42,712 nucleotides of DNA from Planctomycetota bacterium (lineage in GTDB: Bacteria; Planctomycetota; Planctomycetia; Pirellulales; UBA1268). Location of the stretch: positions 1 through 42,712 of the forward strand of contig JAGWWA010000008.1 in the NCBI GenBank assembly GCA_018970605.1. Reading direction: 5' to 3'. Positions within the stretch are counted from its first letter, which is position 1. Each line of letters begins with the position of its first letter. Of the stretch, positions 1 to 42,712 are shown piece by piece. A program made the translations under genes and the position numbers. The notes under the pieces were generated by a model. That model was not told where the DNA came from and did not search any database. It saw only the letters and a list, made by a program, of their open reading frames with translations.

Positions 1-253
1 AGCTGACGGAGACATCGACGCCATCGAGCGGCAGCGGATGGCAGAGCGGGATGATGTCGCTGGTCCGCTTGGCGGCCATGATGCCGGCGATCCGGGCGGT
101 GGCCACGGCATCGCCCTTGTCGAGAGTGCGGGCCTTGATGCGTGCGACTGTCTCTGGCCTGGCACGCAACCGGGCCGACGCTTTCGCCGTTCGAGGGGTG
201 ACGGGCTTGCCGCCGACGTCGACCATCCGGATGCCGGGGGAGTCGTCACTCAT
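1..253 (-). CDS. moaC: Cyclic pyranopterin monophosphate synthase MoaC (partial, N-terminal 84 residues)
   Basis: The gene reads leftward and runs off the window edge, so only about half of the usual ~160 residues is visible. The translation contains the MoaC signature: [13 protein letters not shown] near residue 11, then [20 protein letters not shown] near residues 54-73. MoaC acts with MoaA in the first stage of molybdenum cofactor synthesis, turning the GTP-derived cyclic intermediate into cyclic pyranopterin monophosphate. The start is taken at the ATG at 253, because the conserved motif begins soon after it. An in-frame ATG at 265 is possible. Neither has a strong ribosome-binding site. 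A strong hairpin lies just upstream (278-314). The upstream gene on this strand is the HTH-receiver regulator, 254 bp away. Molybdopterin or tungstopterin is needed by formylmethanofuran dehydrogenase-type enzymes of the H4MPT route, but a link to the C1 genes here is only inference. Confidence 0.9.
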
Positions 254-277
254 GCCGCTGAGCATACCCCGAAAATG

Positions 278-314
278 CCGTCGGCCGGCCCGCTGGTGGC
301 GGACCGGCCGACGG
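278..314 (-). promoter_or_regulatory. 11-bp perfect hairpin before moaC
   Basis: CCGTCGGCCGG at 278-288 pairs perfectly with CCGGCCGACGG at 304-314 around a 15-nt loop. On the minus strand the stem is followed almost at once by CATTTTC, so it resembles an intrinsic terminator. Because the moaC start lies only 13-25 nt beyond it, it could act as an attenuator or simply end transcription from the upstream gene. Its function is inference. Confidence 0.5.
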
Positions 315-339
315 TTCGGGGTCGGACGCTATTCCTGTC

Positions 340-469
340 GGCTCGCCTGGACGGCGAGCCTGGCAGCCGCGGGAACCCTTGGCGTTCCCGTCGGCTGGCT
401 AGGTTGTCACCGGCTCGCCTGGACGGCGAGCCTGGCAGCCGCGGGAACCCTTGGCGTTCCCGTCGGCTG
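340..469. repeat. Two identical 58-bp copies, each made of two hairpins
   Basis: Positions 340-397 and 412-469 are identical over 58 bp and separated by 14 bp. Each copy holds two inverted repeats in series. GGCTCGCC pairs with GGCGAGCC around a 5-nt loop. A second stem has CAGCCG and GGGAAC on one side and GTTCCC and CGGCTG on the other. The block lies between the HTH-receiver gene and moaC. It looks like a REP/BIME-type palindromic unit that has been tandemly duplicated. No coding is evident. Confidence 0.8.
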
Positions 470-474
470 CCTGA

Positions 475-505
475 GCCCGCCGGGGCCATGGATGGCCCGG
501 CGGGC
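475..505 (-). terminator. Strong hairpin at the end of the HTH-receiver gene
   Basis: GCCCGCCGGGGCCAT at 475-489 pairs with ATGGCCCGGCGGGC at 492-505 with one bulged base. It starts 2 nt after the stop codon of the regulator gene on the minus strand. There is no clear T-run, so it may be a transcript-end stabiliser rather than a classic terminator. The core GGCCATGGATGGCC resembles the hairpin after fae (9447-9477). Confidence 0.55.
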
Positions 506-507
506 GC

Positions 508-1080
508 TTAAACCAGTTCCTTCCGGGCGCCGATCAGCGTCCGGAGGCGTTCGGCGAGCAGGGCCACGTCGAAGGGCTTCTTGAAGCTCTCGTTGACGTG
601 CGCCCGATCGACCGTGATCTGCGAGCCGTCGTCCGGCAGCAGGGCGATCACGATCGTGTCGGCATACTCCGGATTGCGACGCAGGTTCTGGCAGATCTGC
701 TGGGCGTCGATTCGGCCGATCGAGTAGTCCACCACGATGCAGTCGGGATGGAAGCTCTCCGCCTGAATGCCGGCCTCGAAACCGCTGGCGGCGACCTGGA
801 TCTTGAAAGACCGCTCGACCGGCAGCTGTTTCTTCAGGTTCTCGATGAGCACCTGATCCTGGCCGACGAGCAGCACCTTCGCCATCGCCTCGTCCTCGAG
901 GTCGCCCAGCGGCATGCCGTGCTCCTTGAGGAACTTGATGAGATACTCCCGCGGAATGCGGCGGTCCTGGCTGCCCGGAATGCGGTAGCCCTTGAGGCGC
1001 CCCGAGTCGAACCACTTGCTCACCGTCCGTGGTGCGACTTTACAGATTTTGGCGACCTGGCCTGTCGTGAAAACCTTCAT
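508..1080 (-). CDS. HTH (excisionase/MerR-like) plus receiver-domain regulator
   Basis: A 190-residue protein with an N-terminal helix-turn-helix of the excisionase/MerR type (residues about 3-55; TTGQVAKICKVAPRTVSKWF followed by a basic wing). A receiver domain follows (residues about 67-185). The likely phosphoacceptor is Asp118 in IVVDYS, the conserved lysine is Lys168 in FKKPF, and Asp75 is the single acidic residue where receivers usually have two. The order, DNA-binding domain first and receiver second, is the reverse of most response regulators. I recall similar proteins as common in planctomycetes. The start is the ATG at 1080, with AGGGAG about 8 nt upstream. No histidine kinase is adjacent, so the partner is unknown. 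It probably controls transcription; the targets cannot be seen. Confidence 0.85.
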   Translation of the reverse strand: MKVFTTGQVAKICKVAPRTVSKWFDSGRLKGYRIPGSQDRRIPREYLIKFLKEHGMPLGDLEDEAMAKVLLVGQDQVLIENLKKQLPVERSFKIQVAASGFEAGIQAESFHPDCIVVDYSIGRIDAQQICQNLRRNPEYADTIVIALLPDDGSQITVDRAHVNESFKKPFDVALLAERLRTLIGARKELV

Positions 1081-1521
1081 CGTCTGGACTCCCTGTGGGA
1101 TCGTTCGTGTCCGGATATGTCCATGGCCAGTCCGCACTCTTCCGAGCGTCGAACACAGCCCCCCTGTGACGCGGACTGCTTCGTGGGGACGCCCGCGTCG
1201 TCGTGCCCCACGAAGGCCGGCCAGAGGCGCGGAGGGGGCATGTGAATGCCGGCCCGCCGGGCAAGCGTCCCTTGGGCAGGACGCCTCCCGATCGAGGCCG
1301 TGACTCGCAGGTTCCCCCCCTGCGCCGCACCAACGGAACGTCGGGATTGCTCCCAGACACCCCGTGGCATGGCCGTCCAGCAGGGTAGATCGAAAGATCA
1401 CGTCGTGAGACTTGAGCCGTTCTTCACGAACGCGCCGGTGGCATCGCTCGACCGGCCTGTGCCGAAGACGCCGGTCACGACGCAAACCGCTGGAATTCAG
1501 AGGGATGCAGCCGGTTCAGCC
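1081..1521. other. Intergenic stretch with one 10-bp hairpin
   Basis: These 441 bp lie between the smc stop and the HTH-receiver start, both leftward. No reading frame here looks coding. CTTCGTGGGG at 1179-1188 pairs perfectly with CCCCACGAAG at 1206-1215 around a 17-nt loop. The hairpin sits about 100 nt upstream of the regulator start and could be a leader structure or protein-binding site. I see no convincing promoter hexamers. Confidence 0.5.
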
Positions 1522-4500
1522 TCAGGCCGCCCGCGCCGAAGGGCGGGTGGCCGCCGCGGTCGATTCGAACCGTACGCTCACGCGCTTGGAGACCCCCGAC
1601 TCCTCCATGGTGACGCCGTAGAGCGTCGTGGCAGACGCCATCGTCTTTTTCGAATGCGTCACCACGATGACCTGGGTGGACGAGAGGAAATCGCGGAGGA
1701 CGGCCACGAACCGGTCGACGTTGGCCTCGTCGAGTGCGGCATCGACCTCGTCGAGAACGCAGAACGGACTCGGCCGCGATTTGAAAATCGCCAGCAGCAG
1801 GGCGACGCAGGTCATCGTCTTCTCGCCGCCAGACAGTAGGGAGATGCTACGGGGCTCCTTGCCGGGCGGTCGGGCGACGATCTCGACCGCCGCCTCCAGC
1901 AGATCGACGCCCTCCTCGAGCACGATGTCGGCCTGGCCGCCGCCGAAGACCCGCTCGAAGAGGTCGCGGAAGTAGCCCCGAACGGTCTCGATGGTCTCGC
2001 CGAGCAGCCGTCGGCTTTCCTCGTCGATCGTGGCGATCAGCTGCTCGATCGACTCCTTGCCGCCGGTGACGTCCGCGAGCTGGGCCTCGAGCTTCGCCAG
2101 TCGTTCGGCGAGCTCCTCCGCCTCCTGGAGCGCCTCCAGGTTGACCGACGTCATCGAGCCGAGCTTGCGGCGGAGTTCCTCGATACGGGCCTCGAGGTCG
2201 CCGCGGTCGTCGGGAATCGGTTCGTCGTCGCCGCCGTCCTCCACGGCGGTGTCGTTCGCAGTGACGGTGGCGGCGTCGATGTCGATGTCGTATTCGTCGC
2301 GGATTCGCTCCACAATCCGGGCCCGCTGGTGGCGGGCCTCCCCCGCCTCGAGTTCCAGCGAATGCAGCCGTTCCGAGAACGCCGTCGCGGCGGCCCGAGA
2401 CGACTCGATCGCCGCGGCCACGGCCTGCCGCTCGGCGTCGAGATGCTCACCGGCATGGAGCAGGCCGGTCAGCATGGTGGCGGACTGTTCGGCCACCCAG
2501 GCAGCCTCCGCCCGGGTCGCCGACGCTGCGAGCAGCTCGAGCTGGTGATCGTCGGCCCGCTGACGCGCCAGGGCCAGGCGGTTCCGTGCATCGACGACAT
2601 CGGCCTGCCTCGCGGCGAGCGTGGCCGCCGCGGTCGTGACGGCATCGCGAGAGCGGGCGAGCTTTTCCGCGGTGGCGGCCTCGTCCACCCGCAGGCGGTG
2701 GATTTCGTCGATCGTGGCGCCGCGGTCACGTTCGACGGCGTCGATCACCGCCTGACAGCGGTCAACCTCCTGCCGCGCTGCGGCGAGCGCTGATCCGGCG
2801 GCTTCGAGGTCTCGGCCGGACGACTCGCTGGCCGACTCGGCGGCGATCGACCTCTGATCGGCTCGTCGGGCCTCCGCCTCCGCCAGCGGGATCGACTCGC
2901 CTGCCGACCGCTCGTCGCGGCAGACGCGGGCCAGATCGGCCCGTGCCGTGGCGAGGGCCTCGCCCGCTTCCTGGCGGCGCGTGGCCGCCAGGGCGATCTC
3001 GCCCGCGCGAGACTCGATCGCCATCTGCGCGGCGTCGATGTCGGCCTGGACTCGTTCCACCGCCCGCGACAGTTCGGCATGCCGTTCATCGAGCGCGCGG
3101 AGTTCGCTGCGGCGAGCGACGAGGCCTGTCGTTCCGGCGGGCGAGCCGATCGTAAACCCGCCGTCGGCCATGAGGCTCGCGCCGTCGCGGGCAAGAAACA
3201 GCGTGCCCGGGGGAGCGGAAGCGAGCAGCGGGAGCGCGTGTTCGACCCGCTCGACGATCCATGCGCGGCCGAGCAATCGGCGGATGAGATCGGACATGGC
3301 CGGCGCCTGCCCGCCTTCCGCGATCAGCCGGTCGAGCCGGCCGACGATGCCCGGATGAGGGTCGGGCTCGAAGCCGTCTGGGTCGCGAAGTTGGCCACCG
3401 GCGAGGAAGCCGATCCTGCCGCCGGCGGCGAGGACGGCGTCGGCGGCGGGGGTGGAAGCCCAGGCGGCATGCCAGCCGATCGCCTCATCGAGCGACTCGA
3501 CCACGAGGCATTGCCCGAGTTCACCGAGGGCGAGGTCGACCAGCGGCGCCCACTCGACGCCTGCGACGACGAGGTCGGCCAGCACGCCGGCAAGGCCCGG
3601 CACCGTCGCCGCCGCCTCGTCGTGGAGCAGGCGCCGCGACGCCTCCGAGATCCCCTCGTGCCGGTCGACGACGTCCTGAAGCACCGTGCGGCGCTCGCGG
3701 CATGCTTCGAGCGTCGCCTGCCAGCCGGCAAGGTCTCGCCACGCCTTGCGCAGGGTGGTGGTGGCTTCCCGCTGGGCCGTCTCGAGGGATTCGAGTTCGC
3801 CGGCCACCGATGCCAGCCGGGCCTCGAGCGACTGCAGGTGGCCCTCGCACGCCGCCCGCGACTCGCCGAGCGCGGCATGCCGCCCGCGAGCTTCCGCGAC
3901 CCTTTGATGCGCCGCCGTGGCGGCCGCGCGGGCGCCGTCAGCCGCGGCCATGGCCCGTTCGTGCTCCGATTCGAGCCTCAGGTGCCGGCGGGAAAGCTCG
4001 GCCAGCGACTCCGTCGCGGCCTTGAGTGCCTCGCGGGCCGCCGTCGCATCGTGATGCGAACCAGCCACCGCGGTCTCCCTCGTGTCGAGCGCGGTCCGCA
4101 GCGTGCCGAGCGTCGCGGCGATCGCCGCGGCGGCGGTTTCGGCCGAGGCGAGTGCGGCGGTCGCCGTCCTGTCGGCATCGATGGCGGCTTCCACCGCTTC
4201 GGCGGCCCGGGCGAGGTCGTGTTCGAACTCGCTGCGGCGTCCGCGGACGAGCGTCTCGGTGGCTTCGGCGGCCGCCAGTCGCTGGCTCTCCGCGGCGGCC
4301 GCCGCACGAGCCGACGTGAGTCGGGGATGCAGAGACTCCGCGTCGGCGGACAGCGTTGCGATCGAGGCCGCGAGATCGACGACCCGCGACTCGTTGTCGG
4401 CCGCAGCCGCCCGCGCGGCGGTGAGCGACTCCTCGACCGTGCCAATGGCGGCATCGACGCCCGAGAGGTCGCGGGTGGCGGCGGCGATCCGCAGACGGCG

Positions 4501-5169
4501 GAGACGATCCTGCATCGAGCGCCAGCGGCGGGCGCGGGCCGCCTGGTGGCGGACCGTCTCCAGGCGGCTGGAAACCTCGCCGACGATGTCGGCGAGCCGC
4601 TGGCGGTTCTGTTCGGCTCGTTCGAGGCGGCGGAGCGACTCCGCGCGGCGGCTGCGGAACCTGGTGATGCCCGCCGCCTCTTCGAAGACGGCACGCCGGT
4701 CGCGACCGGACGCGACGAGCAGCGCATCGACGCGGCCCTGCTCGATGACGCTGTATGCCTCCGTCGCCGCCCCGGTGCCCGAGAAGAGTTCGCGGATGTC
4801 GCGGAGCCGCGAGGGCTCGCCATTGACGAGATACTCGCTCTCGCCGTTGCGGTAGACCCGCCGCGAGATCTGCACCTCGTCGCTCTGCACCGGGAGGGTG
4901 CGGCCTGAGTTGTCGAAGCAGAGCGACACCTCGGCCATGTTGAGCGGCTTGCGGGCGGCGGAGCCGGCGAAGATGACGTCGGTCATCTCCTTGCCGCGGA
5001 GGCTGCGGACCGACTGCTCGCCGAGCACCCACTTGATCGCATCGACGACGTTGGACTTGCCCGAGCCATTGGGGCCGACGACGACGGTGATTCCGTCCGG
5101 AAACTCGAACCGCGTCCGGTCGGCGAAGCTCTTGAAGCCGAAGAGTTCCAGCGCGGTGAGCCGCGTCAT
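1522..5169 (-). CDS. smc: Chromosome segregation protein SMC
   Basis: A 1215-residue SMC ATPase of normal family length. The N-terminal head has Walker A GPNGSGKS at residues 32-39 and the usual LELFGFKSFAD opening. Long Ala/Arg/Glu-rich coiled coils flank a hinge at roughly residues 500-680. The C-terminal head has the ABC signature LSGGEK near residue 1111 and Walker B FCVLDEVDAALD near 1140. With ScpA and ScpB, SMC organises and separates newly replicated chromosomes; neither partner gene is in the window. The ATG at 5169 overlaps the stop codon of the upstream lipoprotein gene (ATGA), so the two are probably co-transcribed and translationally coupled. That is an odd partner for smc. Confidence 0.97.
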   Translation of the reverse strand: MTRLTALELFGFKSFADRTRFEFPDGITVVVGPNGSGKSNVVDAIKWVLGEQSVRSLRGKEMTDVIFAGSAARKPLNMAEVSLCFDNSGRTLPVQSDEVQISRRVYRNGESEYLVNGEPSRLRDIRELFSGTGAATEAYSVIEQGRVDALLVASGRDRRAVFEEAAGITRFRSRRAESLRRLERAEQNRQRLADIVGEVSSRLETVRHQAARARRWRSMQDRLRRLRIAAATRDLSGVDAAIGTVEESLTAARAAAADNESRVVDLAASIATLSADAESLHPRLTSARAAAAAESQRLAAAEATETLVRGRRSEFEHDLARAAEAVEAAIDADRTATAALASAETAAAAIAATLGTLRTALDTRETAVAGSHHDATAAREALKAATESLAELSRRHLRLESEHERAMAAADGARAAATAAHQRVAEARGRHAALGESRAACEGHLQSLEARLASVAGELESLETAQREATTTLRKAWRDLAGWQATLEACRERRTVLQDVVDRHEGISEASRRLLHDEAAATVPGLAGVLADLVVAGVEWAPLVDLALGELGQCLVVESLDEAIGWHAAWASTPAADAVLAAGGRIGFLAGGQLRDPDGFEPDPHPGIVGRLDRLIAEGGQAPAMSDLIRRLLGRAWIVERVEHALPLLASAPPGTLFLARDGASLMADGGFTIGSPAGTTGLVARRSELRALDERHAELSRAVERVQADIDAAQMAIESRAGEIALAATRRQEAGEALATARADLARVCRDERSAGESIPLAEAEARRADQRSIAAESASESSGRDLEAAGSALAAARQEVDRCQAVIDAVERDRGATIDEIHRLRVDEAATAEKLARSRDAVTTAAATLAARQADVVDARNRLALARQRADDHQLELLAASATRAEAAWVAEQSATMLTGLLHAGEHLDAERQAVAAAIESSRAAATAFSERLHSLELEAGEARHQRARIVERIRDEYDIDIDAATVTANDTAVEDGGDDEPIPDDRGDLEARIEELRRKLGSMTSVNLEALQEAEELAERLAKLEAQLADVTGGKESIEQLIATIDEESRRLLGETIETVRGYFRDLFERVFGGGQADIVLEEGVDLLEAAVEIVARPPGKEPRSISLLSGGEKTMTCVALLLAIFKSRPSPFCVLDEVDAALDEANVDRFVAVLRDFLSSTQVIVVTHSKKTMASATTLYGVTMEESGVSKRVSVRFESTAAATRPSARAA

Positions 5170-6908
5170 TCGGGCTCGTCGGCACCGCGATCCGCCTCGG
5201 CCGCCGGGGAGTCGGCGTCTTCCGGGATGTCGCGGGAGCGGGCTGACGCCTCCTGGTGAATCGACGGTCGGCCGTCGAGCTCGTCGGGCAACGCGTCGAA
5301 GGCCAGCCGGCTCGTCAGGCCGCGGGCGGCACTGGCCTGCTGGAGGAACTGAACGGCATCCGGATAGGTGCCGCCGAGTTCGATGATGGAGCGGACGATC
5401 CGCTCGGCGGTGGCGGGCACCTCCGCCTGCTGGTCCGACTGACCTGGCGTGAATCGGCTGACCGTCGCCACGTCGCCCTCCACGACGACCACGATGGACG
5501 AACCGGCCTCGGCGCGAAGGCCGTCGGCGACGTCGTGTTCCGTGCCGAAGAAGACGATCTCCGGCCGATGGCTCCTGGTGACGTGCACCAGCGGCGGGCC
5601 GTCAACGTCGAGGACGTGGATCGAACAGGCGTCGCCAAGCCGGTCGCCGCGGACGAGCGGCAGGTCGGGGTCCATGCGCCAGAGCGCGCGGAAGGCGCCG
5701 TAGCGGGTCTCGGCGCTGCGGCTGGCAAGGAGCGACTGCAGGGCATCGACACCGTTGGCGTCGTCGAGCACCGAGAGCGCGGCCAAGGCCGATGGCCGAG
5801 CGCTGCGGAGATTCGCCGCAGCCTCGGCGAGATGCGGCGCCGCCACCGACTCTCCGAGGTAGGCCAGGGCCTCGGCGGCCGCGTAGCGGATCTCAGGATC
5901 CTTCGAGTCGAGCGCCGTGCGGAGCGTCGGGATCGCCTCCTTGCCGATTGCCTCGAGCCGGAGGGCCGCGATGGGAGCCGTCACGGGATCCTCGAGTTGT
6001 CGCGAGAGCAGTTGCATGCGGGCATGACGGCCGCCGGGCGGTTCGATCACCGCGATGCTCTGCACCACGCGGATGTAACGGGCGAGATTGTGCCGGTAGG
6101 TTGGCGGAACCTCGAGTTCGATGTAGCGGTCGGTCTGCGGATTGGCCACGCCCCGCTTGGCCCCCTTGATGACGGCATGGAACCGCCGGTTGATCCAGTC
6201 GCCCAGCCGTTTCGACATCGCGAAGGAGCGGTGTTCGGCGGCGAGCACGAGCCCGAGGTCGCGGTCCGTAAGGGCGATGCCGCCGCCGGGTACGCGGGCC
6301 CGGATCTTCGACTTGGAGTCGAGTGTGCCGCCGGAGACGGGATCGACGAGCAGCGGTCCTTCGGCCACACCGAGTTCGTGCCCGTCGCGGATCGTGTTGC
6401 CGATCACCGCCATCTCCGCCATCCTCGTCTCCATCAGCCAGCCGCCGGCGAGGCTCGACGTGTCGTTGTCGGGAGGAACCTCCACGAACACGTCGAAGCG
6501 ATCTCCCTTGCGTACGCCCGGCGGCAGATAGCCGTGGACCCATGCGAGTGACGTCGATCGTGAGGCGAGCAGGGCGTTGGGCTCGACCACTCCCCGGCCC
6601 TGCATGTCGGAAAGGAGCGTCTGCCGCTGCGGGCCCGGCGGCGGATCGCTGCCGGTGTCGGCCAAGCCGGTCACGAGCGCAGGTCGCTCGATGCGCTTGG
6701 CGTTGAGACCCCAGGGCGCCGCGTAGTCGCCCACGAGTTTGGTGTCGGCCTCGAGCTGCGACAGGGCCTCGAGTTCGGGGCTCTGGCTGCGGATCGCCGG
6801 ACCGGCGCATCCTGCCGCCAGGCTCGCCACGAACACGAGCAGGCTGGCGACGAGGGCAGCCGATCGGGGATCGCGCCGCGACGATGACGACAGGCGGTCG
6901 GCGGGCAT
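5166..6908 (-). CDS. Lipoprotein with P-ring (FlgI)-like domain and HEAT repeats
   Basis: A 580-residue protein starting at the ATG at 6908. That start places a basic N-region, a hydrophobic core (AALVASLLVFVASL) and a lipobox LAAGC (Cys34) exactly where a lipoprotein signal should be. Residues about 60-320 resemble the flagellar P-ring protein FlgI, including VHGYLPPGVRKGDRFDV and a late VIEPPGG-type segment. Alpha-helical HEAT-type repeats follow (about 320-450; AIPTLRTALDSKDPEIRYAA), and then an acidic, disordered tail. No flagellar genes lie nearby, so the protein is probably an envelope component that reuses this fold. The stop overlaps the smc start. The FlgI similarity is judged by eye. 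The function is unknown. Confidence 0.75.
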   Translation of the reverse strand: MPADRLSSSSRRDPRSAALVASLLVFVASLAAGCAGPAIRSQSPELEALSQLEADTKLVGDYAAPWGLNAKRIERPALVTGLADTGSDPPPGPQRQTLLSDMQGRGVVEPNALLASRSTSLAWVHGYLPPGVRKGDRFDVFVEVPPDNDTSSLAGGWLMETRMAEMAVIGNTIRDGHELGVAEGPLLVDPVSGGTLDSKSKIRARVPGGGIALTDRDLGLVLAAEHRSFAMSKRLGDWINRRFHAVIKGAKRGVANPQTDRYIELEVPPTYRHNLARYIRVVQSIAVIEPPGGRHARMQLLSRQLEDPVTAPIAALRLEAIGKEAIPTLRTALDSKDPEIRYAAAEALAYLGESVAAPHLAEAAANLRSARPSALAALSVLDDANGVDALQSLLASRSAETRYGAFRALWRMDPDLPLVRGDRLGDACSIHVLDVDGPPLVHVTRSHRPEIVFFGTEHDVADGLRAEAGSSIVVVVEGDVATVSRFTPGQSDQQAEVPATAERIVRSIIELGGTYPDAVQFLQQASAARGLTSRLAFDALPDELDGRPSIHQEASARSRDIPEDADSPAAEADRGADEPE

Positions 6909-7116
6909 GCGAGTGGCATCCAATGGGGGCCGCGGGCGGTGGGGCCGGACCGCGGGCGGGGCGGGAACGTAGGCCCGGGCCGACAAGGGGGTCAAGGGTG
7001 TTTTGGGCGGCCGCGACCGCGATTGCCCGGTTCCGGGCCGGTTGCTACGGTTCGCCTCCCGCCGCGGGTGTTCTCCGGCGGCCACCGCATACCCACCGAG
7101 ACATGTTCACATCCGC

Positions 7117-7635
7117 ATGGAGCGAGCCATCGTGACGGCCATCACCCCCAACAGCCTCGGCATCCATGTCCGCTGGATGATCCGTCGGGACATGCCCGAA
7201 GTGATCGGCATCGAACAGGAGGCGTTCGAGTTTCCGTGGTCGGAGGAGGATTTCACCCGCTGTCTCCGTCAGCGAAACTGCATCGGCATGGTCGCAGAAC
7301 TCGCCGACTCGGTCGTGGCCTTCATGATTTACGAGCTGCACCGCTCCCGACTTCACATGCTGAACTTCGCGGTGATGCGGTCGCACCGCCGCCTCGGCAT
7401 CGGCACGCAGATGATGGACAAGTTGGTCGCCAAACTCTCCCCCGACCGCCGCGGCCGAATCGCGCTGGAGGTGCGGGAGACCAACCTGCCGGCGCAGCTT
7501 TTCTTCCGCTCGCTCGGCTTCCGGGCCACGTCGGTGCTCAAGGACTTCTACCGCGACTCCACCGAAGACGCGTACCTCATGCAGTACTCCCTCGAGGCCG
7601 CCACGGTGCCGATGGAGCGGCGGCTCGCCGGCTGA
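7117..7635 (+). CDS. rimI: GNAT-family N-acetyltransferase, RimI-like
   Basis: A 172-residue GNAT protein. VIGIEQEAFEFPWSEEDF and the acetyl-CoA pyrophosphate-binding loop RRLGIG are typical of RimI, which acetylates the N-terminal Ala of ribosomal protein S18. ALEVRETNLPAQLFFRSLGF is the usual RimI C-terminal block. Substrate assignment within GNATs is uncertain. The start may be the ATG at 7117 or, more likely by ribosome-binding site, the GTG at 7132, which has GGAG about 10 nt upstream. The gene is divergent from the lipoprotein gene across about 200 bp. Its last 59 bp overlap the end of the convergent ATP-grasp gene. Confidence 0.8.
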   Translation: MERAIVTAITPNSLGIHVRWMIRRDMPEVIGIEQEAFEFPWSEEDFTRCLRQRNCIGMVAELADSVVAFMIYELHRSRLHMLNFAVMRSHRRLGIGTQMMDKLVAKLSPDRRGRIALEVRETNLPAQLFFRSLGFRATSVLKDFYRDSTEDAYLMQYSLEAATVPMERRLAG

Positions 7636-8839
7636 GGCCGTCCGCGATCGAGTCGCGAAGGCGGAGCACCCGGCGACGGAGCGTCGCCACGGCGCGGTCG
7701 GGCGTGTCGCCCCGGGCGAACACGGTCACGAGCGGCGCTCCCGGAGACGGCTGCTCGTCGGGATGCGGGATGTCGGCCACGGCGGGCAGCCCATCGTCTC
7801 CGATCCACTGCTCGGAGAGCGTGGCGATCGCTTCGGCGACTGCCTCCGCCGAGGCCTTGGGCGGTGTGAACACGACCGCCTTGGCCCAGATCGCGTCCGC
7901 TGCGGCGATGTCTCGCGATTCCTCACCCCATCCATGAGCTGCGAGGTGAGCGGCCGCGACCGACCAGCCGGTCGCCCGCTCGACGAGTTCGAGCGATGCC
8001 GTCGGCCGCGGATTGACCTCGAGCACGGTCAACTCGCCGGCGGCATCGACGATGAGATCGATGCCGAAGAGCCCCGTGAGTCCGAAGGACGCGGCGACCG
8101 CCGCACCGAGGCGCTCAAACGTCGTCCGCATGCCATCGGGCAGGTGGTCGATCGGCACGTCGATCGATCCGCAGTAGGAGAACTCACGGCCGCCGCACCA
8201 GTTCGCTCCCACGAGCGGGCGACTCGAGCCGACGAGCCGTGCCATCCCCCCACGAGCGACATAATTGGCCGACCGGCACTCGCCATGGATGAATCGCTGC
8301 CAGACGGCGTCGCGGCCCGCCGGATCGGGCCGGCCTCCATGCCACAGGTGGATACCACGGCCACCCGCCGACCGCAGAGGCTTGATGAGGAAGGAACCGT
8401 CCGCCGGGAGTCCCGCGGGCGATTCGAACGTGTCGGGAAATCGCAGACCCGCATCGCGAACGACGGCCGCCAGTCTGGCTGGCTCGCGGACCCGACGGAC
8501 CGCGTCGGCGGAGCAGCCGGCGAGCGGTCGAGTGGCGGCGATCGCGGCGATCACGTCGGGGTGGTTCTCCAGGGCGCCCGTGTAGATGCAGACCGCCTCG
8601 GGAAACGACGAGACCACGTCCGGGATGCCCTGGGGATAGGATGCGACGCCGGCTGCGCCGAGCCGCACGACCTCGGCCGCCGCGGCGGCGAGATCGACGT
8701 CGCCGAACAGATCGGCCGCGTGCGCGGTCCACCCCAGCCGGGCCGCCGACTCGACGAACGCCCGCGCGGTCGCCCCGACGACCACGCACCGTTTCGCGGC
8801 GGGCTCGCGCAGCCTGTCGGCGGCCAAGGCCATTCCCAT
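7577..8839 (-). CDS. ATP-grasp protein of the H4MPT one-carbon cluster
   Basis: About 420 residues. An N-terminal Rossmann-like part (CVVVGATARAFVESAARLGW) is followed by an ATP-grasp fold: FLIKPLRSAGGRGIHLW for ATP binding and LFGIDLIVDAAGELTVLEVN for metal/ATP binding near residues 285-310. This matches the carboligase-like ATP-grasp proteins (COG2232 type) found with fae, mtd and mch in methylotrophs and planctomycetes. They are thought to help make H4MPT or a relative, but the reaction is not established. The start is uncertain: ATGs at 8839, 8833 and 8884 are in frame. 8839 is preferred because 8884 would run into the likely fae promoter. The gene is divergent from fae, and its 3' end overlaps the rimI-like gene by 59 bp. 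Confidence 0.8.
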   Translation of the reverse strand: MGMALAADRLREPAAKRCVVVGATARAFVESAARLGWTAHAADLFGDVDLAAAAAEVVRLGAAGVASYPQGIPDVVSSFPEAVCIYTGALENHPDVIAAIAATRPLAGCSADAVRRVREPARLAAVVRDAGLRFPDTFESPAGLPADGSFLIKPLRSAGGRGIHLWHGGRPDPAGRDAVWQRFIHGECRSANYVARGGMARLVGSSRPLVGANWCGGREFSYCGSIDVPIDHLPDGMRTTFERLGAAVAASFGLTGLFGIDLIVDAAGELTVLEVNPRPTASLELVERATGWSVAAAHLAAHGWGEESRDIAAADAIWAKAVVFTPPKASAEAVAEAIATLSEQWIGDDGLPAVADIPHPDEQPSPGAPLVTVFARGDTPDRAVATLRRRVLRLRDSIADGLSRRAAAPSAPWRPRGSTA

Positions 8840-8864
8840 GGTCGTGCGGGACGCCGCCCGCTCC

Positions 8865-8892
8865 TTGTTGGGTGTGCCGATCATGGTATTCT
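8865..8892 (+). promoter_or_regulatory. Candidate sigma70-type promoter of fae
   Basis: TTGTTG at 8865-8870 and TATTCT at 8887-8892 are separated by 16 bp. They are placed to start a transcript about 45 nt before the fae start codon. The match is moderate (3/6 and 4/6), but such AT-rich hexamers stand out in this GC-rich sequence. Confidence 0.4.
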
Positions 8893-8942
8893 GTCGGCCC
8901 ATTCCGGGTTTCGAATCCGCATCCTTTCCAGGAGAGTCGTTC

Positions 8943-9440
8943 ATGTCGATGTTTGTTGGCGAGGCACTGTGTGGCGAAGGCAACGAGATTGCCCACATCG
9001 ATCTCCTGATCGGCAGCAAAGACGGCCCCGTGGGCGTGGCATTCGCCAACGCCCTGGCCCGCCAGAGCGAAGGTCACTCGAATCTGCTCGCCGTGCTCAC
9101 GCCCAACCTCGCGGTCAAGCCTTCCACCGTGATGATCACCAAGGTGACGATCAAGGGCGCCAAACAGGCCGTGCAGATGTTCGGCCCGGCGCAGGCCGCC
9201 GTGGCGAAGGCCGTGGCCGACAGCGTGGCGTCCGGCGTGATCCCCAAGAGCGACGCCGAGAATCTCGTGATCGTCTGCGGCGTGTTCATTCACTGGCTCG
9301 CCGCCGACGACAAGAAGATCTACGACTACAACTATCAGGCGACCGTCGATGCGATCGCCAACGCGATGAAGGGCAAGCCGACCGCCGACGAGATGATCGC
9401 CGGCAAGGACAAGGCCGCGCATCCCTTCCGCGGGTTCTAA
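8943..9440 (+). CDS. fae: Formaldehyde-activating enzyme Fae
   Basis: A 165-residue protein, the normal Fae length. It catalyses condensation of formaldehyde with tetrahydromethanopterin to methylene-H4MPT in the cytoplasm, the entry step of H4MPT-linked formaldehyde oxidation. The N-terminal block with IAHIDLLIGSKDGPVG carries the catalytic histidine (His18 here, His17 in the studied enzyme). TPNLAVKPSTVMITKVTIK and the AHPFRGF C-terminus are also typical. The ATG at 8943 has AGGAG 8 nt upstream. A promoter candidate lies at 8865-8892 and a strong hairpin directly follows the stop. The methylene-H4MPT dehydrogenase gene is next on the same strand, 188 bp away. Planctomycetes may use this route for detoxification or C1 assimilation; which one cannot be told here. 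Confidence 0.97.
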   Translation: MSMFVGEALCGEGNEIAHIDLLIGSKDGPVGVAFANALARQSEGHSNLLAVLTPNLAVKPSTVMITKVTIKGAKQAVQMFGPAQAAVAKAVADSVASGVIPKSDAENLVIVCGVFIHWLAADDKKIYDYNYQATVDAIANAMKGKPTADEMIAGKDKAAHPFRGF

Positions 9441-9446
9441 GTTCCC

Positions 9447-9477
9447 GCCGGCGGGGCCATCCATGGCCCCCGCCGGC
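9447..9477 (+). terminator. Hairpin just after fae
   Basis: GCCGGCGGGGCCAT at 9447-9460 pairs with ATGGCCCCCGCCGGC at 9463-9477, with one bulge, beginning 6 nt after the fae stop. There is no T-run. It may be a terminator or a 3' stabiliser that keeps fae transcript levels above mtdC. The core GGGGCCATCCATGGCCCC is shared in form with the hairpin at 475-505. Confidence 0.5.
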
Positions 9478-9583
9478 ATGGCCCGCCGCGGGTGCAGCCA
9501 AGGTGCACCCGGGCGGGCTGCGGACGCACCTCCGGGCGGCCGCAGGCTGCTGCCGCGGCGTTGGCAGGGGCGCGCCGAGTGCG

Positions 9584-9607
9584 ACGCCCGCCTGAAGAGG
9601 CGGGCGT
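9584..9607 (+). promoter_or_regulatory. Perfect 9-bp hairpin in the leader of the dehydrogenase gene
   Basis: ACGCCCGCC at 9584-9592 pairs exactly with GGCGGGCGT at 9599-9607 around a 6-nt loop, 21 nt before the start codon and next to the ribosome-binding site (GGAG at 9615-9618). It could regulate translation or mark the 5' end after processing of a fae-mtd transcript. Function is inference. Confidence 0.4.
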
Positions 9608-9628
9608 TCGTGTTGGAGATGACCACGC

Positions 9629-10534
9629 ATGCCGAAGAAGGTGCTTCTCCAACTCGACTGCGATCCGCAGCCGAGCACCTTTGACGCGATCGTCGCCGTG
9701 GATGCTGGGGCCGACGTGCTCCTGCGGCATGGCGGCGTGACAGTCGAGAATGTCGTGTCGCTCGTGCACGGCGGCATGTTCACCCGGGGCGGTGTCGACC
9801 TCGCCTCGACCGCCATCTTCGTCGGCGGCTCTGACGTGGCAGCCGCCGAGGCCGTGGCGGCGAAGGTGCGGGCCACGTTCTTCGGTCCGGTGCGGCTCGG
9901 CGTGCTCATCGATCCGTCCGGGGCCAACACGACGGCGGCGGCCGCCGTCGTGGCCGTAGGACGGCACGTGTTGCTCGCGGGCGGCACCGAGGCCCCGTGC
10001 CGCGCCGTGGTGCTTGGTGCCACCGGGCCGGTCGGCCAGCGAGTCGTCCGGCTGCTGGCGGGGAAGGGGGCGCGGGTCGCGGTCGTATCGCGGTCGTACG
10101 GCAGGGCAGAGGCGGTCATCCGACACCTCGTCTCCACCAGGGGATTTCACGCCGGGATGCTGCAGGCCGTCGAACACCACGGCAGGGGTTCGACCGAATC
10201 GGCGTTTGCCCGGGAGCTTGCGGCCGCCGACGTGATCGTGTCAGCAGGTGCGGCGGGGGCCGCCTTGCTCGACGCGGCGGGACGACAGGTCGCGGTGAAA
10301 GCCCGCGTGCTTATCGATCTCAATGCTGTGCCGCCGGCCGGCATCGAGGGTGTGGCTGCTGGCGACAAGGCCCGTGCTGTAGGGCCGGCCGTCGTCTACG
10401 GCCCGCTGGGCGTGGGAGGCACCAAGATGAAGATCCACAAGGCCGCGATCGGGCGGATCTTCTCGGCGACCGACGCCTTCCTCGACGCCGAGGATCTGCT
10501 CGCGATCGGCGAAGGACTGGAAGCGGGCCGCTGA
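9629..10534 (+). CDS. mtdC: NAD(P)-dependent methylene-tetrahydromethanopterin dehydrogenase
   Basis: A 301-residue dehydrogenase that oxidises methylene-H4MPT to methenyl-H4MPT, directly after the Fae reaction. The N-terminal half starts KKVLLQLDCDPQPSTFDAIV and matches the Mtd pterin-binding domain. The C-terminal half has the Rossmann nucleotide loop VVLGATGPVGQR near residues 130-141. DLNAVPPAGIEG and GVGGTKMKIHKAAI are typical late motifs. Bacterial enzymes of this family are called MtdA, MtdB or MtdC. MtdC is the class described in planctomycetes, so that symbol is used, but the subclass and the NAD versus NADP preference are not settled by eye. GGAG lies 10 nt before the ATG. The gene follows fae on the same strand. 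Confidence 0.9.
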   Translation: MPKKVLLQLDCDPQPSTFDAIVAVDAGADVLLRHGGVTVENVVSLVHGGMFTRGGVDLASTAIFVGGSDVAAAEAVAAKVRATFFGPVRLGVLIDPSGANTTAAAAVVAVGRHVLLAGGTEAPCRAVVLGATGPVGQRVVRLLAGKGARVAVVSRSYGRAEAVIRHLVSTRGFHAGMLQAVEHHGRGSTESAFARELAAADVIVSAGAAGAALLDAAGRQVAVKARVLIDLNAVPPAGIEGVAAGDKARAVGPAVVYGPLGVGGTKMKIHKAAIGRIFSATDAFLDAEDLLAIGEGLEAGR

Positions 10535-10572
10535 CATTCGGATTGTCGATGAGCCGTACACGGCTGCGGGAG

Positions 10573-10664
10573 AAGCCCAACGCCGTGAGGCGTGGGGTGA
10601 AGTGTCACCACACGCCGTGCCCAGCGTTGCTCGCCCGAGGCCTTACGGCCTTCGGCTTGTACGG
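10573..10664. repeat. Two intergenic palindromic elements after mtdC (family A)
   Basis: The segment at 10573-10601 is the reverse complement of the family-A element at 15026-15053, with core CACGCCTCACGGCGTTGGG. CCTTACGGCCTTCGGCTTG at 10641-10659 is a second, diverged copy in the opposite orientation. The core ACGCC-TYAC-GGCGT can form a short stem. Nothing in the 184 bp between mtdC and the SDR gene looks coding. Confidence 0.6.
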
Positions 10665-10718
10665 AGCCTGTGCAAGCTCGACGCCGCCTCCAGCGTGCGT
10701 CATGGCCGGGGCGCAGAT

Positions 10719-11519
10719 TCATCGGCGCGGGGCCGGAGTTCTCAGGTGACGGGCGGCGGCACGATCGATCAGGCGGGGCATGAATCGGGCGACGAGGGCA
10801 TATCCCCGTGCCTGCCACCCCGGCACGATTTCCGTCCGCCGCCTTTCGATCGCCGTGACGATCGCCCGCGCCGCCTGCTCGGCGGGCATTCGTTTTCCAC
10901 GTGACCATGGAGGTCGGTTGCCAACCACGAGCGCATCCCAGAACTCCGACTGCGTGGGGCCGAGATCCACCAGCAGCACACCGACGTCGTCGGCCGCAAG
11001 CTCCATCCGCAGCGTGCCGGCGAGCGACTTGAGCGCGGCCTTGGCGGCGCAGTATTCGCCGTGGAGCGGGAGAGGATGGAGGCCGAGGATCGAGCCGATG
11101 AACACGATCACGGAATCGTGACCACGGACGAGGTTCGGCAGCGCCGCGCGGACGAGTTCCGCCGGCGCGGTGAAGTCGAGGTCGATGATGCGGGCGAACG
11201 TCTCGGGGCTCAGGTCCTGAAAGCGGCCGATCGCTCCCCCGCCGGCGGCCGCGACGACGCCGTCGATGCCACCGAGCCGATCGGCGGCGGTGGCGATCAG
11301 TCGCGTGCGGAACGCCGGGTCGCAGATGTCGCCGGCGAGGTGCTCCAGCGGCGGGGTCACGGACCGGGCGAGGTCGTGGAGCCGATCCGCGCGGCGGGCG
11401 GTTGCGAGCACCCGTGCGCCGCGGCGGGTGAGTTCGATGGCGACGGCGCGGCCGACCCCGGACGAGGCGCCCGTGACGATGAAGCGTTTGCCGGCGATCC
11501 GGCGGCGGCCGAAGGGCAT
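10719..11519 (-). CDS. Short-chain dehydrogenase/reductase
   Basis: A 266-residue classical SDR. The nucleotide-binding motif TGASSGVG lies at residues 16-23. AAAGG stands in for the usual NAG motif, the catalytic serine is in IGSILG, and the catalytic pair is YCAAK. The basic ATARRADR after beta-2 suggests NADP, by inference. The C-terminal part (EIVPGWQARGYALVARFMP) resembles SDRs that act on lipid-like or other hydrophobic substrates, but the substrate is unknown. The ATG at 11519 lies 4 nt beyond the hflX stop, so it is the last gene of the FHA-rsgA-hflX-SDR operon. Confidence 0.85.
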   Translation of the reverse strand: MPFGRRRIAGKRFIVTGASSGVGRAVAIELTRRGARVLATARRADRLHDLARSVTPPLEHLAGDICDPAFRTRLIATAADRLGGIDGVVAAAGGGAIGRFQDLSPETFARIIDLDFTAPAELVRAALPNLVRGHDSVIVFIGSILGLHPLPLHGEYCAAKAALKSLAGTLRMELAADDVGVLLVDLGPTQSEFWDALVVGNRPPWSRGKRMPAEQAARAIVTAIERRRTEIVPGWQARGYALVARFMPRLIDRAAARHLRTPAPRR

Positions 11520-11523
11520 GGGG

Positions 11524-12870
11524 TCACCGCGGTGCGGGGTGCGGCTCCGCATCCGAAGCCGACGGCTCCGGCGGCAGGGACGCGGCGTCGGGATGGGCGT
11601 GCGGCTGCACCGTCGCTTCGGTTTCGGGGATCCGGCCGAGCAGCGCCGCGGGAATCCGGCAGTGGACGACCACCCGATCGTCGCTGAATCGCCGCGAGAG
11701 CACTTCGCCGTGGCGGCCGAGCCAGGCCAGCAGGCGGCCGTTGCCCGGGTCGGTCTCGATGTCGACGTCGCGGAAGCCACGGCCGAGGGCGTCGCTCACT
11801 GCCTGGGCGAGTTCGGTGAGCCCGGTGCCCGAACGCGCCGAGATCCCGATGGCGTGCGGATAGCGGGCGAGGATCCGCTCGCGGACCACGTGATCGGCAA
11901 CGGCGTCGATCTTGTTGAGCACCAGCAGCGTGTCTTTTTCATCCACGCCCAGTTCCTCGAGCACGCCGCGGACCGCGGCGATCTGCACGTCCACCATCGG
12001 GCTCGAGGCGTCGGCTACATGGAGGAGCAGGTCGGCCTGACGCGTCTCCTCGAGCGTGGCCTTGAAACTGGCGATCAGCCGGTGGGGCAGTTCGCGGATG
12101 AAGCCGACGGTGTCGCTGAGCAGCACCGGTCCCCAACCGGGAAGCCGCCAGCGGCGGGTTCGCGTGTCGAGCGTGGCGAAGAGCTTGTCCTCGGCGAGTT
12201 CGTCGGCGCCCGTGAGGCTGTTGAGCAGGGTGCTCTTCCCGGCGTTGGTGTAACCGACGAGCGAGACGGTCATGTGATCGTGGCGTGACGACACCTGCCG
12301 CTCCCGGCGGGCATGGATCTCGGTGAGTTCCGTCTTGAGATCGTGGATGCGCTTCTCGACGAGACGGCGGTCCACCTCGAGCTGCTTTTCGCCAGGGCCG
12401 CGCATGCCGATCCCCATCTTGAGCCGCGAGAGGTGGGTCCACATGCGCTTCAGGCGCGGCAGGGAGTATTCGAGCTGCGCGAGCTCCACGGCGAGCCGTG
12501 ACTCGTACGTGCGGGCCCGGGCCGCGAAGATGTCGAGGATCACCTCGGAGCGGTCGAGCACCTTCACCTCGAGAGCTCGTTCGAGGTTGCGGGTCTGCGC
12601 GGGGGAGAGGTCGTTGTCGAAGATCACGATGTCGGCATCGTGGTGTTCAACGACGCCGCGGAGTTCCTCGACCTTGCCCTTGCCGAGGTAGGTGGTCTGG
12701 TCGGGCCGCTCCCGCCGCTGTGTCAGTTCGCCGACCACGCTGGCTCCCGCGGTCGACGCCAGGCCCGCGAGTTCGGCGAGCGGCCGTTCGGGATCGACCG
12801 GTGCGTCCAGAAACACGCCCACCAGCACGGCTCGCTCGTGCTGCACGCCCTTGCGATCACGATCCTTCAT
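11524..12870 (-). CDS. hflX: Ribosome-associated GTPase HflX
   Basis: A 448-residue HflX. The N-terminal domain has TTYLGKGKVEEL and IVIFDNDLSPAQTRNLE. Next come a helical linker with the glycine-rich MGIGMRGPGEKQLE and a GTPase domain with G1 GYTNAGKST near residue 209, switch LFATLD, G3 DTVGF and G4 NKID. HflX splits stalled 70S ribosomes under stress. The C-terminus is longer than usual by a Pro/Glu-rich tail. The ATG overlaps the rsgA stop (ATGA at 12867-12870), so two ribosome-linked GTPases are translated from one message. Confidence 0.97.
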   Translation of the reverse strand: MKDRDRKGVQHERAVLVGVFLDAPVDPERPLAELAGLASTAGASVVGELTQRRERPDQTTYLGKGKVEELRGVVEHHDADIVIFDNDLSPAQTRNLERALEVKVLDRSEVILDIFAARARTYESRLAVELAQLEYSLPRLKRMWTHLSRLKMGIGMRGPGEKQLEVDRRLVEKRIHDLKTELTEIHARRERQVSSRHDHMTVSLVGYTNAGKSTLLNSLTGADELAEDKLFATLDTRTRRWRLPGWGPVLLSDTVGFIRELPHRLIASFKATLEETRQADLLLHVADASSPMVDVQIAAVRGVLEELGVDEKDTLLVLNKIDAVADHVVRERILARYPHAIGISARSGTGLTELAQAVSDALGRGFRDVDIETDPGNGRLLAWLGRHGEVLSRRFSDDRVVVHCRIPAALLGRIPETEATVQPHAHPDAASLPPEPSASDAEPHPAPR

Positions 12871-14003
12871 TCGTCCTCCTCACGCGGCGCATCGCCCGCG
12901 GCGAGTTGCCGGCAGCTTTCCCAGCGGCGGACATCGAGCAGGCCGTCGGCGACCGCGTCCTTGACGGCGCAGCCGGCTTCATGGTCGTGGGTGCAGTCGG
13001 GGAAACGGCAGAGGTTGGCGATCGGCCGTAGGTCGCGGAAGGCGCTCGGCACCTCGGCCGGCACGAGCTGCCACGGCTGGAACTGCCGCACTCCCGGCGT
13101 GTCCACGAACCAGCCTCCGAGGCGGTGGGGCAGGAGGCGGGCGGTGGTCGTGGTGTGGCGGCCCTTGTCGTTGTCGCGGCTCACCTCCGCGACCCGGAGA
13201 TCGAGGGCGGGGTCGAGTGCGTTGAGAAGCGACGATTTTCCCACGCCGCTCTGCCCCACGACGGCGGTCACGCGGCCGCGGAGTTCGGCCTGCAGGCGGG
13301 CCACACCCATGCCGGTGACCGTCGAACAGAGCACGACGGGATAGCCCATCCTTGCAAACACACCGGCGAGCGGCACGAGCGCCGCCGGCTCGACGAGATC
13401 GACCTTGTTGAGGCAGATGAGCGGTCGGATGCCCGCCGACTCGGCCGCCACGATCAGCCGGTCGATCAATCCCGGCTTGAGGTCGGGCTGGGCGGCGCTG
13501 CCGACGATGACAACCTGGTCGACATTGGCCACGATCACGTGGCGGCGTCCGCGGCTGTCGCGGCAGAGCGACCTCTGTCGAGGCTCGATCGACTGGATCG
13601 TGCCCTCGTCGCCGACGCCGCGAACGCGCACCCAGTCGCCGGCGGCGAGCGGATGCCGCTGGTCGGTGGCGACCGTCCGGAGGAGGCGGCGCATCGTGCA
13701 GCGGACCATGCGGCCGTCTTCGGCCTGTACGTGGCTTTCGAGGCCGTGAACGTTGAGCACACGGCCACGCCAGGCCGCCTCGCCGGCAGCCACGGGCAGC
13801 CCGTCGACGTCGCCGCCGCCATCGTCGGGGGCCACGACGGTGCGTTTGCGGGTGAGGTCGCCCTTGCCGGAGATCCGTTCCGAGGTGGCCCGGTCGGCAG
13901 TGGCGTCGAGGTCGGCGCCGAGGGCCCGCGTGAGATCCCCGTCGCGGCGGCGCGTCGAGCGGTTTTTCCGAAACTCGACGCGCTGCTTGCGGGGTTTGGC
14001 CAT
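12867..14003 (-). CDS. rsgA: Ribosome small-subunit-dependent GTPase RsgA (YjeQ)
   Basis: A 378-residue circularly permuted GTPase involved in late 30S maturation. It has an N-terminal basic extension of about 70 residues and then an OB fold (about residues 75-150). The permuted G domain has G4 NKVD near 199 before G1 GQSGVGKSS near 251 and G3 DTPGV. The C-terminal zinc finger is CRFPDCTHDHEAGC near residues 334-347. The start is the ATG at 14003, 10 nt after the stop of the FHA gene. It is the second gene of a four-gene leftward operon. Confidence 0.97.
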   Translation of the reverse strand: MAKPRKQRVEFRKNRSTRRRDGDLTRALGADLDATADRATSERISGKGDLTRKRTVVAPDDGGGDVDGLPVAAGEAAWRGRVLNVHGLESHVQAEDGRMVRCTMRRLLRTVATDQRHPLAAGDWVRVRGVGDEGTIQSIEPRQRSLCRDSRGRRHVIVANVDQVVIVGSAAQPDLKPGLIDRLIVAAESAGIRPLICLNKVDLVEPAALVPLAGVFARMGYPVVLCSTVTGMGVARLQAELRGRVTAVVGQSGVGKSSLLNALDPALDLRVAEVSRDNDKGRHTTTTARLLPHRLGGWFVDTPGVRQFQPWQLVPAEVPSAFRDLRPIANLCRFPDCTHDHEAGCAVKDAVADGLLDVRRWESCRQLAAGDAPREEDE

Positions 14004-14013
14004 GCGGCGGCGG

Positions 14014-14466
14014 TCAGGTCGCGGGGCGACGCGGCTTGGCGGGGGCGGACGGGCGGCGGTTCTCGAGCCCCGCCGACTCGAGGAGCGAGCGGCCGAAGAT
14101 GTTCTCCTGCTGCGCTTTTTCCTCGACGGGGGAGGCCGCTCCCAGCCGTGCCGGCTCGTAGGAAATCTCGTACACGTGCTTGGCGATGCCGATCTTATCG
14201 CCTGGCTCCAGCCGCTGTTCCGTCACCCGGGTGCCGTTTACCTTGGTGCCGTTGCTGCTGCGCAGGTCTTTGATGGTCCAGTACCCGTCGGCGAGCACGA
14301 GCTCGCAGTGGTTGCCGGAGACGTTTGGGAACCGCAGCACGATGTCGGCGCTCTCGCGTCGCCCCAGGGTCAGGGTGGGCTTGAGCAGCGGAATGGGGTC
14401 GCCACCGCCGACCGGAAGGAGTTCACCGTACACGCGAAAGTCACCCGAGGATTCTGTGATGGACAT
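14014..14466 (-). CDS. FHA-domain protein
   Basis: A 150-residue cytoplasmic protein that is almost entirely one forkhead-associated domain (about residues 25-110). The phosphothreonine-binding landmarks are all present: LGRRESADIVL, NVSGNHCEL and SSNGTKVNG. It has no membrane segment, and the tail is basic and disordered. FHA domains bind phosphothreonine, so a Hanks-type Ser/Thr kinase such as the one at 28923-30890 could supply its target; that is inference. It is the first gene of the operon with rsgA, hflX and the SDR. The start ATG at 14466 lacks a strong ribosome-binding site. Confidence 0.85.
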   Translation of the reverse strand: MSITESSGDFRVYGELLPVGGGDPIPLLKPTLTLGRRESADIVLRFPNVSGNHCELVLADGYWTIKDLRSSNGTKVNGTRVTEQRLEPGDKIGIAKHVYEISYEPARLGAASPVEEKAQQENIFGRSLLESAGLENRRPSAPAKPRRPAT

Positions 14467-14550
14467 GGCAAATCTCGCACGTGCCCCTGTCTTTCGAAGG
14501 TACGACCGTGTGTCGGGATGGTCAAGGCGGCGGTGGGCCGCATGGGACGG

Positions 14551-14556
14551 TAGAAT
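14551..14556 (+). promoter_or_regulatory. -10 element for RNase P RNA
   Basis: TAGAAT, a 5/6 match to the consensus, sits 5-10 nt before the predicted 5' end of the RNase P RNA. No good -35 hexamer is visible at the right distance. Confidence 0.5.
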
Positions 14557-14561
14557 GGCTG

Positions 14562-15012
14562 ACGAAGCGACTGGAGCGGACCGGGTGATCGCCGGCCGTG
14601 GCACGTCGGCCGGTTCGCGCCGGTTGGACGCCGCGGCGGGAGGAAAGTCCGGGCTCCGCAGGGCACGATGGTGGGTAACGCCCACCGGCCGTGAGGTCAG
14701 GGACAGTGCCACAGAAAGCAAACCGCCAGTTGGGTTTCGGCCCCGCTGGTAAGGGTGAAACGGTGAGGTAAGAGCTCACCAGCAGGCCGGGTGACCGGTC
14801 TGGCTCGGCAAACCCCATCGGGAGCAAGGCCAAGCAGGAAGAAGATCGCGACGTCCTTCGGGGCGAAGCGGCGCGAGGCGGCCCGTCTCGCCCCCACTTC
14901 CGGGTCGGCTGCTCGAGGCCCAGGGCAACCTGGGTCCTAGAGAAATGGTCGCCGGCTGCCGCCTCGTGCGGCGGACACAGAACCCGGCTTATAGGTCCGC
15001 TCCAGTCTGCTT
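14562..15012 (+). ncRNA. rnpB: RNase P RNA, bacterial class A
   Basis: The catalytic RNA of ribonuclease P, which matures tRNA 5' ends. The conserved core is easy to see: GAGGAAAGTCCGGGCTCC from 14639, ACAGAAA with AAACCGCC near 14710-14730, GGTAAGGGTGAAA near 14750, and AGAAATGGTCGCCG near 14941. The ends pair: CGACTGGAGCGGAC near 14568 matches GTCCGCTCCAGTCTG near 14995. The length of about 450 nt suits type A. Exact ends are uncertain by a few nucleotides. The protein partner gene rnpA is at 23387. A family-A palindromic element follows the 3' end closely. Confidence 0.95.
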
Positions 15013-15025
15013 CACCCCGCGGCCG

Positions 15026-15053
15026 CACCCCACGCCTTACGGCGTTGGGCTTG
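15026..15053 (+). repeat. Family-A intergenic palindrome
   Basis: CACGCCTTACGGCGTTGGGC and its flanks match, in inverted orientation, the element after mtdC (10573-10601). A truncated copy is at 34851-34871 and half a copy at 42531-42557. The element lies between the RNase P RNA and the RHH gene. Confidence 0.6.
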
Positions 15054-15060
15054 TACGGGC

Positions 15061-15501
15061 TCAGGATGCGGGGGTTTCTGTGCGGCCACCAGCGAGTTCG
15101 CGGTGCTCCTGCTCATCGAGCAGTTTCATCAGTTTGGAGATGCAGAGCGTGTTGACGCTCACCTTCATCTGCTCCGCCTCTGATTTCAGGGTCTCGTGGA
15201 GCGACTTGGGCATTCGCACCGTGACGACCCGCTGGGCCTCACGCTGTGCTTGTTGGTCGTTCTGCCGGGACCGGAGGCCGTCGAGCATCTCTCGGATCCG
15301 GGCGTATTGCGGCGAGCACTCGAATCGCATCAAGGCCTCGGGGTCGGAGAAGGTGCGGCGGACGATCCCCTCCACTCCCAGCACCTCCCGGAAGAAGACC
15401 ACCCACTCCGGATCCATGGCGAAGAGCCGCTCCGCGACCTGGAGGACCGCCGTGGCGGCGTGGCTGTCGGTTTGGGGTGGCCGGGCGGTCTTGATGGGCA
15501 T
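15061..15501 (-). CDS. Ribbon-helix-helix (HicB/Arc-like) domain protein
   Basis: A 146-residue protein. The C-terminal segment VVTVRMPKSLHETLKSEAEQ, followed by MKVSVNTLCISKLMKLL (residues about 90-130), fits a ribbon-helix-helix DNA-binding domain as in HicB-type antitoxins. The N-terminal ~85 residues are not recognised; they contain AVLQVAERLFAMDPEWVVFFREVLG. The start is taken at the ATG at 15501 because GGAGG lies 10 nt before it. No toxin gene is next to it, so a stand-alone transcription regulator is as likely as an antitoxin. Confidence 0.65.
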   Translation of the reverse strand: MPIKTARPPQTDSHAATAVLQVAERLFAMDPEWVVFFREVLGVEGIVRRTFSDPEALMRFECSPQYARIREMLDGLRSRQNDQQAQREAQRVVTVRMPKSLHETLKSEAEQMKVSVNTLCISKLMKLLDEQEHRELAGGRTETPAS

Positions 15502-15803
15502 AGCGGGATCCCTCCGGAGCATCGATCAGGCAGCGGCCCTCGCCGTTGCCACCGCGACACAGGTCTTTCTGGAGAACCCCTCGGGAGTCGCGATGGAGAA
15601 CTCTTCGGAGAGAGTCAAGCGACAGCACGAAGTGCTTGCGTAGCAACGACTTGCAACTCAGTCGCGGGCACTGTCTTCTTTTGTGGCAGAGGTGCCACCA
15701 GGCGAGGCATCAGGGCGGCTGCTCAGTCTTTAGGCAGTGGTCTCGTTTCGCATTTCCAAACTGTCTGTATCGATTGTGCCTGGAAAATCGACGATTCCGT
15801 CGC
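15502..15803. other. Intergenic region, relatively AT-rich
   Basis: These 302 bp separate the RHH gene from the end of the rimK-like gene, both leftward. Positions about 15640-15800 are clearly less GC-rich than the surroundings, as expected for a promoter or terminator region. No coding frame, tRNA or clear promoter pair is recognised. Confidence 0.4.
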
Positions 15804-16712
15804 CTACGTCCCTCGGCGTCCTTCACCCTCGGCTGCCCGCCCGGTCTCGGCATCGCGGATCACCTCGAGGGCCACGATCTCGGTGAGGTCGGTGTGCACC
15901 ACCGACTGGAGGCCACGCCAGGCTGGGACCGCGTTGACCTCGAGGACCACTGGGCCGTCGGGGCCGGGCAGGATGTCCACGCCGGCGATCCTGGCCCCAA
16001 CGGTCGCGGCGGCGCGCTGGGCGAGGGCGACCTCGTCCGCAGACGCCTCGACGGCCTCGGGACGTCCCCCCAGCGAAACATTCGTCCGCCACTCCCCGGC
16101 GGCCGCCACCCGCCTCATCGCGAAGGCTTCGTCTCCCACGACGAGCACCCGCAGATCCCAGCCGGGGTGCGGGATCAACTCCTGGAGATACGCCACGCCA
16201 TCGCCGCCGATCGTGGCGGCCTCGCTCGCCGTCTCGACGCGGCGGATGCCGCGGCCTCGCGACCCAAACAGCGGCTTGGCCACGCAGGTGCGTCCGAATT
16301 CGTTCCACGCGAGCCGGGCGGATGCGTGCCCCTGCACGACCGTCGTCCGTGGCACGCGGATGCCGGCCCGTGCGAGCAACGCGAGGGAAAGATACTTGTC
16401 GATGGCGATCTCGAGCGCGCGGGGACTGTTGACCACCGGTGTGCCGGCGGCCTCGATCTGCGCGAGCGCGTCCATACGAAAGATCACCTCCTCGAGGCGT
16501 TGCAGGCCGGCCCCGACGCCGGGCATGCCCCGCACCGCGACCACGTCGGCGGCTGCCAGCGCGTCGGGTGTGAACCGGAGTCCGCCCGGCACGATCGCCG
16601 CACCGACCGACTGCCACGACACCACCTCGACGGTGTGCCCGCGGCGGCTGAGAGCCTCGGCGAGCTTGCCCACGTGCCATCCACCGCGCTCGCCGAGCAG
16701 CGTGACGAGCAT
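15804..16712 (-). CDS. RimK-family ATP-grasp ligase of the H4MPT cluster
   Basis: A 302-residue RimK-type ATP-grasp enzyme. The opening LVTLLGERGGWHVGKLAEAL leads to a pre-ATP-grasp domain. NSPRALEIAIDKYLSLALLA and KPLFGSRGRGIRRV bind ATP, and VAGVDILPGPDGPVVLEVNAVPAW-type residues near the C-terminus (split here as GVDILPG and LEVNAVPAW) bind metal. Family members add glutamate to a carboxyl group. In methanogens a relative adds alpha-glutamates to H4MPT, and a RimK-like gene accompanies mch in bacterial H4MPT clusters. A tail-modifying role on the C1 cofactor is therefore likely but not proven. The ATG lies 5 nt past the mch stop, indicating an mch-rimK operon. Confidence 0.85.
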   Translation of the reverse strand: MLVTLLGERGGWHVGKLAEALSRRGHTVEVVSWQSVGAAIVPGGLRFTPDALAAADVVAVRGMPGVGAGLQRLEEVIFRMDALAQIEAAGTPVVNSPRALEIAIDKYLSLALLARAGIRVPRTTVVQGHASARLAWNEFGRTCVAKPLFGSRGRGIRRVETASEAATIGGDGVAYLQELIPHPGWDLRVLVVGDEAFAMRRVAAAGEWRTNVSLGGRPEAVEASADEVALAQRAAATVGARIAGVDILPGPDGPVVLEVNAVPAWRGLQSVVHTDLTEIVALEVIRDAETGRAAEGEGRRGT

Positions 16713-16717
16713 GGGCC

Positions 16718-17701
16718 TCACCCGGCCGAACGATCGGTGAACGAACTGCGCACGATGTCGGGCGACAGCGCCCCGAACCGCTGCCGTCGGCCGGTATCGA
16801 CGTTGACGAACTCCACGACGGCCGGCGCGAAGAGTGCGGGGTCGAGCGCATAGAAGTCGCGGCCGGCCCGCTCGAAGACCGCGAGGAACGGCTCGCCGTA
16901 CGCCGCCGAGCCTGCGCTCACGCATCGCGGACCGACGGTCGAGAGGCTCTCGTCGTCGCCGCGGACCTCGAGCACCACGATGCCGCCGTAGAGGATCGCG
17001 TCGTTGGTGCGACCGATGGCCGTGAGGTCGTTCGTTGCGACGGGCGGGACAGGTGCGACGCCCCGGCCGGCGACGATTCGCGAGAGATCAAACGCCAGAT
17101 CGTGGAGCTTGTGAAGCGCCGTTTCCAGCGAGCGGGCGACGACCTGGAGGCCGCCGGCCACGCTGGCCGTGCGGGTGACGAGGAGCACGAGCCGATCGGG
17201 AGCCACGCCCGCGTCGGCGGCGAGTTTTCTGCAGACATCTTCCGGAGGGAGCGACGACGACTCCAGGATCCCGACCGCGACCGCCGCCGGCTCGCGATGG
17301 TCGATGTGGTCGAAGAGCTCTTCGCGACCGATGGCGGCGCGGATCGGGCCGCTCGCCATCGCAAAGTAGCCGGGTGTGGCCACCTTCCAGCCGGCGTACT
17401 GCGACGCCAGGCAGGCTGCGACCGGGGATGCGCTGCGCACCGTCACGGCTGGCCAGGGTACGCCAGGCCATGCATCCTCGAAGGCGCTCTGCTTCTCCTT
17501 CTGCTCCTCCAGGAGCCGCACGTCACCGAGGCCGCCGAGCGCCGCCCTGGCGATCACGAGCCCCGCGTCCGCGCCCCCCGGCATATCCACCCCGCAGTCG
17601 ACCACCATCGCGCCGGCGCGGCGATGGCACGACGTCCCGAACAGGCCCGGCCGGTCGAGCAGGGGCTGCACCAGGGTGTAGGCCGCTTCGTTCAGGGGCA
17701 T
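16718..17701 (-). CDS. mch: Methenyltetrahydromethanopterin cyclohydrolase
   Basis: A 327-residue Mch that hydrolyses methenyl-H4MPT to formyl-H4MPT, the step after the dehydrogenase at 9629. Matching blocks are LNEAAYTLVQPLLDRP at the N-terminus, VVDCGVDMPGGADAGL, PAVTVRSASPVAACLASQYAGW, FAMASGPIRAAI, and TNDAILYGGIVVLEV. The length matches the family (about 315-330). The ATG at 17701 has GGAG about 8 nt upstream. A promoter candidate lies at 17724-17752. The gene is followed directly by the RimK-like ligase and is divergent from a DtxR-family regulator. Confidence 0.95.
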   Translation of the reverse strand: MPLNEAAYTLVQPLLDRPGLFGTSCHRRAGAMVVDCGVDMPGGADAGLVIARAALGGLGDVRLLEEQKEKQSAFEDAWPGVPWPAVTVRSASPVAACLASQYAGWKVATPGYFAMASGPIRAAIGREELFDHIDHREPAAVAVGILESSSLPPEDVCRKLAADAGVAPDRLVLLVTRTASVAGGLQVVARSLETALHKLHDLAFDLSRIVAGRGVAPVPPVATNDLTAIGRTNDAILYGGIVVLEVRGDDESLSTVGPRCVSAGSAAYGEPFLAVFERAGRDFYALDPALFAPAVVEFVNVDTGRRQRFGALSPDIVRSSFTDRSAG

Positions 17702-17723
17702 GTCGTGGCTCCGGGTCGCGACC

Positions 17724-17752
17724 ATAATGCGGTGTCGGAGTGTCGCCCACAA
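17724..17752 (-). promoter_or_regulatory. Candidate promoter of mch-rimK
   Basis: On the minus strand TTGTGG (17752-17747) and CATTAT (17729-17724) are 17 bp apart, placing a transcript start about 15 nt before the mch ATG. The match is moderate (3/6 and 4/6). Confidence 0.4.
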
Positions 17753-17803
17753 CGAGCGACCGCGAACCACGTTGATCAGCACCATTCCGAGAGACTTGCC
17801 ACC

Positions 17804-18475
17804 GTGCCCAGCCTGACGGTCGAAAACTACGTGAAGACGATCGAGCAGATCACCAGCGGCCAGGACGGCCGGCCCGCGACCACGGGTCAGATCGCGGCGG
17901 CCCTCGGCGTGTCGCCCGGCACGGTGACGAGCATGGTGAAGACGCTCGACGCTGCCCGGCTCGCCACGCACCGTCCGTACGAGGGCGTGGCCCTCACGCG
18001 GGCGGGCCGGATGCTGGCCCTGCGGGTGATCCGCCGCCACCGACTGATCGAACTCTTTCTCCTCAAGACGCTCGACATGAGTTGGGACGAGGTTCACGAC
18101 GAGGCCGAGCACATGGAGCACGCGGTCAGCGACCTGCTCATCGAGCGGATCGACGCGTTCCTCGGTCGGCCCGAGGTCGATCCCCACGGCGATCCGATTC
18201 CGCGAGCCGATGCCGTGTCGCTCTCCGATCCGGCGGACGGCGACGCGCGGTCGCTCGCGGAGTGTGGCGAGGGCCAATCCTTCCGACTGTCACGGGTGCT
18301 CGATCAGTCGTCGGACTTTCTCCGCTACCTCACCGACTGTGGTCTGACGCTCGGCACGGTGGGCAGGGTCGAGAGCAACCCCGACGGCGCCGGGTTGATG
18401 CGGATTCGCATCGCGGGCTCAGGCCTCGCGATCACCCTCGACGCCGCCGACAAACTGCTCGTCGCTGACGCCTGA
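17804..18475 (+). CDS. DtxR/MntR-family metal-dependent regulator
   Basis: A 223-residue protein. Residues 1-65 form the winged HTH (SLTVENYVKTIEQI, TTGQIAAALGVSPGTVTSMV). Residues about 66-140 form the metal-binding dimer domain with the typical HRLIELFLLKTLDMSWDEVH and EAEHMEHAVSD. A FeoA/SH3-like domain ends the protein (GLAITLDAADKLLVADA). Such proteins repress iron or manganese uptake genes when loaded with metal. The start is the GTG at 17804, because the conserved N-terminus begins there; the ribosome-binding site is weak. It is divergent from mch across about 100 bp, so it might also influence mch, but no matching operator was identified. Confidence 0.9.
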   Translation: MPSLTVENYVKTIEQITSGQDGRPATTGQIAAALGVSPGTVTSMVKTLDAARLATHRPYEGVALTRAGRMLALRVIRRHRLIELFLLKTLDMSWDEVHDEAEHMEHAVSDLLIERIDAFLGRPEVDPHGDPIPRADAVSLSDPADGDARSLAECGEGQSFRLSRVLDQSSDFLRYLTDCGLTLGTVGRVESNPDGAGLMRIRIAGSGLAITLDAADKLLVADA

Positions 18476-18592
18476 CGCAGTTGAGCCGTGATCCGCGCCT
18501 GTCATCGCGGCACCGCAGCGAGCGGAGGGCCGGAGCCTGCAGCAAGTGCCCGCCGACGGACACGGGCAGCCCCGAGTCTCGTGAACAGTCCC

Positions 18593-18624
18593 AGATTCAG
18601 GACCGGCCAGATTCAGGACCGGCC
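18593..18624. repeat. Tandem 16-bp duplication
   Basis: AGATTCAGGACCGGCC occurs twice in direct tandem (18593-18608 and 18609-18624), just beyond the 3' end of the pterin synthase-like gene and after dtxR. It may be replication slippage or a small binding-site pair. Confidence 0.7.
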
Positions 18625-18630
18625 GCTCCG

Positions 18631-19134
18631 TCAGCCGCGTTCCCAGACGCCCGACTGACCGAGGCACTCATCGACCGACACACGGATCGCGCGGGGGATC
18701 GGGTGTCCGGAGGCGGCGAGCGATTCCGCGACGCTCAGGCCGATCCAGCGGGCGAGCCATTCGGACGTCGTGTTCGCCAGCGGCATGAGCACGCACTCGT
18801 CGGCGGGAAACACCCACCGTCGCCGGCCGCGGTAGGTGACGGTGGTCTCGTCACCACCGTGCGGTCCGGGAGCCGTCGTGACGGTGAGCCAAGGGTTGGC
18901 CGTGGGGAGGAGCATTTTGTGGTCGAGCCGCGCGAGCACCGCGGTGACGGCGTCGCGGAGCGCGATGAAATCGACCACCATTCCGTGCGCGTCGGGCTCG
19001 CCGGCGACATCCACGCCCACGGTCCAGTTGTGGCCGTGGATCGGTTCACAGAGGTCGTCGTTGAGGGTGATGAAGTGGCCCGCCGCGAACACGTGGACCG
19101 CTTTGCGGAGTTGGACTTCGAAGCGTTCGGTCAT
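18631..19134 (-). CDS. 6-pyruvoyl-tetrahydropterin synthase / QueD-like protein
   Basis: A 167-residue member of the PTPS/QueD family. The zinc-binding histidines are His20 (AAGHF), His33 and His35 (HGHNW), and the likely catalytic Cys29 precedes the HGH motif. VDFIALRDAV and LDHKMLL are conserved, and NTTSEWLA is the usual late block with its glutamate. Compared with typical members the first motif reads AAGHF rather than SAAH, and there is a ~20-residue insert around TTAPGPHGGDETTVTY. A PTPS homologue is often found with bacterial H4MPT genes, so a role in pterin synthesis for that cofactor fits; queuosine synthesis is the alternative. The ATG overlaps the stop of the CitG-like gene. Confidence 0.85.
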   Translation of the reverse strand: MTERFEVQLRKAVHVFAAGHFITLNDDLCEPIHGHNWTVGVDVAGEPDAHGMVVDFIALRDAVTAVLARLDHKMLLPTANPWLTVTTAPGPHGGDETTVTYRGRRRWVFPADECVLMPLANTTSEWLARWIGLSVAESLAASGHPIPRAIRVSVDECLGQSGVWERG

Positions 19135-19925
19135 GGCGCGTGTGGTGCGACCCGGGGGCTGACGTCGGGGAACGGAGCGATGCGTCCTGTTCGCAGTTGA
19201 ATATAGAGTGCCGCCGCCACGATGTCGGCGGTCGTGCCCGGGTTGAGCCGCCGGGGTGACCGCAGGGAGGCGTCGAAGGCGGCGGTGGCGACCGGCCGCT
19301 CGCCCGGGGTCAGCCGCAGGATCGCGGCGGCCGTCGCCGACACACGGGCGGCCGTTTCGGCTCCGTGCTTCCGCGAGATCAGGGAGTCGGGCTCGCGGGC
19401 CAACTGCCGGAGGTGGCAGTCAACGATCGCCTCGAGGAGCGGCATGCCGGCGTCCACACCGGCGGCGAGATCGACGGCTGGGCCCGCGAAGAGCGGTTCG
19501 AAGCCCTCCGCCCAGAGGCGGGCGATCTGGTCCCGGTCGGCCGCGGCCTGCATGGCAGCGCGGAGATCGGCCGGCGGTGGCCCGGCGACGTCGTCGCGAT
19601 CCACCCGGCCCATGCCCCCGGGCCGCGCGAGCGAGATCGCCTCGTAGACGTCGGCGGCATCGGCGGCACCGAGCCGCGCCAGCACGCGATCGACCGCGAC
19701 GGCGGCGAGCGGCTCCCCATCCGGCACGGCCGCGAGTGGCGCCGTGAGCAGGATGATGCCCAGGTTGGCATTGGTGTCGGCAGCGGATCGTGCCGCGGTG
19801 ACCGCTTCGAGGATGGTGCGGCCCAGCCGCTGCGTGGCGGCGCGCTCGAAGGCCGGCGCGATCGCCGCGGCCGCCGCCACGAGATCGGCGTGGGTGAGAT
19901 CGGCGAACGAGGCTCCGGGGTGCAC
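19131..19925 (-). CDS. CitG-like (triphosphoribosyl-dephospho-CoA synthase family) protein of the H4MPT cluster
   Basis: This is the COG1767-type protein that accompanies fae and mch in methylotrophs and planctomycetes; its role there is unknown. From the GTG at 19925 it is 264 residues. However, the conserved family N-terminus lies upstream in the same frame: LEATAAKPGNVHPGAS is encoded from about 19955, and the GTG falls on the valine inside it. The open frame extends up to 20105, where an in-frame TGA lies at 20108-20106. It has no ATG, GTG or TTG before 19925; an ATT at 20063 is the most plausible unusual start. Other motifs are DTNANLGIILL, FDASLRSPRRLNPGTTADIV and ISRKHGAETA. The gene is followed, with an ATGA overlap, by the pterin synthase-like gene. 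Either a rare start codon, a start mutation or a sequence error must be assumed. Confidence 0.8.
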   Translation of the reverse strand: MHPGASFADLTHADLVAAAAAIAPAFERAATQRLGRTILEAVTAARSAADTNANLGIILLTAPLAAVPDGEPLAAVAVDRVLARLGAADAADVYEAISLARPGGMGRVDRDDVAGPPPADLRAAMQAAADRDQIARLWAEGFEPLFAGPAVDLAAGVDAGMPLLEAIVDCHLRQLAREPDSLISRKHGAETAARVSATAAAILRLTPGERPVATAAFDASLRSPRRLNPGTTADIVAAALYIQLRTGRIAPFPDVSPRVAPHAP

Positions 19926-20174
19926 ATTGCCCGGCTTCGCCGCGGTCGCCTCGAGGATGCCGGCGACGGCGGCACACCACCCCCGACCACCCGTGGGGCA
20001 GGCGAGGCCTGCGACGGCGGCGGCTGCAGCGGGCGTGACGGTTGTAGCGGCTGAAGCGGGAATGTGAGCGTCTCGTGAGGGGCTGGCGGCGGGGCGGAGC
20101 CGACCTCAAGGGTACACTCGTCACGACGGCATGATGATGCAGGTCAGCTCAGGCGAGCCGGAGGAACGACGGGC

Positions 20175-22346
20175 ATGGCGACGGTCAGCGACGAGGCGAC
20201 GGGCACCACCTTCGGGCCGGAGTGCTTCATCAATCGTGAGTTGAGCTGGCTCGACTTCAACCAACGCGTTCTGGAGGAGGCGGAGAACCCCGACAACCCG
20301 CTGATGGAGCGGCTGAAGTTCCTGGCGATCTTCAGTTCAAACCTCGACGAGTTTTTCATGATCCGCGTCGCAGGACTGCGGGAGCAGGCCTTCGGCGAGA
20401 GTGCCCCGCAGGATTATTCACCCGACGGCATGACCGCCATGGCACAGCTCAAGGCCGTTGCCTGTCGCACGCAGGAACTGGTGGCCCGGCAGTATGCCTG
20501 CGTTCGCGAGAGCATCGGCCCGGCGATGGCCGCCGAGGGCTTCCGCCTGCTGCGGTACGAGTCGCTCGAGGGCGGCCAGCGGGAGCAGGTGGATCGATTC
20601 TTTCGCGAACGGGCCCTGCCGATTCTCACGCCCATGGCGGTCGATCCGGCCCATCCATCGCCCCGCTACCACAATCGCGGGCTGTATCTCGGCGTCATGC
20701 TGCACCGGGGCGAGGGCCTCGGCCCCAAGCGGATGTTCGCGGTGGTTCAGGTGCCGCAGGTCCTGCCGCGGATCGTGGCGCTCTCGGGCGGCGAGCCGGG
20801 CACGTTTCCCTTCGTCCTGCTCGAAGACATCGTCTCGGCGCGGCTGCCCGAACTCTTCGGCGGCTTCGCGGTGGAGTCGTGGACGGCGTTCCGCATCACC
20901 CGCGACAGCGACGTCGACCTGCTCGAGCAGGAGTCGGACGACATGCTGAAGCTCATCGAGGACCGCATCAAGGCCCGCCAGCGTGGGCAGGCGGTGCGGA
21001 TCGAGATCGCATCCAAGGCCGACGACACGCTCGCCGAGATGATCATCGACGAGGAAGGGCTGCAGGGGAGAGCCCGCGGCCAGTGCGACGACTACAGCGA
21101 GGTCTACCGCATCGACGGCCCGCTCGACCTCACCTCGCTCTGGGAACTCCACAAGCTGCCCGGTTTCGAGCGGCTCCATGACAAGCCGTTCACGCCGCGG
21201 ATGCCGCGCGGTCTCGAGCGGCGCGGCCCCGACATCTTCGCCTCGATCGCGCAGCGCGACATCCTCCTGCACCATCCCTACGAGGCGTTCGACCCGGTGG
21301 TCGAGTTCGTGACCGCAGCGGCCGCCGACCCCCGCGTGCTCGCGATCAAGCAGACGCTCTACCGCACCAGCGGCGACTCGCCGATCTCGAGGGCGCTGAT
21401 GGCGGCGGCGGAATCGGGCAAGCACGTGACCGCGCTGGTGGAGCTCAAGGCACGGTTCGACGAGGCCAACAACGTGAGCTGGGCCCGGCAGATGGAGCGG
21501 GCCGGCGTGCACGTGGTGTTCGGCTTCCTCGACCTGAAGACCCACTGCAAGGTGTCGATGGTGGTTCGCCAGGAAGGGCAGGGGCTGCGGCGGTACGTGC
21601 ATCTCGGTACCGGCAACTACAACCCCACGACGGCACTCTCCTACACCGACGTCGGCCTGTTCACGGCCGATGAGGCGATGGCGGAAGATGCCTCGGCCCT
21701 TTTCAACCTCCTCACGGGCTATTCGCAGGGCCATCCCTGGCAACGGCTGATCGTGGCCCCCAACGACCTGCACCGCCGGACGATCGAACTCATCGACGAG
21801 CAGGCGGAGCGGGCCCGCGCGGGGCGGCCGTCGCGGATCTTCGCGAAGCTCAACGCGATCGTGGACCACCGCGTGATCGAGTCGCTGTATCGCGCCAGCC
21901 AGGCAGGCGTGCCGATCGACATCGTCGCCCGGGGCATGTGCGGGCTGCGTCCCGGAGTGGCCGGGCTGAGCGAGACGATCCGCGTGCGGAGTATCGTGGA
22001 TCGATTTCTGGAGCACAGCCGGGTCTACGTGTTCGGCCCCGACGACGATGCGAAGGTGTTTCTCTCGAGCGCCGACTGGATGCCGCGAAACTTCTTCCGT
22101 CGGGTCGAAGTGATGTTCCCGGTGCTGGCCCCGGACCTGGCCATGCGGATCCTCCGCGAGATTTTGCCGGTGTACCTCGCCGACAACGTGCGGGCGCGCC
22201 GGCTGGATCCCGACGGCGTCTGGCGGCTGCTCGGGCCAGCCGAGGGCCAGCCGCCGCGGCGGTGCCAGTATGAGTTTCTGGAGCAGCGAGCCGCGGCCGT
22301 CGCCGACGCGGGCGAGAAGGAGCGGTTGGTAACGGGGACAGGTTGA
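20175..22346 (+). CDS. ppk1: Polyphosphate kinase 1
   Basis: A 723-residue PPK1, the usual length. It reversibly transfers the gamma phosphate of ATP onto polyphosphate. The N-terminal helical domain begins FINRELSWLDFNQRVLEEA with SSNLDEFFMIRVAGL. The two phospholipase D-like catalytic domains include IKQTLYRTSGDSPI, the phosphohistidine site LKTHCKVSMV (His457), and HLGTGNYNPTTA. VFLSSADWMPRNFFRRVE is a late signature. GGAGGA precedes the ATG at 20175 by about 9 nt. The gene is divergent from the CitG-like gene. TACACT at 20113-20118 might be a -10 element, without a good -35. Confidence 0.97.
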   Translation: MATVSDEATGTTFGPECFINRELSWLDFNQRVLEEAENPDNPLMERLKFLAIFSSNLDEFFMIRVAGLREQAFGESAPQDYSPDGMTAMAQLKAVACRTQELVARQYACVRESIGPAMAAEGFRLLRYESLEGGQREQVDRFFRERALPILTPMAVDPAHPSPRYHNRGLYLGVMLHRGEGLGPKRMFAVVQVPQVLPRIVALSGGEPGTFPFVLLEDIVSARLPELFGGFAVESWTAFRITRDSDVDLLEQESDDMLKLIEDRIKARQRGQAVRIEIASKADDTLAEMIIDEEGLQGRARGQCDDYSEVYRIDGPLDLTSLWELHKLPGFERLHDKPFTPRMPRGLERRGPDIFASIAQRDILLHHPYEAFDPVVEFVTAAAADPRVLAIKQTLYRTSGDSPISRALMAAAESGKHVTALVELKARFDEANNVSWARQMERAGVHVVFGFLDLKTHCKVSMVVRQEGQGLRRYVHLGTGNYNPTTALSYTDVGLFTADEAMAEDASALFNLLTGYSQGHPWQRLIVAPNDLHRRTIELIDEQAERARAGRPSRIFAKLNAIVDHRVIESLYRASQAGVPIDIVARGMCGLRPGVAGLSETIRVRSIVDRFLEHSRVYVFGPDDDAKVFLSSADWMPRNFFRRVEVMFPVLAPDLAMRILREILPVYLADNVRARRLDPDGVWRLLGPAEGQPPRRCQYEFLEQRAAAVADAGEKERLVTGTG

Positions 22347-22371
22347 GGCCGAGAGAGGCCACTTCTAGAAT

Positions 22372-22384
22372 CGGAACGGTTCCG
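22372..22384. promoter_or_regulatory. Small palindrome upstream of the DnaJ-like gene
   Basis: CGGAACGGTTCCG has perfect 6-bp arms around one base and lies 28 nt before the start codon at 22413. It could be an operator. There is no match to the CIRCE heat-shock element. Confidence 0.3.
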
Positions 22385-22412
22385 TTTCCCGGCCTGCGGA
22401 GAGCCTGTTTCG

Positions 22413-23390
22413 ATGGCGGAGGACTACTACCAGACACTTGGCGTGCCGAGGACCGCGTCGGCCGAGGACATCCGCAAGGCCTATCGGGAACTCGCCCGCA
22501 AGTATCACCCTGATCTGCATCCCGACGACGAGGCGGCCAAGGAGAAGTTCAAGCAGGTGCAGGCCGCGTTCGACGTGCTCAACGACGCCAGCAAGCGGGA
22601 GATGTACGACCGCTACGGCAGTTCGTTCGAGGGCGTTGGTGCGGGCGGGCCGCGTGGCGGCGGCTGGGGCGGCGGACCCTTTCCGGGCGCCGGCGGTTTT
22701 CCGGGTGGCGGCGGCGGTGCCGAGATCGACCTCGAGAGCCTGTTTGGCGGCGGGGGCGGCTTCGAACAGCTCTTCGGCGGCGGCCGCTCGCGGGCAGCGG
22801 GCGCGGGCGGTCGGCGACGCCGGCAGACCCAGACGCCAGGCGAGGATGTCACCGCCAGGATGAGCATTCCCTTCACGCTCGCCATCGACGGCGGTAAGGC
22901 GGACGTGGCCATCGACCGCGGTGGGAAGAAGGAGACGATCAGCGTGACCATCCCGCAGGGAGTTCCCGACGGCGCCCGCATGCGGCTGCGCGGGCAGGGA
23001 CAGCCCGGCGCCGGCGGCGGGCCGGCGGGCGATCTGCTGCTGGAGGTGGATATCGAGCCGCATCCGGTGTTTCGTCGTGACGGCGACACGCTCGAGGTGA
23101 CGCTCCCGATCACGCTGGCCGAGGCGATCGAGGGGGCCAAGGTGGACGTGCCCACGCCCTGGGGCACGATCTCGCTCAAGGTGCCGCCTCGAACCAGTGG
23201 CGGACGCAAACTGCGGGCCGGGGGCATGGGCGTGCGGCACGCCAACGGCGCGAAGGGCGACCTGATCGCCGAACTGCAGATCGTGCTGCCCGACACGGCT
23301 GATGCCGCGACGCTCGATCGACTCCTGGAGGCGGCCCGGGCTGCGCAGGCCACGGCGACCGCGAATCCGCGGGCGGCGTTGAAGTGGTGA
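22413..23390 (+). CDS. DnaJ/CbpA-type J-domain co-chaperone
   Basis: A 325-residue class B-like J protein. The J domain (residues 4-70) has the HPD motif at residues 32-34 in [18 protein letters not shown] Gly/Phe-rich linker (about 75-130) follows, then two C-terminal substrate-binding domains ([15 protein letters not shown] onward; [16 protein letters not shown]). There are no CxxCxGxG zinc-finger repeats, so it resembles CbpA/DjlA-like proteins rather than canonical DnaJ. It should stimulate DnaK; no dnaK or grpE is nearby. The start is the ATG at 22413. The stop overlaps the rnpA start. Confidence 0.93.
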
Positions 23391-23821
23391 CGCCGCGACC
23401 GGCCGGGTTTCCGCGACGGATGCGACTCCTCCGGCCGACGGAGTTCTCCCGCGTGTATGACACCAGGCAGAGTGCGTCGGCTGGGCCGCTGGTGCTCTAC
23501 GCGGCGGTGCATCGCGGGAATCCCGCTGGTGTGAGGGTGGGCCTGTCGGTTTCGCGACGGATCGGTTCGGCGGTGGTGCGGAACCGCTGGAAGCGGCGGT
23601 TGCGGGAGGCGTTTCGGGAGGTTCGAGGTTCGCTGCCGTGCGGCAACGACTTTGTGATCGTCGTTCGTTCTGGCGAACCGCCCGCCGGAGAGGCCGGAGC
23701 CCGCGAGATGAAGACGGCCATCGCCGCGCTCGCTGCGCGGGTCGTGGGCCGCCGTGGCTATGCCCAGGCCATGCCCAGGCCGCGAGACGACGCGGCAGCG
23801 AAACCAAAACGGAGGCGATGA
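23387..23821 (+). CDS. rnpA: Ribonuclease P protein component
   Basis: A 144-residue basic protein that helps RNase P RNA bind pre-t[19 protein letters not shown] at the N-terminus and the RNR signature [18 protein letters not shown] are diagnostic. The C-terminal tail is a basic extension. The start is one of two adjacent GTG codons (23384 or 23387); 23387 overlaps the dnaJ-like stop as GTGA and is preferred, and an ATG at 23420 is less likely. rpmH, which usually precedes rnpA, is replaced by a J-protein gene. yidD follows with overlap. Confidence 0.92.
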
Positions 23822-24084
23822 TGGCGACCACATCCGGCGGTGCCTTTGGCCCCGTCTGCAGGCTCTGTGAACGTGCCGCCTCGGCCGTGCTGATCGCTGC
23901 CGTCGTGCTCTACAAGTTCACGCTCAGCCCGCTGCTCGGGCGGCACTGTCGCTTCCAACCCACGTGCAGCACCTACTTCCGCCAGGCGGTGGAGAAGTAT
24001 GGGGCGGTTCGCGGCGCGGCGAAGGGGCTTGCGCGGATCGGTCGCTGCCATCCGTGGCATCAGGGTGGTTACGACCCTCCCTGA
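23821..24084 (+). CDS. yidD: Membrane protein insertion efficiency factor YidD
   Basis: An 87-residue YidD. An N-terminal hydrophobic helix (AVLIAAVVLYKFTLSPLLG) is followed by the family block RHCRFQPTCSTYFRQAVEKYG and GRCHPWHQGGYDP, with its conserved cysteines. It assists YidC-dependent insertion into the inner membrane. Two ATG codons are adjacent (23818 and 23821); 23821 gives better spacing (5 nt) from GGAGG. The gene overlaps the rnpA stop, as is usual for rnpA-yidD. Its last 16 bp overlap the convergent Nudix gene. Confidence 0.95.
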   Translation: MATTSGGAFGPVCRLCERAASAVLIAAVVLYKFTLSPLLGRHCRFQPTCSTYFRQAVEKYGAVRGAAKGLARIGRCHPWHQGGYDPP

Positions 24085-24452
24085 GCGATCCGGGCAAGCA
24101 CGCCGGCATTCGCCGGCGGAAATCGCAGTGAGGCAAGTTCCGCCACGGGTACCCAGGCAAAGGGGACGAGCGGCTCCTCGCGGTCATCGAGCGGCGTCGC
24201 GGCGAAGAACAGGATGTCGAGCGAGCCGCTGGTGGCGGGCGAGGCCGTTCGATCGAGCAGGCCGTCAATCCGCACGGCAATCCCGGCCTCCTCGAGGCAC
24301 TCGCGTGCCGCGGCGTCGGCCGGAGATTCATCCGGTTCGACCTTGCCACCGGGGAACTCGTCGAGGCCCGCCGCGTCGATGGCATCGGCGGCGCGACGGC
24401 CCACGAGCACATGGCCATGTTGCCGCACCACGGCGACGGCGATCGTGGTCAC
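24069..24452 (-). CDS. Nudix hydrolase, MutT-like
   Basis: A 127-residue Nudix protein. The Nudix box is complete: GGKVEPDESPADAAARECLEEAGI, read here as GGKVEPDES from residue 35 and RECLEEAGI from residue 49. The opening TTIAVAVVRQHGHVLVGRR and the C-terminal FAWVPVAELASLRFPPAN resemble MutT, which removes 8-oxo-dGTP from the nucleotide pool; other nucleotide substrates are possible. The start is the GTG at 24452 with TGAGG about 6 nt upstream. It follows fabI on the same strand, 51 bp away. Confidence 0.88.
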   Translation of the reverse strand: MTTIAVAVVRQHGHVLVGRRAADAIDAAGLDEFPGGKVEPDESPADAAARECLEEAGIAVRIDGLLDRTASPATSGSLDILFFAATPLDDREEPLVPFAWVPVAELASLRFPPANAGVLARIAQGGS

Positions 24453-24503
24453 GCCGGCCTCACGCAGGGTTCACTGCGGCCTCACGCTGGTCGCGCGCCG
24501 TCC

Positions 24504-25337
24504 TCACTCCTGCGCCGCCTGCTTCGGCACGAGGTCGAGGAGCCTGCCCGGCGAGCCCATCACGTTGTAGCCTGCATCGACGTGGAGGATCTCGCCCGAG
24601 ATCCCCTGCGAGTCGCGGGAGAGCAGCCAGGCGCCGGCCTTGCCGACCTCGTCGTGGGTGATGTTGCGGCCCATCGGCGACATGTGCTGGTAGAGTCCGA
24701 GCATGTCGTCCACGCCCGCGCCGCGGCCGGCGAGCGTCCGCAGCGGGCCGGCGCTGACCGCATTGACGCGGACGCCGGCGGGGCCGAGGTCGAAGGCCAT
24801 GTAGCGCATGCACATGTCGAGGGTCGCCTTGCAGACGCCCATGATGTTGTAGCCGGGCACCACTTTCTCGCCGCCGAAGTAGGTGAGGGTGAGGATCGAC
24901 GAGTCTTTGGAGAGGAAGCCGCGGGAGAGCCGGCCGACGGCCAGCAGGCTGTAGGCGCTCGTTTCCATGGCGACGCGGAAGCCCTCGCGGCTGCAGTTGG
25001 TGGTTTCGCCCTTGAGGTCCTCGAGCGGTGCGAAGGCGATCGAGTGGAGCAGGAAGTCGATCGTGCCAAACTCCTGCTTGCCGCGATCCATGACGGCGGC
25101 GATCTGGTCGTCGCTCGACACGTCCATGGGCACGAGGAACTTGGCATTGGGTTCGGGGTCGGTGAGCAGGGCGACGCGGCGGCGGTTTCGTTGCCGTTCG
25201 TCGTCGGGGCGATCGGGGAGGTGGGTGAAGCCGATCTGGCCGCCCTCGGCCATGATGATCTTGGCGATTGCCCAGGCGATCGAATGATCGTTGGCCACGC
25301 CGAGCACGAGGCCCTTCATTCCGTCGAACCTGCCCAT
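24504..25337 (-). CDS. fabI: Enoyl-[acyl-carrier-protein] reductase FabI
   Basis: A 277-residue FabI, which performs the last reduction in each round of fatty acid elongation. The start MKGLVLGVANDHSIAWAIAK carries the FabI nucleotide-binding pattern. The catalytic tyrosine and lysine are in PGYNIMGVCKATLD (Tyr-x6-Lys). The substrate loop RTLAGRGAGVDDML and the late GISGEILHVDAGYNVMG are typical. The ATG at 25337 has GGAG about 9 nt upstream; an upstream in-frame ATG at 25364 is less supported. It is probably co-transcribed with the Nudix gene. Confidence 0.95.
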   Translation of the reverse strand: MGRFDGMKGLVLGVANDHSIAWAIAKIIMAEGGQIGFTHLPDRPDDERQRNRRRVALLTDPEPNAKFLVPMDVSSDDQIAAVMDRGKQEFGTIDFLLHSIAFAPLEDLKGETTNCSREGFRVAMETSAYSLLAVGRLSRGFLSKDSSILTLTYFGGEKVVPGYNIMGVCKATLDMCMRYMAFDLGPAGVRVNAVSAGPLRTLAGRGAGVDDMLGLYQHMSPMGRNITHDEVGKAGAWLLSRDSQGISGEILHVDAGYNVMGSPGRLLDLVPKQAAQE

Positions 25338-25496
25338 CGAGTCGTCTCCAGAAGCGAGGTGCAAAAAGCGAGTCCGGCCGCGTGGCGGCGCCGCGCAGCC
25401 GGTTTCGAGCGCGGAATGTAGCGGTTGGTCGCGAATCCCTGCAACGCGGCGTCGTGGGGTCGGCTGTGGCGTCGCCGCGGCGGTGGGGCCGCACCC

Positions 25497-25525
25497 TTGT
25501 CGGAGCGGTGCGTGGTGGGTAAAAA
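25497..25525 (+). promoter_or_regulatory. Candidate promoter of tRNA-Lys
   Basis: TTGTCG at 25497-25502 and TAAAAA at 25520-25525 are 17 bp apart, about 10 nt before the mature tRNA 5' end. The six-A run is exceptional in this GC-rich context. Confidence 0.45.
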
Positions 25526-25534
25526 AGCGTCCTA

Positions 25535-25608
25535 GCCCCGTTAGCTCAATTGGTCAGAGCATCTGACTCTTAATCAGAGGGTTCTTGGTTCGAGTCCAAG
25601 ACGGGGCA
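25535..25608 (+). tRNA. tRNA-Lys (anticodon CUU)
   Basis: A complete 74-nt cloverleaf. Acceptor arms GCCCCGT and ACGGGGC pair. The D arm is GCTC/GAGC. The anticodon arm is TCTGA-CTCTTAA-TCAGA with anticodon CTT. The T arm is CTTGG-TTCGAGT-CCAAG, and the discriminator is A. CCA is not encoded. The anticodon reads AAG lysine codons. Confidence 0.97.
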
Positions 25609-26137
25609 CTCGCTCTATTCGCCGGCGGTTGCTGGCTTGTCGGCTCCTGTGGGACAGGCTTGAACCGGGCCCGTTGCAATGCTCCCGCACCCGGCCGGAG
25701 ACATGCTCGGCGCCGGTGGGAATGGTGTCCGACCTACCTGCGGTGTGTGAGTTCTCTTCTCAAACGCTTCGGAGCGACCGCTGCGTGGCACACGTCGCAC
25801 CGGCTTCTGAGCGTGCCTCCGGCCGGCTGCTCCTCCCCCAGAGTTCAGTCGATCGAAAGGTGAACCGTGAAGACACACAGGTTGAAAACCTGTGCTACGG
25901 GGGTGGGGGCGAGGGGCTGCCCGTGCCCGGGAGCAGGCGTTGCTGACAAGCGCAGCCAGGATGGCGGAGCGCAGTCAGCATCGAGCGAGCGGAGGGCAGG
26001 ATGCCCGTAGCGAGCGTCCGGCGATGGGCATGGGCAGCCCCTCGCCACGCGGCGGAGTCAGTGTGTGCCCCCATCGCTTACGCGCCCGTGGTGTCGCTCG
26101 AGCCTGCGTCACGATCCGTTCCAGGAGCCCGGCCCCC
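25609..26137. other. Long intergenic region with one family-B palindrome
   Basis: Between tRNA-Lys and the small membrane protein gene I see no credible coding frame. Positions 25876-25901 hold the palindrome CACAGGTTGAAAACCTGTG followed by CTACGGG (family B, also at 36572 and 36654). The rest is rich in short imperfect inverted repeats. Confidence 0.5.
25876..25901 (+). repeat. Family-B intergenic palindrome
   Basis: CACAGGTTGAAAACCTGTG, then CTACGGG. The arms CACAGGTT and AACCTGTG are perfectly complementary. Related copies are at 36572-36599 and 36654-36677. Confidence 0.7.
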
Positions 26138-26278
26138 ATGCCGTCCGGATTCTGGCTGATCCTCACGATCGCGGTCGTGGCTGGCTTCGCCGTGATGCTT
26201 GGGAAGCCGACCGGCCGAAAGCAGCGTTCATCGAAGCCCTGGCGGGGGCAGGTCAAGCCGCCGCCACCACCGCCTTGA
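26138..26278 (+). CDS. Possible small single-pass membrane protein (46 aa)
   Basis: The short frame encodes an N-terminal hydrophobic helix (FWLILTIAVVAGFAVML) followed by a basic segment and a Pro-rich end (six prolines). AGGAG lies 10 nt before the ATG. The amphipathic layout and ribosome-binding site make it credible, but no family is recognised and it could be chance. It precedes the PIN-PhoH gene by 180 bp. ATTCCG and CGGAAT at 26395-26410 form a small hairpin in that gap. Confidence 0.4.
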   Translation: MPSGFWLILTIAVVAGFAVMLGKPTGRKQRSSKPWRGQVKPPPPPP

Positions 26279-26458
26279 TCTCGGCGACAGGCTTCGAAGG
26301 CCCCGGGCAGCACTCGCGGCTCACGGAAAACTCACACGGTCCGCTGGAAGCACCCGGGAAATCGGCCTGCCGCCCGGGGGGCGGGGGGCGTACCATTCCG
26401 GTGGCGGAATGCGGTGCGGCGCTGCAGGGATCGCCGCGGATCGTTCACCGGAGGAACG

Positions 26459-27786
26459 ATGACCGACTCCCGATCCAAGCTCTTCGTTCTCGACACCAAC
26501 GTCATTCTTCACGACAGCGGCTGCCTGCGGAAGTTCGCCGAGCACGATGTCGCCGTGCCGATCACCGTGCTCGAGGAACTCGACCAGTTCAAGCGCGGCA
26601 ACGAAGACATCCACTTCCAGGCCCGCGAGTTCCTCCGGCGGCTCGACGCCCTCACCGGCGACGTGCTCTCCCGCGAGGGCAGCCCGCTCGGCGACGGACT
26701 CGGCTCGATCCGCGTGGTGCTCGGCCGGGGCTCGGCGCCGCGGCTCGACGACGCCTTCCTGCAGGACACGCCCGACCATCGGATTCTCCGCACCACGCTG
26801 GCGATCCAGGCCGAGGAGGCGCCGCGGCAGGTGGTGCTCGTGTCGAAAGACACCAATCTGCGGATGAAGGCCAAGTCGCTCGGCATCAACGCCCAGGACT
26901 ACAAGTCGGACAAGGTGCAGGGATTCGACAAGCTCTATTCGGGCCGCCGCGTGATCGAGGGACTCGCCTCGGAGACGATCGACCACCTCTACGCCAACGG
27001 CGGCGTGCTTCCGGCGGGCATGCTGCCGCTGCCACAGGCTCCCGTGGCGAACGAGAACTTCGTGCTCCGCAACGGCAGCAAGTCGGCGCTCGCCACCTAC
27101 CGCCGCGGCGACGACGCCTTCCACCGCGTCGAGAAGCTCACCTGCTATGGCATCACTCCCCGGAATGCAGAGCAGTCGTTCGCCCTGAAGGCGCTGATGG
27201 ACGACTCGATCCGGCTCGTCACGCTCGCCGGCAGCGCCGGCACCGGCAAGACGCTCCTGGCGCTGGCGGCGGCGCTCGAGTGCCGCCAGAAGTACCGGCA
27301 GATCATGCTCGCCCGGCCCGTGGTGCCGCTCTCCAATCGCGACCTTGGATTCCTGCCAGGTGACATCGCCGACAAGCTCGATCCCTACATGCAGCCGCTG
27401 TACGACAACCTCACCGTGATCCGCCACCAGTGCGGCGACGACACGCAGGCCGCCCAGCGGATCAACGACATGCGGGAGTCGGAGAAGCTCGTGATCACGC
27501 CGCTGGCCTACATCCGCGGCCGCAGCCTGCAGCGGATGTTTTTCATCGTGGATGAGGCGCAGAACCTCACGCCCCACGAGGTGAAGACGATCATCACTCG
27601 GGCCGGTGAGGGGACGAAGATCGTGTTCACCGGCGACGTGGCCCAGATCGATCAGCCCTACCTCGACGCCTTGTCCAACGGGCTCAGTTATCTGATTCAC
27701 CGGATGACCGGTCAGCCGCTCTACGCGCACGTGACGCTGGAGAAGGGAGAACGGTCGGAACTTGCCGACCTGGCGAGTGCGCTGTT

Positions 27787-27790
<4 letters not shown>
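26459..27790 (+). CDS. PIN domain-PhoH family ATPase (PhoH2-like)
   Basis: A 443-residue two-domain protein. The N-terminal PIN nuclease domain (about 1-150) has acidic sites at Asp12 ([10 protein letters not shown]), [10 protein letters not shown] and [13 protein letters not shown]. The C-terminal PhoH domain has Walker A GSAGTGKT near residue 258 and Walker [10 protein letters not shown] near residue 361, then FTGDVAQID. Studied PhoH2 proteins unwind and cleave RNA. GGAGG is 4-5 nt before the ATG at 26459. The stop overlaps the galK start (GTGA), giving a two-gene unit without obvious functional sense. Confidence 0.93.
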
Positions 27791-28893
<1,103 letters not shown>

Positions 28894-28922
28894 CGCACCG
28901 GAGAGAAAAGTGGCTTGCGCGA

Positions 28923-30890
28923 CTATCGGCCGTCGCTGGATGGAATCACCGGCGGATGGCTTCCCGTCAGCGTGATCGCGAGCCGCGGACCGGCGATGGT
29001 CGGATCGGTTCGCAGGAACTGCGAAAAAATCATGCCGTCCCCCGGCCACTCCCGCGTGGCTGCAAGCCGGGCCCGCACCCAGACGCTCGTCCCGCCAGCG
29101 ACGAAGGCCGTGATGTCGCGGACCGGATGGTCGAAGCCGCCGCGGCCCGCCTCGAGTTGGGCGAGCGTGGTCCAGGTTTCCCCGTCGGGCGACACGTCGA
29201 GGCCGGCACGGGCTCCCGGGTCGTAGGGAAACGGATCGCCCGTAGTCCAGACGGCGAGTCCGGCCATGAGCGAGGCCGACTGGATCGCGAACGGCGCATC
29301 GAACCTCAGGACGACGCTGCCTTCGCGGCCGGGAACCGTGGGGCGGATGAATCTCGTCGACCCCGCGACGCGCTCCGTATAGGCCTCGGCATCGGTCATC
29401 GAGACCACGAACTGCCGCCAGCGGTCGTCGAGCAGGTTGAACTCCGTGCGTCGATAGGGCGGCATTCGCCAGGCCACCTGCGCCGGAGCCGCCAGTCGTC
29501 GCCCGGCCGCATCGATCGGGCCTCGCGCCGACCCGACGAGTTCGAGACGGTAGTCCCCCTCGGCGGCCGTGATGGCATCGAGACCCGACAGTTTCCAGCT
29601 GCGGCCGTTGCCGGTCACCGTCAGCGCATCGGTGGCGATCGGCTCGCCGCCGCGCGTGAGACGGAAGTCCCGGGCGGAGAGTTCGGTGATCTCTGAGTCG
29701 AAGTCGAGGGCGGCCCAGGCGAGCGGTTCGGTGCGGCCGTTTGAGATCGAGTGAAACGCCGCCGTGGGCCCTCGGCTGGAGACCGATGGCGGCGCACCGG
29801 CCCACCACGCGGCCATGCCCAGGGCTGCAGCCGCCGTGGCGAGGCCCGCCATGCGGCCCACGGAACCGATTCCCCCGGGGCGGGCGGCGATTGGCTGTCC
29901 GGCGAGCAACCGCTCGAGGTCGTCGGCGAGGAGATCGGCAGACGCGTAGCGTTGTTGGGGCGACTTCGCGAGGCATGTCGCCGCGATCGCGGCGAGGCTC
30001 CGACCTGTCGCGGGCTCGCGAACGGCGAGCGGCACCGGCCGCGTCTCCCGCACCACCCGCGCCGTCTCGACGAGCGATAGCCGCGAGACGTCGTATGGCA
30101 GGCGGCCGGTCAGGAGTTCGTGGAGGATCACGCCGAGCGAGTAGACGTCGCTCCGCGGATCGACGTGCCCGCCGGCGAACTGCTCGGGGCTCATGTACTG
30201 CCGTGTGCCGACGCATTGGCCGGTCTCCGTCATCGCCGTGGCCGAGTCGAGATCCTCGGCGATCTTGGCGACCCCGAAGTCGATCACCCGCGGCCGACCG
30301 TCGCTGCCGACGAGGACGTTGCCGGGCTTGAGGTCGCGGTGCACGACGCCGACCTCGTGACCGTGGCCCACGGCCCGGCACACGTCGGCGAACAGCATCA
30401 GCCGTTCTCGGATGCCCAGCCCGCGATGCTCGCAGAAACGGACGAGCGGCGCTGCGTCGGGGATCAACTCCATCACAAAGTACGGTGTCGGGCCTGCAGG
30501 CCCGTCGAGCATGCCCGCCGAGTGGATGCGCGCGATCCCCGGGTGCCCGAGGCGGCCAAGCACGTCGGCCTCGCGGGTGAAGCGGGCGACGGCGCCCGGC
30601 GAACGGGGCCCCGGGCGGATGGTCTTCAGGGCCACCGGCCGCGAAGGTGCACGCTGACGACCGAGGTAGACCCGGCCCATGCCTCCCTGGCCGATCACCG
30701 CCTCGATTCGCACGTCGCCGACGTCACTGCCGACAAGAGGGTCGGCCTCCCATTCGTCGGCGGCGTGGAGGCCAAACCCGGTGTCTCGTCGCGAGAGACC
30801 GGCCGACGACGCTGCCGTGTCGGCGCCGGGCGGCTGACTGGCCGCACCGGCGTGCGGTGGCGCGACTGGCGACTCGCGGTCGTCGGGCAC
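28923..30890 (-). CDS. Membrane Ser/Thr protein kinase with outer sensory domain
   Basis: A 655-residue Hanks-type kinase. After a 55-residue flexible N-terminus, the kinase domain has GQGGMGRVYLG (67-77), catalytic Lys89, HRDLKPGN (184-191) with Asp186, DFGVAK from Asp204, and SPEQ. All key residues are present. One membrane helix follows (about 346-365). About 290 outer residues then appear beta-rich (QVAWRMPPYRRTEFNL, SVVLRFDAPFAIQSAS, WTTLAQLEAGRGG), resembling discoidin/galactose-binding-like folds. The start is the GTG at 30890 with GGAGGG 8 nt upstream. A LuxR-type response regulator lies 55 bp upstream on the same strand, which suggests a joint signalling unit. Confidence 0.92.
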   Translation of the reverse strand: MPDDRESPVAPPHAGAASQPPGADTAASSAGLSRRDTGFGLHAADEWEADPLVGSDVGDVRIEAVIGQGGMGRVYLGRQRAPSRPVALKTIRPGPRSPGAVARFTREADVLGRLGHPGIARIHSAGMLDGPAGPTPYFVMELIPDAAPLVRFCEHRGLGIRERLMLFADVCRAVGHGHEVGVVHRDLKPGNVLVGSDGRPRVIDFGVAKIAEDLDSATAMTETGQCVGTRQYMSPEQFAGGHVDPRSDVYSLGVILHELLTGRLPYDVSRLSLVETARVVRETRPVPLAVREPATGRSLAAIAATCLAKSPQQRYASADLLADDLERLLAGQPIAARPGGIGSVGRMAGLATAAAALGMAAWWAGAPPSVSSRGPTAAFHSISNGRTEPLAWAALDFDSEITELSARDFRLTRGGEPIATDALTVTGNGRSWKLSGLDAITAAEGDYRLELVGSARGPIDAAGRRLAAPAQVAWRMPPYRRTEFNLLDDRWRQFVVSMTDAEAYTERVAGSTRFIRPTVPGREGSVVLRFDAPFAIQSASLMAGLAVWTTGDPFPYDPGARAGLDVSPDGETWTTLAQLEAGRGGFDHPVRDITAFVAGGTSVWVRARLAATREWPGDGMIFSQFLRTDPTIAGPRLAITLTGSHPPVIPSSDGR

Positions 30891-30945
30891 GCGACTGTCC
30901 CTCCACGACGCCGGTCAGGCCGGCGGCTGTTTCGTCATCCGTCGC

Positions 30946-31587
30946 TCAGGCGATGCCTTGCCGCAGCGCCCAGACCGCCGCCTGGGTGCGATCGTTGAGC
31001 GACGTTTTCCGGAGCAGATTTTGGACGTGCTCCTTCACCGTCTCAACCGAGATCTCCAGCGAGTCGGCGATCTCCTGGTTGGAAAGCCCCATCGCGACCA
31101 GCCTCAGCACCTGCGTCTCCCGCGGTGTCAGCGGGATCCCTCCGCTGACCGCAGCATCCCGTTTGGCCATCGAACTCGCCATCCGCTTGAGTTCCCCGGC
31201 CCGCGAGGGAGGGGATCCATCGGCGGCACCGGTGACCGCGGCGATCAACTCGGCGCGGGAGGCTGTCTTGAGCAGGTAGTCGTGGGCACCGGCCGACACG
31301 GCACGGGCGACGTAGGTGGGGTTGTCGAAGGCCGACAGCATCACCACCTTCGTGCCTGGCACCGCCGCTCGCAGCCGCTTCACCGCGTCGAGCGAGTCCC
31401 CGCTCTCCAGCAGGACATCGAGGAGGATCACATCGGGCTTGAGCTTACGAGCCTGCTTCAGCGCCTCGTCGGTCGACGAGGCATCTCCGCAGACCCGGAC
31501 GGCGGAGTCCTTGAAAACGCTCTGCAGACCGTGCTTGATGATGTCGTGGTCATCGACGACGAGAACTTTGACTGCCATGGGGGGCAT
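30946..31587 (-). CDS. NarL/LuxR-type response regulator
   Basis: A 213-residue protein with a receiver domain (residues about 6-122) and a C-terminal LuxR-type HTH (about 152-210). In the receiver, acidic Asp12-Asp13, phosphoacceptor Asp57, Ser85 and Lys107 are all in place. The HTH reads LTPRETQVLRLVAMGLSNQE. It should be a working transcription factor. No histidine kinase is next to it; a Ser/Thr kinase gene follows after 55 bp. The start is ambiguous: ATG 31587 (AGG 5 nt upstream), ATG 31578 or GTG 31593. Confidence 0.93.
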   Translation of the reverse strand: MPPMAVKVLVVDDHDIIKHGLQSVFKDSAVRVCGDASSTDEALKQARKLKPDVILLDVLLESGDSLDAVKRLRAAVPGTKVVMLSAFDNPTYVARAVSAGAHDYLLKTASRAELIAAVTGAADGSPPSRAGELKRMASSMAKRDAAVSGGIPLTPRETQVLRLVAMGLSNQEIADSLEISVETVKEHVQNLLRKTSLNDRTQAAVWALRQGIA

Positions 31588-31782
31588 CGTCACCTACCCC
31601 GGGGGAGATGTCAACTTTTATGATCGTGCGGACAGTCCTCGTGCCAGTATGGTGGTGTGATCGACCACCGGCGGGGAGTCGAAGAACATCGGCTGCGGGA
31701 ACTGGCTCCGCCGGGGGCAGCGCAATCTCGCGGATAAGTGCACTGGTTCGGCGATGCGCCAGAGGGTGAGGCAGAGACAGCC

Positions 31783-32514
31783 ATGACCATCCCCCGCATT
31801 CTTCGTGAAGGCTCCGGCGTGGTGGCGGTTCTCAAGCCGTTCGGCCTCGCGACTCAGGCACCTCCCGGGATCGAGTCGGTGGAGCGGTGGCTTCGCGGCC
31901 GACTCGGCAGGGATGCCACGGGCTACCTGGGAGTGCCGCATCGGCTTGACCGGGCGGTGTCGGGGGTGGTGCTCATGGCGGCGACGCCGAGGGCTGCGCG
32001 GAAGCTCTCCCGTCAGTTCGAGCGACGGGAGATCGTGAAGACGTACCTGGCGGTCGTGGCCCCGACCGCGGACGCGGCGGCAGGGGCGCATGCCGCAGAG
32101 CCGGCCGAAGCGGTGCCTGCCGCGGTTGCCGTCGTCTGGCGGGACTTCCTCCGCAAAAACCCCGAACAGGCGCGGAGCGAGATCGTCGAGCCTGAGTCGC
32201 CGCACTCGAGGGAGGCCGTCACGCAGGTGTCGTGCATCGACCGCCGGAGCGACGACGGAGGCACGCGGCTCCTGCACTTCGTGCCTTTGACCGGACGCAT
32301 GCACCAGCTCCGCCTGCAGGCGGCGAGCCGCGGCCTGCCGATCGTTGGCGACGAACTGTATGGCGGTCCTCCGCTCGGCGAAGGGGATGCGCGGGAGCGA
32401 CCGATCCTGCTCCATGCCTGGAGGATCGCGTACGCCGATCCCGACACGGGTGAACGCGTCACCATCGACGCCCCGTTGCCGGACCACTGGCCGGAGTGGG
32501 CCAGGCCAGACTGA
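31783..32514 (+). CDS. RluA-family pseudouridine synthase
   Basis: A 243-residue RluA-type enzyme. The catalytic motif is HRLDRAVSGVVLMA, with the nucleophilic Asp. FERREIVKTYLAVV and LTGRMHQLRLQAASRGLPIVGDELYGG are conserved. There is an insert of about 25 Ala/Glu/Pro residues (ADAAAGAHAAEPAEA). No S4 domain is present, so it is probably a tRNA- or rRNA-modifying member of the short type; the target site is unknown. The ATG at 31783 is preferred. The gene is divergent from the response regulator and convergent with the glycosyltransferase gene, 10 bp away. Confidence 0.88.
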   Translation: MTIPRILREGSGVVAVLKPFGLATQAPPGIESVERWLRGRLGRDATGYLGVPHRLDRAVSGVVLMAATPRAARKLSRQFERREIVKTYLAVVAPTADAAAGAHAAEPAEAVPAAVAVVWRDFLRKNPEQARSEIVEPESPHSREAVTQVSCIDRRSDDGGTRLLHFVPLTGRMHQLRLQAASRGLPIVGDELYGGPPLGEGDARERPILLHAWRIAYADPDTGERVTIDAPLPDHWPEWARPD

Positions 32515-32524
32515 GCGATGGTCG

Positions 32525-34765
32525 TCAGGGTGTCACGAGCCAGCCGGCGTGCCGCAGTGCCTGCTCGATCCACGGCCGCGTCCAGGGGTTCCAGGTCGGG
32601 TATGCCACCGACAGCACCGAGATCGCGAGCAGGAGGCAGGCGAGGACTCGGCCAGACCGCGAGCGGCCAAGAATGTCGGCGGCCGGCACGGCGGCGACCA
32701 CCCATAGCGGCGCCATCCAGAACACCCAGCGGAAGCCGCTCGACATTCCGCCGTAGTTGCGATCGGCCTGGGGACGCAGCAGGTAGAAGGTGATCACGAC
32801 CGCCGATACGGCGGCGATCGCCATCGCGACGTCGGCCTCGCCCGAGTCCCGTCGCCGATGACGCCGTGCCACGAGCAGCGCGAGCCCGGGCACCACGAGC
32901 AGCCATGCCGGGGTGAGCGCGAGGATGCCGTGATGGCCGGCGATGGCGTGCCATGCGTACACGGCCCGCGACGGCTCGCCGCGGTCGATGCCCTGCGGCG
33001 AGCGCCAGTAGCTCTGCAGCAGTCGCCCGTCGGGCAGCCGGATCGCGTAGTCGTACCAGTTGTGTGGGTTCCACGACTCCTCGGTGGCAGTCGCCACGGC
33101 GGGCTGCAGGCCGTCGGTGCGGTGCGCGTAGGGAGGCACGATCGTGCCGTGAGCGAGGTGATTGGCGGCAAGCGCCGCGGCCGTCACCAGCAGGGCGGCG
33201 GGCGCGGCGGCCGTGAGCGTGCGGCGAAGGTCGCACCGCGCCAGCACGACGAGCACCGCGACGAGCCAGGCGAGCGCGGGAAGTTCGAATGCGGCGACGA
33301 GCGCAGCCGCCAGCCCGGCGGCGAAGAACAGCCAGGCGGAGCGGTGCGAGCCGGCGCGGATCGCCAGCACCAGCCAGAGGCTCGCCGCGGCCGCGGCTGC
33401 GGCCGGGAGGTGGTTGGTGAGCACGACGGCGAACGTGGTGAGCAACGTGCCGCAGGCGGCGAGGGCTGCCGCCCAGACCCGGCCCCAGTCGGACGAGCCC
33501 ACCGTGTCGGCCGCGCGGAGCGTGAACGCGAGCATGATCGCAAACGGGACCGCTCCGCAGACGAGCAGGAGCAAGCGGCCCACCTCGAAAAGATGATCAC
33601 CCAGCGTCCAGCCGGTGAGCCGGTGGATCAGCCAGTACGGCGCCGCGGCGATCACCGACAAGAGCGGCGGCTTGCTGGAATACAGGTGGAGCTTTCCGGC
33701 GGCGTCGGGGTGCACCACCGCGTCGATCGTGTCCCAGCCCGGCTCGACGACGAGGTCTTCGATCGCGAACGTTCCGCGTTCGACCAGCGCCCGCACCGTC
33801 AGCCAGCGGCTGCGGTCGTTGCCCGACAGGAACGGGCGGACGAGCCGCTTCTCCCGCTCGATGCGGGCCCGCACTGCGGCCGCGTCGAGCGGCCCGCCGG
33901 CCGCGGCATCCCGTTTCACCGCTTCCTCCACCAGCCGGTTCTCCAAGGCGATGCGATCGACGCTCGCCACAGCGGCGATCCGGCCGACGATCCCGCCGAG
34001 GGCCACCGACGCGAGGATCGCATACACGCCCCACCGCAGGCGGCGACGGGCCTCGGCATCGCCTGCTTCGGGGATCGCCGTGATCATCGCCGCCACGCGG
34101 CCGAGGTCGGCGAGGCCGCGGAAGAACCTGCCCATGCCGTACTTCGAGACGCCCCGCATCCGAGGCCGGTGGTGCACCGCCACCTCGACCACGCCGTGGC
34201 CATCGAGCGACACGAGCGTGGGAATGAAGCGATGCATGTCGGTCGCGAGATCGAGTCGGCGGGCGACGTCGCCGCGGATGGCCTTGAGGCCGCAGTTGTG
34301 GTCGTGCAGGTCGAGCCCCGTCACCCAGCCGACCAGCAGGTTGAACACCCTCGAGGGCAACGTCTTGTGCCAGGGGTCGAGCCGCGGTGTCTTCCAGCCG
34401 TTGACGAGGCCGATCGCGGGGTCGGCATCGAGCATCCGCACCATCCGCGGGATCTCGGCCGGATCGTCCTGGCCGTCGCCGTCGAGCATGACCACGTGCC
34501 TGCCGCGGCAGCGGCGAAAGCCGGTCATCAGTGCGGCCGACTTGCCCAGGCCGGTGTCGTGCCGTTCGCCCGCGACCCGGTTGTCGGCCGCCGCCGCCTC
34601 GACGATCTCCGCCCAGGAGCCGTCGGCCGAGCCGTCATCGACGAGGAATGCCTCCCAGGAGAGCCCTGCGGCGTCGAGTCGCTCGCGAATCTCGGCCACC
34701 AGCGGGCCGATGTTGCCCGCTTCGTCGCGCACCGGAACGACGAGGGAGACGTCGAGCGGTCGCAT
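32525..34765 (-). CDS. Fused GT2 glycosyltransferase and polytopic membrane domain
   Basis: A 746-residue protein. Residues about 5-235 form a DPM1/ArnC-like family 2 glycosyltransferase: SLVVPVRDEAGNIGPLV, LVDDGSADGS, and MLDGDGQDDPAEI with the metal-binding acidic residues. It probably transfers a sugar from a nucleotide donor to polyprenyl phosphate. Residues about 255-740 contain roughly ten hydrophobic helices and a large outer loop (HLYSSKPPLLSVIAAAPYW), like the C-type glycosyltransferases or unknown membrane proteins of planctomycetes. Having donor-making and membrane parts in one chain suggests coupled lipid-linked sugar synthesis and transfer, which is inference. The frame is continuous, with no sign of a missing stop. 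The start is the ATG at 34765. Confidence 0.8.
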   Translation of the reverse strand: MRPLDVSLVVPVRDEAGNIGPLVAEIRERLDAAGLSWEAFLVDDGSADGSWAEIVEAAAADNRVAGERHDTGLGKSAALMTGFRRCRGRHVVMLDGDGQDDPAEIPRMVRMLDADPAIGLVNGWKTPRLDPWHKTLPSRVFNLLVGWVTGLDLHDHNCGLKAIRGDVARRLDLATDMHRFIPTLVSLDGHGVVEVAVHHRPRMRGVSKYGMGRFFRGLADLGRVAAMITAIPEAGDAEARRRLRWGVYAILASVALGGIVGRIAAVASVDRIALENRLVEEAVKRDAAAGGPLDAAAVRARIEREKRLVRPFLSGNDRSRWLTVRALVERGTFAIEDLVVEPGWDTIDAVVHPDAAGKLHLYSSKPPLLSVIAAAPYWLIHRLTGWTLGDHLFEVGRLLLLVCGAVPFAIMLAFTLRAADTVGSSDWGRVWAAALAACGTLLTTFAVVLTNHLPAAAAAAASLWLVLAIRAGSHRSAWLFFAAGLAAALVAAFELPALAWLVAVLVVLARCDLRRTLTAAAPAALLVTAAALAANHLAHGTIVPPYAHRTDGLQPAVATATEESWNPHNWYDYAIRLPDGRLLQSYWRSPQGIDRGEPSRAVYAWHAIAGHHGILALTPAWLLVVPGLALLVARRHRRRDSGEADVAMAIAAVSAVVITFYLLRPQADRNYGGMSSGFRWVFWMAPLWVVAAVPAADILGRSRSGRVLACLLLAISVLSVAYPTWNPWTRPWIEQALRHAGWLVTP

Positions 34766-34850
34766 GCGGGCGTGGGTTCCTGAGTCGGGAAGGCCGCGAC
34801 AAGGATACCTCGCGGCCGGGGGGCGATGCTGCGCCGGTACCGCCCGCCCT

Positions 34851-34871
34851 CATGCCTGATGGCGTTGGGCT
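34851..34871 (+). repeat. Truncated family-A intergenic element
   Basis: ATGCCTGATGGCGTTGGGC is a diverged copy of the palindrome at 15026-15053. It lies between the divergent glycosyltransferase and AI-2E transporter genes. Confidence 0.4.
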
Positions 34872-34933
34872 GGGGCGACGTCGGGCGGGTAAACTCGGGC
34901 TCCACGCTCCCGAACTCCCGCATCATCGACACC

Positions 34934-36028
34934 ATGACCCGCCTCATCTCCTTCGGCGTGCTCCTCGGCCTCGTGGTGCTGTTCGGCCTGCTCTCCTTCC
35001 GGGTGATGGCGAACTTCCTGCTGCCGATGCTGCTGGCGGCGATGCTCGTCGTGATCTTCGGGCCCATGCACCGCTGGATCCGCGAGCGGACGCGGTGGCC
35101 CGACTGGGCCGCGGCGGCGCTCTCCACGCTGCTGGTCGTCCTGATCGTGCTCGCGCCGGTGTCGCTGCTCATTTTCCGGGCGGGGGGTGACGCCATGGGA
35201 ATCCTGCGCCGCCCCGACGCGGTGAAGCTCGACCCACACGTCCTCGACGGGCTCATTGCCCGCTTCAACGAGGCCACCAACCTCCAGCTCACGGCGGAGA
35301 GCGTCAATGCCGAACTCAAGCGGCTGATCGAGGACTGGATCGGGCCGATCGCGGCCCGTGCCCCTGCGGTGATCGCCAAGATCCTCATCGGTGCGATCGT
35401 CACGGTGGTGAGCCTCTTCTACTTCTTCGCCGACGGCGGCCGGATGATCGAGGGCGTCACGCGGCTGATCCCGCTCGATCGCCGCTACCAGTGGCAGCTG
35501 CTCGAGGAGTTCGAGGAGGTGAGCCGCGCGGTGGTGAGTTCGATCCTGCTCGCCGCGGTGGTGCAGGCGGCACTGGCCGGCCTGGGCTTCTACGTCGCCG
35601 GCCTCGGGAAGGTGTTCCTGCTCACGCTGCTCACCTTCTTCGGTGCGCTGGTGCCGATCGCGGGCGCTGCGATCGTCTGGGGCGCCGCGAGCCTCTACCT
35701 CCTCTGTTTCGAGAAAGACACCTGGGCCGCAGCCGGCCTCGCCCTCTGGGGCTTTGGCGTGGTGTCCACCGTCGACAACATCATCAAGCCGCTCGTCCTC
35801 CACGGACAGTCGAAGCTCCATCCGCTCCTGGCCCTGCTCAGTGTGCTCGGGGGCGTGGGGGCCCTCGGGCCGATCGGGATCTTCGTCGGGCCGATCGCCG
35901 TCGCCTTCCTGCAGGCGGCCCTGACGATGCTTCAGGCCGAAATCGGCAGCCTTTCGGGCGACGGGGGCCCCGGCTGGGGCCGGCCGACCGCGGCCCGCCG
36001 GAACGACCCGCCGACCGGCCTTGCATAG
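34934..36028 (+). CDS. AI-2E family transporter (PerM/TqsA type)
   Basis: A 364-residue inner-membrane protein with about eight hydrophobic helices in the family layout. Two pairs occur near the N-terminus (ISFGVLLGLVVLFGLLSF, LLPMLLAAMLVVIFGP), followed by a cytoplasmic region and a C-terminal helix block. FYFFADGGRMIEGVTRLIP, DNIIKPLVLHGQSKLHPLL and GPIGIFVGPIAVAFL are typical. Relatives export small molecules or ions (autoinducer-2 in TqsA), but the substrate here is unknown. The ATG at 34934 is chosen because the family begins there. The small membrane protein gene follows 69 bp later. Confidence 0.9.
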   Translation: MTRLISFGVLLGLVVLFGLLSFRVMANFLLPMLLAAMLVVIFGPMHRWIRERTRWPDWAAAALSTLLVVLIVLAPVSLLIFRAGGDAMGILRRPDAVKLDPHVLDGLIARFNEATNLQLTAESVNAELKRLIEDWIGPIAARAPAVIAKILIGAIVTVVSLFYFFADGGRMIEGVTRLIPLDRRYQWQLLEEFEEVSRAVVSSILLAAVVQAALAGLGFYVAGLGKVFLLTLLTFFGALVPIAGAAIVWGAASLYLLCFEKDTWAAAGLALWGFGVVSTVDNIIKPLVLHGQSKLHPLLALLSVLGGVGALGPIGIFVGPIAVAFLQAALTMLQAEIGSLSGDGGPGWGRPTAARRNDPPTGLA

Positions 36029-36097
36029 GCGGGTGTCCGGAGGGTGGAATCGTGGGGCCGCGGCGGACGCCCGCGGACCGAAGAGAAAGGATCGACG

Positions 36098-36559
36098 ATG
36101 CTCGATTTCGTGCTGGCGATGGCGGCTCTGCTGATGACCGGGATCGAGGCGGCGTACGTGCCGACGGACGAGGGAGGCGGCGACTACCTCGTCCGCGTCG
36201 AGCCGGATCTCGTCAAGAGTGCCAGTTCCTACCAGTTCACCAGCGACGTGCCCGCCGACGCCCGCGACGTGCGTCGCGTGCGGATCTTCGTCGGCGATAC
36301 CTGGCCGCCTGCGGTTGAGCGGGCCGTCCTCGAAGCCTCGCGAAAGCCACGCAGGGCGGCGCCGGTCGCAGTGACGTCGGCGCGGCTCGCCGACACCCAT
36401 GCCGGCTCGGCTGGCGTCGTCGCCGAGCGACCCTGGGGCTGGCTCATCGGCAGCCTGATCGCCCTCTTCATGTCGTTGGGCGCCAACGCGTACCTGAGCA
36501 TGCTGCTCGCCCAGATGCGGCAGCGATACCTCCGCGACATCCAGCAGGGCGTGGTGTAA
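36098..36559 (+). CDS. Small exported or membrane protein of unknown function
   Basis: A 153-residue protein. A hydrophobic N-terminus (LDFVLAMAALLMTGIEAAYV) could be a signal peptide. The middle contains YLVRVEPDLVKSASSYQFTSDVP-like sequence, starting at YLVRVEPDLV, and RRVRIFVGDTWP. A C-terminal membrane helix follows (WGWLIGSLIALFMSLGANAYLSMLL, centred near residue 125) and then a short basic end. It is anchored, with about 80 residues probably outside. AAAGGA lies 6 nt before the ATG at 36098. It may be co-transcribed with the transporter upstream. No family is recognised with confidence. Confidence 0.7.
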   Translation: MLDFVLAMAALLMTGIEAAYVPTDEGGGDYLVRVEPDLVKSASSYQFTSDVPADARDVRRVRIFVGDTWPPAVERAVLEASRKPRRAAPVAVTSARLADTHAGSAGVVAERPWGWLIGSLIALFMSLGANAYLSMLLAQMRQRYLRDIQQGVV

Positions 36560-36571
36560 GCGGCAGCGATG

Positions 36572-36677
36572 GCACGGGTTGGAAACCTGTGCTGCGGGGC
36601 CTGTGCTGCGGGAATGGAGGGAGCGTAGGTCTTCAACCTGCGCGAGAAGCCAACACAGGTGCGAAGCCTGTGCTACG
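36572..36677 (+). repeat. Two family-B intergenic palindromes
   Basis: The copies at 36572-36599 (CACGGGTTGGAAACCTGTG, then CTGCGGGG) and 36654-36677 (CACAGGTGCGAAGCCTGTG, then CTACG) flank a less conserved segment. Compare 25876-25901. The arms stay complementary while the bases vary. The 113 bp between the small membrane gene and the convergent YhaN-like gene contain nothing else. Confidence 0.65.
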
Positions 36678-39600
36678 TGCGGCGGCGGCCGCGCTTCGGC
36701 TCGACGCTCGCTGACCCGAAGAAGAAGGCCTCTGCCGGCCAGAGGTCGCCTTCGTTGGCCGGGGGCGAGACCGGCGTCGGGGCCTCTGGTGGTGGCGGGA
36801 TGATCGCTGTCGCCTCGACGACCGGCGGCCGCGGCTCGGCCGTTGGTTTCGGCCGCGGCGTGGGGAGCGCTGCGGGGAGCGTCGTCACGGCGCCGAACAG
36901 CGGTGCCGGATCGGTGAACGAGCGGACGTGGGCGCCGGCGGCAGCGAACGTCTTCGCCACGTGTTCGTGGCAGGTGAGCACCAGCATTTGCCGGTCAGCC
37001 GCCTGCTCCGCGATGAACTCGACGAGCACACGGGCGGCCGAGCGGGCCCGGGCGTCGTCGAAGTTGACCAACGCATCGTCCATCACCACCGGCAGGCTGA
37101 CGTCGTGTCGGTTGAGGTCGCGGATCAACGCCAGTCGTAGGGCGAGGAACACCTGCTCGCGGGTGCCGCGGCTGAGCCGTTCCGGATTCCAGATCTCGCC
37201 GTCGCGATCGTGAACCTCCAGACGTGCCTCGTCGATGGCCGTCGTGATCGACGGATACCGACCGTCGGTGAGTCGGGCGAGCCACCGCGAGGCCTCGCGC
37301 AGGACCGGGGGCTGGTGGTCGCGGGCCACGGCGGCCCGCGTCTGCTCCAGCAGCACGTGGGCCCGGTGGAGCAGGTCGCGCCGCCGCTGCTGCTCGCCGA
37401 GTCGCTCCTCGATGGAGGCCAGTTCGGCCTGCAGGCTTTCGAGCGTGTGGTCGTTGGAGGCTGCGGCCACGCGGTCGGCCACCACCTGCCGCCGCTCGGT
37501 CGCGGCGGCGAGCGCGGCGCGGTGCCGCTGCGTCACCTCACGGGCCTCGGCGAGCCGCTTCGCCAGCGGCACCACGTGGGCCTCGGCCAGCCAGCGGTCC
37601 ACCTCCGGCGGCTCGGTGGTCCGCCTCCGGGCTTCCGACCAGGCGAGTTCCGCCACCGCCGCGGCCGTGCGGGCCGCTTCGTATTCCGGCCGCCGGTCCA
37701 CCTTCGCGAGGAACTCCTGCTCCGTCTCCACGCCCCAGCGGACGAAGAACTCCTTCACGGCCCGTCCTGCCACGCGAACCTGACGCAGCACGCTGCGATG
37801 CCGGCGGCGGGCCGACTCCAGTCGCCGGGTGAGCTGGCTCCGGCGGCGGATCGCCGACCGTTCGGCGTCGAGCCGCTCCTCCAGCAGCTTGAGGTGGTCG
37901 GTGGGCGTGGCCTCGGGAACGAGCTCGCACTCCACGAGCACCTCGTCGATCCGTCGCGAAAAGGCGGCGAGTTCATCCCGCTTGTGGCGGGCCTCCTCCG
38001 AAAGCCGCTTGCGGTCGTCGTCGAGCGTGAGGAGCGTATGCCGGTGCGCGGCGATCTGCCGCACCTCGCGGGGCGTGAGCCCGGTGGGCAGGCCGCGGGA
38101 CGAGAGCGACTTCTTCCAGCGGCTGCGGGCCGCGGTCCGGGCCTCCAGGGCGTGGGCGACAGCCTGTTCGGCGAGCGTCACCTTGTCGGCGAGCACGTGC
38201 ATCGAACCCTCGCGGGCGAGGAGATCCTCGAGCCGGTCAACCTCGGCCTGCGCCAGCGCCAGTCGCCGGTCGAGTGACAGCGTCGCGTCGGCCGGGATCG
38301 CGCCATCGAGCGTGCCGCACTGCTCGACGAGCTCGTCCCGTTGCTCCTTTGCCACCTCGAGCTGGTGCCGCAGGGCGTCGAGCCTGACGGTCGAGTTCTT
38401 GTCGAGCGACCAGGTCGTCACCGACGCCACACCGGCGCCGGCCAGGCCGAGGGCCGCCATCGCGTAGGCCATCTGGCCGGTGACCTCTCGGGGCAGGAGC
38501 AGCCCCGAGAGCAGCATGCCGATCCCGAGCGTGAACAGCGTGCCAAGGCCGATCAGCCACGGGGCCGGCACGAGCTGGTTTCCCACGCTCTCGGCCACCT
38601 CGCGGTCGATGCGGGCGATCGTGCGGTCCAGCTCCGCGAGCTGATCCCCGGCGGTGATCCGCTTCCGGATCGCGGAGGCTCGGCCCGTAGCCTGCTCGAT
38701 CGCCTGCGCGATCGTGAGCCCCGCGAGGCCCGACCCGGCGACCGTCACGCTCCCCTTGGTGTCGTTGAGCGACCGCTTGGCCTCCGTGAGCGCCCGCTTG
38801 GCCTCGGCCAGCTCGCGGGCGGCGCGGGAGCAGTCGCGGGCGCGGGCCCGCAGGGGACCGAACGAGAGGGCGAAGCCCTCGGGCAGGAGCACGTCGGGGA
38901 TCGCGCCGCCATCGACGTCGAGGTTTGCGGCGACCGGCACCACCCGCGAGAGGCCGGCGACGCCCACCTGCTCGCCGAACCGCCGGGCGGCAAGCCGCGC
39001 ATGACTCTCGGCGCGGGCGGCCTCGGCGGCGAGACGTTCGAGCTTCGGCGCTTCATCGAGGATGGCCGTGACGATCGCCCGCTTCCGCCAGACGGCGGTT
39101 TCGACGGGCAGCTCCCGCAGCTGGCGGGCATACTTCGCCCGAAACTTCTTCCGCGTCTTGGCGAGCCGTTCCAACCGCCGCAGCCGGCGATTCGCGAGCC
39201 GCCACGTGTCGCGATCGGGGTGAACCAGCGGCGCCGAGTCGAGGGCGGTGAGCTCCTCCGCCGTCCGCCGCCACTCCGCGTGCAGGGGCTCGAGCGCGAG
39301 CACGCCGCGGACCACGTCCTCGGACTTCATCGCCGCCTCGATCCGTGGCTCGATGCCCGCGATCTCCGCGTCGAGGTGCGCCAGCTCGGTCCAGAGGCCG
39401 CCGGCGACCACGGCGGGAGAACCGGCCGCGGCCATCCGCTCCAGCACGTCGGTCCGGCGGGCCTCGAGCGCGGCCAGTGGTGAGACGGTGGCATTGGGAG
39501 AGTCGATCCGCTCGATCGCCTCGCGGAGGTGGCCGAGCACCCGCGCGACCGTCGAGCGGTCGAGGCCCGCGGCGAGTTCGTAGAGCCGACGACCGCAGCC

Positions 39601-40098
39601 CTCGGGCTCGAGCGTCCGCAGCTCGTGCAGTTCATCGAGACCGAACGCCATCACGCTGGTGAACGTCGTCTCGTCGATGTCGCCGACGACGTCCTGCAGG
39701 TAGATCTTGTGGCGGCTGGCGTGGTCGTGCCGGGGATCGACGTCGGCGATCCGTACCAGATCCCCGGCGTCGCCGCCGAGGCCGACCACGTCGTCGGCAT
39801 AGCTCTCGTTGGTGAGCGTGGTGAGTTCGGGGCCCTCGTGCCGACGCTCGATCGCCGTCAGCGTGTCCTCCGGAGGCATGCGGACCAGGAGCCGGCCGGC
39901 GCACGGCTTGCGGGCGTCGAGCACGCCGCGACGAAACAGCCCCTCGAAGCCGAAGAAGACCGCGCGGACGAACTCCAGAAGCGTGGTCTTGCCGGTTTCA
40001 TTGGTGCCGTAGAGCACCTGCACGCCGGGACCGAGCCGGTCGATGGAGGTGCGGTCGAGGGCTCCGAAACGTTCCACCTCGATGCGTTCGATGAACAT
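36673..40098 (-). CDS. YhaN-like SMC/RecN-type AAA ATPase with membrane segments
   Basis: An 1141-residue ATPase. The N-terminal head has Walker A GTNETGKTT at residues 31-39 after IERIEVERFGALD. Long coiled coils are interrupted by two hydrophobic helices near residues 510-565 (WLIGLGTLFTLGIGMLLSGL and MAYAMAALGLAGAGVASV). The C-terminal head has LSRGTREQVFLALRLAL as the ABC signature and LPVVMDDALVNFDD as Walker B. It belongs to the COG4717/YhaN group, relatives of SbcC. The C-terminus carries a Pro-rich extension of about 60 residues. The ATG at 40098 has GGAG 8 nt upstream. The gene upstream (40172-41446) occupies the place of the usual nuclease partner. Confidence 0.88.
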   Translation of the reverse strand: MFIERIEVERFGALDRTSIDRLGPGVQVLYGTNETGKTTLLEFVRAVFFGFEGLFRRGVLDARKPCAGRLLVRMPPEDTLTAIERRHEGPELTTLTNESYADDVVGLGGDAGDLVRIADVDPRHDHASRHKIYLQDVVGDIDETTFTSVMAFGLDELHELRTLEPEGCGRRLYELAAGLDRSTVARVLGHLREAIERIDSPNATVSPLAALEARRTDVLERMAAAGSPAVVAGGLWTELAHLDAEIAGIEPRIEAAMKSEDVVRGVLALEPLHAEWRRTAEELTALDSAPLVHPDRDTWRLANRRLRRLERLAKTRKKFRAKYARQLRELPVETAVWRKRAIVTAILDEAPKLERLAAEAARAESHARLAARRFGEQVGVAGLSRVVPVAANLDVDGGAIPDVLLPEGFALSFGPLRARARDCSRAARELAEAKRALTEAKRSLNDTKGSVTVAGSGLAGLTIAQAIEQATGRASAIRKRITAGDQLAELDRTIARIDREVAESVGNQLVPAPWLIGLGTLFTLGIGMLLSGLLLPREVTGQMAYAMAALGLAGAGVASVTTWSLDKNSTVRLDALRHQLEVAKEQRDELVEQCGTLDGAIPADATLSLDRRLALAQAEVDRLEDLLAREGSMHVLADKVTLAEQAVAHALEARTAARSRWKKSLSSRGLPTGLTPREVRQIAAHRHTLLTLDDDRKRLSEEARHKRDELAAFSRRIDEVLVECELVPEATPTDHLKLLEERLDAERSAIRRRSQLTRRLESARRRHRSVLRQVRVAGRAVKEFFVRWGVETEQEFLAKVDRRPEYEAARTAAAVAELAWSEARRRTTEPPEVDRWLAEAHVVPLAKRLAEAREVTQRHRAALAAATERRQVVADRVAAASNDHTLESLQAELASIEERLGEQQRRRDLLHRAHVLLEQTRAAVARDHQPPVLREASRWLARLTDGRYPSITTAIDEARLEVHDRDGEIWNPERLSRGTREQVFLALRLALIRDLNRHDVSLPVVMDDALVNFDDARARSAARVLVEFIAEQAADRQMLVLTCHEHVAKTFAAAGAHVRSFTDPAPLFGAVTTLPAALPTPRPKPTAEPRPPVVEATAIIPPPPEAPTPVSPPANEGDLWPAEAFFFGSASVEPKRGRRRT

Positions 40099-40171
40099 GT
40101 CAGGCTCCGCGATGCGTCGGTATCAGGGGGAGGTTGGAGGGCGTGGCCGAGCGGTGAGGCCGACTCGACGG

Positions 40172-41446
40172 TCAGACCGATTCGATCAGTTCGAGGGCGA
40201 GCCAGCCGGCCTCGCGGGCCTCGGGGGCCGCGAGCGTCTGCGACTCCTCGACCATCGTCACGATGTCGGCGAGCGCCGACGAAAACGACGTGGTCGATCC
40301 CGGCCGGCCGCCGGAGCGGGCGTGGCCGAGGGGGGCAAGCGACTCGGTCGGCTCGGCGACGAGTTCATGACACCAGACGCGGAAGGTCTTGGCATCGTAG
40401 AGCTCGCGGAGGCGGGAGAGCGTCTCGGCCGCGATCTCACCCACGCGGACGCGGCGGGCCACGTTCGTGCCGCAGGCGACGGAGCAGCGGACGAGCTCCA
40501 CGGTCGCGGCGCGGTCCGGCGGCTGCTTCTCCAGTGCGGCCCAGATGGCGGTGGCGAGTTCCTCGTCACCGCCTGTGGACGATTCGACCGACACCGTCCG
40601 CCAGGCGACGCGATGGGTGGGAACCTCGTGCCAGGTGCGCCGCCAGTCGGCGTGCGGTGCGGCGAAGGAGTCGGCCACCGTGGCCTCGATCGCCTCCCGG
40701 TCGAGGAGCGTGAGCGTACAGCAGGCTCCGGGCGATGCCTCATCGACACCGCGGGCCTGCAGGGCGGGCAGGAAGTGCACGCCCGGCGGCAGGGCCTGCG
40801 ACTGCCGGGATGCCCAGATCCAAAAGGCGCCCGGCTGCGACCAGCTGGCCGACGCTGTTGCCGCCGCCGCGAACGCCGCCGCCGAGGGTGTGGTCCGCGG
40901 CGTGGGAACGACGCCGAACTGTGGCTCGTCGGCGGCCCATCGCTGCTGGCTCCACAGGGCGTTGTCCCAGCCGACCACGATCCGGCGGTGGAGGGGCGAC
41001 GGATCCCCCGAGACGGTCGCCACCGAGCCCGCGCCCGTCGGGCCGTGTGCCGAGACGATCTCGACGGCCAGGCCGCGGACCTCGAACTCGAGCGGTGCCA
41101 GCGGCGTGACGAAGAACAGCCCGCGGGGCTCGCCGAGCATCCGCGCGAGCTCGTGACAGAGCAACGGCTCGTCCACGACCGCCACCGTGCGGCAGCCGAC
41201 GGCGGCGAGGTCGGTGATCAGGCGACGCAGGGCGGCGGCCTGCGCCGGGCTCGCGCGGGACGGATCGAGAAGCCTGCCGCAGATCACCAGCGCCGCGGCC
41301 TGGCTTCGCGTGGCCACCGTGGCCGCCTCCGCGAGCGCCGCCCCAGCGGCCTTCGAGACACACTCGGCGATGTCGGCCGGAGCCCCTTCGGGTGCGGCGA
41401 TCGGGCGGTGGATCGCCGGGTCAAATGCAAAGACGATGTCGGCCAC
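40172..41446 (-). CDS. Possible SbcD/YhaO-like protein with eroded catalytic motifs
   Basis: A 424-residue protein starting at the GTG at 41446, which has AGGAGG 8 nt upstream; a GTG at 41455 is possible. YhaN/SbcC-type ATPases are normally preceded by a metallophosphoesterase nuclease, and the layout here suggests the same fold. However, the expected motifs are missing. DxH appears as FDPAIH (9-13), GDxxD as GRLLD (57-61), GNHD as VDEP (91-94), and GHxH as GWDN (159-162). SAHGPTG (132-138) is the only near match. The C-terminal ~120 residues (LVRCSVACGTNVARRVRVGE) resemble the YhaO C-terminal region. If the alignment holds it is probably a non-catalytic partner of the ATPase. An unrelated protein is the alternative. 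The gap to the ATPase gene is 73 bp. Confidence 0.5.
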   Translation of the reverse strand: MADIVFAFDPAIHRPIAAPEGAPADIAECVSKAAGAALAEAATVATRSQAAALVICGRLLDPSRASPAQAAALRRLITDLAAVGCRTVAVVDEPLLCHELARMLGEPRGLFFVTPLAPLEFEVRGLAVEIVSAHGPTGAGSVATVSGDPSPLHRRIVVGWDNALWSQQRWAADEPQFGVVPTPRTTPSAAAFAAAATASASWSQPGAFWIWASRQSQALPPGVHFLPALQARGVDEASPGACCTLTLLDREAIEATVADSFAAPHADWRRTWHEVPTHRVAWRTVSVESSTGGDEELATAIWAALEKQPPDRAATVELVRCSVACGTNVARRVRVGEIAAETLSRLRELYDAKTFRVWCHELVAEPTESLAPLGHARSGGRPGSTTSFSSALADIVTMVEESQTLAAPEAREAGWLALELIESV

Positions 41447-41665
41447 GCGGGTCACCTCCTCCACAATGGGGCGCGCCGAACCGCCGCCTTCCAGGCGCCG
41501 ATCCGTGGCGGAAGGAAATACAGGAAAGATGGGGGCAATGTAACGCCCGCAGGCCAAATCACGCCACGTCAAAAAACGCGGCCCATCGGCCGGGAAGCCC
41601 CGCCGCCTGAACCAGCAGAACACGCTCGTCACTCGCGCCGCGCAATCCCGAGGCCCGCATGCCGC

Positions 41666-42307
41666 TCACGGCAGTGAAAACAGCGTGACGAGCGCCGGCA
41701 GCACATCGGACGATTCCGGCTGAAGCACCTCCTCGCGGAGCACGTCGAGGCCCGCGTTCCGGAACAGGTCGCGGTAGGTGTCGATCAAGTAGGGATGAAG
41801 CAGGAAGTCGCGGTCGGCCCCATAGGTGTTGGTGAGCAGCAGCCTGCCCCCCGGCGCCAGCGACTCCACCATCTGTCGGGCCATCCAGGCCACGTCGAAC
41901 ATGGGATAGAGCCAGCCGAAGCAGTAGATCGCCTCGACGACGGTGATCAGGTCCCAGGGGCCCTCCTCGACGTAGTCGAACGTGACCGCGTTGGCCTCGC
42001 GAAAGGTCGCGTGCGGCGCGGTGACCGCCTGCCGCGCGCGAGATATCGCGGAGGGGGCGATGTCGAGCGAGAGCACGGCGTCGGCGAGGCCGGCCAGGCC
42101 GGCCGTCAGGTTGCCGTTGCCGCAGCCCACCTCGACCACGCGGCCGTAGCGGCGATCGCCGAGCAACCGCATCTGCAGGTCGTGCTTCCGGCCTGCGTGG
42201 ATCGCCTCGTCCTCGTCCGCAGCCCAGGGATCGCCTGCGGCCCAGCGTTCCTCGAACTCCTCCGCGATGCTGCGAAGGATCTCGTCGCGATCGACCGGCT
42301 CGCTCAT
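41666..42307 (-). CDS. SAM-dependent methyltransferase, NodS-like
   Basis: A 213-residue class I methyltransferase. Motif I is VVEVGCGNGNLTAGLAG near residue 58, the acidic residue after beta-2 is in LSLDIAPSAISRAR, and motif IV is WDLITVVEAIYC. MVESLAPGGRLLLTNTYG ends the core. The layout resembles NodS-type N-methyltransferases, but the substrate is unknown. The start is the ATG at 42307 with GGAG 6 nt upstream. The 219 bp between it and the SbcD/YhaO-like gene contain no clear gene. Confidence 0.85.
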   Translation of the reverse strand: MSEPVDRDEILRSIAEEFEERWAAGDPWAADEDEAIHAGRKHDLQMRLLGDRRYGRVVEVGCGNGNLTAGLAGLADAVLSLDIAPSAISRARQAVTAPHATFREANAVTFDYVEEGPWDLITVVEAIYCFGWLYPMFDVAWMARQMVESLAPGGRLLLTNTYGADRDFLLHPYLIDTYRDLFRNAGLDVLREEVLQPESSDVLPALVTLFSLP

Positions 42308-42712
42308 GTCGCTCTCCGGAGGGGCCGAAAACCACGGGTCAGGGTACAGGTTTCGTAGCCGTCTCGTCATCATCCGCCGCGCCCGGCGAACGCCGTCAGA
42401 GGTGCGCGCCGCGGAGGCGGACGACTCCGTCCCGCAGCCGGATGGGCAGTTTCGCGTGCTCGAACGGCGGCGGCGACATCCAGACGTTGCAGCCGCGGGC
42501 GAATCACGCTGGACGCCGCATCGGGTCGTGGTTCACCCCACGCCTCACGGCGACTAGAGCGCATCTCCTCTCGCTGGAGCGATGAGTTGGAAATCCTGAG
42601 CGGGTAGGCGAGGGGGTCGGCGAACGCTCGAGGAGCCTTGGGCGTATCCTCGCCCCGGCGACAATCCGAAGGACCGCGAAGCGGAGACTTTTGCCGCCCC
42701 CGAGCCGTTGAT
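42308..42712. other. Window end without a recognisable gene
   Basis: I see no reading frame with family features. GTTCACCCCACGCCTCACGG at 42531-42550 is half of a family-A element. A gene whose start lies outside the window could still end here, but no such end is recognisable. Confidence 0.35.

Follow-up and report, generated by a model that had tools for sequence, protein, structure and literature searches.

Does a subunit of the Mre11/SbcD type that appears to have lost its nuclease site still serve the ATPase beside which it is encoded, and would such a pair still cut DNA? The question is raised by a gene in the window, by which we mean the whole stretch of planctomycete DNA analysed here (42,712 nucleotides). 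The gene lies on the minus strand at 40172..41446, stop included, and its open reading frame translates from a GTG start into 424 amino acids. A ribosome-binding site, AGGAGGT (41454..41460, minus strand), was found in the sequence and by scan 7 nt before the GTG. As an earlier reading made from the letters of the window (hereafter the sequence-only reading) had pointed out, the gene sits right upstream of one for an SbcC/YhaN-like ATPase of 1141 amino acids (36673..40098, minus strand; identified by Pfam AAA_27 and by motif and hydropathy scans), on the same strand and at a measured distance of 73 bp (40099..40171, minus strand). At the 30 loci of the window's family where this gap was measured it spans 13-94 bp. 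We take YhaO and YhaN to be the fitting names for the subunit and its partner ATPase. The evidence computed for this pair comprises a predicted fold, gene pairing, residue loss, purifying selection, ATPase motifs and mid-chain hydrophobic stretches.

The surroundings of the pair are plain. A methyltransferase ORF (41666-42373) lies upstream of the 424-aa gene on the same strand, and past the ATPase, on the opposite strand, are a 171-aa ORF without a Pfam match and an AI-2E family transporter. A Pfam scan of the eight neighbouring ORFs named only the AI-2E transporter (3/8) and left the rest unnamed, with no nuclease among them. Clustering of neighbours by ORF was left out because antisense ORFs of GC-rich DNA swamp the signal. 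In two relatives of the window a long ORF stands upstream of the pair (L079, 515-4120, and L055, 1-1917, both on the minus strand), and neither has a Pfam match at E≤1e-4.

Routine annotation says little about the 424-aa protein. Pfam and NCBIfam gave no match above their cut-offs, and the weak matches below them (Hydrolase_4, FixT, HAD and others) were dismissed; the PADLOC defence models gave no match either. A sequence search of the PDB with the family profile returned eight matches, the best to a protein acetyltransferase (E 0.019) and the next to SbcD (E 0.12-0.13), which is weak when taken alone. These results would suit a cofactor of the ATPase that is no relative of metallophosphoesterases at all, an idea that is hardly credible once fold and profiles are considered. 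An AlphaFold2 model built from 54 family sequences (the window protein plus its 53 orthologues) reached a pLDDT of 83.9 and a pTM of 0.84; a single-sequence fold, with a pLDDT of 46, was set aside. The sequence-only reading had placed the gene in the SbcD/YhaO position and had proposed a fold search as a check, which came out in its favour: all 36 PDB matches of the model at E≤0.001 are Mre11/SbcD entries (solved SbcD/Mre11 structures are 6s6v, 4lty, 3qg5 and 2q8u). The match is moderate, since TM-scores by query length are 0.37-0.49 among these 36 best matches, and identity across them is 6-14%. Searching a viral library gave 22 fold matches at E≤0.001, 13 of them named, of which 12 are nuclease, DNA-repair or phosphatase/phosphohydrolase proteins and one is just Orf75.

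A chain of profile matches leads to the same place. The window's family aligns with its order-level relatives at E 3.8e-19 (hhalign), these relatives align with intact YhaO at E 5.2e-44, and the direct alignment of the window's family with intact YhaO gives E 8.3e-9. Intact copies of YhaO (COG0420-type) from the order and phylum align over most of the length, including a QxR...E..G.C pattern. Pfam Metallophos is matched by 15/18 order-level relatives against 0/26 members of the window's family. Judged from a modelled fold, the profile chain and Pfam matches in relatives, the 424-aa protein is thus a relative of the metallophosphoesterases Mre11, SbcD and YhaO. It shares with SbcD/Mre11 a gene position adjoining a Rad50/SbcC-type ATPase and differs from them in the absence of the metal and catalytic residues.

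This absence was quantified in the 54 sequences of the window's family, aligned by profile to intact YhaO and numbered after P. furiosus Mre11. Apart from His85, His173, His206 and His208, the residue numbers are those we presume to hold for that protein, and we take metal site 1 to be D8, H10, D49 and H208 and metal site 2 to be D49, N84, H173 and H206. All positions that follow are on the minus strand and come from the profile alignment and counts. At motif I (DxH) the window protein reads D-P-A (residues 9-11; 41414..41422); its aspartate, D9, which corresponds to D8, is kept in 46/54 sequences and H10 in 0/54. Motif II (GDxxD) is replaced by G57-R58-L-L-D61 (41264..41278), with the first aspartate, D49, kept in 1/54, and motif III (GNHD) by D92-E93-P94-L95 (41162..41173), with N84 kept in 5/54 and H85 in 0/54. 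Residues 159-162, G-W-D-N (40961..40972), fall at the place of motif IV (LLHTS), which in the family is mostly G-W-D. Motif V (GHxH) lies approximately at W211-A-S-R-Q215 (40802..40816), a place that reads W-[GA]-[ST]-R in the family, its register being uncertain. With that same reservation for motif V, histidine occurs at the counted motif IV and V columns in at most 2/54 sequences. To the sequence-only reading all four motifs appeared replaced. Its GRLLD and VDEP lie close to the places given by our alignment; its GWDN had been set against GHxH and belongs at motif IV; and motif I is gone as to its histidine but survives in its aspartate.

A passage of PMC3175470 gives DXH-GDXXD-GNHD/E as the signature of the COG0420 family and names His173, His206 and His208. 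The signature is absent from the 424-aa protein, and these later histidines of P. furiosus Mre11 are missing from the window's family, with the motif V register uncertain. A passage of PMC8007570 describes the H85S mutant of P. furiosus Mre11 as inactive both as exo- and as endonuclease, and H85 is one of the residues absent from the window's family. Displaced ligands elsewhere in the chain, on which the claim of loss could have foundered, were also sought: over the 54-row alignment no column has histidine in more than 39/54 rows, and none of the three columns with histidine in half or more of the rows is a motif place. Intact YhaO, for comparison, keeps all eight scored residues in 22/22 rows, a figure that is true by construction because these canonical rows were picked as intact beforehand from the alignment; in the window's family little beyond the motif I aspartate remains.

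Acidic residues are nevertheless frequent at the old site: D9 in 46/54 sequences, D61 in 48/54, an acid at 161 in 49/54 and an acid at 93 in 44/54. Since they are this common, the pocket might have been rebuilt, D9, D61, D/E93 and D161 binding a metal or another ligand for a new enzymatic or sensing activity. We consider this improbable. One sub-group (L097-L104) has Asn or Ser at position 9, and where residue 9 is Asn, position 61 is often Asn or Ala too and position 93 Asn or Ser, yet the gene is kept; moreover, no histidine is conserved at any motif place.

Loss of catalytic residues together with divergence past Pfam detection is also what one would see in a relic decaying in the operon of its ATPase. 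The sequence-only reading had argued against simple decay, and the record of retention bears this out. The 424-aa protein was found in 35/37 genomes of the window's family that were searched, its own included; in two of these 35 (G004, G007) it is present just as contig-end fragments. The named collection has 59 loci, 53 with a full open frame and six partial, and frame and substitutions alike recur in 53 further orthologues. An ATPase ORF lies on the same strand at 55/59 loci, the four misses being partial matches, one of them (L111) of 39 residues. Pairwise dN/dS, computed for eight close sequences, stays between 0.09 and 0.30 in all 28 comparisons, residues such as W282, C325, R332, W358, E368, R411 and W415 are invariant, and the motifs of the partner ATPase are intact. 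The gene is kept under purifying selection, beyond chance, and with a partner ORF also present at every uncut locus sampled in 19 other families of the order (29/29, see below), decay is largely refuted and very unlikely. One match, on contig C492 of genome G049 (E 6e-4), was rejected as fortuitous: its ORF is unlike the family in the alignment, and G049 has the kind of partner gene one would expect on another contig, C477. The same gene family occurs in many metagenome-assembled genome records under the title 'Candidatus Kuenenia stuttgartiensis' and in others titled Pirellulales or Planctomycetaceae; to us these titles look like mislabelled bins.

With the metal-site residues lost and the gene under selection, this machine of the DNA-repair type probably acts on DNA but does not cut it. 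We therefore read the 424-aa protein as a nuclease-dead homologue of Mre11/SbcD/YhaO that has stayed with a Rad50/SbcC/YhaN-type ATPase in a structural or regulatory role, and put the probability of this reading at roughly 75%. A non-cutting partner had already been suggested by the sequence-only reading, and a metal site gone from a fold that is kept, in a gene that is retained, supports it.

The partner ATPase has the motifs expected of an ABC-type ATPase at both ends of its long chain, and shares them with other YhaN/SbcC-like ATPases (Pfam AAA_27, SMC_N): Walker A GTNETGKT, signature LSRGTREQ, Walker B VVMDDAL and H-loop VLTCH. Pfam AAA_27 scores above its cut-off and SMC_N below. The motifs are invariant in a 7-row alignment; across the ATPases of the window's family the first three are present, and the H-loop pattern fails in a few rows. 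No PADLOC defence model covers most of the protein; 22 models match at E≤0.01, the best being LmuB (E 1.9e-10, residues 508-1049), and the remaining matches are to short stretches or weaker than LmuB. A mid-chain zinc hook CxxC, a trait of SbcC/Rad50, was sought and is absent from the window ATPase and from all 75 ATPases scanned (0/75), with intact or dead partners alike. What sets the window ATPase apart from YhaN/SbcC-like ATPases is a pair of hydrophobic stretches in mid-chain, at about residues 509-568, with 19-residue hydropathy of 1.90 and 1.49; the second is weak, our own threshold being 1.5.

Such a stretch was found in 46/48 ATPases with a degenerate partner (43/45 and 3/3), the two without it being loci of family f21 where the ORF picked may be the wrong one, and in 10/30 ATPases with a partner listed as intact. 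The latter split into 9/20 outside the class, 1/4 in the window's order, 0/3 in f21 and 0/3 among the other pairs of the window's family. The one case in the order (L197) is an Ala-rich stretch lacking the second peak, and the partner of one of the nine outside the class (L298) has GNED for GNHD. Within the class, then, stretch and dead partner occur together; elsewhere an ATPase with a stretch of this kind can have a live partner. Hence we rejected the stretch as a sole mark of non-cutting: because 9/20 pairs listed as intact outside the class carry it, it does not by itself mean that no cutting occurs.

Could the complex still cut DNA because a nuclease encoded elsewhere docks in trans on the pseudo-subunit? 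Candidates exist, as TIGR00619 is matched at E≤1e-5 in 32/40 genomes of the window's family (in 5/40 above the curated cut-off), and the window's own genome, 75.8% complete, holds an intact SbcD-like protein on contig C161. That protein is encoded beside its own ATPase. Of the six family loci with an intact phosphoesterase that we read, three adjoin an ATPase (the window genome, G017 and G130); at the other three (G018, G024 and G012) a pattern search next to the intact gene gave no ATPase motif, so that these subunits may be free partners. With half of the intact subunits already paired and no nuclease named among the eight neighbouring ORFs, we think docking in trans quite unlikely. Intact and dead pairs also coexist elsewhere in the order: G127, G134 and G122 each have an intact YhaO-YhaN pair plus a dead pair at another place, and there the dead partners precede an ATPase with a hydrophobic stretch.

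The loss of the motifs is not confined to the window's family. The ATPase profile matches 112/117 genomes of the order, and we sampled 30 stretches upstream of the ATPase in 19 other families. One locus is cut by a contig end; at the other 29 an ORF of 414-531 aa lies right before the ATPase (29/29), and 28/29 of these partners lack both GNHD and GHxH, as does the 424-aa protein. The single intact one (family f6, G041) goes with an ATPase that matched the profile weakly (E 6.1e-38). Both motifs are absent from four more loci of the order as well (G125, G072, G121 and G069). Among 31 order sequences, N84, H85 and H206 are kept in none, and 19 retain the full set of D8, H10, D49 and H208, which, together with their detection by Pfam, distinguishes these pseudo-YhaO proteins from the window's. 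Two rows need care: L154 is a C-terminal piece scored as gaps, its other piece having the motif I aspartate only, and in L191 GNHD was missed through misalignment, a separate reading showing it present. If our assumed ligand assignment is right, this pattern amounts to a loss of metal site 2 and of the catalytic histidine while site 1 persists, and the window's family has gone one stage further. In family f17 of the same order (L193, L194, L214) the proteins in the YhaO position lack most of the eight residues, and a hydrophobic stretch is present in the ATPases of L193 and L194; this may be an independent trajectory.

Our best reading of the pair, which is a prediction, is a membrane-attached, ATP-driven, non-cutting complex of the Mre11-Rad50 kind. 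The pseudo-subunit and the ATPase would form the complex, the dead subunit capping or dimerising the ATPase heads. The hydrophobic stretches may form a membrane hairpin at the tip of the coiled coil, membrane insertion being read from hydropathy, and the ATP cycle, instead of driving cutting, would let the complex hold or tether DNA near the membrane, or sense it there. In a first, order-wide step the catalytic histidine and the presumed metal site 2 ligands seem to have been lost; a second step would have removed the remaining ligands in the window's family, with cutting presumably left to the separate intact pairs. More tentatively, and in a form that may well prove wrong, this could describe the Planctomycetia at large: a membrane-anchored Mre11-Rad50-like machine that has given up its nuclease and become, much like an SMC complex, a tether or sensor of DNA at the membrane, with an ancient pseudo-Mre11 capping its ATP-driven heads and separate pairs doing the cutting.

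Research on Mre11-Rad50 complexes treats them as nucleases, and what they do besides cutting is difficult to tell apart from it. A conserved pair that is naturally nuclease-dead across a whole bacterial group would, if real, open the nuclease-independent functions of these machines to direct tests, with living relatives offering graded stages of loss and some genomes with a dead pair also holding intact ones. It would also add a case of a pseudoenzyme retained for structure. No planctomycete YhaO/SbcD with a dead nuclease was described in the top results of a search of the open-licence PMC literature.

How far beyond the order the loss extends was read at 70 places (loci L198-L267), four of them in the order; three order places and one f21 place were left out. 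In f21, a family of the same class, 19/22 places lack GNHD, three of these 19 aligning in part only, and three places are intact, in two of whose genomes (G434 and G442) there is a degenerate copy too. At least three degenerate f21 copies keep the motif III histidine, as GQHD or GEHD (L225, L227, L254), and these count against our best explanation. On these motif readings the loss is widespread in the window's order and in f21, so the lineage-wide loss that the sequence-only reading had proposed to look for is borne out and reaches wider than it had supposed. An order-level profile matches 61/294 genomes of the phylum at E≤1e-8, a count in which absence means little because strongly degenerate members can be missed, as the window's own genome was.

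A tree of 66 rows puts the 21 intact ones on one side of a branch with support 93/77, which is not starred; a single loss event would be the simplest reading. The branch of the window's family is long (1.8 changes per column), and the placement of the family is unsure. Outside the class 40/44 places have GNHD; among these, motif V reads GGHR in one and GDWH in one, and one is cut before motif V. Two of the four without GNHD have GNAD and GNED with GHxH kept, and the remaining two, in G175 and G405, are without both. One f21 genome, G442, has three YhaO-like genes (L201, L255, L256), two degenerate and one intact. The outside-class copies of G175 and G405 (L244 and L246), with GNHD and GHxH lost, cluster in the tree, and their ATPases (L288 and L289) have a hydrophobic stretch, which may reflect an independent loss or a transfer.
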